Shown: piece by piece, positions 1-64,000 of the stretch | Layout: every line of letters begins with the position of its first letter | How positions within the stretch are numbered: the stretch's first letter is position 1 | Source: a bacterium | GTDB lineage: Bacteria > Hydrothermota > UBA3072 > JAPDKE01 | Reading direction: 5' to 3' | Assembly (NCBI GenBank): GCA_029258725.1 | Contig: JAPDKE010000018.1 | Span: 1-64,000 of the forward strand | DNA: 64,000 nucleotides | Position numbers and translations under genes: made by a program | The notes under the pieces: generated by a model | Seen by the model: only the letters and a program-made list of their open reading frames with translations | The model's database searches: none | What the model was told of the DNA's origin: nothing

Positions 1-144
1 CCTGATGAGGTGAGAAAAATTCTTGGAATTCCAGAGGATATTGATGTTTCAGGGATACTCACCGTTGGATATCCTGCAGAATCCCCGGAACCAAGGGAAA
101 GAAAATCGCTTGAGGAGATTATGTGCAGAGAAGGGTGGTGTTAA
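1..144 (+). CDS. nitroreductase family protein, C-terminal end (partial)
   Basis: Reading frame 1 is open from the window edge to TAA at 142-144 and gives 47 residues. The tail has the pattern of nitroreductase/FMN-reductase C-termini: a V-R-x-I-L-G-I-P segment, then G-Y-P-A-E, then P-R-x-R-K-S-L-E-E-I near the end. Such enzymes are FMN-dependent NAD(P)H oxidoreductases. Only the end is visible, so the substrate and the flavin site cannot be judged. The stop overlaps the stop of the convergent small gene on the other strand by a few bases. Confidence 0.72.
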   Translation, partial: PDEVRKILGIPEDIDVSGILTVGYPAESPEPRERKSLEEIMCREGWC

Positions 145-386
145 GTATCTTCTGCCCTCCTTTTGAATCTAAGAATTTTCCTTTTCAGTTCCCTTCCTTC
201 TTTTGAAAAAAGACAGGGTGAAAAGGAAAGACCCCAGAGGTGAATAAATTCTTCCAGGCTCATCTCTTCTTTAAGAAACCACTCCCACTTTCCTTTTCTC
301 TTTCTTTTTCCCATGACTTTTATCTTTTCTCCCTCTACCAGCACATATGCATTCCTAATTCCCTTAAGCCTCCCACATGGTTTCAT
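141..386 (-). CDS. small basic protein of unknown function, 81 aa
   Basis: The frame is longer, but I place the start at the ATG at 386 because GAGGTGG lies just before it and a sigma-70 promoter precedes it. The product is Lys/Arg-rich and begins M-K-P-C-G-R-L-K-G. Its centre (Y-V-L-V-E-G-E-K-I-K-V) looks like a short beta hairpin, followed by an acidic/aromatic stretch (W-E-W-F-L-K-E-E) and a basic tail. I recognise no family. It is convergent with the nitroreductase, and their stops overlap. A clean promoter and ribosome site make a real gene likely. Confidence 0.6.
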   Translation of the reverse strand: MKPCGRLKGIRNAYVLVEGEKIKVMGKRKRKGKWEWFLKEEMSLEEFIHLWGLSFSPCLFSKEGRELKRKILRFKRRAEDT

Positions 387-404
387 AGTCCACCTCTTTT
401 TAAA

Positions 405-433
405 AATATAAACCGGAAAGAATAAACCGTCAA
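405..433 (-). promoter_or_regulatory. sigma-70 promoter of the 81-aa gene
   Basis: On the minus strand: -35 TTGACG (433-428), 17-nt spacer, -10 TATATT (410-405). A GAGGTGG ribosome site and the ATG at 386 follow. Confidence 0.6.
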
Positions 434-491
434 GCACATGAAGGAGGGTATGGAGTTTTTAATACCGGAGAGATAGCAGAAGAAAATTCTC

Positions 492-520
492 TTGACAAAC
501 AAAGGGCTTTTTGTTAAATA
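492..520 (+). promoter_or_regulatory. sigma-70 promoter of tRNA-Arg and probably the operon behind it
   Basis: -35 TTGACA (492-497), 17-nt spacer, -10 TAAATA (515-520). The expected start point falls at or just before the first base of the tRNA (529). No other promoter is apparent before the protein gene at 626. Confidence 0.7.
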
Positions 521-528
521 AAAAATAA

Positions 529-601
529 GCCCCTGTAGCTCAGCGGATAGAGCACCGGTTTCCTAAACCGGGGGTCGCAAGTTCGAATCTTGCCGGGGGC
601 G
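529..601 (+). tRNA. tRNA-Arg (anticodon CCU)
   Basis: 73 nt with a full cloverleaf. The acceptor GCCCCTG pairs with CGGGGGC with one G-U. The D arm is GCTC/GAGC and the anticodon stem CCGGT/ACCGG encloses loop TTCCTAA, giving anticodon CCT. The T arm is GCAAG/CTTGC with loop TTCGAAT. The discriminator is G and CCA is not encoded. It reads AGG, one of the two dominant arginine codons in this window. Only 24 nt separate it from the next protein gene. Confidence 0.95.
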
Positions 602-625
602 CTTTTAAATTTATATGGAGGTGTA

Positions 626-1324
626 ATGCCTAAGCGGATAAAAAAGAAAAAGATAAAAAAACACGACCTCAAGGAAGACCAGTTTTTAAAAGGGATTGAG
701 GAACTCATAGTTTTTTACAAGAGGCATCAAAACCTTATCCTGGGTATAATTGCAGGGATTATTCTTGTTGCAGGAGGACTTTCATTCTATTCCCTTTCAA
801 AGAAAAAGAAAGAACTCGAGGCCCAGAAGGTCCTTGTAAACCTTGAACTCCAGATAGGTGCAGGAAGGACAAAGGATATAATCCCGTACATAAAGCAGTT
901 CATTGAACAGTACTGGGGAACAAGCGCAGCGGTAAATGGTGTTCTTTTACTTGGAGATGTTTACTTCAACCTTCAGAGATACGATGATGCAAGGAAGGAA
1001 TTTGAAAAGATATTGAAACTCACGAAAAATCCATTGTTAAGAGCAAATGCACACGAGGGGATTGCCCAGTGTATGGAAGAGGCAGGGGATTATGGGGGAG
1101 CAATTGCAGAATACAAGAAGGCATACGAACTCTACCCTGTCCCTGATATGCGTATGAATGCCCTGTTCCAGATAGCCAGATTGCATGAGGAGAGGGGAAG
1201 TTTTCAGGACGCAGAGGAGACTTACAGAAAAATAATAAGGGAGACCGAGAGTCCATACTGGAAGGAAAAGGCACAGCAGAGGCTTTCAATTCTTTCAGGA
1301 TTGAGGCAGGCTGCAGGTGGATAA
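626..1324 (+). CDS. membrane-anchored TPR protein (YfgM-like)
   Basis: 232 aa from an ATG with GGAGGT just upstream; a longer TTG start would begin inside the tRNA and is rejected. A strongly basic N-terminus (about residues 1-20) leads to one transmembrane helix (about 45-65, L-I-L-G-I-I-A-G-I-I-L-V-A-G-G). The rest is tetratricopeptide-like helices (for example A-R-K-E-F-E-K-I-L-K and G-G-A-I-A-E-Y-K-K-A-Y-E). This layout matches YfgM-like ancillary translocon proteins and other tail-exposed TPR scaffolds, so a role in envelope assembly is plausible but not shown. It overlaps the next gene by 8 nt. Confidence 0.8.
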   Translation: MPKRIKKKKIKKHDLKEDQFLKGIEELIVFYKRHQNLILGIIAGIILVAGGLSFYSLSKKKKELEAQKVLVNLELQIGAGRTKDIIPYIKQFIEQYWGTSAAVNGVLLLGDVYFNLQRYDDARKEFEKILKLTKNPLLRANAHEGIAQCMEEAGDYGGAIAEYKKAYELYPVPDMRMNALFQIARLHEERGSFQDAEETYRKIIRETESPYWKEKAQQRLSILSGLRQAAGG

Positions 1325-2381
1325 AAAGGCGCTTCTATCAAGCATCCTCAAAAAAGAGGAATGCCAGGGAATTCTGTTCACCAATCTTTATGATATACTT
1401 TTTCTCTTGGATGAGGAATCCTCCTTAAACTTCGTTGAGGCAAACCCTTACTTTCTTTACACAGAGGAAAAGGGATTCTTAATAGGGGACGAAATTTCCC
1501 TCTCCCTTTTTCCCAGGAAAAGGGATGTGGTAAAGATAAAGGTGGAGACCGAGGATTATATAAAAATGGGATTTGCTCCGGCAGCAAAAATTGCTGAACT
1601 TGTGAAAAAAGAAAACATGCATCTTTTATGCTCGTTCCATCCGGTTGAAATACCGGGCGTGAAGGTAAAAGTTGTTGAAAATCCCCTTCTGAGACTTCAG
1701 CAGATATACACTGATGAAAGACTTGAGAGACTGGTTGAGGCCATAAGGATATGTGAGAGGGTGCTTGAGGAAATAAAAAAAGAAATACAGGAAGGGATGT
1801 GGGAAATAGACCTCAGGGCAGGCATAGAAAGGAAAATTTTTGAGAAGGGAGGAGACGGAAGACCATTCCCTGCAAGGGTTGCATTCGGAGAGAATACAGC
1901 AATTCCCCAGCATATTCCGGGAAGCAGGGAATTAAAAAAGGGAGATTTAATACTTCTGGACTTCGGGGTTTTCAAAAAGGGTGTATGCGGGGAGATAACC
2001 AGGATGTTCTGCCTTGGAGAACCTGCGGAGGAGTGGAAGAAGATTGAAGAGATTTTAAGGGAGGCAAGGGAAAAGGCTCTTTTATTTATGAAACCCGGCA
2101 AGGTTGCATCCGAGGTTGACAGAATAGTAAGGGAATTTTTTAATGAGAAGGGATACCGGGAGAATTTTCTTGGGGTGCTCGGGGAGCCTGTAACACCGGG
2201 TAAGGGAGGAATTTACCTGAGACCCGGGGAAAGCAGCATCTTAAAACCGGGGTTAGCCTTCACCCTTGAACCCTCCCTTTATTTCCCGAGAAAAGGAGGA
2301 ATGAGGATTGAGGATGTTGTTGTTATAACGGAAAGCTCAAACCAGGTCCTCACAACATTTCCATTATTCACATGCTTGTGA
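1317..2381 (+). CDS. M24 (pita-bread) family protein, probably without peptidase activity
   Basis: 354 aa, GTG start. An N-terminal creatinase-like domain (about 1-135) precedes an M24 fold (about 140-354). Active aminopeptidase P/prolidase enzymes bind two metals through D, D, H, E, E. Here the first Asp (L-I-L-L-D-F-G), the first Glu (F-T-L-E-P-S) and the last Glu (R-I-E-D-V-V) are visible. The second Asp is replaced in C-G-E-I-T-R, and the H-G-x-G-H region reads N-F-L-G-V-L-G with no His. A changed or lost hydrolase function is therefore likely. It sits between the TPR gene and rhomboid, overlapping both. Confidence 0.8.
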   Translation: MDKKALLSSILKKEECQGILFTNLYDILFLLDEESSLNFVEANPYFLYTEEKGFLIGDEISLSLFPRKRDVVKIKVETEDYIKMGFAPAAKIAELVKKENMHLLCSFHPVEIPGVKVKVVENPLLRLQQIYTDERLERLVEAIRICERVLEEIKKEIQEGMWEIDLRAGIERKIFEKGGDGRPFPARVAFGENTAIPQHIPGSRELKKGDLILLDFGVFKKGVCGEITRMFCLGEPAEEWKKIEEILREAREKALLFMKPGKVASEVDRIVREFFNEKGYRENFLGVLGEPVTPGKGGIYLRPGESSILKPGLAFTLEPSLYFPRKGGMRIEDVVVITESSNQVLTTFPLFTCL

Positions 2382-3739
2382 TATTTCCCCTCTCTCCGGA
2401 AGCAACCATAAGAAGACTTCCTCTTGTAACCATCACCATAATAATCTTCACCACCATTATTTTTGCCTTTACATATCCCCGCATGATAGAAGAAGAGAGG
2501 GAGTATATAAACGCATACCGTGAACTCCTTGAGTATGAAACCTGGATATTCTCCTCCTACATAGTCAACGAGGATGGGCACATCGTTGAAAGGTTTGAAA
2601 AGGTGAGGGAAAAAGCAGAAAAAGGCGAGATAGAACTTCCACCACCTTACAAGGAGAAATGGGAGATTTTGAAGGAAAGGGTGAAAACCATAGAGGAAAA
2701 CATGCTTATAAGAAGATGGGGATTCATCCCATCGCATATAACACTCAGGGGCATGCTTCTTTCCCTCCTGCTTCACGCAGGGTTTTTACATCTCTTCTTC
2801 AACCTTTACTTTCTCTGGCTCGTTGGATGCAACATTGAAGATGACTGGGGAAGACCCCTTTTTCTTGCTCTTTATGTTCTTTCAGGCATCGTCGCATGCC
2901 TTTTCCATGCCCTTTTCAATCGGACCTCCTCCGTTCCCGTGATAGGCGCATCGGGTGCGGTTTCCGGCATAATGGGAGCTTTTACCATCAGACACTGGAA
3001 CACAAAAATCAGGTTCTTTGTGGGAGGCATTGCGTTTTTCAGGCCTTTGGGAACTGTTGTAAGAATCCCGGCATGGATTGCATTTTCAGGATGGTTCATA
3101 AAGCAGGTGATGGGGGCATTTGGTGGGGAGGGAGGGGTTGCATTTTTTGCACATATAGGTGGATTTCTGTTTGGCGCTCTTGCAGGAATCCTGATGAAGG
3201 TAACAAAGACCGAGGAAAAGGTGCTTGCCCCCAGGATAGAGGAGGAAATAGACCTCGTTCCATACCGGTTCAGGCAGGCGATGGAGGAACTTGAAAAGGG
3301 GAATAGAATTGAGTTTGAAAGAAAAATGAAAAAATTTCTTGAAGAAAATCCATTCTATCCTGATGGATGGAGGGTTCTTGCGGAGTATTACCGGGAAAGG
3401 GGAAATACAGTGGAGCTTGAAAAACTCGCAAAAGAGATTCTCTCAAGGGCAAGGATGGAAAATAAAAAAGATTTCCTGAGGGAGGTGTATCCATTCTTAA
3501 AAGAAGAGTTCTCCTCCCTTCCACCATCGGATGTTATCTATATTGCAGATGTCCTCTGGGAAAAGGAAAGAAGGGAGACAATAGAGTTCCTTGAAAGAAG
3601 TTACAAAAAATGTAAAATGGACAGGAAGGTTCTTATCCTTTTAAAACTCATAAAGAGGATGAAAGAGGAAGGGATGGATGTGAGTGCATATCTTGAAGAA
3701 CTTGAGGAAAAATTTCCCTCCTACCGGGGGTATGTATGA
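2372..3739 (+). CDS. rhomboid intramembrane protease with C-terminal helical-repeat domain
   Basis: 455 aa. The first transmembrane helix (about 18-36) is followed by an unusual soluble insertion of about 80 residues. The rhomboid core then spans about 120-290: H-A-G-F-L-H-L-F-F-N-L in the L1 loop region, the Ser motif I-G-A-S-G-A-V-S-G, and the catalytic His in F-A-H-I-G-G. Ser and His are both present, so it should be active and cut transmembrane helices. Residues 290-455 are charged helices resembling TPR-like repeats, probably cytoplasmic. It overlaps M24 (10 nt) and ispG (4 nt). Confidence 0.9.
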   Translation: MLVIFPLSPEATIRRLPLVTITIIIFTTIIFAFTYPRMIEEEREYINAYRELLEYETWIFSSYIVNEDGHIVERFEKVREKAEKGEIELPPPYKEKWEILKERVKTIEENMLIRRWGFIPSHITLRGMLLSLLLHAGFLHLFFNLYFLWLVGCNIEDDWGRPLFLALYVLSGIVACLFHALFNRTSSVPVIGASGAVSGIMGAFTIRHWNTKIRFFVGGIAFFRPLGTVVRIPAWIAFSGWFIKQVMGAFGGEGGVAFFAHIGGFLFGALAGILMKVTKTEEKVLAPRIEEEIDLVPYRFRQAMEELEKGNRIEFERKMKKFLEENPFYPDGWRVLAEYYRERGNTVELEKLAKEILSRARMENKKDFLREVYPFLKEEFSSLPPSDVIYIADVLWEKERRETIEFLERSYKKCKMDRKVLILLKLIKRMKEEGMDVSAYLEELEEKFPSYRGYV

Positions 3740-4794
3740 GAAAGAAGGTGAGAATAGGGAAAATATGGATAGGTGGGGGTGAACCTGTTGCAATTCAGTC
3801 CATGACAAAGTGCAGGACAGAGGATACCGATAGGCTTCTTGAAGAGATAAGAAAGCTTGAAAGGGAAGGATGTGAGATTGTGAGAGTGGCTGTTCCAACG
3901 GATGAGGCAGCGCAATCCCTGAGGAAGATAAGAAATAAAATAAAACTCCCTCTTGTTGCGGACATTCACTACGACTGGAGGCTTGCACTCAGGGCGGTGG
4001 AGGCAGGGGTGGATAAGATAAGGATAAATCCGGGGAATATAAAGGAAAGAGGAAAAATCAAGGAGATTGTTAAGGTATGCATGGAAAGGGAAATTGCAAT
4101 GAGGATTGGTGTGAACACAGGCTCACTTCATCCTGAGTTTGAAAAGAAATACGGGAGAGGGGTTGAGGCACTGGTTGAGAGTGCCGTTTACTACGTGAAA
4201 CTCGTGGAGGATATGGGATTTACCTCCATGGTTGTCTCTGTGAAATCCTCAGATCCTGTGGAGAATGTTATTGCAAATAGATTGCTTCACCAAAGAATAC
4301 CCTATCCTCTTCACATAGGTGTTACAGAGGCGGGTCCCCCATCATGGGGAGTGCTTGCATCCGGTGCAGGTGTGGGATGCCTCCTCATGGATGGGATAGG
4401 GGATACGATAAGAATATCCCTCACCGCCCCATCGGTGGAGGAGGTGAGGGTTGCAAAAAGACTTCTGACGTTGCTTGGCATAAGGAAACTCGGACCCGTT
4501 CTTGTTTCATGCCCCACATGTGGAAGGCTTGAGATTGACCTTTTCAGGGTTGTAAGAGAGGTGGAGAAAAAACTTGAAAGGATAAAAATTCCCGTAAAGG
4601 TTGCGGTTATGGGATGCAGTGTCAATGGCCCCGGAGAGGCAAAGGATGCGGATGTTGGGCTTGCAGGGGGAAAAAAAAGGGCTGTTATCTTCAGGAAAGG
4701 AGAGATAGTAAGAATCGTGGATGAGGATAAAATGGTGGATGAACTCATGAAGGAAATAAAAAGAATGGAGGTGGAGTATGATGAAGGTGGATAA
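3736..4794 (+). CDS. ispG: 4-hydroxy-3-methylbut-2-enyl diphosphate synthase
   Basis: 352 aa, the normal length of short-form IspG (GcpE). It reduces MEcPP to HMBPP in the MEP isoprenoid pathway. The TIM-barrel part begins V-A-I-Q-S-M-T and contains V-A-D-I-H-Y-D and R-I-N-P-G-N. The C-terminal 4Fe-4S domain has S-C-P-T-C-G-R and G-C-S-V-N-G-P-G-E-A, supplying three Cys and one Glu. The next MEP enzyme, ispH, is also in this window (51.1 kb). It starts in ATGA overlap with the rhomboid gene. Confidence 0.97.
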   Translation: MRKKVRIGKIWIGGGEPVAIQSMTKCRTEDTDRLLEEIRKLEREGCEIVRVAVPTDEAAQSLRKIRNKIKLPLVADIHYDWRLALRAVEAGVDKIRINPGNIKERGKIKEIVKVCMEREIAMRIGVNTGSLHPEFEKKYGRGVEALVESAVYYVKLVEDMGFTSMVVSVKSSDPVENVIANRLLHQRIPYPLHIGVTEAGPPSWGVLASGAGVGCLLMDGIGDTIRISLTAPSVEEVRVAKRLLTLLGIRKLGPVLVSCPTCGRLEIDLFRVVREVEKKLERIKIPVKVAVMGCSVNGPGEAKDADVGLAGGKKRAVIFRKGEIVRIVDEDKMVDELMKEIKRMEVEYDEGG

Positions 4795-5029
4795 GGAAAA
4801 GAAAAAGGTGTGGATTTATACCCAGCACTACAGGATAAACGGGAACCTTCATGTTTTAAGGGGTTCAAGACTTTCAGACATGCTTGCTGCAACCTCCCAG
4901 AAAAGCGATTTTATTCCGGTTACCGAATGCACGGTTTACAATGAGAAGGGTGACAAACTCTTTGAGGTTCCCTTTCTCTCCCTGAACCGCAGGTTCATTG
5001 TGATGATATTTGAGGAGGTAACCTCGTGA
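4778..5029 (+). CDS. conserved small protein of unknown function, 83 aa
   Basis: Starts inside the end of ispG at one of two adjacent ATGs, behind a GGAGGTGGAG ribosome site. It has no signal or membrane segment. The sequence suggests a small beta-sheet protein: K-V-W-I-Y-T-Q-H-Y-R-I-N-G, R-L-S-D-M-L, then F-I-P-V-T-E-C-T-V-Y and F-L-S-L-N-R-R-F-I-V-M-I. The R-L-S-D-x-L ... F-I-P-V-T pattern recalls small uncharacterised bacterial proteins of the DUF6812 sort, which I cannot confirm. Tight overlap on both sides argues it is expressed. Confidence 0.75.
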   Translation: MMKVDKEKKKVWIYTQHYRINGNLHVLRGSRLSDMLAATSQKSDFIPVTECTVYNEKGDKLFEVPFLSLNRRFIVMIFEEVTS

Positions 5030-6252
5030 GGGTTGGAATCATAGGAGGAGGACCTGCAGGATACAGTGCAGCATTGCTCGGGGCAAAAAAAGGATGGGAT
5101 GTAACACTTTTTGAGAGAAAAGATATAGGTGGGACATGCCTCAATCGGGGATGCATACCTACAAAATCCCTGATTAACTCAGCACTTCATGGGCTGCCAT
5201 TTGAGGAGGCAAAAAAGAGAAAGGAACTTGCAAAGAGAAGGCTCGTTCTCGGAGTTGAAAGACTTCTCCAGAAGGCAGGGGTTAAGGTTATAGGAAAGGA
5301 GGCAAGACTTGAGGAAAGAAAAATTATAACGGATGATGAAGTTTACGAATTTGACAGAATCCTCGTTGCAACGGGTTCTGTTCCTTCATTTCCTCCGATA
5401 GAAGGGAAGGAAAACGCAAAAACAAGCGAGGATGCACTTGAACTTCACACCCTTCCAGAAAGGGTCATAATCATAGGAGGAGGTGTGATAGGGCTTGAGT
5501 TTGCCTTTGTCCTTTCATCTTTCGGGAGTGAGGTTCATGTTGTTGAGATAATGGAGGAGGTTCTCCCGGGAACAGACCCTGAGTGTGCGTCTGTTGTAAG
5601 AAAAGAACTTGAAAAGAAGGGGATAAGGTTTTACCTGAGGAAAAGGGTTGAAAGGATAGAGGAAAAGAAAATCTACGGTGAGGTTGAACTTGAAGGAGAC
5701 GCTGTTTTCTTATTCACGGGAAGGAAACCCTGTCTTGAAAACCTGCCCCCTGAAATAAGGAATGAGAATGGGGTAAAGGTGGATGAATATCTGGAAACCC
5801 CTATCCCTGGTGTTTTTGCAGCGGGGGACTGCACTGGTCAGTTCATGCTTGCCCATTATGCATATCATCAGGCAGAGGTGGCTGTGGAGAACATGGAGGA
5901 GAAGAGAGTGAGGTGCAGGAGAAATGCGGTTCCCGGAACGGTATTCACCCATCCTGAGTATGCATGGGCAGGGGAGATGGAGGGAGAGAGTGTAAAGGTT
6001 CCATTCTCTGCAAATGGAAGGGCAATAGCAGAGGGAGATACGGCGGGGTTCGTGAAACTCTTTTATAAGGAGGGGAGGGTTACGGGAATTCACATCGTTG
6101 GAGGAAGGGCTTCGGAACTGATTTTCTCCGCAACCTTTATGCTCGGAAAAAAACTTGAGGAACTCAGGTGGTCCATTCCTCCCCACCCGACCAACTCAGA
6201 ACTTTTAAAGGAGGCAGTTCTTGCTGCCCTTGGAACCTCAATCCATTGTTGA
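5026..6252 (+). CDS. dihydrolipoyl dehydrogenase-like flavoprotein disulfide reductase
   Basis: 408 aa, GTG start in GTGA overlap with the previous stop. N-terminal FAD motif G-G-G-P-A-G; redox disulfide G-G-T-C-L-N-R-G-C-I-P-T-K; central NAD motif I-I-G-G-G-V-I-G-L-E; second FAD motif F-A-A-G-D-C-T-G; C-terminal His-Glu pair in P-H-P-T-N-S-E. All catalytic elements of lipoamide dehydrogenase are present, but it is shorter than the usual 450-470 residues, chiefly around residues 60-75. No E1/E2 genes are adjacent. The neighbour is an Fe-S protein, so the partner may not be a 2-oxo-acid complex. Confidence 0.88.
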   Translation: MRVGIIGGGPAGYSAALLGAKKGWDVTLFERKDIGGTCLNRGCIPTKSLINSALHGLPFEEAKKRKELAKRRLVLGVERLLQKAGVKVIGKEARLEERKIITDDEVYEFDRILVATGSVPSFPPIEGKENAKTSEDALELHTLPERVIIIGGGVIGLEFAFVLSSFGSEVHVVEIMEEVLPGTDPECASVVRKELEKKGIRFYLRKRVERIEEKKIYGEVELEGDAVFLFTGRKPCLENLPPEIRNENGVKVDEYLETPIPGVFAAGDCTGQFMLAHYAYHQAEVAVENMEEKRVRCRRNAVPGTVFTHPEYAWAGEMEGESVKVPFSANGRAIAEGDTAGFVKLFYKEGRVTGIHIVGGRASELIFSATFMLGKKLEELRWSIPPHPTNSELLKEAVLAALGTSIHC

Positions 6253-6847
6253 GGAAGCCAGAAAATGCGTTCTCTGCGGCAAATGCCTTGCAGCATGTCC
6301 CCTCTTTCTTGAAACAGGAAAAGAAGAGGACTCACCCCGTGGGAAACTCTTTCTTATTGCAAACCTCTCCCCCCTCACCCCACGTGCTGCTGAACTCATA
6401 TTTCCCTGCTTTCTATGCGGTGAGTGTGAAAAGGTATGCCCTCTGGAGATAAGAATAATGGATGTTTTACTCTCTCTGAGATTTTATTACAAACTTCCCC
6501 TCTCCTTTGAGGTTAAGGAATTATCCGAAAAAGAAGGAAAAAAACCGGTTTATCCAGGATGTTTTGAAAAAACTCCTGAGGACGGAATGGTTCCCCCGGG
6601 GCTTGTGTGCTCCGGATTTTATCACCTTCTATCAGGAGACCTTGAAACCTATAAAAAATGTGCAGAGCAGAATGTAAGGGTTTTGAAAAATTATCCGGGA
6701 ATTGAAATCCTCTGCCCCCTTGCCTTCACTGCAATCTCCCTTTATCCTGTTTTTTTCGGTGATGAATTCAGAGTGGATATAAGGGGTGAAAAAGCCCTGA
6801 AAATCCCCCCCTGCTTTTTCAACATCTTTCCAGAAAGATTTTCATAA
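6221..6847 (+). CDS. two-cluster 4Fe-4S protein (GlcF/GlpC-like, short)
   Basis: 208 aa from a TTG start with AAAGGAGG six bases upstream, overlapping the flavoprotein by 32 nt. Two ferredoxin motifs occur, C-x2-C-x2-C-x3-C in C-V-L-C-G-K-C-L-A-A-C-P and C-F-L-C-G-E-C-E-K-V-C-P. The rest keeps a few Cys (Y-P-G-C-F, L-V-C-S-G, L-C-P-L-A) reminiscent of CCG-domain heterodisulfide reductase/glycolate oxidase subunits but without complete repeats. Overlap with the FAD/NAD gene suggests electron transfer between the two. Its 3' end overlaps the convergent NTPase gene by 29 bp. Confidence 0.82.
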   Translation: MLPLEPQSIVEEARKCVLCGKCLAACPLFLETGKEEDSPRGKLFLIANLSPLTPRAAELIFPCFLCGECEKVCPLEIRIMDVLLSLRFYYKLPLSFEVKELSEKEGKKPVYPGCFEKTPEDGMVPPGLVCSGFYHLLSGDLETYKKCAEQNVRVLKNYPGIEILCPLAFTAISLYPVFFGDEFRVDIRGEKALKIPPCFFNIFPERFS

Positions 6848-7331
6848 TTTTCTCCGGGAGTTCATCACGGTTATAAACGGTGACCTCAAAAAGTTTGATG
6901 TCCTTCCTCCTTTTGATTTCCTCAACGAGTGGAATTCTGGATACGGGAACCGTTGCAAGCACTGAAACATCGTGAGAAAATACCCTCCTCACCATTTCCC
7001 TGAATTCCCCTGAAAAGAGCTCCATCTTCCCTATCTCATCCATGACTATAATCTTTCCCTTCCTCAACCCTTCCTCTATTTCTCTTACTGCCTCCTCCAT
7101 AACCTCAGGGAAAACCGCATATCTTCCCACCCGGAATGGGCTTTTTTTCTCCTTTTCTGCAAGCACAAACTTCCCTCCATGCAGAAGGACAAGGTAAAAA
7201 CCTTTTCTTCTTCCCTTCTCTCTCCATTCCTCGGTGTAAAACCCATATCCTCCAAGTTCCCTCACCACCTTTTTTACCACGGTTGTCTTCCCTATTCCCG
7301 GTTTTCCGGTAAGTAAGACCTTAACGGACAT
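6819..7331 (-). CDS. THEP1-type nucleoside triphosphatase
   Basis: 170 aa. The P-loop G-K-P-G-I-G-K-T-T sits near the N-terminus, and the Walker B-like I-I-V-M-D-E-I-G-K-M-E near residue 95. The family (NTPase_1/DUF265, THEP1 of Aquifex and archaea, human NTPCR) hydrolyses NTPs without strict base specificity; its biological role is unclear. It is last in a five-gene run whose members overlap. Confidence 0.9.
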   Translation of the reverse strand: MSVKVLLTGKPGIGKTTVVKKVVRELGGYGFYTEEWREKGRRKGFYLVLLHGGKFVLAEKEKKSPFRVGRYAVFPEVMEEAVREIEEGLRKGKIIVMDEIGKMELFSGEFREMVRRVFSHDVSVLATVPVSRIPLVEEIKRRKDIKLFEVTVYNRDELPEKIMKIFLERC

Positions 7332-7936
7332 TTCTCACATTCCTCCTTTTTCCTGCAGTATGTTTTCCCGAGTCTAACAAGCAATGCATGATACTCATTG
7401 TATATGTAAACATCCCTGGGTATATTTCTTTCAAAAAAGAGCCTTATTTTATCGTAATCCTCGTGATAATCCATGATACCATGCCTTGAGAGAAACCTCC
7501 TTGTGTATGCATCAACGACAAAGAAGGGCTTTTCAAGAGCATAGAGAAGGATGGAATCCGCCGTCTCCTTACCTATTCCGGGAAGAGACAAAAGTTCCTT
7601 TCTGAGTTTTTCTCCATCCATTTTTTTCATCCTTTCCGCATCCCCTCCGTATTTTTCAAAGAAATACTCAACAAACTTTTTGAGCCTTTTTGCCTTGAGG
7701 TTGTAAAAACCAGAAGGCCGGATGAGTTCTGCAAGTTTTTCAGGGGGAAGGCGGTGGATTTTCTCACAGGAAAGAAGGTTTTGCTTTTTCAGATTTTCAA
7801 TCGCCCGCTCAACATTCCTCCAGTTTGCATTCTGGGTGAGTATGGCTCCCACCATTATCTCAAAGGGACTTTCACCAGGCCACCATCCCTGGGGACCAAA
7901 GTGCTCAAGAAGTTTATGATATATCTCCATCAGCAT
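7292..7936 (-). CDS. endonuclease III-related DNA glycosylase (COG2231/MagIII-like)
   Basis: 214 aa HhH-GPD protein. The N-terminal G-W-W-P-G-E-S-P-F-E-I and L-T-Q-N-A-N-W-x-N-V are typical of the COG2231 branch rather than true Nth. The hairpin motif L-P-G-I-G-K-E-T-A-D has Glu where Nth has the catalytic Lys. The catalytic Asp lies in F-V-V-D-A-Y-T. The C-terminal cluster region reads C-R-K-K-E-E-C-E-K-C-P, three Cys rather than the four of a 4Fe-4S loop. A monofunctional alkylated-base glycosylase is the best guess. It overlaps the NTPase gene by 40 nt. Confidence 0.85.
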   Translation of the reverse strand: MLMEIYHKLLEHFGPQGWWPGESPFEIMVGAILTQNANWRNVERAIENLKKQNLLSCEKIHRLPPEKLAELIRPSGFYNLKAKRLKKFVEYFFEKYGGDAERMKKMDGEKLRKELLSLPGIGKETADSILLYALEKPFFVVDAYTRRFLSRHGIMDYHEDYDKIRLFFERNIPRDVYIYNEYHALLVRLGKTYCRKKEECEKCPLRSYLPENRE

Positions 7937-9555
7937 TCCATCCTCCTTATTTTCTGCATCCCAAAAAATAGAGGAAGGAAAATAAAAAGGAAGGAGATAA
8001 AAAGGAAAAGGCAGAAGGAAAAGAGGAAGGATTTTGCAATGGGAACCGGGACATGTTCAATCTGAGAATGTAGATAAAGCCTCAGGGGTTCTGCAAAAAG
8101 AGATACGGAAATTCCTATATATGAAAGGTTTATTATTGCAGTTAAAAGTCCACCACCCCCTGATGCTATCTTTGCGGCATTCTCCTCGTCAAACTCGGGC
8201 AAAAGGGCTCCCATTCCAAGGGATATGGAGACAGAGGCTATGGCAAAGAGAAGGACAACAAAGGAGGAGATAAGAATGAGGGGAGGATACGGGGCAAGTG
8301 CAAGGTTTGAGAGAAAGACGACAATCAGGGCAAGAATGGAATTGAAAGTTGCATGATGAATGAATTTTGAAAAAAACAAAGTCTTGGTGGGAATGGGGGA
8401 TGAGAGAAGAAACCAGCGGTATTTTCCTTCAAGGGAGATTGAAGGAAAGACAAATCTTAAAGAAAGGGTTGCGGTTATGTATCCAACAAATCCCGTATTC
8501 ACTGCGGCAAAAACAGCAAGCCAGAATGGATTCTGGAAGTATAGAGGTGTTCTTCTCAAACTTATAACATAAAAGACAAGCAAGGAAAGAATAAGAAAAA
8601 CCTGGGACCACTGGACCGGGTCCCTTATGAATATTTTGAGGTCCTTGAGGATGAGGGAAGAAAGGGGGGAGAGGGTTTCTCTTTTGAGAGTGTATTTTTT
8701 TACAGGAATCCATGAACTCCCCTCCTTATTCCATGCAATCCGGTAGAGGCAGAAACTCAAAAAGAAGAGGAAAAACATAGAGGAAAGACCGGAAGAGAGG
8801 AGCAGAGCAAGGGAAAGGAATATCTTTTCTCTTTCCCCCTCCACAAGTCCCCTTATCCCCTCAACCATCCAGGTATTGGGAAAAAGGGGATTTGTTGCCC
8901 TCAGGGTTTCAAGGTATCGGTAAAGTGCATCCAGATTAAGGGTATAGGGAACCCTGAACACAGCAGGGGTTGTGATTAGATAAAGCATGAGATAAAAGAG
9001 AACAAATGAACCGAGAAGGGTTATGTAGGTTCTCCTCCTCTTTACCGGAATCACTGCCTTTAATAAAAGCATAAAGGAAATTCCCGCACATGATGGAAGA
9101 AGGAGAAAGAAAAGGATGTAAAAGAATGCAAGGTGCGGGGAAGAGGAAGGGGAAAAGACCCTGAGGTATGCAACAAGAATGGGAAATGCTCCCACAATGG
9201 TTGCCCAGGATGAATAAACGGTATTCTCAATGGTCCTCAGGAGGAAGAATCTTCCTGCATCAAGGGGTGTTGAGAGCAGGAATTCCACCTCCCTTGAGGA
9301 AAAATAGGTTGTGAGGGATGTTATTGCACTTGAAAGAAAGAGCATGAGAAGGAAGATGAAGAAGGAAAGGGAGAGAATGCGTTCTGCAACAAGAGGTCCT
9401 ATGGGCTCAAATCTGCTGAGATAGGAAAATACCAGGAGAAAAAACCGATATTCCCCCCACATGAAGAGGGAAAGAAGGGTTACAAATATCCATCCTCTTG
9501 TCTTCTTGAAGGAAAAGAGAAGGGATTTTATTTTTGGATAGAGGAGGAAAATCAT
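7930..9555 (-). CDS. multi-spanning ABC exporter permease
   Basis: 541 aa with around 11-12 hydrophobic helices and a soluble stretch near residues 205-250. A short motif in the first third (S-S-R-E-V-E-F-L-L-S-T-P-L) is typical of permeases of the YhaP/putative ABC-exporter type, whose partner is a COG1131 ATPase. No ATPase gene is adjacent; a lone COG1131-type ATPase is at 62.0 kb. It starts in ATGA overlap with nrdR. Substrate unknown. Confidence 0.75.
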   Translation of the reverse strand: MIFLLYPKIKSLLFSFKKTRGWIFVTLLSLFMWGEYRFFLLVFSYLSRFEPIGPLVAERILSLSFFIFLLMLFLSSAITSLTTYFSSREVEFLLSTPLDAGRFFLLRTIENTVYSSWATIVGAFPILVAYLRVFSPSSSPHLAFFYILFFLLLPSCAGISFMLLLKAVIPVKRRRTYITLLGSFVLFYLMLYLITTPAVFRVPYTLNLDALYRYLETLRATNPLFPNTWMVEGIRGLVEGEREKIFLSLALLLSSGLSSMFFLFFLSFCLYRIAWNKEGSSWIPVKKYTLKRETLSPLSSLILKDLKIFIRDPVQWSQVFLILSLLVFYVISLRRTPLYFQNPFWLAVFAAVNTGFVGYITATLSLRFVFPSISLEGKYRWFLLSSPIPTKTLFFSKFIHHATFNSILALIVVFLSNLALAPYPPLILISSFVVLLFAIASVSISLGMGALLPEFDEENAAKIASGGGGLLTAIINLSYIGISVSLFAEPLRLYLHSQIEHVPVPIAKSFLFSFCLFLFISFLFIFLPLFFGMQKIRRMEC

Positions 9556-10001
9556 CTTTTGAGTTTTTTTATCTCCTTCACAAACTCCTCAACATCCTTG
9601 AATTCACGATAAACAGATGCAAAGCGGACATACGCAACCTCATCAAGTTTTCTCAATCTTTTCATCACCTCCTTTCCTATTTCCCTTGAGGAAACCTCCG
9701 TCTTTCCAAGTTCCCAGAGTGCCTGTTCTATCTCATCAACCATCTCCTCTATCTTATCCTCGGATACGGGTCTCTTCCTGCATGCAATCCTTATTCCCTG
9801 AAGGAGTTTTTCTCTTTCAAAAGGCTCCCTCCTTCCATCCCTTTTTATCACAATAAGGGGAGTTTTTTCAATGTATTCGTATGTTGTGAACCTTCTTTTG
9901 CACCTCAGGCACTCCCTCCTCCTTCTTATTGCAGTCCCATCCTTTATAACCCTTGTATCCACAACCCTGTCCTCATCGTATCCGCAGTAAGGACACTTCA
10001 T
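9552..10001 (-). CDS. nrdR: transcriptional repressor NrdR
   Basis: 149 aa, the standard NrdR length. The zinc ribbon has C-P-Y-C-G-Y-D and [12 protein letters not shown]. The ATP-cone domain follows ([18 protein letters not shown]). NrdR senses ATP/dATP and represses ribonucleotide reductase genes at NrdR boxes; no nrd gene or clear box is in this window. It is co-transcribed behind a membrane receptor gene (4-nt overlap), an unusual location. Confidence 0.97.
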
Positions 10002-12022
10002 AGAGAGAACCTCTCCATTATCTCCTGAAGTTTGTCAAGGCTTTTACCTATTTCTTTCTCCAGTTCTCCCAGGGAAGAAACCAGCTCCTTCTCCATCCGC
10101 TCAACCTCTCTAACACTCTCGAGCAATTTCATCATCTCTTCATCTATCTTCCTTTCCTTCTCCATTTCTCCCTTCAGTTCCTTAATCCTTGCAACCTCCC
10201 TCTCTCCTATCTTTATCTCCTCCTCAACAAGCGACACCATATCCTCAAGCAATCTCATGAGTTCCTGAACAAACATTCCCACCTTCTGGCTTGACTCTTC
10301 AATTATGCCTGTTCTCTCCTTATTCCTTTCCGCAGTTCTTATAAGGGAATCCACTATGTGCCTGAATTCGTCAACCGTCTTCCCTATCTCATCCGATGCG
10401 GCATCTGCCTCCTTTGCAAGTTTGCTTATCTCCTCAGCGACAACCCCAAATCCCTTCCCCATCTCCCCTGCCCTCGCTGCCTCAATGGTGGCGTTGAATG
10501 CAAGGGTTTCTGTGTTTGATGCAATCTGTTTTGAGATGCGCAAAAGCCTTTCTATGTTCTCAAGACCCTCGTTTACCCTTCCAACCTCCTGCACCATTTC
10601 CTCTATACCTTTTCTCACCTCGTTCAATCCCTCCATTGAACGCTCAACATCCCCAAGTTTGCCCCTTCCTTCCAGGACCTTCTCCTTTCCCTTTTCCACA
10701 ATCTCCCTTCTCTTTTTCTCCTCCCCCTCAAGCCATCCCACCATGTCCTCCACCAGTCCCCTCAGCTTTTCCCCTATCTCTTTTCTAACAAGATTTGTCT
10801 CAAGCCCCTTCTCTATCTCCTCCCTTATCTCCTCGTGAACCTTTTTCATCTCGGATACATTTTCCTTCAGTCTCTCTCCCTCACCCCTGAGTGAGGCAGA
10901 GATGGACCTGAGGGGGGAAAGGGTCATGTGGGTTTTCAACGCCCTTGCCAGGTGGTCTGCAAAGAGATACGCAAACTGGAGTTCCTTTTCAGAAAATGCG
11001 TTTTTAAGAGAATGTTCAAAGTCAATAACCCCTACAACCTCACCTTCTATGAGAAGGGGGATTGCAATCTCGGAATAAACACCTTCCCTCAGGGCTATAT
11101 ACCTGGGGTCCCTGGATGTATCCTTGACTATTATTGGCTTTTTCTCAAGAACTGCATTGCCAACTATTCCTTCACCCACCTTTACAACGAAACTCTTATC
11201 CTTCCCCATGAAACCAAGGTAGGAGGAGTAGTAAAGCACAATCTCTCCCCGCTCCTCGTCCAGAACAGCGATGTTCATCCCGGTCCAGTCTATAAGATGT
11301 CTGGAGAGGGACTCTATCTTCTTTATCATTTCATCAAGGGAAAGCCCTGCACTCATTGCCCTTTCCATCTCCATGAACATTTTCAGGTTGTATGCATCAA
11401 TTGCGTTTATAACCACGGGTCTTATGAAGAGATACACAATTCCTGCACCTGCGGTATAAAGGATAATGGGAAGAAGATGTCCCATGGATACCACCTTCCA
11501 TGCGTTGTAGAAGAAGAGCAGTGCCAGCAAGTAATAGATTACCTCCCACTTCATTATAAAGACAAAATCGCTCAAGGATACCTTTCTTTCAATGAATTCG
11601 GGTAAATAGAAAAAGAGCAGGGTAAAGAAAAAGTTGAGAAAGAAAAAGGTATAGAGGAGGGGAAGGGAAAGAGCGGGATCCGGTATAATTGCTCCTGCTA
11701 TGAGAATTGCAAGGGAGTATGCGGATGCATTCACAAGAGATTTCCAGAGCCCCATTTTTCTCAAAAGGTCTGAAATAAGAACCCCGAAAAAGAGAATGGT
11801 TGCTGTCTGGGGGTTTCCATGAAGAAGATAGAGAAATACGGAGAGTCCATAGGTGAGTGTGAGGTATGAGAATTTAAGAAGGCTCACCGGCCTGAACCTG
11901 AGAAGATAAATTAAAAGGATATAAAATACATACCATAAACTCCATCTTCCTCCTCTCGTCCATGAGAGGATGAGAAGGATAAGGTTGGCTATCACGAATA
12001 TTCCATGAAATACCCTCCTCAC
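9998..12022 (-). CDS. multi-TM GAF-domain methyl-accepting chemotaxis-type receptor
   Basis: 674 aa, GTG start set by a promoter 6 nt upstream. Residues about 1-215 hold some seven transmembrane helices in place of the usual two flanking a periplasmic domain. A GAF-like domain follows (about 235-365: G-E-G-I-V-G-N-A-V and [14 protein letters not shown]). A long coiled coil carries the MCP hairpin tip (about 515-560: [16 protein letters not shown] and [13 protein letters not shown]). It would signal to CheA/CheW or a chemosensory-like kinase; none is in the window. It heads the operon containing nrdR. Confidence 0.85.
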
Positions 12023-12028
12023 ATCCTT

Positions 12029-12056
12029 ATTATACCCGTTAAACCCGGCATGTCAA
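12029..12056 (-). promoter_or_regulatory. sigma-70 promoter of the receptor operon, leaderless geometry
   Basis: On the minus strand: -35 TTGACA (12056-12051), 16-nt spacer, perfect -10 TATAAT (12034-12029). Six bases (AAGGAT) then separate it from the GTG start at 12022. The expected start point is at the start codon, so the mRNA should have no 5' leader. Confidence 0.75.
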
Positions 12057-12065
12057 TCCGCAGTG

Positions 12066-12094
12066 TTGACTTTTCATCTGTTTTAAGGTAAAAT
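12066..12094 (+). promoter_or_regulatory. sigma-70 promoter of the exbB operon
   Basis: -35 TTGACT (12066-12071), 17-nt spacer, -10 TAAAAT (12089-12094). A short leader with AAAAAAGGAGGAAGG precedes the exbB ATG. Its -35 is only about ten bases from the -35 of the divergent receptor promoter. Confidence 0.7.
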
Positions 12095-12113
12095 CCTGAA
12101 AAAAGGAGGAAGG

Positions 12114-12737
12114 ATGACACTTCTCTCCATACTTGCAAAGGGTGGCTATGTTATGATTGCCATAGCCCTCGCTGCCTTTGTTGGTCTTTATGTTGTTATA
12201 GAAAGACTTTTTTATTACCGGAGAATAAGGACCGATGCGGACTCCCTTTTGAAGGAAATAAAGGCACACCTTCATGCCGGAGATGTAAATGCAGCACTTG
12301 AGGTTGCAAGAAGGCACGATACCCCCCTCGGGAAGATGGCCCTTGCCGCCGTTGCGGACTTTAAAGAACCACCGGAAACCTTCAGGACGGTGCTTGATGC
12401 GAAGGCAAAGGAGGGAATAAAGGAAATAGAGAAGGGTCTTGGAATTCTTTCAACGGTTGTTGCAATATCTCCACTCCTGGGTTTCTTCGGGACAGTAACA
12501 GGAATGATAAAGGCGTTTATGAAAATAGAGATTCTTGGAGGGATGGTAAATCCTTCACAGCTTGCAGGCGGAATATGGGAGGCTCTGGTTACAACCGCTG
12601 CAGGACTTGGCGTTGCGATAGTATTTCTGGTCCTTTACAACCTGCTTGCCGAAAGAAGTGGAAGATATGCAGGGGAACTGGAAAGGCTTGGAAATGAACT
12701 TGAGGTCCTGCACAGGGAGTGTGGGGCATGGAAGTAA
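12114..12737 (+). CDS. exbB: MotA/TolQ/ExbB proton channel protein
   Basis: 207 aa with three transmembrane helices (about 12-32, 110-135, 155-180). The conserved channel block includes S-P-L-L-G-F-F-G-T-V-T-G-M-I and L-V-T-T-A-A-G-L-G-V-A-I. With ExbD it forms the inner-membrane proton-driven motor that energises TonB (or Tol). A tonB gene two positions downstream points to the ExbB rather than the TolQ role. First gene of an eight-gene run, with its own promoter. Confidence 0.93.
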   Translation: MTLLSILAKGGYVMIAIALAAFVGLYVVIERLFYYRRIRTDADSLLKEIKAHLHAGDVNAALEVARRHDTPLGKMALAAVADFKEPPETFRTVLDAKAKEGIKEIEKGLGILSTVVAISPLLGFFGTVTGMIKAFMKIEILGGMVNPSQLAGGIWEALVTTAAGLGVAIVFLVLYNLLAERSGRYAGELERLGNELEVLHRECGAWK

Positions 12738-13126
12738 AACCGAGGTATAAACCCACCCGTGAATTCCCTGTGATCTCCATGGCGGATATTGTGCTTCTTC
12801 TTCTTATATTCTTCCTCCTCTCCTCAACCTACCTGGTCCAGCCGGGAATAAGGGTGAAACTTCCCCGGACAAGGACAAAGGAAACCGTGTCGCAGGAAAG
12901 AATTGTGGTAACCCTGACAGAAGAAGGGGCTCTTTATCTTGAAGATACACCGGTGAGCCTTGAGGATTTACCCTTTTTGCTCAGAGAAAAGGATGTGGAA
13001 AACAGGGTTGTGGTTCTGAAGGCAGACAGGAATGTCTCCCTTGAGATGGCGGTTAAGGTGCTTGACCGGATAAGAGAGGGTGGAGGAAAGAACTTCGTGA
13101 TAGCAACCATACCTGGTTCAGAATGA
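12728..13126 (+). CDS. exbD: ExbD/TolR biopolymer transport protein
   Basis: 132 aa from the ATG at 12728 (AGGGAG eight bases before); a GTG nine bases earlier is an alternative. A short cytoplasmic tail leads to one transmembrane helix (I-S-M-A-D-I-V-L-L-L-L-I-F-F-L-L) containing the conserved protonatable Asp. A periplasmic domain follows. It works with ExbB to couple proton motive force to TonB. It overlaps exbB by 10 nt and tonB by 4 nt. Confidence 0.93.
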   Translation: MEVKPRYKPTREFPVISMADIVLLLLIFFLLSSTYLVQPGIRVKLPRTRTKETVSQERIVVTLTEEGALYLEDTPVSLEDLPFLLREKDVENRVVVLKADRNVSLEMAVKVLDRIREGGGKNFVIATIPGSE

Positions 13127-13677
13127 AGGCAAAGCCCTTTCTTTCCACCCTGATCCTGTACTCCTTCCTTCTCTTTGTCTTCCATCTCATTCGCTTTCCT
13201 TTATTCCATCCATCCCCCTCCATAATTACCCTTTTCATCCCATCCGGTGAGGCAGCAGCCTATCAGGGCGGTGGAGAGGGAGAAGGGGAGATACCGGAGA
13301 GCAAAGGAGATTATGCATTGCCCCTTCCACCTGTTAAAAAGGAAAAGGGTAAAATAAAGAGACCTCTTCCCCCACTTCCCGGAATGAAGGGGGAAGGCAA
13401 GAAAAAGGGTTATGAAATAACAGGTCCCCTTGCAAAAAGAAGACTTATAAGGCTTGTTCTTCCTGAATATCCAGAGGGAGAGATGGGAAGGTCCGTGGTG
13501 AGGATAAGAATAGTTGTGGATAAAAACGGTATGGTGAAGAAACTTGAGCTTGTGAAGACCGGGGGAGCTGCATTTGACAGGGCTGCAATGGAGGCGATAA
13601 GGGAGTGGAGGTTTGAACCATCCAGGGAAGAGAAGGATGTTGAGGGGGTTGTAACCATATTCTTTGAGGTGAGATGA
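13123..13677 (+). CDS. tonB: TonB energy transducer
   Basis: 184 aa. The N-terminal membrane anchor (about 5-25) is followed by a Gly/Glu-rich then Pro/Lys-rich linker (about 40-95, for example P-L-P-P-V-K-K-E-K-G-K-I-K-R-P). The C-terminal TonB fold is at about 100-184 (L-P-E-Y-P-E-G; V-V-D-K-N-G-M-V-K-K-L; A-A-M-E-A-I-R-E-W-R-F-E-P). It spans the periplasm and powers outer-membrane receptors, so the cell should have two membranes. No TonB-dependent receptor lies nearby. Confidence 0.93.
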   Translation: MKAKPFLSTLILYSFLLFVFHLIRFPLFHPSPSIITLFIPSGEAAAYQGGGEGEGEIPESKGDYALPLPPVKKEKGKIKRPLPPLPGMKGEGKKKGYEITGPLAKRRLIRLVLPEYPEGEMGRSVVRIRIVVDKNGMVKKLELVKTGGAAFDRAAMEAIREWRFEPSREEKDVEGVVTIFFEVR

Positions 13678-14354
13678 GGGAGGATTTCAGAATATCCATT
13701 GAAAACTTTGAGGGTCCGCTTGAACTTTTGCTCTACCTTGTAAGAAAAAAAGAGGTTGATATATACGATATTCCCATTCTTGAAATAGTGAGGGAATATC
13801 AGGAATGGGTGAGACTTATGGAAAGACTCAATCTGGACAGGGCAGGTGAATTTTCCTCCATGCTCGCAACCCTCATGGTGATAAAGTCAAAAATGCTTCT
13901 TTACGAAGAACTTGAAGAAGGTAATGAAGAGGACCCCAGAAGGGAACTCCAGGAAAAACTTGCGACGTATGCAAAATTTCTGAAGGGGGAAGAGTTCCTG
14001 GAGAAAAGATATGCGGTTGCATCCAGGATGTTCTCAAGACCCTGGATTGAACCTCCCCTGAGACAGGATTTTCCACCCGAGATTTTCAGAGAACTCAAGC
14101 TCCTCATGTTCAGGAAGAAGGAAAAGGTGCAGGTGCCATCCCCGGGAATATGGAACCTGGAAAACATCAGGAAGGAGATAACATCCCTTCTCAAAAAGTT
14201 CAGGCGTTTTGGTTTCCTTTCCCATTTCAGGGAGAAGGGGTGGAAAAACCTCATGGGTGCATTTTTTGTTCTGCTTGACATGGCAAAGGAAGGAAGGCTC
14301 AGGATAACTCAGCCTGAACCCTTTGGGGAGATATGGGTGAAAAGGAGAGGATAA
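13674..14354 (+). CDS. scpA: segregation and condensation protein A
   Basis: 226 aa, start in ATGA overlap with tonB. The N-terminus has the ScpA signature F-E-G-P-L-E-L-L-L-Y-L-V-R and D-I-Y-D-I-P-I. The acidic middle and C-terminal winged-helix part are normal. It is the kleisin of the SMC-ScpAB condensin. scpB, often next door in other bacteria, is not here; recJ follows with an overlap of 22 nt. Confidence 0.92.
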   Translation: MREDFRISIENFEGPLELLLYLVRKKEVDIYDIPILEIVREYQEWVRLMERLNLDRAGEFSSMLATLMVIKSKMLLYEELEEGNEEDPRRELQEKLATYAKFLKGEEFLEKRYAVASRMFSRPWIEPPLRQDFPPEIFRELKLLMFRKKEKVQVPSPGIWNLENIRKEITSLLKKFRRFGFLSHFREKGWKNLMGAFFVLLDMAKEGRLRITQPEPFGEIWVKRRG

Positions 14355-15895
14355 TTCTCAAGCCGGTAAAAGAGGAGCATGTAAAGGAACTTGAAAGGTT
14401 CTACCCCGCTCCTGTTGCAAGAATTCTTGTGATAAGGGGAGTTAAAAATAAAAAGGAGGCAGAGGCATTCCTGAATCCCTCGCTCTCTTTTTTGAGGTCC
14501 CCCTTTCTATTCAGGGAGATGGAATATGCGGTTGAGAGGGTTATAAGGGGAATAGAGAGAAAGGAAAGGATACTTGTATGGGGTGATGAGGATGTGGATG
14601 GGATAACATCTGCGGTTCTTTTATATCGCACGTTACTTGACCTCGGAGCCGTGGTTGATGTTTACATTCCTGACAGAAGAAAGGAAGGATTTGGACTTTC
14701 AAAAAAAGGGATAGATAAGGCAAAGGAGAAGAATATAACCCTTATAATTACGGTCGATTCAGGAGTAACAAGTGTGGAAGAGATAAAATATGCAAAAGAA
14801 CTCGGGATTGATGTGATAATCACAGACCATCATGAGGGAATTGAACCCTCAGGAGCATATGCAACCGTGGACCCGAAGGTTGAACCCTATCCCTTTCCCC
14901 ATCTTGCGGGTGTTGGTGTATCCTTCAAGTTTTCATGGGCACTTGTGGAGAGAAGGATGAAGGTAAATCTTGAGCAGTGGATGGGGATAAGAAGGGAATT
15001 TCTCATGTATGTTGCAATAGGAACCCTCTCCGACAGGGTCCCTCTCGTGGACGAAAACAGAATCTTTTATGTGGAGGGACTGAAGGTTCCCGAGGAGGAA
15101 CTTTCCCCTCCTTTAAAGATTATAAAGGAAAGGGAACTCCAGAATGCACTTCCCATTCTCCAGTCAGGTAAGGAGGGAATGCTTTTAAGGTTTCTTCTTT
15201 CAACAAAAAAGGAGGAGGCAGCCACCCTTTTTGAGGAGATGAGAAAGAAAAGTGAGGCATGGTGGGAGGAGGCAAGGCAGGCTTTCAACCGGATATGCAG
15301 AACCATTGAAGAGCAGGGATACGTTGTCTATCTGAGGGACCTTCCGTATGAATTCATAGGATACTGCGCATCAAGGGCAAAGGAGATGTTCAGGTATCCT
15401 GCTATTGTCATGACAAAGAAAGGAGATAGAGTGGTGGGAGAGTGCAGGGCACCAAGAGACTTTGATGCATTTTCGCTGCTTCAGGAGAATGAGAAACTTC
15501 TTTTAACCTACGGTGGACATCGTCCTGCGTGTGGATTTTCTATAAAAGAGGAAAACCTGGGTGAGTTCATAAAAAGGGCAAGGGCAAAGATAAAGGAGTG
15601 GACACCAAAGGAAACCCTGGAGGTGGATGCAGAGATAAGGCTTGAGGAGGTGGATGAAAGATTTCTGGAACTCATTGAAAAACTCGAACCCCATGGGGAG
15701 GGAAATCCAAGACCTCTATTCCTTTCCTCCTGTGAGATTGAACGGGCGGATGATGGAACATATCTGAAAAAGGGAAATGTGAGGTTAAAAATAAGAGGAG
15801 GATGGATTCCACCCGGCGCTGACAGGTGCGACCCTCTGGTTTTCAGGATAGAGGGAAGGGAGGCAATAATAAAGGAGTGCATGTGGGAGTTATAG
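14333..15895 (+). CDS. recJ: single-strand DNA 5'-3' exonuclease RecJ
   Basis: 520 aa, near the short end for RecJ. DHH motifs: W-G-D-E-D-V-D-G-I-T-S (usual D-Y-D-x-D-G written with E-D-V-D-G), T-V-D-S-G-V-T, T-D-H-H-E. The DHHA1 motif is Y-G-G-H-R-P-A-C-G. Metal-binding Asp/His residues are kept. It degrades 5' single strands in recombination and mismatch/base-excision repair. Behind scpA and ahead of the alkyltransferase, the operon pairs repair with envelope genes. Confidence 0.93.
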   Translation: MGEKERIILKPVKEEHVKELERFYPAPVARILVIRGVKNKKEAEAFLNPSLSFLRSPFLFREMEYAVERVIRGIERKERILVWGDEDVDGITSAVLLYRTLLDLGAVVDVYIPDRRKEGFGLSKKGIDKAKEKNITLIITVDSGVTSVEEIKYAKELGIDVIITDHHEGIEPSGAYATVDPKVEPYPFPHLAGVGVSFKFSWALVERRMKVNLEQWMGIRREFLMYVAIGTLSDRVPLVDENRIFYVEGLKVPEEELSPPLKIIKERELQNALPILQSGKEGMLLRFLLSTKKEEAATLFEEMRKKSEAWWEEARQAFNRICRTIEEQGYVVYLRDLPYEFIGYCASRAKEMFRYPAIVMTKKGDRVVGECRAPRDFDAFSLLQENEKLLLTYGGHRPACGFSIKEENLGEFIKRARAKIKEWTPKETLEVDAEIRLEEVDERFLELIEKLEPHGEGNPRPLFLSSCEIERADDGTYLKKGNVRLKIRGGWIPPGADRCDPLVFRIEGREAIIKECMWEL

Positions 15896-16326
15896 TAATT
15901 GAGGCAGAACCTGGACCTGTAAGTGTTGTCGGTGAGGGGGCAATAAGAGAGGTGAGGCTTGGAATAAGATTGCCTGAGGAACCCGATGATTTTCTATTCC
16001 AGGTGAAAGATACACTGCTCAGGTATTTTAAAGGGGAAAAGGTTGAATTTTCATTCCCCCTCATCATTGAGGGAACGGAACTTGAACAGAAAGTTTATAA
16101 AATTGTGAGCCGCATTCCCTATGGAGAAACCAGAACCTACAAGGAAGTGGCGGAACAACTGGGGAATCCCCATCTTGCAAGGTTTGTTGGAAATACAATG
16201 AAAAAGAATAAAATTCCTATCCTTATTCCCTGCCACAGGGTTTTAAGGAGTGATGGGACCCTGGGAGGTTTTTCAGGAGGGACAAAATGGAAAAGATACC
16301 TTCTTTCACTCGAGGGGGTTATATGA
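15883..16326 (+). CDS. ogt: methylated-DNA-protein cysteine methyltransferase
   Basis: 147 aa from a GTG at 15883 with AAAGGAG five bases upstream; an upstream GTG in frame would add unrelated residues from recJ. The active-site motif I-P-C-H-R-V is present, preceded by the helix-turn-helix part Y-G-E-T-R-T-Y-K-E-V-A and followed by G-G-F-S-G-G. It removes alkyl groups from O6-alkylguanine in a suicide reaction. It overlaps recJ by 13 nt and rodA by 4 nt (ATGA). Confidence 0.93.
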   Translation: MGVIVIEAEPGPVSVVGEGAIREVRLGIRLPEEPDDFLFQVKDTLLRYFKGEKVEFSFPLIIEGTELEQKVYKIVSRIPYGETRTYKEVAEQLGNPHLARFVGNTMKKNKIPILIPCHRVLRSDGTLGGFSGGTKWKRYLLSLEGVI

Positions 16327-17501
16327 GAAAGAAAATAGATAGAGTGATGCTTGTTGTTTTTATACTTCTCATCCTTTACGGAATACTGGTTCAGTTCAGC
16401 GCGTCGGGTGGAAAACCATTTTTCAAAAGGCACGTTTTCCTGCTCCTCCTTTCCATCCCTGTTTTTCTTACAGGTTTTTTTATAAGACCAAGACTCCTGC
16501 TTTTCCTGTCCTTTCCACTTTATCTTGGAGGCATGGTTTTGCTTATCTTTCCTCTTATTTTCTCTCATGGGGTTAAAAGATGGGTATCCCTTGGGTTTTT
16601 CAGGTTTCAGCCCTCGGAGTTCATGAAGGTTATCCTCATAATACTTCTTGCAAGACTCTTTGCCTTTGGTGAGAGAAAAAGGCTCAGAGCATTTTTGTTT
16701 CCCCTTGTGCTCTCCGTCCTCCCATTTTTGCTTGTTGCCGTCGAGCCTGACCTTGGAACATCCGTTGTTTTCATCCTTCTTTTCCTGGGATTTCTCTTCT
16801 TCACCGGAATAAATGTTTTTCAGTATTTTATCTACATCTCCCCCATTCTTGCGGTTCTATGTGCATTTCACATCCTCTCCTGGATTGTCTTTGTTTTGCT
16901 TTTTACTGTATCCGCATGGTTTTCAAAGATGAGATTGAGGGAGGCAGTTCTGCTTCTCTTTTTTAACTCCCTCCTTGGAGGCTCTGCACCTGTTTTGTGG
17001 AATCACCTCCACGATTATCAGAAAAAAAGAATACTTGCCTTCATAAACCCCGGGCTTGACCCCAGGGGGGCAGGATGGCACATACTTCAATCAAAAATAG
17101 CAATAGGCTCAGGAGGAATATCTGGAAAGGGGTACCTGCAGGGAACCCAGCACAGACTGGAATTCATACCTGCCTCCCATACCGACTTTGTCTTCTCGGT
17201 GATAGGGGAAGAATTTGGCTTTGTCGGCTGTATCCTGCTCCTTCTTCTCTTTTTTATTTTCATCTACCGGATATACTCAACCGGGGTCTCATCAAGAAAC
17301 CCATTCTATTCCTTTCTCTCTTATGGGATTGCAATATACTTTCTCCTTCATGTATTCATCAACACTGGAATGGCGCTTGGAATACTTCCTGTGGTAGGTC
17401 TTCCCCTTCCATTTATAAGTTATGGAGGCTCCTTCCTTCTTTCCTGCATGTTCCTTTCAGGGCTTGCACTCAACCTTTCAGGGAGGGTTTATGAGTACTG
17501 A
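16323..17501 (+). CDS. rodA: SEDS-family peptidoglycan polymerase RodA
   Basis: 392 aa from the ATG in ATGA overlap with ogt. About ten transmembrane helices. SEDS motifs: W-V-S-L-G-F-F-R-F-Q-P-S-E-F-M-K, V-E-P-D-L-G-T, I-N-P-G-L-D-P-R-G-A-G-W, F-I-P-A-S-H-T-D-F-V-F-S-V-I-G-E-E and P-F-I-S-Y-G-G-S. It polymerises glycan strands in the elongation machinery. RodA is preferred over FtsW because the Q-S-K-I-A-I-G-S-G-G-I-S-G-K-G stretch reads RodA-like; no mre genes are adjacent. Confidence 0.9.
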   Translation: MRKKIDRVMLVVFILLILYGILVQFSASGGKPFFKRHVFLLLLSIPVFLTGFFIRPRLLLFLSFPLYLGGMVLLIFPLIFSHGVKRWVSLGFFRFQPSEFMKVILIILLARLFAFGERKRLRAFLFPLVLSVLPFLLVAVEPDLGTSVVFILLFLGFLFFTGINVFQYFIYISPILAVLCAFHILSWIVFVLLFTVSAWFSKMRLREAVLLLFFNSLLGGSAPVLWNHLHDYQKKRILAFINPGLDPRGAGWHILQSKIAIGSGGISGKGYLQGTQHRLEFIPASHTDFVFSVIGEEFGFVGCILLLLLFFIFIYRIYSTGVSSRNPFYSFLSYGIAIYFLLHVFINTGMALGILPVVGLPLPFISYGGSFLLSCMFLSGLALNLSGRVYEY

Positions 17502-18183
17502 TTTCCTGGAGTCAATTCTCTCTCTTGTCTTCCCTCCCCTGTGTTCGGTATGCGGGGAGGAACTTCATGGAGAAAAACTCATCTGTTCCACATGTTTTGC
17601 GGATGTAAGGGAGATTCCTCCTCCGGTGTGTGAGGTGTGTGGAAGACCCATAAAGAAAGGGAAGATATGCAGGGAGTGTAAAAAAGGGAGGGAGTTTGAC
17701 GTGGTGCGTGGATACGGGCTTTACGAACATCCATTGAAGGAGATAATAAAGATCTTCAAATACAGACATTCACCCTCCCTCGGAAAGAGGCTTGCAAGGT
17801 TTCTGTATCTTGCAATGGAAAAAGCCCCGGTGCTTTTTAAGGTTGATTTTATCACCCCTGTTCCTGTTCACTTCCTCCGCCGGATGGAGAGGGGATTCAA
17901 CCAGTGTGATGTGCTTGCTCATGAACTCTCAGAACTTACTGGGATACCGGTAAGAAATGTTCTTTACAAAAAGAAAATAACGCTTCCCCAGGCACTTCTT
18001 TCACATGATAAAAGAAAAACCAACCTCAGGGGTGCATTCAGGGTAAAAGAAGAGATTGACGGAAAAAGGATACTGCTTGTTGACGATGTTCTCACAACCG
18101 GAAGCACACTTGAAGAGGCGGCAAGGGTATTGAAGGAAAATGGTGCCGTGTGGGTTGGGGGTGTGGTTCTTGCAGTGGGATGA
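17491..18183 (+). CDS. comF: ComF-family phosphoribosyltransferase-like protein
   Basis: 230 aa from the ATG at 17491 preceded by GGGAGG. Two N-terminal Cys-pair zinc motifs (C-S-V-C-G ... C-S-T-C; C-E-V-C-G ... C-R-E-C). The C-terminal PRPP-binding loop is I-L-L-V-D-D-V-L-T-T-G-S-T. ComF proteins are linked to DNA uptake in competent bacteria, with uncertain chemistry. No other competence genes are in the window. Last of the exbB operon, overlapping rodA by 11 nt. Confidence 0.92.
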   Translation: MSTDFLESILSLVFPPLCSVCGEELHGEKLICSTCFADVREIPPPVCEVCGRPIKKGKICRECKKGREFDVVRGYGLYEHPLKEIIKIFKYRHSPSLGKRLARFLYLAMEKAPVLFKVDFITPVPVHFLRRMERGFNQCDVLAHELSELTGIPVRNVLYKKKITLPQALLSHDKRKTNLRGAFRVKEEIDGKRILLVDDVLTTGSTLEEAARVLKENGAVWVGGVVLAVG

Positions 18184-18296
18184 GAAATGAAAAGGGTTTA
18201 ATACTGAGGGTCATGGTATGTGCGTTAATCATGAACGCAAGATGGAGGTGACAAAAGCCCGCAGGAAAATCAGCCAGTTTGAGGAAAGTCGCTCAC
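18184..18296 (+). other. non-coding stretch with potential RNA structure
   Basis: No open frame with a plausible ribosome site lies here. The + strand can form GCGTT/AACGC with a 7-nt loop, enclosed by a GTCA/TGAC pairing. A second element, CAGT..GAG / CTC.ACTG, encloses a GGAAAGTC stretch. It lies between comF and the promoter of the next gene. It could be a comF 3' terminator region, a small RNA or chance; I match it to no known riboswitch. Confidence 0.3.
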
Positions 18297-18325
18297 TGAA
18301 CACTGCTTTTCTTTTCATTTATCCT
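18297..18325 (+). promoter_or_regulatory. promoter of the LVIVD gene; near-identical copy at 20450
   Basis: -10 TATCCT (18320-18325) lies 17 nt after a weak -35 (TGAACA, 18297-18302). The spacer and the following AAAAAAGGAGG leader are almost identical to the promoter at 20450-20478. Confidence 0.5.
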
Positions 18326-18344
18326 CTCAAAAAAGGAGGTGAAG

Positions 18345-20441
18345 ATGTTTGTAATTCTGCTTATTTCTTACTATGATTCCCTTAATGTAAGGTATATTGG
18401 AGGATGGCCATACTCGGTCCCGCAGGCGGTCCTGTATGATACAACACAAAATGTTATTTTCCTGGGTTCAGGATGCGGTGTTTATGTGCTCGATGCGTCT
18501 GACCCCTTCAATCCCCTGGAGATTTCGTGCGAGATAAAAACAAGAGGAATTGTGCGTGGACTTTATTACGATGCCACGAACGGGAATCTTTACATTGCAA
18601 CATTCACGCATGGAATGGAGATATGGGATGTAAATGACTTTTCAAATCCTGTGAAACTTGGTTCTATTTCCCTTCCGGGAGCGGCTCTTGGGGTGTGGGT
18701 TAATGGAGGACATGCATACATTGCCTCTATAGATTACAGATTGATAGTGGTGGATGTTTCAGAACCATCGGCTCCCTCTATTGTACATGCGGACCCGGTG
18801 GGCTCTTTTTATTACACACGGGATATTGCCGGAAAGGATACCCTGCTTTACCTTCTGAAGATAAACTCCCTGGAAATTGTTGATGTTTCAGACCCTTCAT
18901 CCCCTGAAAGTGTATCGGTTCTTAATACAGGTGGAAAGGGAATGTACATGGATGGGAATTACATATACATTGCAGGAGGATACAGTGGACTTGGTGTGGT
19001 TGATATCTCAGACCCCTCCTCTCCCTTCCTTGCCGGTTCATGCTCCATAAATGGAGATGCATGGGATGTGTGGGTGTCGGGAAACTATGCCTATGTTGCG
19101 GTTTTTGATTCTGGGGTATGCGTGATTGATATCTCAGACCCCTCCTCTCCCAGATGCACCTCTCATGTATATACCCCGGGCACGCACTATTACTATTTTC
19201 TTTCCGGCACGGGAAACTGCTTATACACCGCCTCTCCTCCGGGTTATCCCTTCTTTTACACATCTCCGGCGGAGATGAAGATAATAGATGTCCAGGACCC
19301 ATCCTCTCCTGTAGACACAGGAAGTTTCATAACCCCCTCTTACTTCATGGACATTAAAGTTTCAGGAGACCTTCTTTATGCGGCAAATACCCAGTCGGGA
19401 TTGAGGATATTTGATACCTCAGACCCATCTTCCCCACAGGTTCTTGGTGTGTTTGATACTCCTTCTTCGGTTACAGGGCTGGATGTTCATGAACCCTATG
19501 TTTACCTTGCAGATGATGCGGGAGGGTTGAGGATAGTGGATGTTTCTGACCCCACAAATCCTGTTGAGGCAGGAAGTCTTTCTTTGCCAGGATATGCAAG
19601 GGATGTTGAGGTTGTGGACAGTTTTGCATACGTGGTTCAGGAATGGACAGATACCGGTTTCTGCGTGGTGAATGTGAAAAATCCTTCATCTCCCCAGTTT
19701 ATAAGCGGTCTTGCTGTGGGAAGTGCAACAGGACTTAAGGTATCCGGAAATTGTGCATTTGTGGCTGCGGGAGGAAAACTCATGGTTGTGGATATCTCCG
19801 ACCCCTTTAATCCCGTGAAGGCAGGTTCCCTTGCCATAAATGCGTATGATGTTGATGTTTCAGAAAACCATGCCTTTGTCGCAGGTGCATGGGATACGAA
19901 TTTCTTTGTTGTGGATATAAGCGAGCCCGCGAATCCTTCCCTTCTTTCTACCTTTCATCTTCCCGATGTCCCGTTCAGGGTTGTTGTTGACAGCATATAT
20001 GCATACCTTTCCTGTGGGGATGTTTATGGATACGGAGATGGGGAAATAAGAGTGATTGATGTGAGCGACCCTGCAAATCCTCAGATGGTGGGCTATGCAT
20101 CAATTCCAGATGATGGAGTGGGAATGGATGTTGCAGGAAACCTCATATTTGTGGCTTCTTACAGCGGTGGGATACAGGTTTATGAGAACATGCTTATAAA
20201 CGGAATAAAAAGAAATGCAAACCCCCTCAATCATACTTCTATTCAGGCAGGAAAATTGGTTGTGGAATATTCCCATCCCGGAATACTTGCAATTTATGAT
20301 GTTGCAGGAAGGAAGATAAGGAAAATGAGACTTTGTGAAGAAAAAGGGCGGGTTGAGTTCAGCCTTCCTTCCGGGGTTTACTTCATAACGCTTGAAGGTA
20401 AGGGGGTAAAGGAAACAGAAAAGGTTGTGGTTATAAAATAA
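18345..20441 (+). CDS. secreted LVIVD-repeat beta-propeller protein with C-terminal sorting domain
   Basis: 698 aa from the ATG with AGGAGG five bases upstream. A very short hydrophobic N-terminus probably acts as signal peptide. Roughly thirteen repeats of about 41 residues follow, each carrying V-D-V-S-D-P-S-S-P-like text and an A-Y-V-A strand (LVIVD family, propeller-like, calcium or adhesion roles proposed). The last 75 residues form a FlgD/Por-type domain: Y-D-V-A-G-R-K-I-R, L-P-S-G-V-Y-F-I, ending K-V-V-V-I-K. Expected at the cell surface. Monocistronic with its own promoter. Confidence 0.85.
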   Translation: MFVILLISYYDSLNVRYIGGWPYSVPQAVLYDTTQNVIFLGSGCGVYVLDASDPFNPLEISCEIKTRGIVRGLYYDATNGNLYIATFTHGMEIWDVNDFSNPVKLGSISLPGAALGVWVNGGHAYIASIDYRLIVVDVSEPSAPSIVHADPVGSFYYTRDIAGKDTLLYLLKINSLEIVDVSDPSSPESVSVLNTGGKGMYMDGNYIYIAGGYSGLGVVDISDPSSPFLAGSCSINGDAWDVWVSGNYAYVAVFDSGVCVIDISDPSSPRCTSHVYTPGTHYYYFLSGTGNCLYTASPPGYPFFYTSPAEMKIIDVQDPSSPVDTGSFITPSYFMDIKVSGDLLYAANTQSGLRIFDTSDPSSPQVLGVFDTPSSVTGLDVHEPYVYLADDAGGLRIVDVSDPTNPVEAGSLSLPGYARDVEVVDSFAYVVQEWTDTGFCVVNVKNPSSPQFISGLAVGSATGLKVSGNCAFVAAGGKLMVVDISDPFNPVKAGSLAINAYDVDVSENHAFVAGAWDTNFFVVDISEPANPSLLSTFHLPDVPFRVVVDSIYAYLSCGDVYGYGDGEIRVIDVSDPANPQMVGYASIPDDGVGMDVAGNLIFVASYSGGIQVYENMLINGIKRNANPLNHTSIQAGKLVVEYSHPGILAIYDVAGRKIRKMRLCEEKGRVEFSLPSGVYFITLEGKGVKETEKVVVIK

Positions 20442-20449
20442 ACCTCCAC

Positions 20450-20478
20450 TTGACACCTCTTTTCTTTTCATTTATCCT
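20450..20478 (+). promoter_or_regulatory. sigma-70 promoter of the aminotransferase operon
   Basis: -35 TTGACA (20450-20455), 17-nt spacer, -10 TATCCT (20473-20478), then a leader with AAAAAAGGAGGGG before the ATG at 20497. The region from spacer to ribosome site duplicates that at 18303-18340. Confidence 0.7.
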
Positions 20479-20496
20479 CTGAAAAAAGGAGGGGAA

Positions 20497-21564
20497 ATGC
20501 ATAAAAAGCTCTTTATCCCGGGACCAACAGAGGTTGTGCCCGAAATTCTTGAGGCAATGAGCGTGCCCATGATAGGGCACAGGATGAAGGAGTTTTCCCA
20601 GCTCATGGAAGAGGTAGTTCCAAAGGTCCAGAAACTCTTCCGCACCCGGAACTTTATCGTGGTTTCAACCTCATCCGGAACAGGATTGATGGAGGCAGCA
20701 GTCCGCTCATGCGTAAAGAAAAAGGCACTCCATACGGTTTACGGTGCATTCTCAAAGAGGTGGCTTGATATATCAAAAAGAAACGGAAAAGAGGTTGATG
20801 TCCTTGAGATTGAGTGGGGTAAGGGTGTTGAGGCGGAGCAGATTGAGGAGAGGCTCAAAAAGGGAGACATAGACACGGTGTTTGTTACGCACAACGAGAC
20901 ATCAACCGGTGTCATGGTGGACCTCAAGTCCATTGGGGAGATGATGAAAAACTTCCCCGATGTGGTTCTCTGCGTTGATGCAGTCTCCTCACTTGGCGGA
21001 GCAAGATTGGAGACGGATGAGTGGGGGGTTGATGTGGTTGTGACAAGCACGCAGAAGTGCATTGCGCTTCCTCCCGGACTTGCCCTTGCATCGGTGAGTG
21101 AAAAGGCACTTGAGCGCGCAAAGGAGGTTGAAAACAGGGGTTACTACTTTGACTTTCTGGTATTCAAGAAATACTGGGATGAAAGACGCCAGACACCAAC
21201 AACCCCATCCATATCCCACATCTATGCACTCAACAGGCAACTCGACAGAATACTTGAGGAGGGAATAGAGAACCGCTGGAAGAGACACGAGGAGATGGCT
21301 GAGTTTGTGAGGGCATGGGCAAGGGAGCACTTTGAACTCTTCCCTGATGAAAAATACCTTTCTGTTACACTCACCACCGTAAAAAACACAAGGGGAATCT
21401 CTGTTGCAGACCTCAACAAGGAACTTGCAAAGAGAGGGGCTGCAATATCCAATGGATATGGAACCCTGAAAGAAAAGACCTTCAGAATAGCACACATGGG
21501 CGACCTCACGATGGACGACATGCGCTGGCTCCTTAACCAGATAAATGAGATACTTGGCCTTTAG
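20497..21564 (+). CDS. class V aminotransferase (alanine/serine-glyoxylate type)
   Basis: 355 aa, complete. N-terminal I-P-G-P-T-E-V-V-P and I-G-H-R; PLP region S-S-G-T-G, C-V-D-A-V-S-S-L-G, and the Schiff-base Lys in T-S-T-Q-K-C-I-A-L-P-P-G. This is the AGXT/serine-pyruvate aminotransferase subgroup; alternatives are phosphoserine-like or hydrogenase-linked SgaA-type transaminases. It likely supplies serine or glycine from glyoxylate or hydroxypyruvate. It starts a six-gene run; the next gene overlaps its end by 20 nt. Confidence 0.9.
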   Translation: MHKKLFIPGPTEVVPEILEAMSVPMIGHRMKEFSQLMEEVVPKVQKLFRTRNFIVVSTSSGTGLMEAAVRSCVKKKALHTVYGAFSKRWLDISKRNGKEVDVLEIEWGKGVEAEQIEERLKKGDIDTVFVTHNETSTGVMVDLKSIGEMMKNFPDVVLCVDAVSSLGGARLETDEWGVDVVVTSTQKCIALPPGLALASVSEKALERAKEVENRGYYFDFLVFKKYWDERRQTPTTPSISHIYALNRQLDRILEEGIENRWKRHEEMAEFVRAWAREHFELFPDEKYLSVTLTTVKNTRGISVADLNKELAKRGAAISNGYGTLKEKTFRIAHMGDLTMDDMRWLLNQINEILGL

Positions 21565-22066
21565 TTTACTTCTTTTAACATGCATTCCCCATAAGGAAAG
21601 AACAGGGGAGGTGGTCCTCATAACCGACAGGGACTACCTCCCCTTTGTAAAAGAAAGAATAGATTCAACTCGCCATACAATCCATGCAATAATGTACGTT
21701 GGAAGATACATTCCTGGAGGAATGGTTGAACTGCTCACGCAATATCTCCTTGGTGCGGAAGAAAGAGGAGTTGAGGTGAGGGTTATCTTTGAGAAGAGCG
21801 CATACGACTCATCCCTGAATGCAACAAATGAGGAATTTATGAAAATTCTTGAAGAGGGAGGGGTTGAGGTGAGATGGGACGATTCCTTAACAACAACCCA
21901 TGCAAAACTCATGGTCTTTGATACATCCTGGGTCCTTATAGGTTCAACGAACTGGACCGAAAGCGCGCTTGAATACAATCATGAGGTGAATGTTGGAATA
22001 AACTCTCCTGAACTTGCAGACCAGGTTCTTTCCTATTTTGAAAACCTGTGGAGAAAAAATGATTGA
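21545..22066 (+). CDS. phospholipase D-like lipoprotein with one HKD motif
   Basis: 173 aa. A lipoprotein signal (L-L-L-L-T-C, Cys at about 13) is followed by one PLD domain. Its catalytic motif is H-A-K-L-M-V-F-D with I-G-S-T-N-W-T-E-S-A behind it, as in Nuc/EDTA-resistant nucleases, which work as homodimers. The substrate could be nucleic acid or phospholipid outside the cytoplasm. Codes across the end of the aminotransferase and into purB. Confidence 0.88.
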   Translation: MRYLAFSLLLLTCIPHKERTGEVVLITDRDYLPFVKERIDSTRHTIHAIMYVGRYIPGGMVELLTQYLLGAEERGVEVRVIFEKSAYDSSLNATNEEFMKILEEGGVEVRWDDSLTTTHAKLMVFDTSWVLIGSTNWTESALEYNHEVNVGINSPELADQVLSYFENLWRKND

Positions 22067-23339
22067 GAGATACAATATTCCTGAAATAGATGAAATATGG
22101 AAAAATAAATATGAGGTCTGGCTTGAGGTAGAACTTGCCGTCCTTGAGGTTATGCACGAAGACGGGAAAATTCCCTCTGATGCACTTGAGAGAATAAAGA
22201 AAAAAGCAAGGGTGAGACCGGAGAGGATTGAGGAGATAGAAAAGGAAACAAGGCATGATGTCATTGCGTTCTTAAAACAGATTGAGGAGGAGATAGGGGA
22301 GGACGCAAAATACCTCCACAGGGGATTGACATCCTATGATGTTGTTGACACGGCAATTTCTCTTATGCTTTTGAGAACCATTGAAATTATAGAGAAAGAC
22401 CTTGAAAAACTCCTGCTTGTTCTGAAAAAGCGGGCAGAGGAGGAGAAGTATACGGTAATCACGGGAAGGACCCACGGGGTTCATGCAGAACCAACCTCCC
22501 TTGGATTGAAGTTCTATTCCTTCTACTCCGAATTTCTGAGGGCAAAGGATGACCTGCTCAGGGTGAAGGAAATTATAAGATTTGGAAAACTCTCAGGTGC
22601 GGTCGGAAACTGTGCACACACCTCCCCTGGGTTTGAAAAAAGGGTCCTGGAAAAACTCGGGCTTATGCCAGAGCCGGTATCAACCCAGGTTGTTCCAAGG
22701 GATAGAATAGCAAGGTATCTTTTCACCTTAACCCTCATTGGCTGTGCTGTTGAAAGGGCTGCTTATGAGATAAGGCACCTTGCAAGAACAGAAATCGGAG
22801 AACTTGAGGAGCCATTCCTTCCCGGGCAGCGTGGTTCATCCGCAATGCCACACAAGCGCAATCCCATTGTGTGTGAGAGACTCTGTGGAATGGCACGCAT
22901 GCTCCGTTCATACCTGGGAGTTTCCCTTGAGAACATTTCCTTATGGAATGAAAGGGATATAAGCCACTCATCAACAGAGAGGATAATCCTTCCCGATGCC
23001 TCAATCCTTGCCGATTACATGATAAGAAAACTCACATGGGTTATTGAAAACATGCGGATAAACAGGGAGAGGATGAGAAAGAATCTGGATATAACCAGGG
23101 GGCTTATCTATTCCCAGCGGGTTCTTGTGTTTCTTATGGAGAAGGGAATTCCAAGAGACAGGGCTTACACAATTGTTCAGGAGAATGCAAAAAAGACACA
23201 AAGAAAGGATTTTCTTACATGTCTGCTTGAAGACGAACGTGTTCTTGAGGTTGCAACCCCTGAGGAGATAAAGTCCCTGTTTGAGCCGGAGTATTACATA
23301 AGATGGGTGGATGAGATAAAAAGGAGGGTGGATGGATAG
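22059..23339 (+). CDS. purB: adenylosuccinate lyase
   Basis: 426 aa from the ATG preceded by GTGGAG; a longer frame start is inside the lipoprotein gene. Family signatures: catalytic region T-S-Y-D-V-V-D-T, G-R-T-H-G-V-H-A, and the flexible loop G-S-S-A-M-P-H-K-R-N-P. It catalyses two fumarate-releasing steps in purine synthesis. purN is at 62.8 kb, so the pathway is scattered. Confidence 0.96.
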   Translation: MIERYNIPEIDEIWKNKYEVWLEVELAVLEVMHEDGKIPSDALERIKKKARVRPERIEEIEKETRHDVIAFLKQIEEEIGEDAKYLHRGLTSYDVVDTAISLMLLRTIEIIEKDLEKLLLVLKKRAEEEKYTVITGRTHGVHAEPTSLGLKFYSFYSEFLRAKDDLLRVKEIIRFGKLSGAVGNCAHTSPGFEKRVLEKLGLMPEPVSTQVVPRDRIARYLFTLTLIGCAVERAAYEIRHLARTEIGELEEPFLPGQRGSSAMPHKRNPIVCERLCGMARMLRSYLGVSLENISLWNERDISHSSTERIILPDASILADYMIRKLTWVIENMRINRERMRKNLDITRGLIYSQRVLVFLMEKGIPRDRAYTIVQENAKKTQRKDFLTCLLEDERVLEVATPEEIKSLFEPEYYIRWVDEIKRRVDG

Positions 23340-23466
23340 CACCGCTGTGATTCCTCCCGGACTATTTGGTCGTTCAATACTCATGCTCTTGGTTATAATC
23401 GGAATCCTTATGGTTGCCATTTATCTTATAATGAGGATTAAAAAATGGTATGGCTTCTTTATCTGA
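23332..23466 (+). CDS. 44-aa single-pass membrane protein
   Basis: ATG at 23332 with an excellent AAGGAGGG site, overlapping purB by 8 nt. It encodes 44 residues: a short outside part (M-D-S-T-A-V-I-P-P-G), one hydrophobic helix (I-L-M-L-L-V-I-I-G-I-L-M-V-A-I-Y-L), and a basic tail (R-I-K-K-W). It ends at TGA 23464-23466, inside the start of the GH18 gene. No family recognised. Position and ribosome site favour a real micro-protein; translation could also couple purB to the next gene. Confidence 0.6.
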   Translation: MDSTAVIPPGLFGRSILMLLVIIGILMVAIYLIMRIKKWYGFFI

Positions 23467-25598
23467 CCATTCATGAACTTCAGTATAAAGAGCACATAAA
23501 GAATGCCATATTTGGAGAACCAACGGTGAAGATTCCCCTTCAGGAAAGAAAGGGGATGAGATACACATACTACGGATACCTCCCTTACTGGATAGGGAGC
23601 GGGAAGTATGCAAACTTCCAGTGGGAACTTTTAACGCACATTGCATATTTCTCCGTGAGCGTGGATACCTTGGGAAACCTTGGCTCCGTTCCCTATCCAC
23701 AGAGATTTGATACCCTACTTCTCTATGCCCATCCAAGGGGGATAAGAATACACATGACCTATACTCTGTTTGGAAGTTCGGATGTTGCAAAGTTTCTCAA
23801 TTCAAGGACTGCAAGAGAGAATGCGATAAACAATATAAAAAATCAGATTTCTACCTTAGGAATAGAGGGGGCAAACATGGATTTTGAGTTTGTGACATCC
23901 TCTGTGAGGGACAGTTTCACTCTCTTTATCCAGGAACTTGCAGAGACCCTCCATTCCCATCCTGATGGAAGAAAGGACCTTTATATTGCCTCCCCTGCTG
24001 TTCCTGAATGGTATCCTGGATATGATATTGCTGCACTTGACCCATGGGTTGATGGCTTCTTTATAATGGCCTATGACTTCCACTATTCCGGTTCCTCTGT
24101 TGCAGGACCTGTTGCACCGAATGTTCCGAGTTCCTTCTGGGGAGTCTATTCTGTTGCAAAAACCATAGGTTCATACATAGATTCAGGGGCAACCAGACAG
24201 AAGATGGTTCTCGGAATGCCATACTATGGATACGACTGGCCAACCGAATCGGACGAGATTGGAAGTGCAACAACAGGATACGGGAGTGCAAAGATATTCA
24301 CAACTGCAAAGTCAGAGGCGGAAAACTATGGAAGGGACTGGGATACCTGTTCACTCACTCCCTGGTATTCGTACTATACGACGGAGTGGCATCAGACCTG
24401 GTATGATGATTCGGTTAGCATAGGAATAAAACTTGACCTTGCACTGGACAGCATGCTCCAGGGGGCGGGTTGCTGGGCTCTTGGATACGACGATGGTGAG
24501 GACGACCTCTGGAACGTTATAAGGGACAGACTCTGGATAGAACCACCTGAAATGCACTGGGTTGTTGAGGTGAACGTTGCTGGATTGAACATAAGGGAGG
24601 GACCGGGCCTGGAATATCCTCCCTACACCTATGCGGTTCAGGGGGAGAGGTTTGTTGCATTTGACAGAAAAGGATACTGGTACCGGATATACTTCCCCTC
24701 TGCTTCTGGTGGATACTATGGATGGATGTATGGTGGCGATGGGATAAACCATCAGTATCTGAAGGGGGTTACGGAAGATACAATCCTGAGGGTTACCGCA
24801 TCCCTTTTGAATGTTAGGGAAGGGCCCTCAACTTCCTATCCGGTTATCACCCAGATTGCAAGGGGACAGTGCTTTGTTCCCGATTCTTTCTCGAATTTCT
24901 GGGCAAGGATATTTCTCCCGCAGGATACCGGATGGTGCTATTATGCAACCTATACAAGACTCATTCCCATTCCCGAGGATTCAAATCCATACCTTGCAGG
25001 GATAGACAGTGTTATTTATCCTGATACCGTTCGCTCACAGGATACATTCACGATTAGGATATACGTTGAAAATCAGGGATATGGGCCATTTGATTCACTT
25101 GTATGGATAAAAACATCGGGTTCAAGTTCGTTTTACTGTCCCGATACATGGGTTGACGATTCAACTGCAAAAACATGGGGATTTTCAGGGATTCCGGGAC
25201 AGCATTTTATAAGGTATGCAACCTTTCAGGCCCCATACGTTACAGATACACTTACATTTGAGGAGACCTTCACATGGATAAGGAAGGGAACTCTGTTTGA
25301 TTATTCATTTACGATAAGGGTTACTGTTGTTCCTCAGGTTCTTTATGTGGAAAACGAGAGGGAAAGAGAGGAAGGGAAGAAAAATTCATGGATAAGGGTT
25401 TACTATCCTGAGGGAAGATTTGTCTTATCCGGTGAGAACTGGAGATTTTCCCTGTACGATGTGGCTGGAAGAAAGGTGTATGAGGAAAAAGGAAGGGGAA
25501 GAAAAAGCATAACTCCTTCCCTTCCTTCTGGCATTTATTTCTATTTCTTCTCCTCCGGGAATAAAAAAGAAACAGGTAAGTTTTTGAAACTCAGATGA
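23445..25598 (+). CDS. secreted GH18-family glycosidase with two SH3b domains and sorting domain
   Basis: 717 aa. Residues about 40-375 are a GH18 barrel with the catalytic strand G-A-N-M-D-F-E-F and later strand motif F-I-M-A-Y-D-F-H-Y (YaaH/SpoVS-like chitinase branch). Two bacterial SH3 domains follow (L-N-I-R-E-G-P and L-N-V-R-E-G-P), then a CARDB-like segment. The end is a Por-type tail (Y-D-V-A-G-R-K-V-Y; L-P-S-G-I-Y-F). GH18 plus SH3b suggests cleavage of peptidoglycan or another N-acetylglucosamine polymer at the surface. A classical signal peptide is not obvious at this start. Confidence 0.85.
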   Translation: MVWLLYLTIHELQYKEHIKNAIFGEPTVKIPLQERKGMRYTYYGYLPYWIGSGKYANFQWELLTHIAYFSVSVDTLGNLGSVPYPQRFDTLLLYAHPRGIRIHMTYTLFGSSDVAKFLNSRTARENAINNIKNQISTLGIEGANMDFEFVTSSVRDSFTLFIQELAETLHSHPDGRKDLYIASPAVPEWYPGYDIAALDPWVDGFFIMAYDFHYSGSSVAGPVAPNVPSSFWGVYSVAKTIGSYIDSGATRQKMVLGMPYYGYDWPTESDEIGSATTGYGSAKIFTTAKSEAENYGRDWDTCSLTPWYSYYTTEWHQTWYDDSVSIGIKLDLALDSMLQGAGCWALGYDDGEDDLWNVIRDRLWIEPPEMHWVVEVNVAGLNIREGPGLEYPPYTYAVQGERFVAFDRKGYWYRIYFPSASGGYYGWMYGGDGINHQYLKGVTEDTILRVTASLLNVREGPSTSYPVITQIARGQCFVPDSFSNFWARIFLPQDTGWCYYATYTRLIPIPEDSNPYLAGIDSVIYPDTVRSQDTFTIRIYVENQGYGPFDSLVWIKTSGSSSFYCPDTWVDDSTAKTWGFSGIPGQHFIRYATFQAPYVTDTLTFEETFTWIRKGTLFDYSFTIRVTVVPQVLYVENEREREEGKKNSWIRVYYPEGRFVLSGENWRFSLYDVAGRKVYEEKGRGRKSITPSLPSGIYFYFFSSGNKKETGKFLKLR

Positions 25599-26239
25599 TT
25601 CCGATAAGGGACATAAACCCATCACGGAAGTTTCCTCTGGTTACTCTCACCCTCATAGGGGTGAACATTGCGGTTTTCCTCTATCAGCTGCAGGCAGGGG
25701 AAAAAATAGTTTATGCCTTTGGACTTGTCCCGGCAAGAATTTCACATCTTTCATCCCTTTACACCTTTATAACCTGCATGTTCCTCCACGGAGGATGGTT
25801 TCACCTTTTGGGAAACATGCTTTACCTGTGGATTTTTGGAGACAATGTTGAGGACAGGATGGGAAGAATTCCTTTTCTTATTTTTTATATCCTCGTGGGC
25901 GTGCTTGGTTCCCTTGTCTACCTTGCCCTCCATCCTTCCTCCACCATTCCTCTGATAGGTGCGAGTGGTGCAATATCAGGGGTTATGGGAGCATACTTTC
26001 TCTTTTTCCCAAGGGCTTCTGTAATATCCCTTGTTCCCTTATTCTTCTTTATAAGAATAATAGTTCTCCCTGCCTGGCTTTACCTTGGTTTCTGGGTTCT
26101 GATACAGATAGCCTCACTTCCGGGAGAATCACCCGTGGCATTCTCCGCACATCTTGGAGGGTTTTTCTCAGGGCTTTTACTTGCTAAGGTTTTTGAAAGA
26201 CGTCCTTCCAGGATGAGGCGGAGGAGAGGATTTCTATAG
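25595..26239 (+). CDS. rhomboid intramembrane serine protease
   Basis: 214 aa, six-helix rhomboid. H-G-G-W-F-H-L-L-G-N in loop L1, catalytic Ser in I-G-A-S-G-A-I-S-G, catalytic His in S-A-H-L-G-G. Complete and probably active. It is the second rhomboid in the window and lacks the additional domains of the one at 2.4 kb. It starts in ATGA overlap with the GH18 gene; its last 56 bases overlap the 3' end of convergent ctpA. Confidence 0.93.
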   Translation: MIPIRDINPSRKFPLVTLTLIGVNIAVFLYQLQAGEKIVYAFGLVPARISHLSSLYTFITCMFLHGGWFHLLGNMLYLWIFGDNVEDRMGRIPFLIFYILVGVLGSLVYLALHPSSTIPLIGASGAISGVMGAYFLFFPRASVISLVPLFFFIRIIVLPAWLYLGFWVLIQIASLPGESPVAFSAHLGGFFSGLLLAKVFERRPSRMRRRRGFL

Positions 26240-27671
26240 CCTTTTCAAGCTGGGGATCATCGGAGAGAAGTGCCCTGTATCTTCCCTCCTTTCCCCAGAG
26301 ATTTTCATAGATTGCAATCTTCAGGTCTTTTTTGAGCCCCTCTCCCGCCTCCTCCCATTCACACTCATTGAACCTGCACAGGTCTTCTTTTTCGACAAAT
26401 CTCCTGAAGTCCTCAAGGTCCTTATCGGTAATCTCAAAATCCTTTCCCCTTTCTTTATAATTCTTCCCTGCATGCACCGCATACCTGAAGAAGGCGCGCT
26501 TGAGGTAGAGTTTGCTTTCAAGCGAGGTCCACTTTTTCCCCTTAACCTCAACATCAGGTTTTATCCCTCCGCCCCCATGCACCTCCCTTTTGAGGAATCC
26601 AAGGGTTGTGTATGTCTTTGCAGTATCTTCCTTTGCCCAGTGTCTGCTTATGCATCTCCCTGAAGGAGTGTAGTAAAGCGCGGTTGTGAGTTTAACCCCC
26701 TCATTCTTACCCACAGGGAATGGTCTCTGGACAGAACCCTTACCAAAAGTTCTTGTCCCAACAATAATTCCCCTGTCCCAGTCCTGTATTGCTCCTGCAA
26801 CAATCTCAGATGCAGATGCACTTCCACCATCAACAAGCACTGCAAGGGGAAATTTTTCAAATTTTTCAGCGGGATGCGCCCTGTATTCCTTCTCATCGTA
26901 TCTTCCACGCGTTGAAACTATTATATCTCCCTCATCAAGGAATAGTTCAGCAACCTTTATTGCCTCGGAGAGAAGCCCGCCTGGATTTCCCCTGAGGTCC
27001 AGTATTATCCTTTTCGCACCCTGAGAGAGGAGGGAGTCTATTGCCTTTCTTACCTCCCGGGATGCTCGCTCGGAGAAGTTTGAGAGTTTTATATATCCTA
27101 TATCATTCCTTAGCATGGTCACATAGGATACAGGATGGAGAACAATCATTGCCCTGGTTATGGTAACATCAAAGGGTTCATCAAGCCCCTCACGGGATAT
27201 GGTCAGGGTGACCTGGGTCCCTGGCTTCCCCCTCATGCGTTTTACAGCATCGTCAAGCGTCATATCCTCGGTTGATTCACCGTCTATCTTTATTATCCTG
27301 TCCCCTGCCATAAGCCCCGCCCTCCAGGCAGGCGTATCCTCTATCGGGGCTATTATGGTTAAAACTCCACCCACCATTCCTATCTGTATTCCCAGCCCTC
27401 CATATTCTCCGGTTGTATGGAGTTCAAGTTCCTTCATTTCCTTCTCGGTCAAGAATTCCGAATGGGGGTCAAGTGATGAAAGCATCCCCTCAAGTGCCTT
27501 TTCGGTGAGTTCTTTCAAAGCTACATCCTTTACATAATAGTGCTTGACAATCCTCAGGACAGTTTCAAAAAGTCTCAGGCACTCTATTGCACTTTCCCTT
27601 GTCTCGGTCCTTCCAATAAGAGCGCCCAGTAAAAGAAAAGGAATCAGGGCAATCATAAGTTTTTTCTTCAT
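26184..27671 (-). CDS. ctpA: C-terminal processing peptidase (S41)
   Basis: 495 aa. Signal anchor at 1-20; N-terminal helical part; PDZ domain about 90-175 (G-L-G-I-Q-I-G, A-G-L-M-A-G-D-R-I-I-K-I-D-G); catalytic core with L-D-L-R-G-N-P-G-G, nucleophile Ser in G-S-A-S-A-S-E-I and Lys in F-G-K-G-S-V-Q. It is a periplasmic protease of the Prc/CtpA type. The C-terminal about 110 residues form a charged helical extension. Last gene of its operon; it overlaps tmk by 4 nt. Confidence 0.95.
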   Translation of the reverse strand: MKKKLMIALIPFLLLGALIGRTETRESAIECLRLFETVLRIVKHYYVKDVALKELTEKALEGMLSSLDPHSEFLTEKEMKELELHTTGEYGGLGIQIGMVGGVLTIIAPIEDTPAWRAGLMAGDRIIKIDGESTEDMTLDDAVKRMRGKPGTQVTLTISREGLDEPFDVTITRAMIVLHPVSYVTMLRNDIGYIKLSNFSERASREVRKAIDSLLSQGAKRIILDLRGNPGGLLSEAIKVAELFLDEGDIIVSTRGRYDEKEYRAHPAEKFEKFPLAVLVDGGSASASEIVAGAIQDWDRGIIVGTRTFGKGSVQRPFPVGKNEGVKLTTALYYTPSGRCISRHWAKEDTAKTYTTLGFLKREVHGGGGIKPDVEVKGKKWTSLESKLYLKRAFFRYAVHAGKNYKERGKDFEITDKDLEDFRRFVEKEDLCRFNECEWEEAGEGLKKDLKIAIYENLWGKEGRYRALLSDDPQLEKAIEILSSASSWKDVFQKP

Positions 27672-28270
27672 TTCAACCTCCCCATAACTATTTTTTCTAT
27701 GTTTTTCCTTACCTCTTCAGGTTCCCCGGTTCCATCCACCACCACAACCCTGTGAGGTTCCCTTCTTGCTATCTCAAGATAAGCCTCCCTCACCCTTCTG
27801 TGAAATTCTAACTCCTCTTTTTCTATCCTGTCCCTCTCACCCCTTATCCTCTTTATACCAACCTCAGGAGGAACGTCAAGTAGAATTGTCAAATCAGGCT
27901 CAAGTCCACCTGTTGATATGCGGTTGAGTTCTTGAATGATTTCAAAAGAAATTCCCCTTCCTCCTCCCTGGTATGCAAGGGTTGAATCCATGAACCTGTC
28001 ACATATAACTATTTTTCCCTCCTCAAGTGCCGGTCTTATCACCCTTTCAACATGCTCCCTTCTTGCAGCGCAGAAAAGCAAAAGTTCTGTTACCGGGTCC
28101 ACTGAGACATGAAGCAAAATCTCCCTTATCTTTTCCCCTGCCTCTGTTCCCCCTGGCTCCCGCGTGAGTATGGTATCATAAAAATTCTTGAGGGTGTTGA
28201 AGAGGAGGGCAGACTGAAGCGTCTTACCGCTCCCCTCAACACCCTCAAAGCTTATGAAAAACCCCTTTAT
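27668..28270 (-). CDS. tmk: thymidylate kinase, apparently starting at AUA
   Basis: The frame carries a complete dTMP kinase of about 200 aa. The N-terminal K-G-F-F-I-S-F-E-G-V-E-G-S-G-K-T supplies the P-loop, T-R-E-P-G-G-T-E-A-G-E-K the family motif, and D-R-F-M-D-S-T-L-A-Y-Q-G-G-G-R-G the LID-side region. The first ATG/GTG/TTG-type codon in frame is TTG at 28117, which would delete the P-loop. No canonical start exists between the in-frame TGA near 28357 and the P-loop. An ATA at 28270, one base after the ino1 stop, would give exactly the normal N-terminus. Start is therefore inferred. It phosphorylates dTMP to dTDP. Confidence 0.8.
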   Translation of the reverse strand: MKGFFISFEGVEGSGKTLQSALLFNTLKNFYDTILTREPGGTEAGEKIREILLHVSVDPVTELLLFCAARREHVERVIRPALEEGKIVICDRFMDSTLAYQGGGRGISFEIIQELNRISTGGLEPDLTILLDVPPEVGIKRIRGERDRIEKEELEFHRRVREAYLEIARREPHRVVVVDGTGEPEEVRKNIEKIVMGRLK

Positions 28271-28271
28271 C

Positions 28272-29354
28272 TTACTTTTTCTTCCCGTATTTCTGGATGA
28301 ATTCTTCGGTTTTTTCCCTTGCGATGTGGTCGGGATACTGAACCGGAGGAGACTTCATGAGATAGCTGGAAGGCTCAATGAGCGGTCCCGCGATACCGTT
28401 ATCCATTGCAAGTTTCACGAGCCTTATTGCGTCAATCACCACTCCGGCGGAGTTTGGAGAATCCCAGACCTCAAGTTTTGCCTCCAGGTTGAGAGGAACG
28501 TCTCCGAAGGTTCTTCCTTCAATCCTTATGTACGCCCACTTCCTGTCGGTGAGCCATGCCACGTAGTCAGATGGACCGATGTGGATGTTATCCTCTCCTA
28601 TGTCGTAGGGCATGAGGGATGTAACAGCCCTTGTCTTGGATATCTTCTTGGACTCAAGTCTCTCGCGCTCGAGCATGTTGAGGAAGTCCGTATTTCCACC
28701 GATGTTTAGCTGGAAGGTCCTCTCTATCTTGACTCCCCTGTCCAGGAAGAGCTTGGTGAGAACCCTGTGGGTGATGGTTGCTCCAACCTGGGACTTAACA
28801 TCGTCTCCGATTATTGGCACTCCTGCATCCTCAAACCTTTTTGCCCAGTAGTCCGAGGATGCTATAAACACAGGGATTGCGTTCACAAATCCGCATCCTG
28901 CCTGTAAGACCTGCTCAACGTACCACTTTGTCGCCTCCTCACTTCCAACAGGAAGGAAGTTCACAACGACATCGGTCTTTGTCTCCTTGAGTATCTTCAC
29001 TATATCCGCAGTCGGTCCAGGTGCCTTCTCTATTATCCTGGAAAGATATTTTCCGAGTCCATCGTGGGTCATTCCCCTTTCCACGCGCACGTTGAGCTTG
29101 GGAACATCGCAGAACTTGTAGGTGTTGTTGGGATAGGTGAATATTGCCTCGGAAAGGTCCTTTCCGACCTTTCTCTTGTCTATGTCAAAGGCAGCAACAA
29201 ATTCAATATCCCTTATGTGGTATCCACCAAGGTTGACATGCATTATACCGGGGATGAACTCATCCTCTTTTGCGTTTTTGTAGTAAAACACACCCTGAAT
29301 AAGAGAAGATGCGCAGTTTCCAACCCCGATTATTGCAACTCTCACCTTACCCAT
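28272..29354 (-). CDS. ino1: myo-inositol-3-phosphate synthase
   Basis: 360 aa from an ATG behind AGGAGGTGAAA; a GTG six bases earlier is less likely. N-terminal NAD fold [10 protein letters not shown]. Family blocks include [21 protein letters not shown] and [11 protein letters not shown]. This is the short archaeal/actinobacterial form. It converts glucose-6-phosphate to inositol-3-phosphate. The gene just upstream encodes a CDP-alcohol phosphatidyltransferase, so the product probably becomes an inositol lipid head group. Confidence 0.96.
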
Positions 29355-29919
29355 TTTCACCTCCTTTTTTTAAGGTTTTCCATACCCAGTAAATCCGCTG
29401 GAGTGCTGTTATATTCGCTCCCACTGCCACCACGATGAGTGACCAGCGGATTGCCTCTCCACCGATCAGGAGACCGATAACGAGGATAAAAAACCTTTCG
29501 GGTCTCTGAAAGAGTCCCCTTGCTATATCCTTAACCCCAAGCCCTTCAGCTCTTGCCCTGGTGTAACTCGTAAGGTAACTTCCAAGGAGGGCAAAAAGGG
29601 CAGGAATCAGGGCAGAGGCCGATAGTCCCGCTATTGTAATTATAAAAAATTCTGCGTATCTGTCAAGAGTTGAGTCAAGGAATGCACCGAAACGGGTTTC
29701 TCTCTTACGGTACCGTGCAATTTCCCCGTCAAGTGTGTCAAATAAGCCTCCCAGAAGGATAATGCATCCTCCAGGTCTGTATCTTCCTGAATAAACAAGC
29801 CAGCATCCTGAAAGAACCAGGAGGAATCCAAGAAGGGTTACCAGATTCGGTGGGAGAAAGGAAAAAAGTCTCACAAAGGGTCTAATCAGCCGTTTCGCTT
29901 CCTTCTTCCACTCCATCAT
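29347..29919 (-). CDS. CDP-alcohol phosphatidyltransferase, likely phosphatidylinositol-phosphate synthase
   Basis: 190 aa, about six transmembrane helices. The CDP-OH-P motif D-x2-D-G-x2-A-R-x8-G-x3-D-x3-D is complete (D-T-L-D-G-E-I-A-R ... [11 protein letters not shown]). Size and the neighbouring inositol-phosphate synthase point to transfer of inositol-3-phosphate onto CDP-diacylglycerol, as in actinobacterial PIPS and archaeal AIPS. A role in di-myo-inositol-phosphate solute synthesis is a second option. Two adjacent ATGs (29919, 29916) are possible starts. Confidence 0.85.
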
Positions 29920-30574
29920 CCCTCCCTTTTATCACAAGTGTTACCTCCCCACGGGGCTCTTCCATGTCCAGCAATTCCTTTATCCTTCCCCTTATCACCT
30001 CCTCGTGTATCTTTGTTATCTCCCTTACTATCGCAACTTCTCTTTCCTCCATTCCGATATCCGCCATATCCTTCAGTGTTTTCAAGACCCTCTTCGGGGA
30101 TTCAAAAATAACAACCGTTCTTTTCTCCTCCTTTATAGCAAGCAATCTTTCCTTCCTTTTTCTTCCCTTCCTTGGAAGGAATCCCTCAAACACAAAAAAT
30201 GGAGGGAAACCTGAAAGAACAACGGCAGCTATTACCGCAGATGGACCCGGGATGAAGGTAAAGGGAAGGTTTTCCTCTATGAGCCTTCTTATAAGGGGAT
30301 AGCCGGGGTCAGAGATTATGGGAGAGCCTGCATTGGTTATGAATGCTATTTTCTTTCCCTCCCTGAGCCTCTCTATTATGTACGGGATTCTCCTTTTCTC
30401 GTTGTATTCATTGCAGGATATTAATTTTTTCTTTTTTATCCCGTAATGGTTTAAAAGTTTCTTTGAATGGAGGGTGTTCTCGCATACTATAAAATCCACT
30501 TCCTTTAAAATCCTCAATGCCCTTAATGTTATGTCCTCCAGGTTTCCAATAGGGGTTGAGATGAAATACATCAT
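29882..30574 (-). CDS. rsmI: 16S rRNA (cytidine-1402 2'-O) methyltransferase
   Basis: 230 aa. Tetrapyrrole-methylase fold with the RsmI pattern: S-T-P-I-G-N-L-E-D-I-T at the N-terminus, E-N-T (usually E-D-T), F-I-T-N-A-G-S-P-I-I-S-D-P-G, I-P-G-P-S-A, F-E-G-F-L-P-R-K. It methylates the ribose of C1402 in 16S rRNA. The C-terminus (R-G-E-V-T-L-V-I) is normal. Starts overlap the end of the unknown gene upstream. Confidence 0.95.
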   Translation of the reverse strand: MMYFISTPIGNLEDITLRALRILKEVDFIVCENTLHSKKLLNHYGIKKKKLISCNEYNEKRRIPYIIERLREGKKIAFITNAGSPIISDPGYPLIRRLIEENLPFTFIPGPSAVIAAVVLSGFPPFFVFEGFLPRKGRKRKERLLAIKEEKRTVVIFESPKRVLKTLKDMADIGMEEREVAIVREITKIHEEVIRGRIKELLDMEEPRGEVTLVIKGRDDGVEEGSETAD

Positions 30575-31536
30575 ATACTCTCATACCTTTTAAGTTTTGA
30601 ATGCTCAAAAAACCCTGCATTTTTCAATGCAAACCTGAAATCCTTCATTGCCTTTACAACGGCATTTTCAACCCTCCTTCCCAGGACAACAAAAAGTCCA
30701 TCGACAAATCTGTCTATCCCTGCTGCAAATGCCTTTGTTATTTCCTCAGGGGTTGCAACCACAGGAACCTCTTTGAGTTCAAGGTCCTCTGGCATGAACT
30801 TTGAAAGCAATGGATGTTCGGATGATGCCCCCTCAAGGGCAGAGACAAGTGTTTTCCTCACAAGTCCTGCACCAACCATGTCTGAAAATTCCCTTATGAG
30901 TGCATTAAAAAATCTTATGTAAAGGGAGACGAAGGCAGGGGTTGCCTGTTCAACCTTTGTTGTGCCCGGATACGCGGAGATAAAGAAGTCCATCCCCTCT
31001 TTTTTCAGAAACGTTAAAAGAACCTCCCGGGTGATGCTGCTTCCTCCCCTTCCTGCAAGATATATCATCTTTGGTTCACCCTTTTCAAAACTTACAAAGG
31101 AAACCTCCACTCCCTTTCTAAGAACAATAAACCCGGGAAACTTTATCTCCTGAAACTTCTGGAAGAGTTTGTCCAGGTCAACCCCTTTCATGGGCTTGTC
31201 TTTGAAGAGGGGCTTTTCCTTGAATATTCCTATTATCATTGAAAGAGCCTCGTCAGGGATATCGTATATGTTGACAACCCCCACCTCCGCCTTTTTTGCC
31301 CTGTCAAGAACCTCCTTTATGGAGACGAGTTTGCTCTCTCCTCCAGCATATCTCCCTGCGTTTATAACCTCTCCATTTCTCAGAAAAAGAAAGTCAACGG
31401 AGTCGGGGTATATTATCTGGATGTACCCGTTTATCCGCCCCTCCCTCGCCCGCTTGGCAAGGTTCACGACGTTGTCAAAATTGACAAACTGAACCTTTAC
31501 GTTTTCAAGAACAGGCTTTCCGCGTGGAAGTTTCAT
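30571..31536 (-). CDS. conserved protein of unknown function, 321 aa
   Basis: No signal peptide or membrane helix. Two alpha/beta halves each contain a stretch like [25 protein letters not shown] (about 37-63) and [21 protein letters not shown] (about 140-160). This resembles the beta hairpin of DUF4388/PATAN-like regulatory modules. The C-terminal third is helical. I cannot name a function. It is tightly overlapped with ilvE and rsmI, so it belongs to the same transcript. Confidence 0.75.
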
Positions 31537-32450
31537 GTAACGTAGGTGAGCCAGCCGTATCTGTCCTCTTTTTCTCCTCTCATTATACCAAGGAGCTCCT
31601 CCTGTATCTGTTTGGTTATGGGTCCCCTCTTGCCTTCCCCTATCACTATCTTGTCCACAGACCTTATTGGGGTTATCTCGGCTGCACTTCCCGTGAAGAA
31701 TGCCTCATCAGCCATGTAGAGGAATTCTCTTGGAATTCTCATCTCAAGAACCTCATATCCCAGGTCCTTTGCTATCCTTATCACAGAGTCCCTGGTTATA
31801 CCGAGCAGGATTGAGGAACCAAAGGAGGGGGTGTAGAGCTTGCCGTCCTTTACCAGGAATATGTTTTCTCCACTTCCCTCGCTTATGTATCCAAGGAAAT
31901 CAAGTGCTATTCCTTCAACCAGACCGTACTGAAGTGCCTCCATCTTTATGAGCTGTGAGTTCATGTAGTTTGCACCTGCCTTCGCCATTGCTGGAAAGGT
32001 ATTCGGTGCCATTCTTCTCCACGTTGATATCATGACATCAACACCCTTTTCAAGTGCCTCCGGTCCCAGGTATGCTCCCCACTCCCACACTGCAATTGTA
32101 ACCTGAACCGGACACTTTGACGGGTCAACCCCGAGTTCTCCGTATCCCCTGTAAACTATAGGTCTTATGTAGCATTCCTTGAGGTTGTTCTTCTTTATCG
32201 TCTCAAGAACCGCATTGAATAGCTCTTCCTTGGAGTAAGGTATGGGCATCCGGTATATCTTGGCGGAATAGAAAAGCCTGTCTATATGCTCGCGCAGTCT
32301 GAAGACCGCAGTCCCCTTCTTCCCATGATATGCACGCAGCCCCTCAAACACGCTTGTTCCGTAGTGAACAACATGGGAGAGAATGTGTATTTTTGCTTCA
32401 TCCCAGGGAACAAATTCTCCATCCATCCATATGTAATCTGCCTTCTTCAT
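31533..32450 (-). CDS. ilvE: branched-chain amino acid aminotransferase
   Basis: 305 aa, standard length. Fold-type IV PLP enzyme: W-M-D-G-E-F-V-P-W at the N-terminus, [11 protein letters not shown], the Schiff-base Lys in [10 protein letters not shown], and S-E-G-S-G-E-N-I-F. It performs the last step of Val/Leu/Ile synthesis or the first step of degradation. No ilv/leu genes are close. It sits behind a HAMP-type membrane protein with a 4-nt overlap. Confidence 0.96.
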
Positions 32451-32989
32451 TTTTCCTCCTTTCTTACAAGTTTAAGCCTTTCTTTTATCTTTGTTTTTGC
32501 CTCCTCAAGCTCACCCTTTTCAATCAGGGTCAGGGCTTCTGCAAGCAAAGCCTCATCGGTTTCTATTCTTTCCAGGATTTTATTGAAGTCCCTTGCTATC
32601 TCATGAAAAATAGCCTCGTCTGTTCGTCTGAACCTCAGGCGTTCAAGGTACTTCCTCTGTGCAACATCATCCATTACTTTTCCAAGCCTTACAAGAGGAC
32701 CTATGAACTGTCTTGCAAGGAGAAAGAGGATTACGGTTATATATCCAAGGAAGGCAATGAATATCAGCAAAAGACTCTTTAAGGCACCATTAATTGCAGA
32801 AACCAGAAAAGATGCTGCCTCACCCATCTGCATGAGAGACCTCTGAATGGGAAACCACATGGTAAAGGAATAAATTGCAAATCCAAGAAGGACAAGAATG
32901 AAGAAGGAAGATACGATGACAAACCTCATCAACTTTAATCTCCATGCCTGGGCTAAGTGAAGTCTTTTTCTTCTGTTCTTAATCTTCAT
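32447..32989 (-). CDS. two-helix membrane protein with HAMP-like domain and no output domain
   Basis: 180 aa. Basic N-terminus, transmembrane helices at about 20-45 and 70-95, then a HAMP-like segment ([16 protein letters not shown] near 97-140) and a charged coiled coil to the end. There is no kinase, MCP or cyclase domain. It overlaps the Zn-ribbon gene upstream, and the two may work together. Confidence 0.7.
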
Positions 32990-33330
32990 GTTTCCTCCTT
33001 TATCATTTCCTCTATTTTCTTTTTTTCAGGTCTTTCCTCAACTATTCTTACTGTCTCCTCAAATTCTCTTTTCACCTCTTCACTGAATGCCTCAACCTCA
33101 TGTATTATGCTCCTGCAATCAGGGCATCCAGGAGAGAGTTTGAATATGCGGAGCAGAGAATCGTAGGATTTATCGGATGTGTATCTTATAACCCGGTACC
33201 TTGCAACAAAGGAGGAACAATTTGCGCACCTTACATAAACCTTAATTATTCCCCCTTTCTCAATCCTCACGAGATTCTCATGCTTTGTGCTTCCGCACAC
33301 AGGACAGGTTTCAAGTTTTGCCTTTATCAT
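32986..33330 (-). CDS. zinc-ribbon protein of unknown function, 114 aa
   Basis: Three Cys pairs occur: C-P-V-C-G near residue 9, C-A-N-C near 36 and C-P-D-C near 70. The first two suit a zinc ribbon; the third resembles a second knuckle. The C-terminal about 40 residues are a charged helix (E-E-V-K-R-E-F-E-E-T-V). Such small Zn proteins often bind nucleic acid or another protein, but nothing fixes a role. It has its own promoter in the gap before the SLC13 gene. Confidence 0.75.
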   Translation of the reverse strand: MIKAKLETCPVCGSTKHENLVRIEKGGIIKVYVRCANCSSFVARYRVIRYTSDKSYDSLLRIFKLSPGCPDCRSIIHEVEAFSEEVKREFEETVRIVEERPEKKKIEEMIKEET

Positions 33331-33338
33331 ACCTCTAT

Positions 33339-33366
33339 ATTATCCCAAAAATTTCCACCAAGTCAA
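33339..33366 (-). promoter_or_regulatory. promoter of the Zn-ribbon/ilvE/ino1 operon
   Basis: On the minus strand: -35 TTGACT (33366-33361), 16-nt spacer, -10 GATAAT (33344-33339), eight bases before the ATG at 33330. Reading TAATAT (33342-33337) as the -10 leaves exactly six. Either way the leader is zero to two bases, though AGAGGT sits before the ATG. Confidence 0.5.
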
Positions 33367-34647
33367 GGAACTTATGTAGATAAAGAGAGCCGAAAAGAGA
33401 TTTATGATGAAACCGGGAAATGCCATATCCCTCACCTTTATATATCCAGAACCGTATGCTATTGCGTTGGGGGGAGTGCTTATGGGAAGGACCATTGCGG
33501 AGGATGCTGCAAATGCTATTGCTATGGGTAAAAGTCCTGGTGATGGAAGAGAAATTGCCAGTGGCATTATAATTGCAGTTGCGGAGGTGTTGGACATGAA
33601 GTTTGAGCTTATTGCGGTGAAGGCAACGAATATTGCGGTTATAAGTGCCGGATTACCTGAAGCACCGAGATAACCAGCAAAGAGTTTATCAAGACCCGTT
33701 ACCGATATCGCCTCACCGAGTGCAAGACCCCCTCCCATAAGTATAAGGACATCCCATTCAAGCCTTCTGAAGTCCTCCCTTGAAAGAAGACCCGTTCCAA
33801 AAAATACCGCTATGGGAATAAGGGCTATGATGGAGGAGGATATATGGTGAAGGGATGTTGTGAGCCAGAGGAGGACAGTTACAGCAAGGGTTGCAAGAAC
33901 CGCCTTGCCTTTTGCTTCAAGCAAAAGGACCTCCTCTTCCTCAAACTCTATCTCTTTCTCTTCGGGTCGGTATATGAGTTTTAGAATGAATGAGGCAAAG
34001 AGGACAAGCACAATAACCATGGGGAGTCCCCTCAGCATCCAGACAGGGAAGGAGACATCCTCCCCAAGTTTTCTCATTGCCTCGAGGGCTATTGCGTTCG
34101 GCGGGGTTCCTATGGGGGTTCCCATCCCTCCTATGCTTGCGGAGAATGGGATTCCCAGGATTAAGGGTTTCCTCAGGCTTTCGTTCTTCTTTAAAAGAGG
34201 CATTGCGACTGCTATCATGAGTGCAGTTGCCGCCGTATTTGATATCCACATGGATAAAAATGCAGAAACGGACATAAATCCAAGTAAAACTGCATATGGA
34301 TTTTTCCCAACCCTTCTTATTATGCTTCTTGCTATTATTTCCTCAATCCCGTAAACACTCATTCCCCTTGCAAGCGTAAATCCCCCAAGAAAGAGGAGGA
34401 TAACCGGGGAGAAGAAGGCATGGAGGAACTTTTTGTAACTTACATCCATAACCCTGGGAAGCAGTACAGCCTCAAGCAAAAGGATGATTATGGAGGTTGC
34501 ATAGAGCGGGATTATCTCACTTATCCACAGAACAACAGCCAGGAAGAATATTCCCAGGGCAATCTGCTGGGGGAGTGTGAGGTGAAGAAAGAAAGGCACA
34601 GTAAAGGAAAGGATAACAAGCAGAAAAACCGCAAGTTTCCCTAACAT
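33340..34647 (-). CDS. SLC13/DASS family sodium-coupled anion transporter
   Basis: 435 aa from the ATG at 34647. A TTG start 48 bases upstream is rejected because the promoter overlaps that stretch. About eleven transmembrane helices in an inverted repeat. Substrate motifs: S-N-T-A-A-T-A-L-M with G-T-P-P-N-A-I-A, and S-N-T-S-A-T-A-I-I-M-P with S-T-P-P-N-A-I-A-Y-G. The S-N-T motifs bind sodium and the carboxylate. Substrates in the family are di- and tricarboxylates or sulfate; which one cannot be told here. Confidence 0.93.
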   Translation of the reverse strand: MLGKLAVFLLVILSFTVPFFLHLTLPQQIALGIFFLAVVLWISEIIPLYATSIIILLLEAVLLPRVMDVSYKKFLHAFFSPVILLFLGGFTLARGMSVYGIEEIIARSIIRRVGKNPYAVLLGFMSVSAFLSMWISNTAATALMIAVAMPLLKKNESLRKPLILGIPFSASIGGMGTPIGTPPNAIALEAMRKLGEDVSFPVWMLRGLPMVIVLVLFASFILKLIYRPEEKEIEFEEEEVLLLEAKGKAVLATLAVTVLLWLTTSLHHISSSIIALIPIAVFFGTGLLSREDFRRLEWDVLILMGGGLALGEAISVTGLDKLFAGYLGASGNPALITAIFVAFTAISSNFMSNTSATAIIMPLAISLPSPGLLPIAIAFAASSAMVLPISTPPNAIAYGSGYIKVRDMAFPGFIINLFSALFIYISSLTWWKFLG

Positions 34648-34653
34648 GCCTTC

Positions 34654-34682
34654 TTTATAGAGGAAGAAAGAGATGGTGTCAA
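34654..34682 (-). promoter_or_regulatory. sigma-70 promoter of the SLC13 gene, leaderless geometry
   Basis: On the minus strand: -35 TTGACA (34682-34677), 17-nt spacer, -10 TATAAA (34659-34654), then six bases (GAAGGC) to the ATG at 34647. Confidence 0.7.
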
Positions 34683-35015
34683 GAGGATGACTCAATCTAA
34701 GCGGTTTTTATGGGTAATTTTGTGTAATAGGGATTATTGTTCTCTGTGATTCAGGTAAAAATGAAATACAGTGTGAAATTTTTCCAGGGTCGAGCAAGAG
34801 ACTTGAGAGGTATTTGAAAAACTCAAGCGCACCTCATTTACTCCCTGTTGCCCGGTCTCTTTTTATAGGAATGCTTCCGATTTCATTTTTGGTATATGGA
34901 AGAAGGTGCAGGGATAAAACCACGGAAGAAATTTTTCTTCCCGGGGAAGTTTTTCTCTGGAAATTCAGAATTCTTTCATATACTCCTTCCAAAAAATTGC
35001 TCAATTTAGGGTTTC
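34683..35015 (-). other. AT-rich intergenic gap at the edge of the lanthipeptide locus
   Basis: A 333-nt gap between the barrel gene stop and the SLC13 promoter. I see no short frame with a ribosome site and no second precursor-like peptide on the minus strand. CTTCCCGGGGAAG at 34937-34949 is a small inverted repeat followed by TTTTT on the + strand. The composition changes here from AT-rich to the ordinary level of the window. Confidence 0.5.
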
Positions 35016-36980
35016 TTACATTGAAAAATTCGTTCTTATTTTTATCATTATTTTATCATATGTCTCAATAAATTTAGAATTTTCTATATTATATTCCTTT
35101 CCCAGACAGATATAAAAACCTGTTAGATATCTCGGTTCAAAAATAAAAACAGCATTAAATAAAAGATTTTTTTTAGGCTTGCCTTCAATTTTGTTTATAT
35201 TATCAACTTTATATAAAATATACGGTTTAAAGATGAAATTTCTATGAAAATTCAACTCTCCATAATTTTCAAACACTATTAGACTATCATATAACGAATT
35301 AATTAAATTAAAAGAGAAGCCAAGATTAAAAATTTTGCAAAAAGAAAAACGAAGGTCTACAAAGTAGTTTCTTAATTTACTCCCAAGGTAATTACCAAAA
35401 TTGTAATTTATAATCATCCTATTCCAGGATGACAAAAAGTATCCAATAGAAGTTGAATAAGTGAAAGAGCTTGTATTTTCAAACCCCAAATCTTTTAAAT
35501 AATACATGCCATCAAAAGAAGCGCCTATATTAGAAAATAATATAATGGGAAATTTTGTTGTCTGCAAATACACAAAAAAACCGTAGTTTTTATATATATT
35601 TTCAGAATTAAATTTGTTTTGGATAAAATTGTAAATAAAAGAAGGCATGAATGTATAAGAACTTTTATCATATCGGTAATGTAAAAAAGATTGTACTTGT
35701 TTAATTCCCTCAAAATCTATAAGTATATAATTAAAAGGGGAAATAATAAAACTATCTATAGAAGTATAACTTACACCAAGAGAAAGACCAGGCTTTTCAT
35801 ATCTTTCAAACGCTACATAATATAAGTTTTTATTATTATCGAGCCTTTTTGAAGCTTGCAAAGAAAAACTTAATTTTAGTTTCTCATAGTAATTTATGAA
35901 ATCCATTGATGAGAGATTATATCCAATTTCGCTATTCATCAAATAAAATCCAATTTTTGTTGAAGAAAAAGGATTATATGTTGTCCTTATAATTGTTGCA
36001 TTTCCAAGAGAAGCATCGTTTATGAAGAGTGAGATAAGAGATACTTTCTCTGTGGCTGTAAAGAACTTCACACCCCATAACGGTTTTTCAAAATTTCTTG
36101 TTCTTAAAAGAGGGAATGGCATTGAGAGATAATTTGAGCCCTCGGTAAAAAATATTCTTTTCTCAGGATAATCTATTGGAAGCCTCCTTAAGTCAAATTT
36201 AAACATATCTACATCCACCTCTGAAAAATCAGGATGGTATGTTATATCTAAAACTGATTTTGAACCCTGTTTAAATCTTATCGTCCCCCCCCAAGTAAAC
36301 TTGTTAGTTTTATCCTCCTGGGAAAATCTAACACTTGGCATTACATAAAAATTGAAATTTTTATCCTTTTTTATGTAATTAAAATCCAATTTCATTTCGG
36401 CTATATCCTCAATGTAATTCAAACTTGTTGTGGGGAATAAAAACTGCATTTCTCCCTTCTTTGAAATTACTCTACATATTTGTATTCCCCATACGACTTC
36501 TCCATAATTTAATGCATTAAAAGGAATTATAAGAAGTGCTGACCATCCATATTCTGTTTCTTCTGTAAGTGCCTTAACATTGCCATCCCATTCAGTTTCT
36601 CCGAAGATTGAAATCATCTTATCATAGATTGCGCCAAGTGGGTTTACTGCAATATAATACACATCATTTCCTTTCCCATACGGCGCAATTATTATTGCTA
36701 TATTATCTTCTTGGCCCTTAACCATTGCAACAGCGTCTCTTCTTCGTGAATTTGCAGATATACCCTTCTGATAATTTTTTGAGTACACAATGAGCTCCGT
36801 AGGTGTATATGCTATATAAACTATTGAAGAATCAGAGGGATTTTCTTGTAATTTTGGCATCACTGTAGTCAATTTGTATCCAGGCGATTCCTCAACAATT
36901 TTATAGATATCTTCAATATCTTTTATCTTTACGGCATGGATAGATAAAGCTAACATGAACAGAGGCATGAAGCAAGACAT
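35016..36980 (-). CDS. DUF5916-type outer-membrane beta-barrel protein
   Basis: 654 aa, signal peptide at 1-16. The N-terminal third (about 17-185) is a CBM9-like beta domain (A-Y-T-P-T-E-L-I-V-Y; W-S-A-L-L-I-I-P-F). The family hallmark follows (about 245-285): P-D-F-S-E-V-D-V-D and P-E-K-R-I-F-F-T-E-G. The remainder alternates aromatic and polar residues as in a beta-barrel and ends N-F-S-M. Members are predicted outer-membrane proteins of unknown function. It is last in the lanthipeptide operon, 13 nt after the ABC gene, with a GGAGG site. I infer a role in export, immunity or reception of the peptide. Confidence 0.85.
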   Translation of the reverse strand: MSCFMPLFMLALSIHAVKIKDIEDIYKIVEESPGYKLTTVMPKLQENPSDSSIVYIAYTPTELIVYSKNYQKGISANSRRRDAVAMVKGQEDNIAIIIAPYGKGNDVYYIAVNPLGAIYDKMISIFGETEWDGNVKALTEETEYGWSALLIIPFNALNYGEVVWGIQICRVISKKGEMQFLFPTTSLNYIEDIAEMKLDFNYIKKDKNFNFYVMPSVRFSQEDKTNKFTWGGTIRFKQGSKSVLDITYHPDFSEVDVDMFKFDLRRLPIDYPEKRIFFTEGSNYLSMPFPLLRTRNFEKPLWGVKFFTATEKVSLISLFINDASLGNATIIRTTYNPFSSTKIGFYLMNSEIGYNLSSMDFINYYEKLKLSFSLQASKRLDNNKNLYYVAFERYEKPGLSLGVSYTSIDSFIISPFNYILIDFEGIKQVQSFLHYRYDKSSYTFMPSFIYNFIQNKFNSENIYKNYGFFVYLQTTKFPIILFSNIGASFDGMYYLKDLGFENTSSFTYSTSIGYFLSSWNRMIINYNFGNYLGSKLRNYFVDLRFSFCKIFNLGFSFNLINSLYDSLIVFENYGELNFHRNFIFKPYILYKVDNINKIEGKPKKNLLFNAVFIFEPRYLTGFYICLGKEYNIENSKFIETYDKIMIKIRTNFSM

Positions 36981-36993
36981 CGGGCTCCTCCTT

Positions 36994-38526
36994 TCATCTT
37001 AATCTTATGATTTCATCAAAGCAAGCATGAAACTTCTCTCCTCCATGCATAACAACCACTAAGGATTTTCCCTTTGTTTCAGAAAGTATTACATTCATCA
37101 CATCTTCTTTACTCCCTTCATCAATGTTGCTTAAGGGCTCATCAAAAAAGTACACTTCGGCCTGTTTAAGGAGTGTCCTTATAATACAAAATTTCTTTTT
37201 TTCTCCTTCTGATAGTTCAAAGGGGGTTTTCTCTAATTTATTATCAAGACCAAATTTTTCAATAAGTGTTAAAAACTTCCTCTTGTTATTTTCGCTCAAG
37301 ACATTAAAATCCACATTGTCTTTCAATGATCCGGGGATAAACTCCATTGGCATTATCATTGCACTTATATTTTTTAAGTCTGTGAGCTTATAATGTCCCT
37401 CTGGCTCTAAAAATCCGCACATAATATTTAAAAGGGTTGTCTTACCAGAACCATTGGGCCCGGTTATCAAGATTTTCTCCCCCCCTTTTATAGAAAGTGA
37501 GAAATTTTTTATTACGGATCTCTCAGGAAAGCTATAGTTTATCTTATCCAATACTATCTCTTTACCTTCCCAGGATTTTTCTTTTTCTTGGAAAGATTCA
37601 AACTCCTTTAATCTATTTAAATATCCTTTAAGACTCATTAAACGTGGAAAATTCTCAATCAGGCTGGTTATCCCACTTACTCCCCTCCAGAATGCCTGCA
37701 TATATCCAAATAATCCGCCTATGGTTAAAAACCCTAGTATAACACCTATGCCCAATCCAATCAAAACAAAAAATTCCATCAATGACATAAACAGGTCATT
37801 TAATGTTCCATATAGCTTCGTAAATTTTATCTTACTATACAATGCATTTAAGAATCTATCTAAGGCATTGTGAACTTTTTTAAATGATATATCATAAAGA
37901 TTGAAAAGTTTCACAGTTCTATAAGAAGAAACAAGGGTTATTATCTTTTCTCTCAAATTTGCTTCCTTTTCTTTTTCTTGTTCAGAAAATGAGGAAACCT
38001 TTGTGCCAAATTTCCTTGCTAACATATAAATAACCGGGATAATAACCACAAAAATGCAGGTCATTTTCCAAGAAAAATATAATATCAGCGCCAAGGACGT
38101 TATTGCAATAATAAGCGAGCTTAATAAATCGCTTGCCGTATCAATTGCTAAAGAACATAAATTATTTGATTCGTCGTATATCCTAGATGCAAAATACCCA
38201 CTGTTTTTTGAAAGAACAATTTTATAAGGGAAATTGAAATAATATTTTAAAGTCTCCATCGTGAGTTCTTTCAAGATAATGTTTTTCAATCTCTGTATTA
38301 AAAGTGAACTGAAATAATTAATTAAACGCAGGACGCCTCCAAAGAAAATAACAAAAATTCCCAAAAAGATAAAAAATCTTAGATTTTTTCCTAAAATACC
38401 TTTATCAATCAAGAATTTCATAGCCATTGGATCAATAAAAGTTGCGGAAAAATTTATAAAAATAAGAAGCATAGCCAAAAATAATACGAACAATCGATGT
38501 TTCTTTATGATTTTATAAAATATCAT
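36994..38526 (-). CDS. half-size ABC exporter of the lanthipeptide operon
   Basis: 510 aa. Transmembrane domain with about six helices (1-300), then an ATPase domain (about 325-510). Walker A is G-P-N-G-S-G-K-T-T, the signature is L-S-E-G-E-K-K-K-F (variant of LSGGQ), Walker B is V-Y-F-F-D-E-P-L-S-N, and the switch His is in V-V-M-H-G-G. There is no N-terminal C39 peptidase, so it does not trim the leader itself. As a homodimer it would export the modified peptide. Its start lies inside the end of the LanKC gene (14-nt overlap) behind GGGGAGG. Confidence 0.92.
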   Translation of the reverse strand: MIFYKIIKKHRLFVLFLAMLLIFINFSATFIDPMAMKFLIDKGILGKNLRFFIFLGIFVIFFGGVLRLINYFSSLLIQRLKNIILKELTMETLKYYFNFPYKIVLSKNSGYFASRIYDESNNLCSLAIDTASDLLSSLIIAITSLALILYFSWKMTCIFVVIIPVIYMLARKFGTKVSSFSEQEKEKEANLREKIITLVSSYRTVKLFNLYDISFKKVHNALDRFLNALYSKIKFTKLYGTLNDLFMSLMEFFVLIGLGIGVILGFLTIGGLFGYMQAFWRGVSGITSLIENFPRLMSLKGYLNRLKEFESFQEKEKSWEGKEIVLDKINYSFPERSVIKNFSLSIKGGEKILITGPNGSGKTTLLNIMCGFLEPEGHYKLTDLKNISAMIMPMEFIPGSLKDNVDFNVLSENNKRKFLTLIEKFGLDNKLEKTPFELSEGEKKKFCIIRTLLKQAEVYFFDEPLSNIDEGSKEDVMNVILSETKGKSLVVVMHGGEKFHACFDEIIRLR

Positions 38527-41179
38527 AGAAAAACCTCCCCTTTTTCCCTTTTTTTATTAAACGTTCAAAAAAAAGACCTATCCCAGAGGAACCGGTCCCG
38601 TAGTCTGTAGAAATCCTTCCAAGATTTTCCCCAGGGAAGGTTAAACCACTTTCTCTTTTTATACCAAACAGCATAATTCTTCTTGCCACCCAATGGGCTT
38701 CCCTAAGATATTTTTCTTCATCTGTATAAGTAAACATATCCAGGAAGAATTCTCCTATACCTGCCATTCCCATATAAAGTGACGGAGAAATCGAATATTT
38801 TTTTCTTAGATATTCTGCCGCCATCTCAGCCATTTTTTTATAATTTTTTTCTCCGGTTAAATTATAAAACCTTATCAATACGCTTCCGATTCCCGCATTT
38901 CCAAAACGGAAGTAAGGGAGCAATATATTACTTCCTCTATATTTGGACCAGCATATATATTTTTTTCTTTTTATACTATGTGAAATCTCAAAATGAATCA
39001 ATTTTTCAGCAAAACTTAGGAATTTATCATCTTTTGTTTTTGAATACAATCTTAAAAGGAAATAAGCTAATCCAGAAGCACCATGCATAAACCCAAAATA
39101 CACTATGCCATCGGTATTCTCAAAAAAGCATCCATATTTATCTTCTTTTATATTTTTCAGAATATAATAGCCCGCTTCTTGTGCCTTTTCTAAAAATTTT
39201 GTATCCCCTGTTTTTTTGTAAAAGTAAAGAGAAGCCAGTCCACAGCCACAAATACCATAGAAAAGATCAAGACTTTTTAAATAGAGTGGAGATTTATAGC
39301 ATATCTCCATAGCTTTCAAACCAATATCTTTTTGTCCTATCTCATATAATCCAATTGCCACCCCTGCAAGTCCTACTCCTAATCCTGGGGGATAGTTATT
39401 TATGCTAATATTCTCAAACTGCTTTTTTATCCATTCTACTATATTCTTTGGAATTTCGTTATTAATTTCTTTAAGAAATAAACAATTTCCCAATGCGCCA
39501 TATGAGATATTTAGTGGATTTGTTACAAAAATTCTTGGGTCAGATGGAAATAATCTGTCTTTTCTTTGACAAGAAATATTATTTTTTATATATTCTGCAA
39601 TAGAATGAGTAGTTTTTTTCAAAAAATTAATTGAAATTTTATTCTCTTTCTTTTTTCTTTTGTTCCTCAAAATTCGCACATTTTTTATCTTTTTAATTAT
39701 TTCTTTATAAGATTCGGGATTTTTATTTTTTGAAATTAAAAATATTAGATTTTCTATGTCTTGAGGCAATTCTTTGTCTTTTAATATATACGATAGAAAT
39801 TTTCTTTTATTATTTGAGGAGAGCATAAAAAGTTGTTGGATGGGAAATATAAGATTGTAGAGAATATTGCTAACGGCAAAATAATCATCTTTAAAAGTGG
39901 GTTTCTTTAAGTAGTTCTTTTTCTTCCTAACAAAGCCCATCGTTCCAATAGGCATATATGGAAGTCCTTTAACATATGCTCCTTCCAGATCGATTATTTT
40001 AATCGATCTGTCTTTTGGATTATAAATCACATTGTTTGGTGATAGATCTGCGCAAATTATACCATGATCATGCAGTGTTTTCACTGCTTTTATCAAATTT
40101 TCTGAAATTATAGCAAATGTTTCACAAAATTTTTTCCTCGTCTTTTCGTTTAAGTTTGTTTGCAACATAATATTAAATTCTTCTAATGCTCTGTATTCAG
40201 ATAGCGTAAATCCTGGAAGAAATTCAAGAACCAAGAAGTAATGTTCCCATTCTTTAAAAATTTCTATTGCCTTTGGGACATAGGGACATCCTTCTATTTT
40301 TTTAAGTATCTCATATTCTTTTATAAGCAAGCTTACTTCGTCAATTTTAAATTGATCAGTTTTTCCTATAAACGGTCTCCTTTCTTTTATTATAACTTTC
40401 TTTTTTGTTTTTATATCCATAGCTTTATAAACACCCCCAGCGTTTGTGGAAATTATCGGGGAAAGTACTTCATATTTATTATTTAGAATTATTCTTTTGG
40501 GAAAATCTAATCTTTGGGCAAAAGGATCCCTTACCCAAGAGGGCAATTTATAAAAAGGAGTTCGTATATCTTCAACAAACTTACCTTCAGGAGAAATAAT
40601 CCCTGGAATTTTTTCTCCATATACATTCAGCATAAAAATTTTTTTAAATCCTCCGTATCTATAAAAGACCACCCTAGAATCTTTGTAAGGCATATCCGAA
40701 AGAATGAATGGTCCTTCAAAGTTTTTAAGCGATTGGTATAGTTTTTCACATATCCTTTTAAAGAGTTCTATATTTGATGGATAAATTGTAATAAATTTAC
40801 CTGAAGATTCTCTCCCATAATTTCTTGAATTAATAATCTCTAATAGGATTCTGTCTTTAACAACTTTGAAAGCCGTATTTTCCTTAAAGCATACAAGAGC
40901 TGTTTTTCTTAAAATTGCAGAAGCATTAGTAGGTGTGGATGAAATATGTATTTTGAAACCTTGATTCGGTATCTCGGTCTTTTTAGGAAAAAAGTAGTAC
41001 CAGATATCCTCTTCTATTACTCCCCAATCCTGCGGAACAAAGGACTCTATTTCATTCCGGTAATTGTGGTTTTTCGGAATATAATTGCTTAAAGTTTCGT
41101 AGAATTCAGGGGAAACCATCATAAATAACATTTCATCTTCAATCCCCAATCTGCGATCGATATTACCCTTCTTATTCAT
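38513..41179 (-). CDS. class III lanthipeptide synthetase (LanKC)
   Basis: 888 aa in three domains. The N-terminal phosphothreonine-lyase-like domain (about 1-220) has N-Q-G-F-K-I-H-I-S-S-T-P, S-G-K-F-I-T-I-Y-P, P-F-I-L-S-D and F-Y-R-Y-G-G-F. The Ser/Thr kinase (about 235-500) has G-G-V-Y-K-A, I-I-K-E, the catalytic loop C-A-D-L-S-P-N-N-V-I-Y and I-I-D-L-E-G-A. The LanC-like cyclase (about 555-888) has G-F-M-H-G-A-S-G-L-A, but the zinc positions read F-R-F-G-N-A-G and L-Y-M-G-M-A-G. With no Cys/Cys-His ligands it is class III, not class IV. It phosphorylates Ser/Thr, eliminates phosphate and forms lanthionine or labionin. Confidence 0.95.
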   Translation of the reverse strand: MNKKGNIDRRLGIEDEMLFMMVSPEFYETLSNYIPKNHNYRNEIESFVPQDWGVIEEDIWYYFFPKKTEIPNQGFKIHISSTPTNASAILRKTALVCFKENTAFKVVKDRILLEIINSRNYGRESSGKFITIYPSNIELFKRICEKLYQSLKNFEGPFILSDMPYKDSRVVFYRYGGFKKIFMLNVYGEKIPGIISPEGKFVEDIRTPFYKLPSWVRDPFAQRLDFPKRIILNNKYEVLSPIISTNAGGVYKAMDIKTKKKVIIKERRPFIGKTDQFKIDEVSLLIKEYEILKKIEGCPYVPKAIEIFKEWEHYFLVLEFLPGFTLSEYRALEEFNIMLQTNLNEKTRKKFCETFAIISENLIKAVKTLHDHGIICADLSPNNVIYNPKDRSIKIIDLEGAYVKGLPYMPIGTMGFVRKKKNYLKKPTFKDDYFAVSNILYNLIFPIQQLFMLSSNNKRKFLSYILKDKELPQDIENLIFLISKNKNPESYKEIIKKIKNVRILRNKRKKKENKISINFLKKTTHSIAEYIKNNISCQRKDRLFPSDPRIFVTNPLNISYGALGNCLFLKEINNEIPKNIVEWIKKQFENISINNYPPGLGVGLAGVAIGLYEIGQKDIGLKAMEICYKSPLYLKSLDLFYGICGCGLASLYFYKKTGDTKFLEKAQEAGYYILKNIKEDKYGCFFENTDGIVYFGFMHGASGLAYFLLRLYSKTKDDKFLSFAEKLIHFEISHSIKRKKYICWSKYRGSNILLPYFRFGNAGIGSVLIRFYNLTGEKNYKKMAEMAAEYLRKKYSISPSLYMGMAGIGEFFLDMFTYTDEEKYLREAHWVARRIMLFGIKRESGLTFPGENLGRISTDYGTGSSGIGLFFERLIKKGKKGRFFYDIL

Positions 41180-41183
41180 TCTG

Positions 41184-41206
41184 CCTCCTTTTTCCTTACG
41201 GTTTGT
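41184..41206 (-). repeat. repeated ribosome-site module before the LanKC gene
   Basis: Minus strand reads CAAACCG, a purine run, then AAAGGAGG just ahead of the LanKC ATG. The same arrangement occurs before the precursor gene (41366-41387). Confidence 0.5.
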
Positions 41207-41218
41207 TCAAGGAAATAA

Positions 41219-41245
41219 GTGAGGGAGCTAAAATAGCCCCCTCAC
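41219..41245 (-). terminator. strong hairpin between precursor and LanKC genes (attenuator)
   Basis: A 12-bp inverted repeat, GTGAGGGGGCTA paired with TAGCTCCCTCAC (one G-U), with a 3-nt loop. It begins 10 nt after the precursor stop. It is followed on the minus strand by TTATTTCC, not a full T-run, so partial termination or an mRNA-stabilising end is more likely than a complete stop. This would keep peptide mRNA in excess over enzyme mRNA. Confidence 0.8.
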
Positions 41246-41255
41246 GTTTAACGAC

Positions 41256-41360
41256 TCATCGATTGCAAGTGATACAGCCAACGCTGATAGTTGAAGAAAT
41301 AGGCCTGTTGGAGGACACGGTTTCCTTTTTCAAAGTTTGCAAAGCTAAAACCTTAACCAT
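41256..41360 (-). CDS. class III lanthipeptide precursor peptide, 34 aa
   Basis: ATG at 41360, TGA at 41258-41256, ribosome site AGGAGG five bases upstream. Residues 1-13 read M-V-K-V-L-A-L-Q-T-L-K-K-E. The V-L-A-L-Q-T-L part fits the hydrophobic L-x-L-Q leader motif recognised by class III synthetases. Residues 14-34 hold eight Ser/Thr and two Cys. S23-T-I-S26-V-G-C29 is an exact S-x2-S-x2-C labionin/lanthionine motif, and a second Cys (C32) sits in I-T-C-N-R at the end. The leader is short for the class. It lies directly upstream of LanKC under a sigma-54 promoter. The final ring pattern and cleavage site are unknown. Confidence 0.9.
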   Translation of the reverse strand: MVKVLALQTLKKETVSSNRPISSTISVGCITCNR

Positions 41361-41365
41361 AATAA

Positions 41366-41387
41366 CCTCCTTTCTTTTTCGGTTTGC
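41366..41387 (-). repeat. repeated ribosome-site module before the precursor gene
   Basis: CAAACCG followed by a purine run and GAAAGGAGG, matching the module before LanKC. Possibly a shared translation enhancer or the trace of a local duplication. Confidence 0.5.
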
Positions 41388-41480
41388 TTTTAACCTTTTC
41401 CCCTAGATAACCTTTCTGTTTTTCGCTGTCGCTTCATAGAGGCCACCCCTCATTTGGATACCCGAACCACACCCTTTTTA

Positions 41481-41499
41481 AATGCAATTTTCGTGCCAA
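41481..41499 (-). promoter_or_regulatory. sigma-54 (-24/-12) promoter of the lanthipeptide operon
   Basis: Minus strand TTGGCACGAAAATTGCA: the -24 GG (41497-41496) and -12 GC (41485-41484) are ten bases apart, and every conserved position of TTGGCACG-N4-TTGC is matched. Transcription should begin near 41472, leaving a leader of about 110 nt before the precursor ATG. Such promoters are silent without an AAA+ activator, and one is encoded just upstream. Confidence 0.93.
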
Positions 41500-41560
41500 T
41501 TTTTATAAACTTTTAGAGCGTTATCAATCAATGGGAACTTAAAATTTCTAAAATCTTATA

Positions 41561-41579
41561 CTGACAACAAGGTTGGCTA
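41561..41579 (-). promoter_or_regulatory. activator site 1 (imperfect)
   Basis: CTGACAAC-AAG-GTTGGCTA, an imperfect copy of the perfect palindrome at 41667. Centre about 74 bp upstream of the -24 element. Confidence 0.65.
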
Positions 41580-41645
41580 CTATTTCTTAATTTTTATGGG
41601 GAAAAATTTTGTTGAAAGCTTTGCAATCCTTATTTTTTTCATCAG

Positions 41646-41664
41646 ATGTCAATAAGGTTGATAG
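41646..41664 (-). promoter_or_regulatory. activator site 2 (imperfect)
   Basis: ATGTCAAT-AAG-GTTGATAG. It shares the AAG spacer and GTTG half-site with the other copies, and its centre is 21 bp (two helical turns) from site 3. Confidence 0.6.
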
Positions 41665-41666
41665 CA

Positions 41667-41685
41667 TTGACAACAAGGTTGTCAA
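41667..41685 (-). promoter_or_regulatory. activator site 3 (perfect palindrome)
   Basis: TTGACAAC-AAG-GTTGTCAA: 8-bp half-sites are exact reverse complements around a 3-bp spacer. Together with sites 1 and 2 it forms the expected upstream enhancer for a sigma-54 activator with a Fis-type HTH. It begins 11 nt after the stop codon of that activator's gene. Confidence 0.8.
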
Positions 41686-41696
41686 TCATTCTATTT

Positions 41697-42938
41697 TTAT
41701 TCCATTTTCAGAGATTTCAACATTTTTATCAATCCCCATCTTGATATTCCCAGTTCTTTTGCTGCCCTTGTCTTGTTTCCTTTGTGTTTTTCAAGCGCCT
41801 TCCTTATCTCTTTCTTCTTTAATACCTCTATCTTTTCTGAAAGTGTTCTCGGTATCTTCTCTTCCGGTTTTCTCATCTTCTCTGGAAGGTCCTCTATTCC
41901 TATGATTTTATCCTTTGATCCCTCCTTCATCATTATTAAAAATTCAATTACTCTCTCAAGCTCTCTTACATTGCCAGGCCAAGAATAAGATCTCAATGCT
42001 TCCATTGCTTCTTTTGAAAAGATTATATCTCCCTTATGTTTCTCAAGAAAGTATGTGATAAATTCATCAAAATATTCTATCCTCTCTCTTAAAGGGGGTA
42101 ACCATATCTCCACCCCCGTTATTCTATAATATAAATCCTCTCTAAATGCCTTTTTATTCACGAGTTCCTTCAAATCAGCATTTGTAGCACATACGAGTTT
42201 AAAATCCACTTTCTTTCCTTTTATAGCACCTACCCTCCATATTTCTCTATCCTCTATCACTCTTAACAACTTTCCCTGTAATTCAAGGGGCATATCGCCT
42301 ATCTCATCAAGAAAAACAGTCCCATTATCCGCTATCTCGAACTTTCCAGGCCTTCCCTTCTTATCTGCCCCGGTAAACGCTCCAGGCTCATAACCGAACA
42401 ATTCTGCTTCTGCAAGATCTCTTGGTATAGATGTACAATTCACAGGCACAAAATTACCACTTCTTCCTGCCTCTTTATGTATCGCTCTCGCAAGAACCTC
42501 CTTGCCCACCCCACTTTCTCCATGAATAAGCACAGGAACGTTACTTCTTGCCCCGATTCTTGCAAGTTTTTTTACTTCTTCTGGTATTCCCGGAATTTCA
42601 TCAATAGAATAATCGAAAGGAAGGTCCGTTACCAGTCTTTTGGGTGGTTTTTCTCTTCTAAAGCATAAAATATACCCTTCTTCAATCGGTATACTTTGAA
42701 AAATAAAGTAATTACGAAAGTTTCCTTTTTCCCAAACTACTTCTATTTCCTCCTGCTCCGTCTTCCACGCCTCTTTCGGAAGTAAAGTCCCTACCTCATT
42801 TATGCACTTCCCTTCAGCATTTTTCAATCCCAAGTGATTCTCTGCCTCCACAGAACAATCAATCACTTTTCCACCTTTATCAATCACAATAAAGAATATC
42901 CCTACATTTTCCAAGATTATCTTTTCATATCCCCTCAT
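41697..42938 (-). CDS. sigma-54-dependent activator (PAS-AAA+-HTH) controlling the lanthipeptide operon
   Basis: 413 aa. PAS-like sensor about 1-95 (F-F-I-V-I-D-K-G-G-K-V-I-D-C). AAA+ domain about 110-340: Walker A G-E-S-G-V-G-K-E, sigma-54 contact loop G-A-F-T-G-A, Walker B V-F-L-D-E-I-G-D, arginine-finger region F-R-E-D-L-Y-Y-R. C-terminal Fis-type HTH: N-K-T-R-A-A-K-E-L-G-I-S-R-W-G-L. There is no receiver domain, so activity is probably set by a ligand or redox state at the PAS domain or by the small upstream protein. Good GGAGG site before the ATG. Confidence 0.95.
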   Translation of the reverse strand: MRGYEKIILENVGIFFIVIDKGGKVIDCSVEAENHLGLKNAEGKCINEVGTLLPKEAWKTEQEEIEVVWEKGNFRNYFIFQSIPIEEGYILCFRREKPPKRLVTDLPFDYSIDEIPGIPEEVKKLARIGARSNVPVLIHGESGVGKEVLARAIHKEAGRSGNFVPVNCTSIPRDLAEAELFGYEPGAFTGADKKGRPGKFEIADNGTVFLDEIGDMPLELQGKLLRVIEDREIWRVGAIKGKKVDFKLVCATNADLKELVNKKAFREDLYYRITGVEIWLPPLRERIEYFDEFITYFLEKHKGDIIFSKEAMEALRSYSWPGNVRELERVIEFLIMMKEGSKDKIIGIEDLPEKMRKPEEKIPRTLSEKIEVLKKKEIRKALEKHKGNKTRAAKELGISRWGLIKMLKSLKME

Positions 42939-43191
42939 CGTACACCTCCGTCCCTTTATGTTGATTTTCTTCCTTCTCTTTTCGTGCTCTTCTTACTGTA
43001 GGGAGATAAGAATAGCTCCGTCTTCCCACTATTTCCTTTAATAAATAAGCAATAGCCTCTAAATCACCTTTCGTCAATATAAGCAGTATTTCCCCTTTAT
43101 CTCCCACCCCTCCACCTTTCAAAAATTTCTCCACCTTATTCAACGCCTCCTCAACGGAGGTAAACGCAAATCTTAACTCCCTGTAATTCAC
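42925..43191 (-). CDS. small protein upstream of the activator, 88 aa, unknown
   Basis: GTG start fixed by a promoter six bases upstream; its last 14 nt overlap the activator gene. N-terminal helix (T-S-V-E-E-A-L-N-K-V-E-K-F-L-K-G-G-G), a beta strand (G-E-I-L-L-I-L-T-K-G-D), a second helix (A-I-A-Y-L-L-K-E-I-V-G), then a very charged tail. No membrane segment. I recognise no family. Strict coupling to the activator gene suggests that it modulates the activator. Confidence 0.75.
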   Translation of the reverse strand: MNYRELRFAFTSVEEALNKVEKFLKGGGVGDKGEILLILTKGDLEAIAYLLKEIVGRRSYSYLPTVRRARKEKEENQHKGTEVYDEGI

Positions 43192-43197
43192 GAGAAA

Positions 43198-43226
43198 AGA
43201 ATAGCAAAAATAAATGCTTGTGTCAA
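43198..43226 (-). promoter_or_regulatory. sigma-70 promoter of the activator operon, leaderless geometry
   Basis: On the minus strand: -35 TTGACA (43226-43221), 17-nt spacer, -10 TATTCT (43203-43198), six bases (TTTCTC), then the GTG start at 43191. Confidence 0.75.
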
Positions 43227-43236
43227 GACGGACGGA

Positions 43237-43797
43237 TTATTTCAATTCTCCTCTTATACCAACCCCAATGGTGTGAAGCCGAAATCCTGGATGAAAGTTC
43301 CATTCTATATAAAATTTCTGGTTGAAGAGAAAGGAGAAATAGAAATGAGGAATGGGTTTGGGTGTTACAAATCCCTCCCAGAGGTCATACCAGTAAAGTG
43401 GAGTATAGAGTTGCCCCACTCCGCATGTGAGAATGAGCTCTTCCTCTTTTATTCCCAGCAACGCATCCCATTGATAATAGTAAAGTTCCGGCTCCCAGGA
43501 ATACACCGGAAGCCCTGCTTTACCGTAAAGCACAAGAGAAATGTTGTTAAATTGGAACACCTTCTGTTTGCCATGGATAAAGGGATAGCACCCCGCAGGA
43601 GCATAGAGGAAGAAGAACATATCAATTCCGGCTCCGATATCGGTTATTCCGGTGAGTCCGTAAAGGACATAATATTCAATATTTTCTCCTGTTGTATATC
43701 CAAAAACCTGTTCCATTTCCCCTTTTCTCAGGGTGTCCCCCCTCTGAAATGTAATGGTACAGCCTCCTAAAAGAAGAAATAAAATGCCCCTCTTCAT
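43237..43797 (-). CDS. lipoprotein of unknown function, 186 aa
   Basis: Lipobox L-L-L-G-G-C at residues 8-13. The mature part is rich in Tyr, Phe and Trp with alternating strands (I-E-Y-Y-V-L-Y-G-L-T-G; F-Y-F-S-F-L-F-N-Q-K-F-Y-I-E-W-N-F). It resembles a small outer-membrane barrel or a fragment of one, which is unusual with a lipid anchor. No family named. A promoter with leaderless geometry sits directly in front. It lies beside the activator operon but probably belongs to the ordinary chromosome. Confidence 0.75.
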   Translation of the reverse strand: MKRGILFLLLGGCTITFQRGDTLRKGEMEQVFGYTTGENIEYYVLYGLTGITDIGAGIDMFFFLYAPAGCYPFIHGKQKVFQFNNISLVLYGKAGLPVYSWEPELYYYQWDALLGIKEEELILTCGVGQLYTPLYWYDLWEGFVTPKPIPHFYFSFLFNQKFYIEWNFHPGFRLHTIGVGIRGELK

Positions 43798-43803
43798 ATT
43801 TTA

Positions 43804-43832
43804 GGTATAACTCTTATCCGAGGAAAAGTCAA
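43804..43832 (-). promoter_or_regulatory. sigma-70 promoter of the lipoprotein gene, leaderless geometry
   Basis: On the minus strand: -35 TTGACT (43832-43827), 17-nt spacer, -10 TATACC (43809-43804), then TAAAAT and the ATG at 43797. The -35 overlaps the ecfT stop codon. Confidence 0.6.
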
Positions 43833-44584
43833 GGTAAGAGAATAACCCCGAGAGGGAGGATGGAGTAAAGAATAAAGGCATAATCAAGGGAAGAGAGTGG
43901 ACTTTCCTTCAGCCTAATTCCCTTTCCGGGAATATACCCCTTTGCCTTCAATGCAAGTTCAAGTTCCTCTGCCCTTCTCATTGCAGAGAAAAGGACCGGA
44001 TAAAAAACCGAGATAACCCCTTTTATCCCCTTTATTTTTCCTCCTCTTGCAAGCTGAGACCACCTTATTCTCTGCGCCTCCTCAACAAGCAGGGGTGCAA
44101 ATCTCAAAGAGAGAGAAAGGACCAATGGAAGGTCCCTTACCCAGGGAATTCTCATGAAAGGTTTTAAAAGGAAAGAGAAAATTCTTGTTACCTCAAGAGG
44201 GGATGTTGTTGCCGAGAAAAGTCCTGCAGAGAGAAGGAGGAAGAATAACCTGAGAGAAAAAAGGAGACCTCTTCTCAGGCCCTCATAAGTTATGATGAGG
44301 TTTCCCCATGAAAATAAAACCCTTCCAGGGGTAAGGAGGGAGTGGAAGAGGAAGATAAGAAGGAAAAGGAAAAGAAAAGACCTTATTCCTGAAAGGAATC
44401 TTTTTAAAGGAACAGAGGATAGGAGGATGGGGAAGAGAATGAAAAGGAAAAGGAGAAACTGTTCCAGCCACCGGTCTGCATAGAATACAACCCCGATAAA
44501 AACGAGCACCATAAAAAACCTGACCCTCGGGTCAAGTCTGTGTATTACCGAATCTCCCGGAACATAAGCCTGAAATGGATACAT
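43829..44584 (-). CDS. ecfT: ECF transporter transmembrane (EcfT/CbiQ) protein
   Basis: 251 aa, N-terminal H-R-L-D-P-R-V-R-F, about five to six transmembrane helices. The two coupling motifs are present as S-Q-L-A-R-G-G and A-L-K-A-K-G-Y. EcfT links EcfA ATPases to a substrate-binding S component for vitamins or metals; neither partner is in the window. Its ATG overlaps the pyrG stop (TAATG). Confidence 0.9.
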   Translation of the reverse strand: MYPFQAYVPGDSVIHRLDPRVRFFMVLVFIGVVFYADRWLEQFLLFLFILFPILLSSVPLKRFLSGIRSFLFLFLLIFLFHSLLTPGRVLFSWGNLIITYEGLRRGLLFSLRLFFLLLSAGLFSATTSPLEVTRIFSFLLKPFMRIPWVRDLPLVLSLSLRFAPLLVEEAQRIRWSQLARGGKIKGIKGVISVFYPVLFSAMRRAEELELALKAKGYIPGKGIRLKESPLSSLDYAFILYSILPLGVILLP

Positions 44585-46284
44585 TACCTTTCAAGACATG
44601 CCTTTATGAATCCCAGGAATACAGGGGAGGGGTCCTCAAGCCTTGAAAGAAATTCCGGATGGGACTGGGTTGCGACAAAGAAAGGATGCCCGGGAAGTTC
44701 AATGTACTCCATGAGTATCTCCCCATTGAGTGAGCGATGGAACCCTGAAAACACAAGCCCATTTTCCTCAAGTTTTCCAGCATATTCCGGATTTACCTCA
44801 TATCTGTGTCTGTGTCTTTCAAGAACAAACTTCTCTCCCCCGTGTATTATTCCAAGTCTCTTTTTCTCAAGTTCCTTTGCACGCTCCATGTCCTTCTCTA
44901 TCCTTCCCCTTTCTTTATAAAGTTCCATCACCCTTGTTTTTTCTTTGAGAACAGCAGCATATGCTCCAAGCCTCATGGTTCCACCGTATCTTTTCTTTTT
45001 AAGCAGGCGCTTCTGGGATGGCATGAGGTCAATAACAGGATGGGGGGTCTCAGGGTCTATCTCCGTTGAATTTGCTCCCTTCAATCCTGCAACATTCCTT
45101 GCATATTCAATAACCGCAAGCTGCATTCCAAAACATAGTCCAAGATATGGAACCTTATTCTTTCTTGCATACTCAATTGCCGCAATCTTCCCTTCCGTTC
45201 CCTTTGTTCCAAATCCTCCAGGGACAACTATACCGTGGAAATCGGAAAGAATCGATGTTCCCTTTTCAAGCAGTGAATCCGCATCAATCCACTCTATTTC
45301 AACCCCTGTATCAAGCCATGCCCCTGCGTGTTCTATTGCCTGATTCACCGATATGTAGGAATCCGGAAGTGTGTAATCCCCTATCTCCACATACTTTCCT
45401 ATCATTGCAACCCTTATTTTCCTGGAAGGATTCAGAATCCTTTCCACAAGTTCCCTCCAGCGGGTCCAGTCAGGCTCTTTTCTCGGTCTCAGTCTCAATT
45501 TTTTGAGTATCTTTCTTCCAAGCCCCTCCTTCTCAAAATTGAGCGGGACCTCGTAGACTGTTTTCACATCAGGGGCGGATATAACATACTCCGCCTCTAT
45601 GTTTGCATAGGTCTCTATTTTCTTCTTTCTTATACTGTCAAGGGGTTTCTTTGCCCTGCACAGAATGATATCGGGAAATATTCCATGTTCAGAAAGCGCC
45701 TTTATTGCCTGCTGGGTTGGTTTTGTCTTCATCTCAGGGATGTGGGAGGGTATAGGAAGATAGGTTAAAAGGATGTAAAGGACATTCTGTTTTCCTATCT
45801 CCCTTTCAAGAGACTTCATTGCAAAAAGGAAAGGAATATTCTCATAATCCCCTATGGTTCCTCCTATCTCAACCAGGGTTATCTCATAACCCCGGGCTGC
45901 AAGTTTCACCCTTCTTTTTATCTCATCCGGAACATGCGGAATGAACTGGACTGTTTTTCCAAGATACTCCCCCCTTCTCTCCCTGTCTATTATGGTTTTG
46001 TAAATCTGCCCCGTTGTTATATTGTTTCTTTTTGGAATGTTCTCTCCCAGAAAACGCTCATAACTTCCCAGGTCCTGGTCTATTTCCCCACCATCATCCG
46101 TAACCCATACCTCCCCATGCTCTGTCGGTCTAAGGGTTCCAGCATCGTAGTTTATGTAAGGGTCAATTTTTACTGCTGTTGTTCTGAAACCATATTCTTT
46201 TAAAATCCTTGCAATGGAGGCAGTTGCAATTCCCTTTCCAACCCCGCTCATTACACCACCTGCAACAATAATGTACTTCTTCAT
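44584..46284 (-). CDS. pyrG: CTP synthase
   Basis: 566 aa. N-terminal amidoligase: G-G-V-M-S-G-V-G-K-G-I-A-T, G-E-V-W-V-T-D-D-G, E-I-G-G-T-I-G-D. C-terminal glutaminase: nucleophile in G-L-C-F-G-M-Q, His-Glu in S-H-P-E-F. It is longer than the usual 535-550 residues because of a charged helical insertion in the glutaminase domain (about 460-490, R-I-E-K-D-M-E-R-A-K). It makes CTP from UTP and glutamine. SD GAGGTG. Confidence 0.96.
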   Translation of the reverse strand: MKKYIIVAGGVMSGVGKGIATASIARILKEYGFRTTAVKIDPYINYDAGTLRPTEHGEVWVTDDGGEIDQDLGSYERFLGENIPKRNNITTGQIYKTIIDRERRGEYLGKTVQFIPHVPDEIKRRVKLAARGYEITLVEIGGTIGDYENIPFLFAMKSLEREIGKQNVLYILLTYLPIPSHIPEMKTKPTQQAIKALSEHGIFPDIILCRAKKPLDSIRKKKIETYANIEAEYVISAPDVKTVYEVPLNFEKEGLGRKILKKLRLRPRKEPDWTRWRELVERILNPSRKIRVAMIGKYVEIGDYTLPDSYISVNQAIEHAGAWLDTGVEIEWIDADSLLEKGTSILSDFHGIVVPGGFGTKGTEGKIAAIEYARKNKVPYLGLCFGMQLAVIEYARNVAGLKGANSTEIDPETPHPVIDLMPSQKRLLKKKRYGGTMRLGAYAAVLKEKTRVMELYKERGRIEKDMERAKELEKKRLGIIHGGEKFVLERHRHRYEVNPEYAGKLEENGLVFSGFHRSLNGEILMEYIELPGHPFFVATQSHPEFLSRLEDPSPVFLGFIKACLER

Positions 46285-46287
46285 TTC

Positions 46288-49200
46288 TCACCTCACAAGC
46301 AGAATCTTTGCAATTTCCTCTTCAGTTTTCAGGAAGTAAACACCCGGAGGGAGCACAATGGATGAGAATCCCGGGACCTTCACACTTTTTACCTTTCTTC
46401 CACACACATCAAAGATATCCACCTCCCCCTCTCCCTTCAGCGCAATGGAACCGGAGTTTATTCTCGAAAAGCTTATTTTAGATTCTTTTCCATAACCACT
46501 TTCAGGAACCACCATCCCGTTTACCTTTATATCGTCTATGTAAATTCCCTCGGATGTATCCGAGGAATCACTTACCCATCTGAATAAAAGCCGGATGGTA
46601 TCGCCTGGAGGGAAGGGAATGGAGTAGGTATAGGGAGCCCATCCAAAAACAAGGTCCTTTAAAGCACCGCCCGACCCTATATAATCCAGAGTTTCGGATT
46701 TTTCACCATTTAAAACCTCAACATAAAGTCCATCATTTCCATAGATTGTAACCCTGAGATAGGCGTAAAAGGAAAGAACCGGTGGAGAGGAAAGGATGAG
46801 AGGGGGAGAAAGGAGGGAATCGTCCATATTGTTGAGATAGAGGGAGTCAACCCCACAGTACCAGGAGCGGGTTCCGGAGTGAGACCTTCTTTCGGAAAGA
46901 TGCCAGTGACCCGTTGCGAGCCAGTCTCCGGGAATCTCTGCATCGTCTTCAAATAGGGTGAATCCAACCGGAATGGTGAAGGAGAAGGAATCAGGAATAA
47001 GGGGGCTTCCCGAGTGATATATATTTATGTTTCCGAAGGAAGGAACATCAAAGGATGGGACCACAAAGGGAATTGTGTCAATATATGTCTCGCCTGGTGG
47101 AATCTCAGGATAAGGTTTTTCTGGAGAGGGAAGGAAGAGGTCTGAGGCTGCCTGGCGGAGGACAGAAAATCCGGAGGAAAAGCCTGCGTTTTTGAGGCAA
47201 ACAAAAAGGGTTCCGGAGGAGGAAGGCTGGGGTGATGGAGGAGAAATGAAGAATGTATCGCAAACAAACTTACATTCTCCAACGGTAAATTCAAGAGGAT
47301 ATCCTCCTGCATTCAGTTTCACAACCTCTCCGTTTTTCCCTCCTTTTTTGTAGAACGAAAATGCAGTATGAAAGGTATCCTGAGTCAGAGGAGGAAGTTT
47401 AATTGCTTCAGAACCATCCAGGACGTAAACTGTTGTATCGTAGGCATAGAGATTGAGGGTGAGAGAAAGGGTTTCGGTATCGCTGTTATTCACAATAACT
47501 CCAAGAGAAACGGTATCATCAGGGTTCAGGTATCCGTCGGGCTCCTCAAGGAAGGCGTTTAAAGAATATTTCCCCTTTATCCTTATTTCTCTCTGATAGG
47601 GAATTGCATTTTTTGCGACAACCGTGAGCAGCATGGATGGGTCCCGGGTTGAACCAGAGAAATGGGCTTTTCCTGAGAGGTCGGTGGAGTCAACCAGCAT
47701 GGTATCAGAGGAAAGGAGGCAGACTCTTGCAGGGAATGGAGTGCCGTTCTTTTTTACATAAACAGTGAAATCAAAAGATGGAGGAAGAGAATCAGGGGCT
47801 GAGACCTCAAGCATGAGGGGAGGTTCTGTCCATACGGACATCTCAGGGTCTCCAAGCAAATTCAACTGATACTGGTGCCAGCGGTAAACGTTTTCATCCC
47901 TGGAATATGGGATAAATCTTGCCTTGGTGAGGGCAAGTGCCTTTCCTATTCTGTTATCTTCATTGAAAAGAACATCGTAGAATGCAAGGTCAAACCGGTC
48001 AGAGTATCCAAATCCTGGATTTCCAGGAGAACCCCATCCATACCTTGCATTTGCAATTGCGGCAACCCCTCCTCCCTGAGGATTTCTTATCCAGTGCTCG
48101 CTTATTGCATCATAGTCAAAAGCCCCAACCCAGCAACCTATGGAGTAAAGAATACCCTGCATATCACCATTTTTGAGCGTATCAATGATATCGTTAACAA
48201 GATAATCCTTTCCCACTCCCATTGCCCATATCCACCCATGCCCATCGTGGTTGAAAAGATTCATACCTGAATTTATTGCCTGAACCACAGTGTGGGTAGA
48301 TTCGTTTCCCCAGGATTCATAAAGTTTTGTTATCTCCATGTAATCTGGTATGAAGAGGGAGTCTATTTTCTCCTTTGCTATTGACTGGTCTGTATAGGGG
48401 TCATCCCAGAGAATTTCCGCACAGAAGAGGATTCTTTTGAGATAATCAGGAGGGGGATTCTTTTCGTAGTTTATTACCTTTCTTACAAACGTAAAGGCAT
48501 CAGGAAGGGTATCCACAGGAGCCCTTCCAACATAAACATCAGGATATAAATCAACAGAATCCTCAACCTCACCAAAGATATTATCTCCATCCTCATCCCA
48601 TGTCCCGTCCAGGTCCGCATAGTAAAGGTCACACGGGATTGAATCCTCATCGGACATGAATCCTGCCTCACATGACATGGCAAATGCCTCTCTTTCGGGA
48701 ATTATATCCACATCCCCTCCGAGAAGCACCCATCTTGCCCCGTAATTCTCATGCATTTCCTTTATGAAGTTCCTTATCTTCTCCTGCAGGTCCCTTCCGG
48801 GATATGATAGTTCTATATCCTCTACATGGTAGATTGCAGTCCTCAATCCCTTTTCTTCCTTCCATCTCTTCAATTCCTGAAAAGCAGTATCAAGCTCCTG
48901 GGAGGTAATAATCACATAATCAAGACCGCTACCCTTTTTTTCCTTTAAGACATCATACTCAACAATCAGTCTTCCTGCCTTGAGGAGCCTTATTCTATCA
49001 GGAGGGATAAATCTTGCAGGGATTAAGGAAATGAGAATGCAGCCTGAGGTGGCTTCATAAGAAAGAATGGAAGAAGGGTAAGGAGAAAGTTCCTTAAGAG
49101 AAATAAACCTTTTGGGTCTGGATATGAGTGGATAGGGGACCTGGACGGGATAGGGAACGCCCCTTATCTCCGCCCAGGTCGTATCCTCAAGTTTTACGTA

Positions 49201-49380
49201 ATGGAGTTCAGGTTTTCCCGAGACAGGTATAGGGTATGAAACCCTTGGAAGCTGTGGTTTTCCCACCTCATGGGTTAGGTCCTTGCCGGGAAGATAGACT
49301 TTAACATACTCTCCTTCTTTCTGGATGGAGAAAGAAAACTCAAAATCCCGGATATAAAGAGAAAGGAGGAAAAGGAGCAA
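46288..49380 (-). CDS. gingipain-type (C25) secreted cysteine protease with sorting domain
   Basis: 1030 aa, TTG start with GGAGGG five bases before. Short signal peptide, propeptide-like region to about 150. C25 catalytic domain about 155-550, with His in F-N-H-D-G-H-G and Cys in Y-S-I-G-C-W-V-G-A-F-D. Ig-like and CARDB-like beta domains follow. A jelly-roll stretch near 850-950 precedes a Por-type tail (F-D-V-C-G-R-K-V-K; L-P-P-G-V-Y-F-L). Both catalytic residues are kept. Related proteins include gingipains and PorU. A surface or secreted protease is expected. Confidence 0.9.
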   Translation of the reverse strand: MLLFLLSLYIRDFEFSFSIQKEGEYVKVYLPGKDLTHEVGKPQLPRVSYPIPVSGKPELHYVKLEDTTWAEIRGVPYPVQVPYPLISRPKRFISLKELSPYPSSILSYEATSGCILISLIPARFIPPDRIRLLKAGRLIVEYDVLKEKKGSGLDYVIITSQELDTAFQELKRWKEEKGLRTAIYHVEDIELSYPGRDLQEKIRNFIKEMHENYGARWVLLGGDVDIIPEREAFAMSCEAGFMSDEDSIPCDLYYADLDGTWDEDGDNIFGEVEDSVDLYPDVYVGRAPVDTLPDAFTFVRKVINYEKNPPPDYLKRILFCAEILWDDPYTDQSIAKEKIDSLFIPDYMEITKLYESWGNESTHTVVQAINSGMNLFNHDGHGWIWAMGVGKDYLVNDIIDTLKNGDMQGILYSIGCWVGAFDYDAISEHWIRNPQGGGVAAIANARYGWGSPGNPGFGYSDRFDLAFYDVLFNEDNRIGKALALTKARFIPYSRDENVYRWHQYQLNLLGDPEMSVWTEPPLMLEVSAPDSLPPSFDFTVYVKKNGTPFPARVCLLSSDTMLVDSTDLSGKAHFSGSTRDPSMLLTVVAKNAIPYQREIRIKGKYSLNAFLEEPDGYLNPDDTVSLGVIVNNSDTETLSLTLNLYAYDTTVYVLDGSEAIKLPPLTQDTFHTAFSFYKKGGKNGEVVKLNAGGYPLEFTVGECKFVCDTFFISPPSPQPSSSGTLFVCLKNAGFSSGFSVLRQAASDLFLPSPEKPYPEIPPGETYIDTIPFVVPSFDVPSFGNINIYHSGSPLIPDSFSFTIPVGFTLFEDDAEIPGDWLATGHWHLSERRSHSGTRSWYCGVDSLYLNNMDDSLLSPPLILSSPPVLSFYAYLRVTIYGNDGLYVEVLNGEKSETLDYIGSGGALKDLVFGWAPYTYSIPFPPGDTIRLLFRWVSDSSDTSEGIYIDDIKVNGMVVPESGYGKESKISFSRINSGSIALKGEGEVDIFDVCGRKVKSVKVPGFSSIVLPPGVYFLKTEEEIAKILLVR

Positions 49381-49381
49381 T

Positions 49382-51061
49382 TTAACCCTCCTTTTTCCTC
49401 CACTCTTCCTCTACCTTCTTCCTGTACTCCTCTATTGCCCTGCGTTCTTCCTCCTTCTTCCTTCTCTCCTCCTCTTCCACATACATGCGTTCGGAAAGCA
49501 CTATATCCCTTCTGTCTTCTCTTATCTCCATCACCTTGAGTGTCAGTCTCTCTTTAAGATTGTACTTCTCCCTGAATGGTCTTCTCACAAGCTGGGACAT
49601 GGGAACTATTCCCTCAAGCCCCTTCTCAAGTTCGACAACAATGCACTTCGGTCTTATCTCCACAACCCTTCCAACAACTGTGGAACCGACGGGATGGCGC
49701 CTCATAAATATCCTGAAGGGGTCTGGCTCAAGCTGCTTCAATCCAAGGGATATTCTCCTCTTTTCCCTGTCAACCTTGAGAACCTTGCACTCTATAATCT
49801 CACCCTTCTTGAGAACCTCCTTTGGATGCTTTATCTTCTTGGTCCAGGATATGTCAGAAACATGGAGCAATCCTTCTATTCCCTCCTCAAGTTCTACAAA
49901 TGCACCGAAGGATGTAAGATTTGTTATCTTACCTTTAACCCTTGAACCAACGGGATACCTTTTCTCAATCCCCTCCCATGGGTCAGGGAATGCCTGCCTT
50001 AATCCCAGGGCTATGCGCTGGTTTTCCTTGTCAACGTCCAGGACTATTGCCTCTATCACCTCTCCAAGTTTCACAACCTCAGAGGGGTGCTTTATGTGCT
50101 GGCTCCAGGACATCTCGGATATATGCACAAGTCCCTCAACACCTGGTTCAAGTTCAACAAATGCGCCATAATCCACAATGGATATTACCCTTCCCTTCAC
50201 ACGCTTTCCAGGAGGATACCTCTCCTCTATACCATCCCATGGATTTGGAACCATCTGCTTGAGCCCGAGGGAAACCCTTTCCTTTTCCCTGTCTATCTTT
50301 ATCACCATCACCTTTATCCTGTCTCCTATCGCAAGAATCTCAGATGGGTGGGATATCCTTCCCCAGGACATATCTGTTACGTGGAGCAGCCCGTCAACAC
50401 CACCCAGGTCTACGAAGGCACCAAACTCGGTAACATTCTTCACAACTCCCTCAACCACGTCTCCTTCCTTCACCTCGGAGAAGAACTTCTTTCTTGCGAG
50501 TTCCTTCTCCTCCTCCAGGATTATCCTTCTGGAGACAACAATGTTTCTTCTCTTCCAGTTTAGTTTTATTATCCTCACGTCCAGGTTCGTTCCAACCAGA
50601 GCATCCATGTTTTTTACCGGTTTTGTGTCAATCTGCGAGCCGGGAAGAAATGCCTCAACCCCGAACACATTCACCATGAGACCGCCCTTCACTCTCCTCA
50701 TCACCCTTGCAGTTATCGTGCGCTCATTTTCATAACTGTCCTTTATCTTGTCCCACACCTTGAGGAAGTCCGCCTTCTTCTTTGAAACAACCGCAAGTCC
50801 TTCCTCGTTCTCAATGTCGTCCACATACACATCAATCTCATCTCCAACCTTTATTTCCTCGGGATTCTCAAACTCCGTTATCGGGATAACACCTTCCGAC
50901 TTCATCCCCACATTTACAATAACCTCCCTCGGGGTTATTTTGACTATCTTCCCCTTCCTTATTCCTCCAACAGGTTTTTCAGTAAAGGTCTCCTCGTAAA
51001 GCTTACGAAGTTCCTCCTCTGACAGGTTTTCCAGTTCCATAACCTCGTTTTGCTGTGTCAT
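49382..51061 (-). CDS. rpsA: 30S ribosomal protein S1
   Basis: 559 aa with six S1/OB repeats; repeats 3-6 contain the G-A-F-V-E-L-E-x-G-V-E-G-L-V-H-I-S pattern. The acidic N-terminus and Lys/Glu-rich C-terminal helix are typical. It guides mRNA to the small subunit. It lies in the order cmk-plsC-ispH-rpsA, a clustering known from several bacterial groups. This could matter for leaderless mRNAs, which do not need S1 in other bacteria. Confidence 0.97.
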   Translation of the reverse strand: MTQQNEVMELENLSEEELRKLYEETFTEKPVGGIRKGKIVKITPREVIVNVGMKSEGVIPITEFENPEEIKVGDEIDVYVDDIENEEGLAVVSKKKADFLKVWDKIKDSYENERTITARVMRRVKGGLMVNVFGVEAFLPGSQIDTKPVKNMDALVGTNLDVRIIKLNWKRRNIVVSRRIILEEEKELARKKFFSEVKEGDVVEGVVKNVTEFGAFVDLGGVDGLLHVTDMSWGRISHPSEILAIGDRIKVMVIKIDREKERVSLGLKQMVPNPWDGIEERYPPGKRVKGRVISIVDYGAFVELEPGVEGLVHISEMSWSQHIKHPSEVVKLGEVIEAIVLDVDKENQRIALGLRQAFPDPWEGIEKRYPVGSRVKGKITNLTSFGAFVELEEGIEGLLHVSDISWTKKIKHPKEVLKKGEIIECKVLKVDREKRRISLGLKQLEPDPFRIFMRRHPVGSTVVGRVVEIRPKCIVVELEKGLEGIVPMSQLVRRPFREKYNLKERLTLKVMEIREDRRDIVLSERMYVEEEERRKKEEERRAIEEYRKKVEEEWRKKEG

Positions 51062-51081
51062 ACCCTATCTACCTCCTTTCT

Positions 51082-51912
51082 TTATAGATTTTTGATGTAT
51101 TCAACAACATCCTTTATAACCCAGTCAGGTGTGGAGGTCCCGGATGCAACCCCCACCGTTATCTTACCAGAAAACCATGCCGGGTCAATATCCTCTTTTG
51201 TCTCTATGTGATATGTCTCACATCCCTCATTCCGTGCTATCTCAACAAGTCTTGATGTGTTTGCAGACATCTTCCCCCCGACGACAAGCATGAGGTCCAC
51301 CTCTTTTGCAAGCAACTTCGTTGATTGCTGTCTCATGTAGGTTGCATTGCATATTGTGTTGTAAACTTTTAATTCCTTTACCCTTTCCACAACATACGAG
51401 ATTGCAAGTTTTAAATTTTCTATGGATTGGGTTGTTTGAGCAACCATTCCTATTCTGTCTCTGTCTTCAATAACAGGTATTCTTCTTTTATTCATTGCCT
51501 CTGCCTTACCCCCCGTATGCCCTATGATTCCTATGACCTCAGGGTGATTTTCCTCCCCCACAACAATCACCCTGTATCCCTCCTCACAGAGTTTCCTGGC
51601 ATACTCCTGAACCCTTTTTACAAAAGGGCATGTAGCATCCACAATCTCAAATCCCTTTTCCTTCGCCTTTTCAATAACATCAGGTGGAACCCCATGAGAC
51701 CTTATTATAAGGATTCCACCATGAGCCTCATCAAGAGAATTTATAGGATGGATGCCAAGTTCCTCAAGTTCGTGCACTGCCTGGGGATTGTGAATCAAGG
51801 GACCGAGTGTGAAAACCGGTTTATCGGTTCCTTCCTTGGTTTTCTTTGCAATATTAAGTGCCCTCATAACTCCAAAACAGAATCCAATGTGTTCAGCAAC
51901 CATCACATTCAT
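51082..51912 (-). CDS. ispH: 4-hydroxy-3-methylbut-2-enyl diphosphate reductase
   Basis: 276 aa. Three Cys for the Fe-S cluster are at G-F-C-F-G-V, D-A-T-C-P-F-V and I-C-N-A-T; further family blocks are L-I-H-N-P, R-S-H-G-V-P and A-S-G-T-S-T-P. Last step of the MEP pathway, giving IPP and DMAPP. The ATG overlaps the plsC stop by 4 nt. Confidence 0.97.
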   Translation of the reverse strand: MNVMVAEHIGFCFGVMRALNIAKKTKEGTDKPVFTLGPLIHNPQAVHELEELGIHPINSLDEAHGGILIIRSHGVPPDVIEKAKEKGFEIVDATCPFVKRVQEYARKLCEEGYRVIVVGEENHPEVIGIIGHTGGKAEAMNKRRIPVIEDRDRIGMVAQTTQSIENLKLAISYVVERVKELKVYNTICNATYMRQQSTKLLAKEVDLMLVVGGKMSANTSRLVEIARNEGCETYHIETKEDIDPAWFSGKITVGVASGTSTPDWVIKDVVEYIKNL

Positions 51913-52511
51913 TCCACCATCTCCTTAATTTTATCAAGCACATACTGGCTTAGTTTTCTTCCATTCTCGGTGGATGGTTCTCCCTCAGGATAAACCGGGT
52001 CTGCAAATTTTATGTAAAACGGAGTCCTCTTGAAAAAGTGGTTCCACATGGGCTCATGTGTTCCCCAGATAAGAACGGGAACTATGGGAACTTTGAGTTT
52101 CAGTGCAAGCCATCCAACCCCGGGCTGTGCCGGGAGGAACTCACCCGTCTTTGAGCGGGTTCCCTCAGGAAACATCATAAGTGCCTTCCCCTCTTTGAGG
52201 ATATTTATCGCCTTTCTTATTGCAGCCATGTCCACCCTCTCCGTATCAGCAGGAAATGCGTTAAAGGACATGAGAAACCAGGAAAAGAGTTTGTTGGTAA
52301 ACAGTCCCTTCTTTGCAAAGTAGTAAACCTCACGCTGGGGGATTGCTGCCCCAACAAGAGGGGGGTCATAGTTTGAGCGATGGTTGGGAGCAATTATAAC
52401 AGGTCCCTCCTTCGGGACCTTCTCCCAGCCCTTAATCCTCAAACCGAAAAGTATCCTGAATATCCACCTTATCAGAACCTGACCCAGGGCATAGTGCCAT
52501 TTCTTACGCAC
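51909..52511 (-). CDS. plsC: 1-acyl-sn-glycerol-3-phosphate acyltransferase
   Basis: 200 aa, GTG start overlapping cmk by 8 nt. Acyltransferase motifs N-H-R-S-N-Y-D (HxxxxD) and F-P-E-G-T-R-S, with a membrane-associated N-terminus. It makes phosphatidic acid, precursor of CDP-diacylglycerol used by the inositol-lipid enzyme at 29.3 kb. Confidence 0.93.
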   Translation of the reverse strand: MRKKWHYALGQVLIRWIFRILFGLRIKGWEKVPKEGPVIIAPNHRSNYDPPLVGAAIPQREVYYFAKKGLFTNKLFSWFLMSFNAFPADTERVDMAAIRKAINILKEGKALMMFPEGTRSKTGEFLPAQPGVGWLALKLKVPIVPVLIWGTHEPMWNHFFKRTPFYIKFADPVYPEGEPSTENGRKLSQYVLDKIKEMVE

Positions 52512-53181
52512 CGCCTCTCTCCTTTATCATTTCTATAACCTTATTCACCTGCTCCTCTATGGTGAGATTGGTGGTATCCAGCAAAACCGCATCCTCTGCC
52601 CTCTTCAGAGGACTGTGTTTTCTCTTTGAATCAGCCTCATCCCTTTTTCTCAATTCCTCCATCACCTCCTCAAGAGATACATTTATCCCCTTTTCTTTCA
52701 GTTCAAGCTGTCTCCTTCTTGCCCTCTCCTCAAGAGATGCCGTCATGAATATCTTCAGGTCTGCATCAGGGAAGACAACAGTTCCTATATCCCTTCCCTC
52801 ACAAATAACCTTTCCCCTTTTGCCCATTTCTCTCTGTCTTTTTACAAGTTCCTCCCTCACCCCTGGATAGGAAGAAACAAGGGAGGCGAGCCTGCTTATC
52901 TCCGGAGTTCTTATTTTTTCAGTAACATCCTCACCATCCACAAAAACCCTCTGCCCCTCCGCACTTCCCCTGAATTCTATCTTAACTTCCCCGGCTATTT
53001 TCTCCACCATTGAGATATCCCCGGGGTCAATCCCGGACTTTTTCACCCGGTATGCAACCCCCCGGTACATGGCACCTGTATCTATATAGACCCACTTTAA
53101 CCTTTTCGCAACCTCCTTTGCTGTGGTTGTTTTTCCGGAGGCTGCGGGTCCATCTATTGCCACTATAAATCTCTCACTCAC
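52504..53181 (-). CDS. cmk: cytidylate kinase
   Basis: 225 aa, GTG start. P-loop D-G-P-A-A-S-G-K-T-T-T; D-T-G-A-M-Y-R; G-R-D-I-G-T-V-V-F-P-D-A. It phosphorylates CMP/dCMP. First gene of the cmk-plsC-ispH-rpsA run, which continues closely spaced through the C25 protease to pyrG and ecfT. Confidence 0.97.
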   Translation of the reverse strand: MSERFIVAIDGPAASGKTTTAKEVAKRLKWVYIDTGAMYRGVAYRVKKSGIDPGDISMVEKIAGEVKIEFRGSAEGQRVFVDGEDVTEKIRTPEISRLASLVSSYPGVREELVKRQREMGKRGKVICEGRDIGTVVFPDADLKIFMTASLEERARRRQLELKEKGINVSLEEVMEELRKRDEADSKRKHSPLKRAEDAVLLDTTNLTIEEQVNKVIEMIKERGGA

Positions 53182-53187
53182 CCCTCT

Positions 53188-53215
53188 ATTATGCAGGCCA
53201 AAATGAAAAAATCAA
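53188..53215 (-). promoter_or_regulatory. sigma-70 promoter of the cmk operon, leaderless geometry
   Basis: On the minus strand: -35 TTGATT (53215-53210), 16-nt spacer, -10 CATAAT (53193-53188), six bases (AGAGGG), then GTG at 53181. Confidence 0.6.
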
Positions 53216-53222
53216 GATTCTA

Positions 53223-53250
53223 TTGACAAATTTTATAAAGGATGTAAAAT
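53223..53250 (+). promoter_or_regulatory. sigma-70 promoter of the 53-64 kb operon
   Basis: -35 TTGACA (53223-53228), 16-nt spacer, -10 TAAAAT (53245-53250), then a leader with CAGGAGGTGAAG before the ATG at 53274. Divergent from the cmk promoter. Confidence 0.65.
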
Positions 53251-53273
53251 TCTCAAAAACCAGGAGGTGAAGT

Positions 53274-55910
53274 ATGTTTTTTCTTATTGCACTGCACATG
53301 AATTTTCCAGTTGAGTTGCCGAGGGCTTTTATACGGCAACCCAAAGCTACGGTAGACCAGCCAACCTATCTTGTGGTTTACATGTACCCGTTCTCTCAGC
53401 GAATGGCAAAGGGTGGATATGCAATAATTGTGGTGAATGCACTGAAGCCCGGTGGAGAGATTGATACGCTTTACTCTGGAGGAGCACGGATTCATGTGAT
53501 TGAACAGAATCCCGATAATTCAATCTCGCCTCTTCCTGAAGTTGTTTCCATATCCAGTGGGGCTGGATTTGGAATGATAGCGGCAGGAGAAATTGAACTT
53601 GCAGGGGTATATGCCACCGATACCGCAGGGGTGATGAAACCCAGCTTTGTGTACCCCTTCTTTGTGGATACCTCCTCCACATCCTGGAGTCCCTCCAGGC
53701 TGAAAATTGAGGGACCCACCCGCATTAATGCCTCAGAGGAAATTCCGGGTGTTTTTGATGTTCTCCTCCTCGGGAGTGATGGACACATATATTCCAACTA
53801 TCCCTTCCCCCCAGAACTTGATACAACATCTGTCATGGTTACGGTGCTTGATGATGACAGTTCTGCATGGGTTTCCTCCATCATGGGAACCGGAACCAGT
53901 ATAGTGGTCCCCATCATAGGGGGAATGGGAAATGTGCTTGTTTACGATACAGAATCGGAATCCATCCGAATAGTTGCATACGATGTGGGAACGGGATATA
54001 ACCTTGCTCCCGATACATTTACAATTGAGGTTGTACCAATGGATGAGCCAGCAACCTTTGTTCTCTATCCATTCACTGGTTACTACGGGAATGTGGGATA
54101 TCCAAAGTATGCACTTGGAATGGTAATGGGAGAAAATGGACCCAATATAAATGCAACAACTCAGGAAGTCAAGTTTACCGGATATGACTTTATGGGAACG
54201 TCATCTTTCAGTGTCAGTCCATCAGACTGGACCTCGTTTATTGGTGGTGCTGTCTCAATGGTGTCCAGCGATACTGAACCGGATTCCTGCACATTTATAG
54301 AAATCTCGTTAAGAGGAACACCCGAGATATTCCCGGTACTGAGTGCGAAATACTACACCCAGGCATTTCGCGATACTGGAGAGGCTACATTCCTCAAGGT
54401 TCTTATACCATCCACAGGGGTTGTGGGAGATACAATACCTGTGGAGTTCTTTGCAGTTGATGCATGGGAGAATGTGGATACAACCTACGAGGGGTTTGCC
54501 TACCTCTTTCCAAACAACGACTCCAATAATACGGTCTCTATAATTGACTCCCTGGGAGATACCATTTCCTTTGTCCACCTTGTGAATGGAGAGGCAACAG
54601 TTTATCTTGTGGATACCGAACCCGAGACACTTGAGATGCTGTTCGGTGATGCTGAACATGCGCTTTTCTTTGCCTACCTCGGGCTCCGGAGTTTTGAGGG
54701 AATAAAGGAGATAGCATTCGTCAATCCAGGTGACACTGCTGTTGCATGGGATGTTGATGCAGGGTCTCCTCTCATAACAGGAATAAAGTACATGGGAACC
54801 GTAAAGGCTGTGGACGATTCCGGGATGGTTGATGTTTCCTTCAATGATACTGCAATAATTCATGTTACCGGGAACTGCATTCTCTCGGATACCCTTGTAC
54901 CCGTTGTTGATGGAATAGGAACCTTTACCTTCATGGACACAACAGAGGAGAATGTGTGGCTTAAAGTTGGAGGTGCAGGGCTCAATCCGGATTCCATTGA
55001 ACTCAATTTCCGCTCAGAGGACGCTGGTGTGTTCACGGCAGTCGTTACGGATATGAATGAATGCCTGGTGAACGACACGGTTCACTTCCTTATCTACACC
55101 CTTACCTCAAATCTTGCGCTTGATACCACCTTCACTGGATATGACTCCCTTGTGATTGAGGAGGGGAATCCAAATGGAAGTGTTTATGGAATAAACACTG
55201 ACCTTTCCAGTATACCAATAGTTCAGGGCCTGGGAGAGGGGTACCTCTCAAGTTCGGAGATAGAGGCGGTTGAAATCAGCGCGGTGGACGAGAATGGTAT
55301 GCTCTCCCCCCTGACCATGTCCCACATTGACTTCAAGGGAGAGCTGGTATGGGAGATATTAGGAAATCATCTTATAAACATCCCGGACACCATTGTGTTT
55401 TATGTTAGGGATGCATACGGAAATCTCCTGGATCACACCGGAGACTCGGTCTATCTCTCCATAACCGAAAAAGGAGGAAGTGAGCCTAACTCCTGGACGC
55501 TTGACCCATCTCCTGTTCCCCTTGTGAATGGGGTGGGTAAAACAGAGCTTGTTGACACAGAGCCTGAAACACTTACCGTCTCCTATTATGCTGACGAGAG
55601 CAGGTTCAAATACTCACCATGGCCTGAAGAGCTTGTCTACATGGGAAAGGGAAATGCACTCACCTGGTCTCTTTCTGTTCCTGCTATCATAACGGATAAG
55701 GGAGTGATAACCTTCTCAATCCCTGTTAAAAGAAGAGTTAAAATAAAGGTTATAGATGCTGCAGGAAGGGTTGCCCAGACACCGGTTGACAGAGTTCTTC
55801 CGCCGGGTGTGTATCAGGTGAAGATGAAATCCGCTCCTCCAGGAGTTTATTTCATAAGGATGGAGGCGGGTAAATTCACAAAGACGGAGAAGGTGGTATG
55901 GATAAGGTAA
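53274..55910 (+). CDS. large secreted Ig-like protein with sorting domain, unknown function
   Basis: 878 aa. Only a very short hydrophobic N-terminus (M-F-F-L-I-A-L-H-M) serves as possible signal. The body consists of about four to five beta-rich domains. A recurring end motif D-T-E-P-E-T-L or close variants (S-S-D-T-E-P-D-S near 345, V-D-T-E-P-E-T-L near 450, M-D-T-T-E-E-N-V near 560, V-D-T-E-P-E-T-L near 765) suggests repeated Ig-like modules of 100-200 residues. The tail has I-D-A-A-G-R and P-P-G-V-Y-F-I. No enzyme motif. Likely a surface or matrix protein. Confidence 0.8.
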   Translation: MFFLIALHMNFPVELPRAFIRQPKATVDQPTYLVVYMYPFSQRMAKGGYAIIVVNALKPGGEIDTLYSGGARIHVIEQNPDNSISPLPEVVSISSGAGFGMIAAGEIELAGVYATDTAGVMKPSFVYPFFVDTSSTSWSPSRLKIEGPTRINASEEIPGVFDVLLLGSDGHIYSNYPFPPELDTTSVMVTVLDDDSSAWVSSIMGTGTSIVVPIIGGMGNVLVYDTESESIRIVAYDVGTGYNLAPDTFTIEVVPMDEPATFVLYPFTGYYGNVGYPKYALGMVMGENGPNINATTQEVKFTGYDFMGTSSFSVSPSDWTSFIGGAVSMVSSDTEPDSCTFIEISLRGTPEIFPVLSAKYYTQAFRDTGEATFLKVLIPSTGVVGDTIPVEFFAVDAWENVDTTYEGFAYLFPNNDSNNTVSIIDSLGDTISFVHLVNGEATVYLVDTEPETLEMLFGDAEHALFFAYLGLRSFEGIKEIAFVNPGDTAVAWDVDAGSPLITGIKYMGTVKAVDDSGMVDVSFNDTAIIHVTGNCILSDTLVPVVDGIGTFTFMDTTEENVWLKVGGAGLNPDSIELNFRSEDAGVFTAVVTDMNECLVNDTVHFLIYTLTSNLALDTTFTGYDSLVIEEGNPNGSVYGINTDLSSIPIVQGLGEGYLSSSEIEAVEISAVDENGMLSPLTMSHIDFKGELVWEILGNHLINIPDTIVFYVRDAYGNLLDHTGDSVYLSITEKGGSEPNSWTLDPSPVPLVNGVGKTELVDTEPETLTVSYYADESRFKYSPWPEELVYMGKGNALTWSLSVPAIITDKGVITFSIPVKRRVKIKVIDAAGRVAQTPVDRVLPPGVYQVKMKSAPPGVYFIRMEAGKFTKTEKVVWIR

Positions 55911-56128
55911 AGGAAAAGGTTGAGCGTGCACTTTCAAGGATAAGGGGATACCTCCGCAGGGACGGAGGGGATATAAAACTTGTTGAGGTCACCCCTGAGG
56001 GTGTGGTGAAGGTGAGGCTCATGGGAGTTTGTGCAGGATGTCCCTACGCAATGCAGACCCTTCATGCGGTGGTTGAGAGGGAGATAAAAAAAGAGGCACC
56101 GGAGGTAAAGAGGGTAATAGCGGTATAG
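55898..56128 (+). CDS. NifU-like (Nfu) iron-sulfur carrier domain protein
   Basis: 76 aa, ATG overlapping the previous gene by 13 nt. A single Nfu domain: [13 protein letters not shown] and the cluster motif G-V-C-A-G-C-P-Y-A. It carries or delivers 4Fe-4S clusters; clients in this window could include ispG, ispH and the ferredoxin-like protein. Followed after 11 nt by recA. Confidence 0.93.
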
Positions 56129-56139
56129 GGAGGAAAAAG

Positions 56140-57141
56140 ATGGATGAGAAGAAGAAAAAGGCACTTGAGGAGGCTTTGAGGCAGATAGAGAAGCAGTTCG
56201 GGAAGGGTGCAATAATGAAACTCGGTGGAGAGGAGGTTGTGAGGGTTGACGTGATACCCACGGGCTCCATCTCCCTTGACCATGCACTTGGAATAGGAGG
56301 GATTCCCCGTGGAAGGATAACGGAAATATTCGGTCAGGAGGCATCAGGAAAGACAACGCTTGCATTGCACATAATCGCAGAGGCACAGAAAAGAGGAGGC
56401 GTTGCAGCGTTCATAGATGCGGAGCATGCTCTTGACCCAACCTATGCCCAGGCCTTGGGTGTCCAGGTGGATGAGTTACTTATCTCCCAGCCGGATACCG
56501 GAGAACAGGCACTCGAGATAGCAGAGACCCTGGTGAGGAGTAATGCTGTTGATGTTATAGTTGTTGACTCAGTTGCAGCACTTGTCCCCAGGGCGGAGGT
56601 GAATGGAGAAATGGGTGATGCACACGTTGGATTGCAGGCACGCCTCATGTCCCAGGCATTGAGAAAGCTCACAGGGGTGATAAATAAATCCTCAACCTCT
56701 GCCATATTCATAAATCAGGTGAGATTCAAGATAGGACCCACCTTCCCTGGAGCCTCTCCCACGACCACACCAGGTGGACTTGCACTCAAATTCCACACAT
56801 CCGTTAGACTTGAGGTGGTGAGAATGCATCAGATAAAAAGAGGAGATGAGGTTATAGGGGCTAGGACCAAGGTGAAGGTTGTCAAGAACAAACTTGCTCC
56901 ACCCTTCAAGAAGGCAGAGTTTGATATACTTTACGGTGAGGGAATATCCCGGGAGGGAGAGTTACTTGATCTTGGAAGTGAACTCGGGGTGGTGAAGAAG
57001 TCAGGAACATGGTATTCATATGGGGATAAAAGACTGGGCCAGGGAAGGGAGCAGGCAAGACTATATCTCAGGGAAAATCCAGAGATTGCACAGGCAATAG
57101 AAAAGGAGATAAGGGAGAAACTGGGTCTTCCCTTTCCATGA
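56140..57141 (+). CDS. recA: recombinase RecA
   Basis: 333 aa, slightly short of the usual 345-350 because the C-terminal acidic tail is reduced. Walker [10 protein letters not shown]; Walker [14 protein letters not shown]2 region [10 protein letters not shown]. Complete core. There is no LexA-like box that I can see; it lies inside an operon rather than alone. Confidence 0.97.
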
Positions 57142-59114
57142 TCTTTCTTCTTGCAGTAACCCTTATTCTCAGGGATGGCAAAAGGATAAACTCCCCCTCC
57201 ATCCACCTGGAGGGGGAGAAAATTTTTCTTGAAGATACGGTTCTTTCAAGAAGGGATGTGGATGAGATTGTTTTTAAAACCGGTGGAATAAGCATGGGAA
57301 AGGGAGAGAGGGACGTATCTTCTTTGCTCCGGCTCGCAGAAAAGGCGGACTCTCTATTTCCTGATGCTCCCGGGGTTGTGCTCATAGATGAGGGGAGATG
57401 GGAGTACTTCCCGGATGGCTCCCGAAAATACACCTACCACTTTGCAGGTCTTGTAAAAAAAGAGGAAAAAAGAGGCTGGAGGAGAAGGTTTTTCTGGTAC
57501 GAAAAAGAGAGGGAGGCCCTGAGAGTGGAATATGCAAGGGTGATAAAGCCTGATGGGAGTGTGAGATATGCAGGGGAGATAAAGATAGCATCTCCCACAA
57601 CAGGAGATGTTTTCTTTGACAGGGGAGAGATAGCATCTTTTGAATTGCCCGATGTTGATCCTGGGGATATAGTGGAATATCTCTATGTTGATTCAACCTT
57701 CAAGCCCTGGTTCCCATCCCTTTTTGAAGGAGACTGGTTCTTTGGGGGGAGGGAGCCGGTTCTTTATTCTTCTTTAACCATAAAGATTCCACCGGGTGAA
57801 ACCTTAATATATGTTGCAAGGAATGGAAAACCAGAGGTAAAAAGAAAGAGAAACGAATGGACATTCACCATGGAATGCATTCCTCCTGTGATTGAAGAAC
57901 CTTCCATGCCCCCGCTTTCAGACATCGTTCCCTCCATAACCTTTTCAAACCTCACCTCCTGGGACCCTCTTTTTGACTGGTATGGAGAATTTCAGAAAAG
58001 AAGGCTCAGGATAACCCCCAGGATAAAAAGAGTTGCGGATTCCCTCACCTCGGGGGTTGATGAACCCGAAAAGAAAGTAGAGATACTGTACCACTGGGTT
58101 CAGAGAAACATAAGATACATATCCATAAAGGGGGGAGCATCCTCAGGAGTATCCGGGCATCCAGCAGAGGAGACCCTGCTCAAAGGCTATGGAGATTGCA
58201 CTGACAAGGCAATCCTTTTTGCTGCGCTTTTAAGGGCATGCGGGATAGAGGCATATCCGGTTTACATAAACACAAACGATGCCGGGTCCCTTGTGAGGGA
58301 AGTCCCGTCTTTTTACGGGAACCATGCAATAGACAAGGTAAAATTTGATGGAAAGGAAATTTTTCTTGATGCAACCGGTTATTATTCAAGGTATCCATCC
58401 TTCTGGTCTGCTGACCATGGGGTATGGGCTGTAAATGCTCTTGAGAGAAAGATAGAGTACATTCCCATTCCTCCTCCTGAAAAAAATGCAAGAATTTACA
58501 CCTATTCAATGGTGCTTCATGAGGATGGAACCCTTGATGTGGAATTCCAGTCGGAATACACGGGGGATTATGAGTCATGGATAAGGGGCTTCTGGGATAC
58601 AAGAAGGGAGGAGGAAAAAGAAAGGGTATTCCAGGGGATGGTGAAGGAGGTTTCCCCAAAGGCAGAACTTGTATCCTGGGAGATTGAAAATCTCAAGGAC
58701 CTCTCAAAGCCCCTGAGGCTGAAAATAAGGTACCGGATAAAAGATTTTCCAGAGAAGGCAGAAAATTACTGGATTTTCAGGTTACCGGAACTTCAGGAAA
58801 GGATGGAAAAAAGAGAACTTTCCCTCACCGAAAGAAAGTATCCGCTTTTTTATGAGACTTCAGAGATGATAGTGCAGCGTGTGAAACTTATTCTTCCCCC
58901 AGGGAAGGTATCACCCCCATCATCCATAGAACTCAAGGGAAGATATGCATTGTTTTCAGGAGAGTACAGGGTTAAAGAGGATACCCTTTATCTTGAAGCG
59001 ATATGGAAGAGATGGGAAAGAGAGATTCCTCCGGAGGAGTATTCTGAATACAGAAGACAGGTTATGGAGGCAAAAAGATGGCTTGGAAAACCCGTTATAC
59101 TGGAATTGCAGTAG
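57138..59114 (+). CDS. DUF3857-transglutaminase-like protein, catalytically complete
   Basis: 658 aa. Weak N-terminal signal, DUF3857 beta domain (about 60-290), transglutaminase core (about 310-430), beta C-terminus. Triad residues: Cys in G-Y-G-D-C-T-D-K-A, His in G-N-H-A-I-D-K-V, Asp in F-L-D-A-T-G. The family is periplasmic or surface-exposed, acting as peptidase or transglutaminase in diderm bacteria; the substrate is unknown. ATG overlaps the recA stop. Confidence 0.88.
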
Positions 59115-61000
59115 TTTTTGTTCTTCTATCCTGCCAGCATGCGGTTTTCAGAGGCGATGTGGTTTACCTGCTGAACGAGGAGGAGTTGAGAGGGGAGGTT
59201 GTGAAGATAGATGGAAGGGTGGTGATAAGGGGGGATGAAGAAAAAAGCATTGCAAGGGATAGTGTGATTGCAATAAAACTGGGGAAGAAAAGAGAGGGAT
59301 GGGAGTGGAAGGAGGTGAAGGACATAAAGGACCCGGTTCTTAAAAGGGCACTCCTTTCAGATTATAAACCCCCAGGGGCAGGATGGGTGAATCTCTGGGT
59401 GGAGAAGAAGCTCATTCTCAAAGAGGATTCCTCCTATGTCTATGAGGAAAGGAGGATAAGGAAAATACTGGATGAGAAGGGGACAGGGGCTGGAAATATA
59501 AAAATTTCCTACCTTGGCAGGTGTGAGAGAGCAGAAATTCTCTGGGGAAGGAGTGTGTCTGGAGGGAAAGTTTATCATCTTGAAGAGATTGCCATAGAGA
59601 GAGGAAATCCCTACGGAAACTATCCTGGTTATGAAAACGAAAGAATTCTCAAGTTTGCCCTTCCGGAATGCAGACCAGGGAGTGTTGTGGACTATGCAGT
59701 AAGAATTGAGGGAAGATGGGATAAGAAAATTCCACTTTTTTATGCATTTACCACCGGGGACAGAGACCCCACCCTGCATGAGAGGATAGTGCTTGAAACG
59801 GATGGAGTGGAGGTTGAACTTTCAGGACCGTGGAGAAGTGAGGGTGAAAGATGGGTATGGGAGGAGGATTCATTGCCAGGGATAGTAAAGGAACCGCGTC
59901 TTCCCCCCAGACCTTATCTCTTTCCTTTTCTTTCTGTCTCGGTTCCCTCTCCCATTGAACTTGAGCCTGAAAGCATTGATTATCCGGGTAATGAACCGGA
60001 TGAGATTTTCATATCCCTGATGAAAAGCCTTGAGATACTTCCCTTTCCCTCCAGCAGAACCAGCATATTTCCTCTTCCACCCCATGAGGTTCTTGAAAAA
60101 GGAAGGGGAACACGGATGGATGTTGCATTTCTTCTATATTCAATCCTGAAAACAAAAGGATATGACTGTGACATGGTCCTGGTGAGAAGCCGGGAGGAAG
60201 GTGAATCACCGGGTAAGAATATAAGAGAGTTTGATGGAGCGCTTGTGAGATGCAGGGAGAGGTGGTATGACCCGGGAGATTTTCTCAATCCTCCTGGCTG
60301 GATATCCCCGGATTATCAGGGAACCTGGGGATATTCCCTTGGGGAGGGGAGGCTCGTGGAGATTCCCCGGGTGGAGGAGGTGATAGAAATAGAAAGGGAT
60401 GTGCGGGTTGAGGGGAGGGATGCGGTGATAGAGGAAAGGATTATTCTCTCTGGAGAGGAGGGAAAGGAGTGGAGAAGGATGGCAAGGAGAAAAAAAGAGG
60501 AGGTGAAGAGGTTTGTTGAGAGATATGTGAACTCCGTGGAGCCTGGAAGTGAACTTGTTTCGTGGAAGATCGAAAATGTTGATGAAATAACAAAGCCTCT
60601 TGAGGTAAAACTCATATACAGAATTCCAGGATTCTTCACTCCATCGGGGCGCTTTCTTGTGTTCCATGTGCCAGGGGTTCACCCCTCCGCGCGGGATGTT
60701 GGGGCGATGGGAAGAGTAAACCCTCTTTATCTCAAAAAGACAAAAAGGGAAGCAGTGAGAGTAACACTCACCATACCACATGGATACAGGATTTCCCATC
60801 TTCCAGTTTCCCTTTCAGCAACATCCCCTCCTTTTGAGTTTGATTTGAAGGTAATCAGGGAAAAAGACAGAATAAGGATGGAGTGGGAAAGAGTGGAGAA
60901 AGGTGGGGTGTATTCCCGGGATGTTTATCCTTCCTACCGAAAGGCGAGGCTCAGAGAGGCAGAACTTGGAGAAAAATGGATAATCCTGGAAAGGAGGTAA
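59078..61000 (+). CDS. DUF3857-transglutaminase-like lipoprotein, inactive paralogue
   Basis: 640 aa, ATG with GGAGG before it. Lipobox V-L-L-S-C-Q at about residue 19. It shares the plan of the preceding gene. The helix that should carry the Cys reads E-K-G-R-G-T-R-M-D-V-A-F-L-L-Y-S, with no Cys, and the His strand reads F-D-G-A-L-V-R-C. The catalytic triad is therefore lost while the flanking beta domains persist (I-D-Y-P-G region; P-G-S-E-L-V-S-W-K-I-E-N parallels the active copy). Probably a binding or regulatory partner. Confidence 0.85.
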   Translation: MAWKTRYTGIAVVFVLLSCQHAVFRGDVVYLLNEEELRGEVVKIDGRVVIRGDEEKSIARDSVIAIKLGKKREGWEWKEVKDIKDPVLKRALLSDYKPPGAGWVNLWVEKKLILKEDSSYVYEERRIRKILDEKGTGAGNIKISYLGRCERAEILWGRSVSGGKVYHLEEIAIERGNPYGNYPGYENERILKFALPECRPGSVVDYAVRIEGRWDKKIPLFYAFTTGDRDPTLHERIVLETDGVEVELSGPWRSEGERWVWEEDSLPGIVKEPRLPPRPYLFPFLSVSVPSPIELEPESIDYPGNEPDEIFISLMKSLEILPFPSSRTSIFPLPPHEVLEKGRGTRMDVAFLLYSILKTKGYDCDMVLVRSREEGESPGKNIREFDGALVRCRERWYDPGDFLNPPGWISPDYQGTWGYSLGEGRLVEIPRVEEVIEIERDVRVEGRDAVIEERIILSGEEGKEWRRMARRKKEEVKRFVERYVNSVEPGSELVSWKIENVDEITKPLEVKLIYRIPGFFTPSGRFLVFHVPGVHPSARDVGAMGRVNPLYLKKTKREAVRVTLTIPHGYRISHLPVSLSATSPPFEFDLKVIREKDRIRMEWERVEKGGVYSRDVYPSYRKARLREAELGEKWIILERR

Positions 61001-61002
61001 AA

Positions 61003-62046
61003 ATGAAGATGCTCGTTACCGGAGGTGCTGGATTTGTTGGGTCACATGTTGCAGAGTATTTCTTAAAAAAGGGATGGGAGGTGGTGATTTATGATAATCT
61101 TTCAAGGGGAGAGCTGTTAAAAAAAGAAATAAGACATCTTGACTATAACTGGAGGTACCTTAAAGAGAACTTTGATAGGGTCACCTTTTTTAAGGAAGAC
61201 ATAAGAGACATGAAGCGCCTCATGGAGGCGATGGAGGGGGTTCAGGTTATAGTCCATGCAGCAGCCCAGACTGCCGTTACAGTCTCTGTTGAGGACCCCC
61301 ATCCTGACTTCACCGTGAATGCCCTGGGAACATTCAACGTGCTTGAGGCAGCAAGAAAACTCGGATTGAAACCCACGGTTATTTACTGCTCCACGAACAA
61401 GGTATACGGGGACAATGTGAATAAGATAAAGGTGATAGAGGGTGATAAGAGATACTCCTTTCCTGAGGAATATAAACTGGGAATTCCCGAGGATTTTCCG
61501 GTTGATCTCTGTGAACACACTCCCTACGGATGCTCAAAACTCACGGGGGACCTTTACATGCAGGACTATGCACATCTTTATGGATTTAAGGTTGGTGTTT
61601 TCAGGATGAGCTGCATATATGGAACAAGACAGTTTGGGGTTGAGGACCAGGGGTGGGTTGCCCACTTTGTTATATCCACCCTGCTTGATAGACCCATAAC
61701 CATCTATGGGGATGGAAAGCAGGTGAGGGATGTTCTTTATGTTGAGGACCTGGTTCGTGCGTTTGAAAAATTCATTGAGAGCGATGTTTCGCATGGGGTT
61801 TACAACACCGGAGGAGGTCCTGATAATACCCTTTCACTTCTGGAACTGCTTGACATGCTTGAAAAACTTACCGGTAAGAGGACGGAAGTAAGATTTTCGG
61901 ACTGGAGACCATCGGACCAGCGCGTTTATATATCAAGGATAGAAAAGATAAAAGAGGAACTTGGATGGGAACCCTGCATATCCCCGGAGGAGGGGGTTAA
62001 GAGGCTTGTGGAATGGGTTGAGGAGAATAAGAACCTGTTTGAGTGA
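61003..62046 (+). CDS. NAD-dependent nucleotide-sugar epimerase (CDP-paratose 2-epimerase-like)
   Basis: 347 aa from the ATG behind AAGGAGG; an upstream in-frame start lies within the previous gene. Extended SDR: G-G-A-G-F-V-G-S-H, H-A-A-A-Q-T-A-V, catalytic Y-G-C-S-K (YxxxK), S-T-N-K-V-Y-G-D. The N-K-V-Y-G-D text is characteristic of CDP-tyvelose/paratose epimerases, but related UDP-sugar epimerases cannot be ruled out. Role in surface glycans or nucleotide sugars. Confidence 0.85.
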   Translation: MKMLVTGGAGFVGSHVAEYFLKKGWEVVIYDNLSRGELLKKEIRHLDYNWRYLKENFDRVTFFKEDIRDMKRLMEAMEGVQVIVHAAAQTAVTVSVEDPHPDFTVNALGTFNVLEAARKLGLKPTVIYCSTNKVYGDNVNKIKVIEGDKRYSFPEEYKLGIPEDFPVDLCEHTPYGCSKLTGDLYMQDYAHLYGFKVGVFRMSCIYGTRQFGVEDQGWVAHFVISTLLDRPITIYGDGKQVRDVLYVEDLVRAFEKFIESDVSHGVYNTGGGPDNTLSLLELLDMLEKLTGKRTEVRFSDWRPSDQRVYISRIEKIKEELGWEPCISPEEGVKRLVEWVEENKNLFE

Positions 62047-62777
62047 TGCTTGAACTCTGTAATCTTGGAAAGAGATACGGTGCAGTATGGGCAGTGAGAA
62101 ATCTCAACCTTAAATTGAAAAAAGGGGAGGTATTTTCCTTCCTTGGACCAAATGGTGCGGGTAAGACCACCACCCTGAAAATGGTCGCAGGTGTTCTTTT
62201 TCCAACAGAGGGCAAAATCCTGATAGATGGAATAGATGTTAATGAGGAACCGGAGAAGGCAAAAAAACTGACAGGATACATTCCTGATGTTCCATTTCTC
62301 TATCCACAGCTTACCGGAAGGGAATTCCTGCATCTTGTTGGAAGGATATACGGGATGACAAAAAAAAAGATAGAAAACAGCATAGAATACTGGAAGGAGA
62401 GGCTTGAAATAGGTGAGTGGATAGACCTTCCCTCCTCCGAATACTCTCATGGAATGAGGCAGAAGATAGTTTTTACCCAGGCACTCATGCATGAGCCTCT
62501 TCTCTTGATCATAGACGAACCAATGGTCGGGCTTGACCCGAAAAGTGCAAGGATAGTAAAAAACATATTCAGAGAACTTGCATCAAAGGGTAAGACTGTT
62601 TTTCTCTCCACCCATACCCTTTCCGTTGCAGAGGAGGTTTCTGACAGAATAGGTATAATTGAAAAGGGAAGGCTTGTTGCTGCCGGGACCCTTGATGAAT
62701 TGAGGGAGAGATATAAAAGAGAGGGAAAAAATCTTGAGGAGATATACTTAGAAATAACAGAAAGGAGTGAGGGATGA
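62043..62777 (+). CDS. ABC transporter ATPase (COG1131 type)
   Basis: 244 aa; start GTG at 62043 or ATG at 62046. Walker A G-P-N-G-A-G-K-T-T-T; variant signature Y-S-H-G-M-R-Q-K; Walker B L-L-L-I-I-D-E-P; H-loop S-T-H-T-L. No permease gene adjoins. The orphan permease at 7.9-9.6 kb is of the kind that pairs with such ATPases. Confidence 0.93.
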   Translation: MMLELCNLGKRYGAVWAVRNLNLKLKKGEVFSFLGPNGAGKTTTLKMVAGVLFPTEGKILIDGIDVNEEPEKAKKLTGYIPDVPFLYPQLTGREFLHLVGRIYGMTKKKIENSIEYWKERLEIGEWIDLPSSEYSHGMRQKIVFTQALMHEPLLLIIDEPMVGLDPKSARIVKNIFRELASKGKTVFLSTHTLSVAEEVSDRIGIIEKGRLVAAGTLDELRERYKREGKNLEEIYLEITERSEG

Positions 62778-63397
62778 TAAGGATAGGGATTCTTGTCTCT
62801 GGAAGGGGCTCAAACATGGAGGCTATAATTGATGCATGTAAGGAAGGAAGGATAGATGGTGAGGTTGTTGTGGTTCTTTCTGACCGCCCCGATGCCCCTG
62901 CACTTGAAAAAGCAAAAAGAAAAGGAATCCCTGCAATGTATGTCCCTCCAGGAAAGAAAAGATATTCACTTGTCGGTGAGGCTGAGGAAGAATACATAAG
63001 GATACTCAGGGAGTACAGGGTTGACCTTGTGTGTCTTGCGGGATTCATGAGGATAATAAAAAGGCGCTTCCTTTCGGAGTTTGAGGGGAGGATAATGAAC
63101 ATTCATCCTTCCCTTCTTCCATCATTTCCCGGGCTTGAGGCACAGCGCCAGGCATGGGAGTATGGGGTGAGATTCTCGGGCTGTACCGTTCACTTCGTTG
63201 ATGAGACAGTGGATGGAGGACCAATAATCCTCCAGGCAGTTGTTCCTGTATTTGATGATGATACACCTGAGAGCCTTGCGGAGAGGATTTTAAAGGAGGA
63301 ACACAGAATATACCCTGAGGCCATTCAGTTGTTTGCAGAGGGAAGGTTGAGGATAGAGGGAAGGAAGGTGAAAATACTTCCAGGAGGTGAGGGATGA
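62774..63397 (+). CDS. purN: phosphoribosylglycinamide formyltransferase
   Basis: 207 aa. N-terminal V-S-G-R-G-S-N-M; formyl-transfer core with C-L-A-G-F-M-R-I, N-I-H-P-S-L-L-P-S-F-P-G and G-C-T-V-H-F-V-D-E-T-V-D-G-G-P-I (catalytic Asn, His, Asp kept). Third step of purine synthesis, using 10-formyl-THF. 4-nt overlaps on both sides. Confidence 0.96.
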   Translation: MIRIGILVSGRGSNMEAIIDACKEGRIDGEVVVVLSDRPDAPALEKAKRKGIPAMYVPPGKKRYSLVGEAEEEYIRILREYRVDLVCLAGFMRIIKRRFLSEFEGRIMNIHPSLLPSFPGLEAQRQAWEYGVRFSGCTVHFVDETVDGGPIILQAVVPVFDDDTPESLAERILKEEHRIYPEAIQLFAEGRLRIEGRKVKILPGGEG

Positions 63398-64000
63398 AGG
63401 TGAAGATTGGGATAGCAGGTGCGGGTGCAATTGCCCAGGTTGCACACATCCCTGCGGTTCTCTCATGTGAGGAGGCAGAGATTTACGCACTCTGCGATGT
63501 TGATGAGGCAAGGCTGTATAAGCTGCAGGAGAAGTATAAGGTTAAAATATACACGGACTTTGAGGATATGGTGAAGGACGAAGAACTTGATGCGGTTATT
63601 ATTGCAACCCCGAATTATCTTCACTATCCCATGTGCATAGCAGCCCTTGAATACGGAAAATATGTTCTCTGTGAGAAACCCCTCGGGATAAATACAGAGG
63701 AGGTTGAAAGACTTGTTGAGTTTTCAAAAAAGCACGGAGACAAACTTGTTCCATGTTTCAACAACCGCCTTAGACCCGATGTAATAACCCTGAGAAAGTA
63801 TGTGAAGGGAGGGGAGATAGGAAGGGTTTACTATGCAAAAACCGGATGGCTGAGGAAGATAGGACCCGAGACACCATCCTGGAGGCAGAGGAAAAGTGAG
63901 GCAGGTGGAGGGGTGCTTTTAAATCTGGGAATCCATCTCCTGGACCATACCCTATGGATACTTGAGAAAAAGCCGGTGAGTGTATGCGCCTCCCTGCATC
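63394..64000 (+). CDS. Gfo/Idh/MocA family oxidoreductase (partial)
   Basis: Begins at an ATG with GGAGGTGAGGG and runs open to the window edge (about 202 residues). N-terminal NAD(P) fold I-A-G-A-G-A-I-A-Q; conserved C-E-K-P-L motif; later G-G-G-V-L-L-N-L-G-I-H-L-L-D. The family oxidises or reduces sugars, inositols and related compounds. The 3' part is missing, so no substrate call. Confidence 0.9.
   Translation, partial: MKVKIGIAGAGAIAQVAHIPAVLSCEEAEIYALCDVDEARLYKLQEKYKVKIYTDFEDMVKDEELDAVIIATPNYLHYPMCIAALEYGKYVLCEKPLGINTEEVERLVEFSKKHGDKLVPCFNNRLRPDVITLRKYVKGGEIGRVYYAKTGWLRKIGPETPSWRQRKSEAGGGVLLNLGIHLLDHTLWILEKKPVSVCASLH

What the first reader, a model, noticed from the sequence alone, without database searches (positions are those of the whole stretch)
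35016..43226. Complete class III lanthipeptide locus in a diderm, wired to sigma-54
Seen: a 34-aa precursor, a three-domain LanKC without zinc ligands, a half-size ABC exporter and a DUF5916 outer-membrane barrel on one strand, overlapping or closely spaced. Behind them lie a consensus sigma-54 promoter, palindromic enhancer sites and a PAS-AAA+-HTH activator operon. Known: most characterised class III systems (SapB, labyrinthopeptin, catenulipeptin) come from Gram-positive actinomycetes, which lack sigma-54. Inference: an inducible ribosomal-peptide system with its own outer-membrane step, possibly not described before.
Basis: partly seen in the sequence, partly recalled or inferred. Interest (0 to 1): 0.93.

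Follow-up and report, generated by a model that had tools for sequence, protein, structure and literature searches.

The report
Peptide factory with outer-membrane exit
An uncultured bacterium with two membranes carries a compact gene set that most likely makes a small ring-shaped peptide, switches it on with its own activator and passes it through a dedicated outer-membrane channel, and related bacteria reuse much of the same layout with an unrelated peptide-modifying enzyme.

Summary
Window 35016-43191 (minus strand) encodes a 34-aa class III lanthipeptide precursor, an 888-aa LanKC without zinc motifs, an ABC exporter without a peptidase domain, and a CBM9-plus-barrel outer-membrane protein distantly related to DUF5916. 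A perfect sigma-54 promoter and three repeated sites separate these genes from a GAFTGA activator. The genome belongs to candidate phylum WOR-3 (Caldifarciminota) and has rpoN.

Class III LanKCs are not new in diderms (myxobacteria, Lysobacter, Rheinheimera). New is the chassis. All 8 WOR-3 LanKC loci found carry the ABC gene and precursors with an LxLQ-type leader; 6 of 8 have an outer-membrane barrel gene within 2.1 kb; none of 76 LanKC loci from other phyla does by these models. A genome of another WOR-3 family keeps the activator (56%), the promoter core and the site spacing. The barrel family also follows unrelated radical-SAM peptide maturases in WOR-3: 21 of 35 within 6 kb, all same strand, about 1 expected. 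WOR-3 LanKCs are polyphyletic, so different maturases seem to have joined one export-and-control chassis.

Most likely: a sigma-54-switched lanthipeptide pathway with its own outer-membrane step. Export, rather than re-uptake, is inferred. No chemistry is shown.

The parts
41256..41360 (-). 34-aa class III lanthipeptide precursor (P0001), leader MVKVLALQTL, core with SSTISVGCITC (S-x2-S-x2-C)
   Evidence: similar leaders on small ORFs at the 7 other WOR-3 LanKC loci
38513..41179 (-). LanKC class III lanthionine synthetase (P0002, 888 aa): lyase, kinase and zinc-free cyclase domains
36994..38526 (-). half-size MsbA-like ABC exporter (P0003, 510 aa), no peptidase domain listed; overlaps LanKC by 14 nt
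35016..36980 (-). outer-membrane barrel with N-terminal CBM9-like domain (P0004, 654 aa), divergent relative of DUF5916
41219..41245 (-). strong hairpin between precursor and LanKC genes, possible attenuator or RNA-processing element
   Evidence: z -4.4; a strong hairpin at the same place in 4 of 7 other loci
41483..41498 (-). sigma-54 (-24/-12) promoter TGGCACGAAAATTGCA
   Evidence: core conserved in L036
41562..41575 (.). activator-binding-site candidate 1 (80 nt from the promoter)
41647..41660 (.). activator-binding-site candidate 2 (164 nt)
41666..41686 (.). activator-binding-site candidate 3, palindrome ATTGACAACAAGGTTGTCAAT (187 nt)
41697..42938 (-). sigma-54 activator (P0005, 413 aa): PAS-like N-terminus (inferred), AAA+ with GAFTGA, Fis-type HTH
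42925..43191 (-). 88-aa ORF (GTG start) overlapping the activator gene by 14 nt; no family match; no hit to it in L036

Best explanation
The locus is an inducible class III lanthipeptide pathway built on a reusable chassis. A local enhancer-binding activator (P0005) binds three sites 80-187 nt upstream of a sigma-54 promoter and switches on the precursor. A hairpin just after the precursor limits read-through, so that more precursor than enzyme is made. LanKC phosphorylates and eliminates Ser/Thr in the core and closes one or more (methyl)lanthionine or labionin rings on the S-x2-S-x2-C motif. The ABC exporter moves the product across the inner membrane and the CBM9-barrel protein provides the outer-membrane step, in place of a TolC route that this genome appears to lack. 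Shown by sequence: the gene set, the promoter, the conservation of activator, promoter and site spacing in a second family, and the association of the barrel family with peptide maturases. Inferred: ring chemistry, hairpin function, direction of barrel transport, the signal sensed, leader removal by a protease encoded elsewhere.
For: LanKC class assignment; closest solved relatives are named class III LanKC (8sao, E 1e-77). Small ORFs with an [VIL]LxLQ leader upstream of all 8 WOR-3 LanKC genes, 12 in total; of the 10 tested, 2 pass a class III precursor cut-off, 1 misses by 0.1 bit, 6 match below cut-off and 1 (L038) does not match. Activator 56% identical in G002, same promoter core, three sites with spacing 183/161/80 against 187/164/80 nt. 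rpoN in the own genome (175.6 bits). ABC gene next to LanKC in 8 of 8 loci, barrel within 2.1 kb on the same strand in 6 of 8; in 76 LanKC loci of other phyla no hit to either barrel model and no GAFTGA activator. P0004 model pLDDT 85.5, CBM9 Z 17.8, barrel like ushers, LptD, AlgE and TonB receptors. 21 of 35 radical-SAM peptide maturases have a barrel of this family within 6 kb, all on the same strand, expected 1.0, largest of 200,000 uniform simulations 9. Five loci (L154-L158) have maturase, ABC and barrel in the window's order, with precursor-like ORFs found before four of them. No OEP/TolC match in the own genome. Hairpin z -4.3 to -8.1 in 5 of 8 loci.
Against: P0001 scores only marginally and P0004 has no Pfam match of its own. 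The strict sigma-54 promoter is present in only 2 of 8 LanKC loci. In L037 and L038 (one genus) the ABC gene is divergent and there is no barrel beside LanKC; 14 of 35 radical-SAM places have no barrel of this family within 6 kb, some because contigs end. Seven of the eight LanKC genomes do have TolC-family proteins, so the barrel cannot be explained by lack of TolC in general; the own genome is a 95% complete draft. Three LanKC loci use a TonB-receptor-type barrel instead, a family known for import (recalled), and all eight genomes have TonB. LanKC-ABC pairs of other phyla have no barrel beside them by these models, so a barrel is not needed for class III export everywhere. No peptide, ring or regulation is demonstrated.
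Confidence: 0.7

Rival explanations
1. The barrel is a receptor rather than an exit: the peptide is a metallophore-like or signalling molecule that is exported by the ABC protein and then recaptured through the barrel, as siderophores are.
For: L032, L034 and L035 carry barrels of TonB-receptor type behind the ABC gene (OMP_b-brl_3 and CarboxypepD_reg over cut-off in all three, Plug over cut-off only in L035); all eight LanKC genomes have TonB; P0004's barrel also resembles TonB receptors. A paper on copper-binding ribosomal peptides whose text mentions LanKC and class III lanthipeptides is in the library (PMC10206099, seen only as listing and start of abstract).
Against: In the VIA-align rows P0004 splits into a CBM9-like domain and a barrel, with no plug match by Pfam; no inner-membrane importer lies between the activator and the barrel gene; the barrel follows the exporter gene directly in the window.
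Confidence: 0.25
2. The barrel is an unrelated neighbour, carried along because DUF5916-type and TonB-type barrels are abundant in this phylum.
For: DUF5916-type barrels are common: 74 matches, some of them fragments, in 21 genomes, and six of the 15 closest relatives of P0004 stand without an ABC gene beside them (L147, L148, L150-L153).
Against: 21 of 35 maturases with a barrel within 6 kb on the same strand against 1.0 expected; 9 of the 15 closest relatives, window included, sit directly behind an ABC exporter gene.
Confidence: 0.07
3. The locus is an ordinary class III lanthipeptide cluster acquired from myxobacteria-like donors; the sigma-54 control and barrel are incidental.
For: In the LanKC tree the window groups with Sorangium, Polyangium and Rheinheimera (SH-aLRT 95), apart from other WOR-3 LanKCs.
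Against: The Sorangium and Polyangium loci (L040-L042) show no activator and no barrel by these models, whereas another WOR-3 family has both, so these parts go with the host phylum, not with the enzyme's nearest kin. The tree is a quick one of 45 of 81 rows, with long branches (Rheinheimera among them) and odd-composition rows.
Confidence: 0.15

Closest known systems
Class III lanthipeptide systems (SapB, labyrinthopeptin, catenulipeptin; LanKC, NF038151; names recalled)
   Same: Three-domain LanKC over the class III cut-off, short precursor with LxLQ-type leader and SxxSx(n)C core, ABC exporter, no protease in the cluster (the last is also said of actinobacterial clusters in PMC7268733)
   Different: Sigma-54 promoter with local activator, an outer-membrane barrel in the cassette, uncultured diderm phylum; no product known
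LanKC-ABC pairs of other diderms (Arsukibacterium, Ferrimonas, Rheinheimera, Duganella, Janthinobacterium, Oxalobacteraceae, Stenotrophomonas, Sphingomonas)
   Same: LanKC with an ABC exporter gene next to it that scores 403-474 bits with the WOR-3 ABC model
   Different: No hit to either barrel model and no GAFTGA activator in the fetched stretches (some are cut by contig ends); activator-like proteins near LanKC in all five Luteibacter loci lack GAFTGA
Radical SAM/SPASM RiPP maturase cassettes (nearest model TIGR04463)
   Same: In WOR-3, the same order of precursor, maturase, ABC exporter and barrel of the P0004 family; some have a sigma-54 site before the precursor
   Different: Unrelated maturase and precursors (several with CGC motifs); the five maturases scanned score 235-255 bits, below the 525-bit cut-off, so not members of TIGR04463 itself
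Bacteroidales RiPP clusters with PCAT and OMP genes but no membrane fusion protein (PMC10352776)
   Same: Outer-membrane protein gene in a RiPP cluster in which no fusion protein was identified (BGC6-9 there)
   Different: Those exporters carry a peptidase domain and the precursors resemble a GG motif; the passages read here do not name the OMP family

Membership tests
Class III lanthipeptide synthetase (LanKC) | Lyase (RamC_N), kinase and LanC-like domains in one protein, over the class III model cut-off | tested here: met
   all three Pfam domains over cut-off; NF038151 693 bits against 575; class IV 490 against 650
Class III lanthipeptide synthetase (LanKC) | Cyclase domain without the Cys-Cys-His zinc ligands | tested here: met
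   no CHG or C[YWFH]G motif in P0002; the corresponding stretches read RFGNAG and MGMAG; the places of the zinc motifs are recalled, and no zinc enzyme was aligned here
Class III lanthipeptide precursor | Match to a class III precursor family | tested here: met
   lanthi_III_a 22.6 bits, cut-off 22 (marginal); lanthi_III_b and _c below cut-off
Class III lanthipeptide | Dehydrated and (methyl)lanthionine- or labionin-bridged product | not testable with these tools
   needs mass spectrometry
Sigma-54-dependent transcription unit | -24/-12 promoter, rpoN in the genome, activator with GAFTGA and upstream repeated sites | tested here: met
   binding and activation not tested
DUF5916 (PF19313) | Match of P0004 itself to the Pfam model | tested here: not met
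   no match at E 0.1 and at 0.01
DUF5916 (PF19313) | Homology to proteins that match the model | tested here: met
   13 of 17 members of alignment A5 match, best E 4.4e-16; PEKR invariant in A5
Class IV lanthipeptide synthetase (LanL) | NF038150 over cut-off | tested here: not met
   490.5 bits against 650

The most novel reading that the evidence does not exclude
WOR-3 bacteria use a portable RiPP chassis: a sigma-54 switch in front of the precursor, a swappable maturase (class III LanKC or radical SAM/SPASM), an ABC exporter without a peptidase domain, and a dedicated CBM9-barrel protein that is the outer-membrane exit. This would be a two-component peptide export route without fusion protein or TolC, and a first function for a branch of the DUF5916 superfamily.
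Probability: 0.45. Interest if true: 0.82.

Novelty: new variant of a known kind. Interest (0 to 1): 0.66.

Why it matters
How modified peptides leave cells with two membranes is poorly worked out outside TolC-type routes. Here a phylum without isolates that I know of repeatedly couples two unrelated peptide chemistries to the same family of outer-membrane barrels, which gives a concrete, testable function for DUF5916-like proteins. The sigma-54 promoter and conserved sites make the pathway's on-switch testable in a laboratory host. Cassettes in which the maturase changes but exporter and barrel stay could also be used to find new peptides in uncultured genomes.

Tried and rejected
Class IV assignment rejected. 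In one search, 56 of 147 genomes have some match at E 0.001; the 48 besides the 8 counted match over a kinase or cyclase part only (best G044, L039, 69 bits) and were left out. A first neighbourhood scan of the 80 loci recovered LanKC in only 63 of 80, because picking the longest ORFs fails in high-GC DNA; it was repeated with all ORFs, which recovers LanKC in 80 of 80, and the statements here rest on that. Luteibacter activator-like proteins near LanKC were considered as a precedent for sigma-54 wiring; all five lack GAFTGA. G046 (L034/L047) has an NtrC-type response regulator with GAFTGA 2.4 kb before LanKC (38% to P0005), but no strict promoter near LanKC, so it is not counted as wiring. 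With the strict pattern (ending in A or T, which also misses the L036/L072 site ending in G) one match was found in the 80 loci, inside the L068 LanKC gene. The idea that WOR-3 lacks TolC in general was rejected: 7 of 8 LanKC genomes have it. A single WOR-3 LanKC clade was not supported by the quick tree. The structure of P0005 came out poor (mean pLDDT 56), so PAS is only a reading. The sigma-54 enrichment first included the window and L036, which had prompted the test; without them it is 4 of 42 against 3 of 385 (p 0.002), and with the related pair L155/L156 counted once, and one control site that serves two ORFs counted once, 3 of 41 against 2 of 384 (p 0.007). A PapC/FimD-, LptD- or AlgE-type identity for the barrel is not claimed: Z values of 13-17 are spread over many barrel families. 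No held paper has the terms DUF5916 or TIGR04463, none joins WOR-3 and lanthipeptide, and the three papers with CBM9, outer membrane and beta-barrel were seen in listing only.
Full report
What is there. On the minus strand of 35016-43191 lie, in order of transcription, an 88-aa ORF and a 413-aa activator (P0006, P0005), a 517-nt interval that holds the control sites and a 34-aa precursor (P0001), an 888-aa LanKC (P0002), a 510-aa ABC exporter (P0003) overlapping LanKC by 14 nt, and a 654-aa outer-membrane protein (P0004) that starts 13 nt after the exporter's stop. P0002 has RamC_N, Pkinase and LANC_like domains over their cut-offs, scores 693 bits against the class III equivalog model (cut-off 575) and 490 against class IV (cut-off 650), and its best solved relatives are named class III LanKC (8sao, E 1e-77). 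It contains no CHG or C[YWFH]G motif. P0001 has the leader VLALQTL and the core SSTISVGCITC and just passes one class III model (22.6 against 22).

The barrel. P0004 has no Pfam or NCBIfam match at E 0.1. An alignment of 17 related proteins has 13 members that match DUF5916, best 4.4e-16. The AlphaFold2 model (17 rows, pLDDT 85.5, pTM 0.81) has a CBM9-like domain (residues 12-202, Z 17.8, 2.8 A over 170 residues) and a barrel from residue 209 on that resembles ushers, LptD, AlgE, porins and TonB receptors without a clear winner.

Where it is from. The window lies in a 2.11-Mb, 95% complete draft. Three loci of its phylum that also occur in the named collection are titled candidate division WOR-3 (L047, L077, L079), which NCBI places in Caldifarciminota; a fourth, G002, is titled 'Acetofilamentum sp.' (L072), although the genome collection puts it in this phylum.

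Comparative test, lanthipeptide loci. Of 147 genomes of the phylum, 8 carry a LanKC-like gene over most of its length (G000, G002, G023, G031, G037, G041, G043, G046): the window's family and five others, and no other genome of the window's own class. All 8 loci have an ABC exporter gene of the same family next to LanKC (30-43% to P0003; 626-647 bits with a joint model that was built from them); in L037 and L038 it is on the opposite strand. All 8 have one to three small ORFs, 12 in total, with an [VIL]LxLQ leader 97-725 nt upstream of LanKC. Of 10 of these scanned, 2 pass a class III cut-off, 1 misses by 0.1 bit, 6 match below cut-off and 1 does not match. Cores are SxxSxxC in four loci, SxxSx4CC in two, and less regular in L037 and L038 (my reading). 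Six of 8 have an outer-membrane barrel gene within 2.1 kb of LanKC on the same strand: DUF5916-like in the window, L033 (cut by the contig end) and L036 (upstream of the activator), TonB-receptor type in L032, L034 and L035. L037 and L038, one genus, have none. A strong hairpin follows the precursor in the window, L032, L033, L034 and L036 (z -4.3 to -8.1); L035, with three closely spaced precursors, has no room for one, and L037 and L038 show no strong one.

Comparative test, switch. In G002 (L036) the activator is 56% identical over its length, the promoter TTGGCACGAAAATTGC is identical, and three related sites stand 183, 161 and 80 nt before it, against 187, 164 and 80 in the window, while the site sequences differ (for instance AACTTAGTT against AACCTTGTT). 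I read this as a footprint of a conserved activator with drifting specificity. A third relative of the activator (52%, G006, L208) precedes two tandem small ORFs, each with its own site TTGGTATCATTTTTGCA and inverted repeat, on a 3.2-kb contig without a maturase. rpoN was found in 125 of 147 genomes, including G000, G002, G023, G031 and G046, and not in G037, G041 or G043. The other six LanKC loci have no strict promoter in the 900 nt before LanKC.

The wider pattern. Close relatives of P0004 elsewhere in the phylum often sit directly behind an ABC exporter gene: 9 of the 15 best, window included; the other 6 do not. In five of the nine (L154-L158) the ABC gene is preceded by a radical SAM/SPASM peptide maturase (nearest model TIGR04463, 235-255 bits against a 525 cut-off), and in four of the five tiny ORFs with CGCFL motifs stand before it. 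A search with one of these maturases gave 35 places at E 1e-30 in 21 of 147 genomes; the barrel model gave 74 places, some of them fragments, in those 21 genomes. 21 of the 35 maturases have a barrel within 6 kb, all 21 on the same strand; 1.0 is expected under uniform placement and 9 was the largest of 200,000 simulations. Caveats: the null ignores contig ends and operon structure, the query maturase was itself found beside a barrel, and the barrel model includes five barrels from these loci; but the count covers all 35 places. In one search (33 loci, before one search added 8), 17 of 28 radical-SAM ORFs had a P0004-family barrel within 6.5 kb and 3 more a TonB-type barrel; of the other 8 some are cut by the end of the stretch. 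Of the seven maturase loci added, two have a barrel.

Sigma-54 in these cassettes. Within 900 nt before 45 maturase ORFs (two of them halves of one split LanKC, one the L039 fragment) 6 have a -24/-12 site with at most one mismatch, against 3 of 385 other ORFs in the same loci (p 6e-5); perfect sites 3 of 45 against 0 of 385. Leaving out the window and L036, 4 of 42 against 3 of 385 (p 0.002). The six sites lie 288-343 nt before the maturase, 68-138 nt ahead of the precursor ORF. So the promoter is a recurrent but minority feature: 39 of 45 lack it by this test. L204 (G003) shows an activator-like gene, a site TTGGCATGATAATTGC with two mismatches, a small Cys-rich ORF, then maturase and ABC.

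Origins. A quick tree of 45 of 81 LanKC rows (36 actinobacterial rows dropped; loci with LanKC in two short ORFs not included except L072, which was joined) needs at least five changes for the WOR-3 label; the window groups with Sorangium, Polyangium and Rheinheimera (95), and other WOR-3 LanKCs lie elsewhere. Class III LanKCs occur in many other diderms. In 76 LanKC loci of other phyla, 17 have an ABC gene over 300 bits with the WOR-3 model, and none has a hit to either barrel model or an activator with GAFTGA (the models were built from WOR-3 proteins, so unrelated barrels would be missed, and some stretches are short). So the enzyme seems to have entered the phylum more than once, and the barrel and switch go with the host.

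How it most likely works, and what is inferred. Activator, sigma-54 and three sites switch on the precursor; the hairpin keeps LanKC lower than precursor; LanKC makes rings; ABC and barrel carry the product out. G000 shows no OEP/TolC match, while the other seven LanKC genomes do; all eight have TonB. The direction of the barrel is open: the TonB-type barrels of three loci fit a receptor at least as well. Leader removal, the signal, the target and the structure of the peptide are unknown.

Against what is known. The majority of LanKCs were reported from Actinobacteria and Firmicutes (PMC7268733, passages read). Bacteroidales RiPP clusters with exporter and OMP genes but no identified fusion protein are in print (PMC10352776, passages read). 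Searches for WOR-3 with lanthipeptide, DUF5916 and TIGR04463 gave no paper in the held library; lanthipeptide with sigma54 and sigma-54 with RiPP terms gave papers that I saw in listing only; WOR-3 with biosynthetic gene cluster gave two, whose passages do not mention this system. Most subscription journals are not held. I therefore call it a new variant of a known kind, with a bolder reading about peptide export that the data do not exclude.

Noticed in passing
L036:5464-8146 (G002): LanKC is split into two overlapping ORFs at the kinase/cyclase linker; a Caldilineaceae locus (L055) and a Corallococcus locus (L082) also show LanKC in two ORFs. Real gene split or assembly error is open.
   Followed up: partly
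L208 (G006:C81), whole 3.2-kb contig: A relative of the activator (52%) precedes two tandem small ORFs of another type (MFEILF..., CGC motif), each with its own sigma-54-like site, inverted repeat and hairpin-like repeat.
   Followed up: partly
L155, L156, L157, L158 upstream of the radical SAM gene: A family of 29-37-aa precursor-like ORFs with a CGCFL motif next to a divergent radical SAM/SPASM maturase, possibly an undescribed RiPP family of WOR-3.
   Followed up: partly
L191:6694-7944 (G046:C27): A radical SAM maturase broken into three ORFs beside an ABC gene and a barrel gene that look intact.
   Followed up: no
L072 / G002: NCBI title says Acetofilamentum sp. (Bacteroidota), but the genome collection places it in the window's phylum; probably a mislabelled MAG.
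   Followed up: no
window 13123-13677 (+): ORF with a TonB C-terminal domain (41.6 bits), one of four such matches in this genome.
   Followed up: no
G000 (own genome): No TolC/OEP (PF02321) match, unlike the seven other LanKC-bearing genomes of the phylum.
   Followed up: partly
L056, L058, L061, L067, L076 (Luteibacter): LanKC lies behind an NtrC-like regulator that has no GAFTGA motif, so it probably does not work with sigma-54.
   Followed up: partly
L034 (G046) 3122-5516: An ORF pair that looks like a sensor and an NtrC-type response regulator (38% to P0005, GAFTGA present) stands 2.4 kb before LanKC; whether it acts on the cluster is unknown.
   Followed up: no

Follow-up and report, generated by a model that had tools for sequence, protein, structure and literature searches.

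A compact class III lanthipeptide precursor beside its synthetase in candidate division WOR-3, with an apparent sigma-54 promoter

In a 64,000-nucleotide stretch of a genome placed by phylum kinship in candidate division WOR-3 (hereafter the window), a frame of only 34 residues precedes a gene for a class III lanthionine synthetase (LanKC). This arrangement raises the question of whether so short a frame encodes a lanthipeptide precursor and, if so, how its synthetase would recognise it and what would switch the operon on. Our best explanation as a whole, to which we assign a probability of roughly 0.88, is that of a normal class III precursor that docks on its synthetase as ThurA1 does and is exported, from an operon with sigma-54 activation and an intercistronic hairpin.

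The precursor gene and its relatives

The precursor, its ribosome site and the synthetase gene are arranged as follows.

41256..41360, minus strand: predicted class III lanthipeptide precursor, 34 aa, reading MVKVLALQTLKKETVSSNRPISSTISVGCITCNR
41365..41373, minus strand: ribosome binding site AAAGGAGGT of the precursor, directly 5' of its ATG
38513..41179, minus strand: class III lanthionine synthetase LanKC, 888 aa, with lyase, kinase and LanC-like domains

The frame, strand, coordinates, 34-residue length and ribosome site given in the initial annotation were all found again, as were the motifs V4-L5-A6-L7-Q8 and S23-x2-S26-x2-C29 and a second cysteine, C32. The core ring motif, S23-TI-S26-VG-C29, fits the pattern S-x2-S-x(2-5)-C. 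Eight Ser/Thr had been placed in the C-terminal half of the peptide; that number is reached over residues 14-34, whereas the C-terminal half itself (18-34) contains five. LanKC is encoded on the same strand, its start codon 181 bases after the beginning of the frame, and the genome has no second copy of the frame. When a motif expression combining an LxLQ start with [ST]xx[ST]x(2-5)C was run over the 64-kb window and over random sequence, the precursor ORF was the only match in the window, compared with a chance expectation of 0.27 per random 64 kb and thus of ~0.001 in the ~500-base gap ahead of LanKC. The NCBIfam class III lanthipeptide model NF038154 (lanthi_III_a) scores the precursor at 22.6 bits, marginally above its curated cut-off of 22, the leader-to-core stretch being shorter in the precursor; two sister class III models gave scores under their own cut-offs, so that one of three models passed, narrowly. 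Because a curated NCBI model scores the precursor above its cut-off, the earlier description of it as hidden was an overstatement. Like the morphogenetic class III lanthipeptides SapB and AmfS, the system combines an N-terminal LxLQ-type motif, a LanKC and an ABC exporter, but the precursor has one ring motif instead of two and gave no match to the SapB/AmfS model NF033212, which places it outside that family.

A search of the 147 genomes of the phylum set for LanKC homologues returned eight, counting the genome that holds the window. All seven other LanKC-bearing genomes encode, upstream of LanKC, LxLQ peptides of 33-57 aa that have the motif at the N-terminus and are preceded by a good ribosome site; a locus may have as many as three of them. 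The condition that would have refuted the initial annotation, a frame kept in no relative with the same LanKC, did not arise. Most of these peptides also contain an SxxS...C ring motif, which bears out the proposal of a class III precursor with an SxxSxxC motif, and the motif of the window precursor is aligned in G002, G023 and G046. The closest precursor, MNAVLALQKLEEVTGSSIKLSSLLSIGCVCVNE, is encoded at a syntenic locus in G002 and is 48% identical. This pair shows 12 synonymous codon differences, covering every VLALQ codon (V4-Q8) and L10, and such recoding argues strongly that the peptide is under selection, in a comparison where synonymous sites are saturated. The shortness of the frame, and the fact that the motif expression alone yields 0.27 random matches per 64 kb, could be read as signs of a chance ORF that gives no product. 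We consider this extremely improbable and reject it, given the position of the frame on the same strand directly 5' of LanKC, its ribosome site, the match to a curated family model, the matching peptides kept in all LanKC-bearing relatives and the synonymous recoding.

By its sequence, therefore, the 34-residue ORF is a genuine, ordinary class III lanthipeptide precursor, and the precursor and LanKC together are a further representative of the known class III lanthipeptides, one that adds a compact precursor-synthetase pair from candidate division WOR-3. No paper pairing lanthipeptides with WOR-3 was found in the literature searched, which covers a minority of subscription journals. As the pair is small and its leader register (see below) is conserved, it should be easy to reconstitute.

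The locus of G043 (L016:10351-11031) contains three tandem precursors with identical ribosome sites and near-identical leaders (MKKVLRLQKVNDKKGGKPRP) but quite different cores, and resembles a diversifying array.

Leader recognition and ring chemistry

The window LanKC scores 693 bits against the class III model NF038151 (cut-off 575) and falls under the cut-off of the class IV model. The positions of the LanC zinc ligands (Cys, Cys-His) are occupied by R758, Y802 and M803 and there is no CHG motif; a LanC domain that lacks zinc ligands agrees with class III. In G002 the LanKC gene is split (L015:5464-8146) into two overlapping frames of 511 and 386 aa, which may reflect a frameshift, an assembly error or a two-piece enzyme.

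The initial annotation had described the leader as very short and its binding determinant as minimal. We examined 80 LanKC loci gathered from the genome collection by an alignment-based scan (a single-sequence scan of the genome contigs gave no matches), of which 46 have a recognisable precursor no more than 2 kb upstream. LxLQ begins at residue 5 in 30 of these 46 loci and at residue 4 in a further eight (38/46 together), and the spacing from the Gln to the first ring Ser/Thr, 15 in the window precursor, equals the median of the 42 measurable cases. Precursors of 34 aa or less occur in 8 of the 46 loci. The leader, as judged from this survey, is canonical, and the total length alone lies toward the short end; the earlier comparison had set the position of the motif against total leader lengths.

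A leader-bound LanKC structure has been published for the ThurKC-ThurA1 complex (andalusicin, Bacillus thuringiensis), in which the leader makes contacts through Met-22, Val-19, Leu-18, Leu-16 and Gln-15, while Leu-13 is dispensable (PMC10604976). ThurA1 residues M-22, V-19, L-18, L-16, Q-15 and L-13 correspond in identical register to M1, V4, L5, L7, Q8 and L10 of the window precursor, and core residue +1 to S23; on this register the leader would span residues ~1-22 and the core ~23-34. The ThurKC leader-pocket residues R112, Y243, E258, W302 and F306 align with R123, Y251, E266, W311 and F315 of the window LanKC, and the catalytic lyase residue Lys117 aligns with K128, all six being invariant across seven aligned WOR-3 synthetases; Tyr148 aligns with F158. 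(For this mapping the PDB chain numbering was shifted by three residues, as the alignment indicates.) The two systems thus have in common the leader register and the leader-contact residues, as well as a class III synthetase without zinc ligands and a cluster in which no leader protease is found. The window system differs in its single short precursor, whose core contains few Ser/Thr, in its sigma-54-type promoter and in its diderm host, and no methyltransferase was seen in it.

An unusually short leader, on which LanKC recognition would depend through a minimal determinant, is accordingly very improbable: the modest total length, found in few of the surveyed precursors, speaks for it, but the motif position, the median Gln-Ser spacing, the ThurA1 register and the conserved pocket all speak against it, and the 46-locus survey led us to reject the idea. 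To take an LxLQ at residue 5 as the sign of an unusual leader was tempting and is now corrected. The canonical leader (M1 to ~S22) would instead bind the adjacent LanKC in the way that ThurA1 binds ThurKC, docking as a short helix, via M1, V4, L5, L7 and Q8, into the groove that separates the kinase N-lobe from the lyase domain.

Once docked, the precursor would have its core Ser/Thr phosphorylated and then eliminated by LanKC, after which S23, S26 and C29 would be joined, without zinc, into a labionin or lanthionine ring. The SxxSxnC motif can give labionin or, in some class III peptides, lanthionine (PMC7268733). A DFE kinase segment has been tied in the literature to labionin formers, a rule that rests on few enzymes; this position reads DLE in the window LanKC, whereas the relatives have a DFE-type consensus. 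The ring may therefore be of either type, DLE at the DFE position leaving both possible, and C32 may either remain unlinked or close a second ring. Plain lanthionine instead of labionin, or two lanthionines via C29 and C32, is a serious alternative to which we give somewhat less than even odds: the DLE segment, the second Cys and the lanthionine-yielding precedents point toward it, but the ring motif suits labionin equally and the kinase-segment rule is drawn from few enzymes.

A sigma-54 promoter, its candidate activator and an intercistronic hairpin

Upstream of the precursor, and between it and LanKC, lie the following elements.

41483..41499, minus strand: sigma-54 (-24/-12) promoter TTGGCACGAAAATTGCA, between the precursor and the next upstream gene
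41562..41577, no strand assigned: enhancer-like site 3, a sequence pattern
41647..41662, no strand assigned: enhancer-like site 2, a degenerate copy, a sequence pattern
41667..41686, no strand assigned: enhancer-like site 1, palindrome TTGACAACCTTGTTGTCAA, a sequence pattern
41697..42938, minus strand: sigma-54 enhancer-binding protein, 413 aa, with PAS-like N-terminus, AAA+ domain and Fis-type HTH; probable operon activator
41219..41245, minus strand: 12-bp stem-loop between precursor and LanKC (-21.3 kcal/mol, z -4.5)

The promoter is the only exact match to TTGGCAC-N5-TTGCW in the 2.1-Mb assembly, where sites with one mismatch are common. RpoN is encoded in the genome, and the neighbouring enhancer-binding protein carries Sigma54_activat and HTH_8 domains. 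Its PAS-like N-terminus gave weak matches (E 0.001-0.002, below the cut-off, for the G002 orthologue); the structure model (pLDDT 47) was too poor for a fold search, although its order of strands and helices is suggestive of a PAS domain. G002 has an orthologue of 56% identity, likewise adjacent, and its promoter retains 16 consecutive identical bases amid intergenic sequence that has otherwise diverged. The enhancer-like cores read AAC-N3-GTT or nearly so. Their positions are 41680, 41659 and 41574 in the window and 4998, 5019 and 5100 in G002, with spacings of 21/85 and 21/81, respectively, and in each genome the promoter follows after a further 75 nt. Searched as an exact pattern, the palindromic copy, TTGACAACCTTGTTGTCA, has no second match in the genome. 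Promoter, RpoN, enhancer-binding protein and upstream sites, the sequence-level hallmarks of a sigma-54 operon, are thus all present, and the operon appears to be switched on from a sigma-54 promoter by an activator encoded next to it. Transcription would start there once the PAS-like enhancer-binding protein, seated on the three upstream sites, is activated.

It is unlikely, in our estimate, that a sigma-70-type promoter reads the operon and that the activator serves other genes. Most relatives do lack the sigma-54 arrangement, which among WOR-3 LanKC loci is confined to the window and G002; with roughly twelve further enhancer-binding proteins encoded in the genome, sigma-54 does not serve the lanthipeptide operon alone and the neighbour need not be its activator; and sigma-70-like matches occur near 41499-41527. 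These matches are weak, however, and their number is near the chance expectation, while the perfect sigma-54 site is unique in the genome and is kept together with the enhancer spacing in G002 despite intergenic divergence. Sigma-54 control as a general class III trait is rejected, since among the 80 loci a site with up to two mismatches upstream of LanKC was found in the G002 record only. Five Luteibacter species (loci L055, L057, L060, L066, L075) encode an enhancer-binding protein ~35% identical, ~1.5 kb upstream of the class III precursors; no good -24/-12 promoter was found between the two in these loci and hence we claim no link.

An enhancer-binding protein and a -24/-12 promoter before a biosynthetic operon are also described for natural product genes of bacteria under sigma-54 (PMC7910581), in a paper that covers polyketide and non-ribosomal peptide genes and in its text says nothing of lanthipeptides or lantibiotics. 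The titles and abstracts of the few papers that pair sigma-54 with lanthipeptides, in a search that covered a minority of subscription journals, do not describe such control, and the sigma-54 wiring of a lanthipeptide operon is apparently unreported. If the wiring predicted here is true, this would be a lanthipeptide operon on an enhancer-dependent promoter, off until signalled, an arrangement undescribed in the literature searched, as far as those titles and abstracts extend. We consider the sigma-54 cassette, common to two genomes, the part that deserves specialist attention.

Strong hairpins occur at the place of the stem-loop in five of the eight loci (the window, G002, G023, G031 and G046), the sequences of the four relatives being unrelated; the hairpin is weak in G043 and G041, and G037 has LanKC immediately after its last precursor. 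The stem-loop is probably a partial terminator or a transcript stabiliser that sets the precursor-to-enzyme ratio, and it would keep the precursor transcript above that of the enzyme.

Export and envelope partners

Two further genes follow LanKC on the same strand.

36994..38526, minus strand: ABC transporter (membrane and ATPase), 510 aa, no peptidase domain; probable exporter
35016..36980, minus strand: 654-aa protein with signal-like N-terminus, distant CBM9/DUF5916-type kin; probable envelope partner

The LanKC and ABC genes overlap by 14 bases and the gene for the 654-aa protein starts 13 bases after the latter. The adjacent transporter would export the product. No leader protease was recognised in the cluster, and an unclustered protease has been reported for ThurA1; as the transporter lacks a peptidase domain, the leader would probably be cleaved off by an unclustered protease here too.

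The 654-aa protein is 28% identical over 334 residues to a 740-aa protein of G002, which in turn shares 52% identity with a partial, CBM9_1-like protein of G031; its structure model (pLDDT 31) was too poor for a fold search. The protein could conceivably take part in sensing or in transfer across the outer membrane. The envelope protein is DUF5916-like in the window, whereas in G023, G046 and G037 genes for OMP_b-brl_3/TonB-receptor-like barrels lie downstream of the ABC exporter:

L011:2134-4392, strand not given: OMP_b-brl_3/TonB-receptor-like barrel gene
L013:12313-14556, strand not given: OMP_b-brl_3/TonB-receptor-like barrel gene
L014:2720-4924, strand not given: OMP_b-brl_3/TonB-receptor-like barrel gene

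From its type and position, the barrel protein is a possible outer-membrane partner for the peptide in these three WOR-3 genomes. The fuller picture, of an operon in an uncultured diderm phylum that depends strictly on sigma-54 and on a dedicated PAS-type activator beside it, and that works with an envelope protein which possibly carries the peptide across the outer membrane, is tentative, with chances that we place just short of even.

Between the ABC and outer-membrane barrel genes, two WOR-3 genomes encode second, longer precursors of 58-59 aa (L011:4403-4582, minus strand; L013:12110-12286, plus strand). Each has two Ser-rich, Cys-ended segments with a Lys/Arg-rich linker between them (CETSKKGKKKRRINLKSSLSIKC), a layout that suggests two cores or a cleavable tail.
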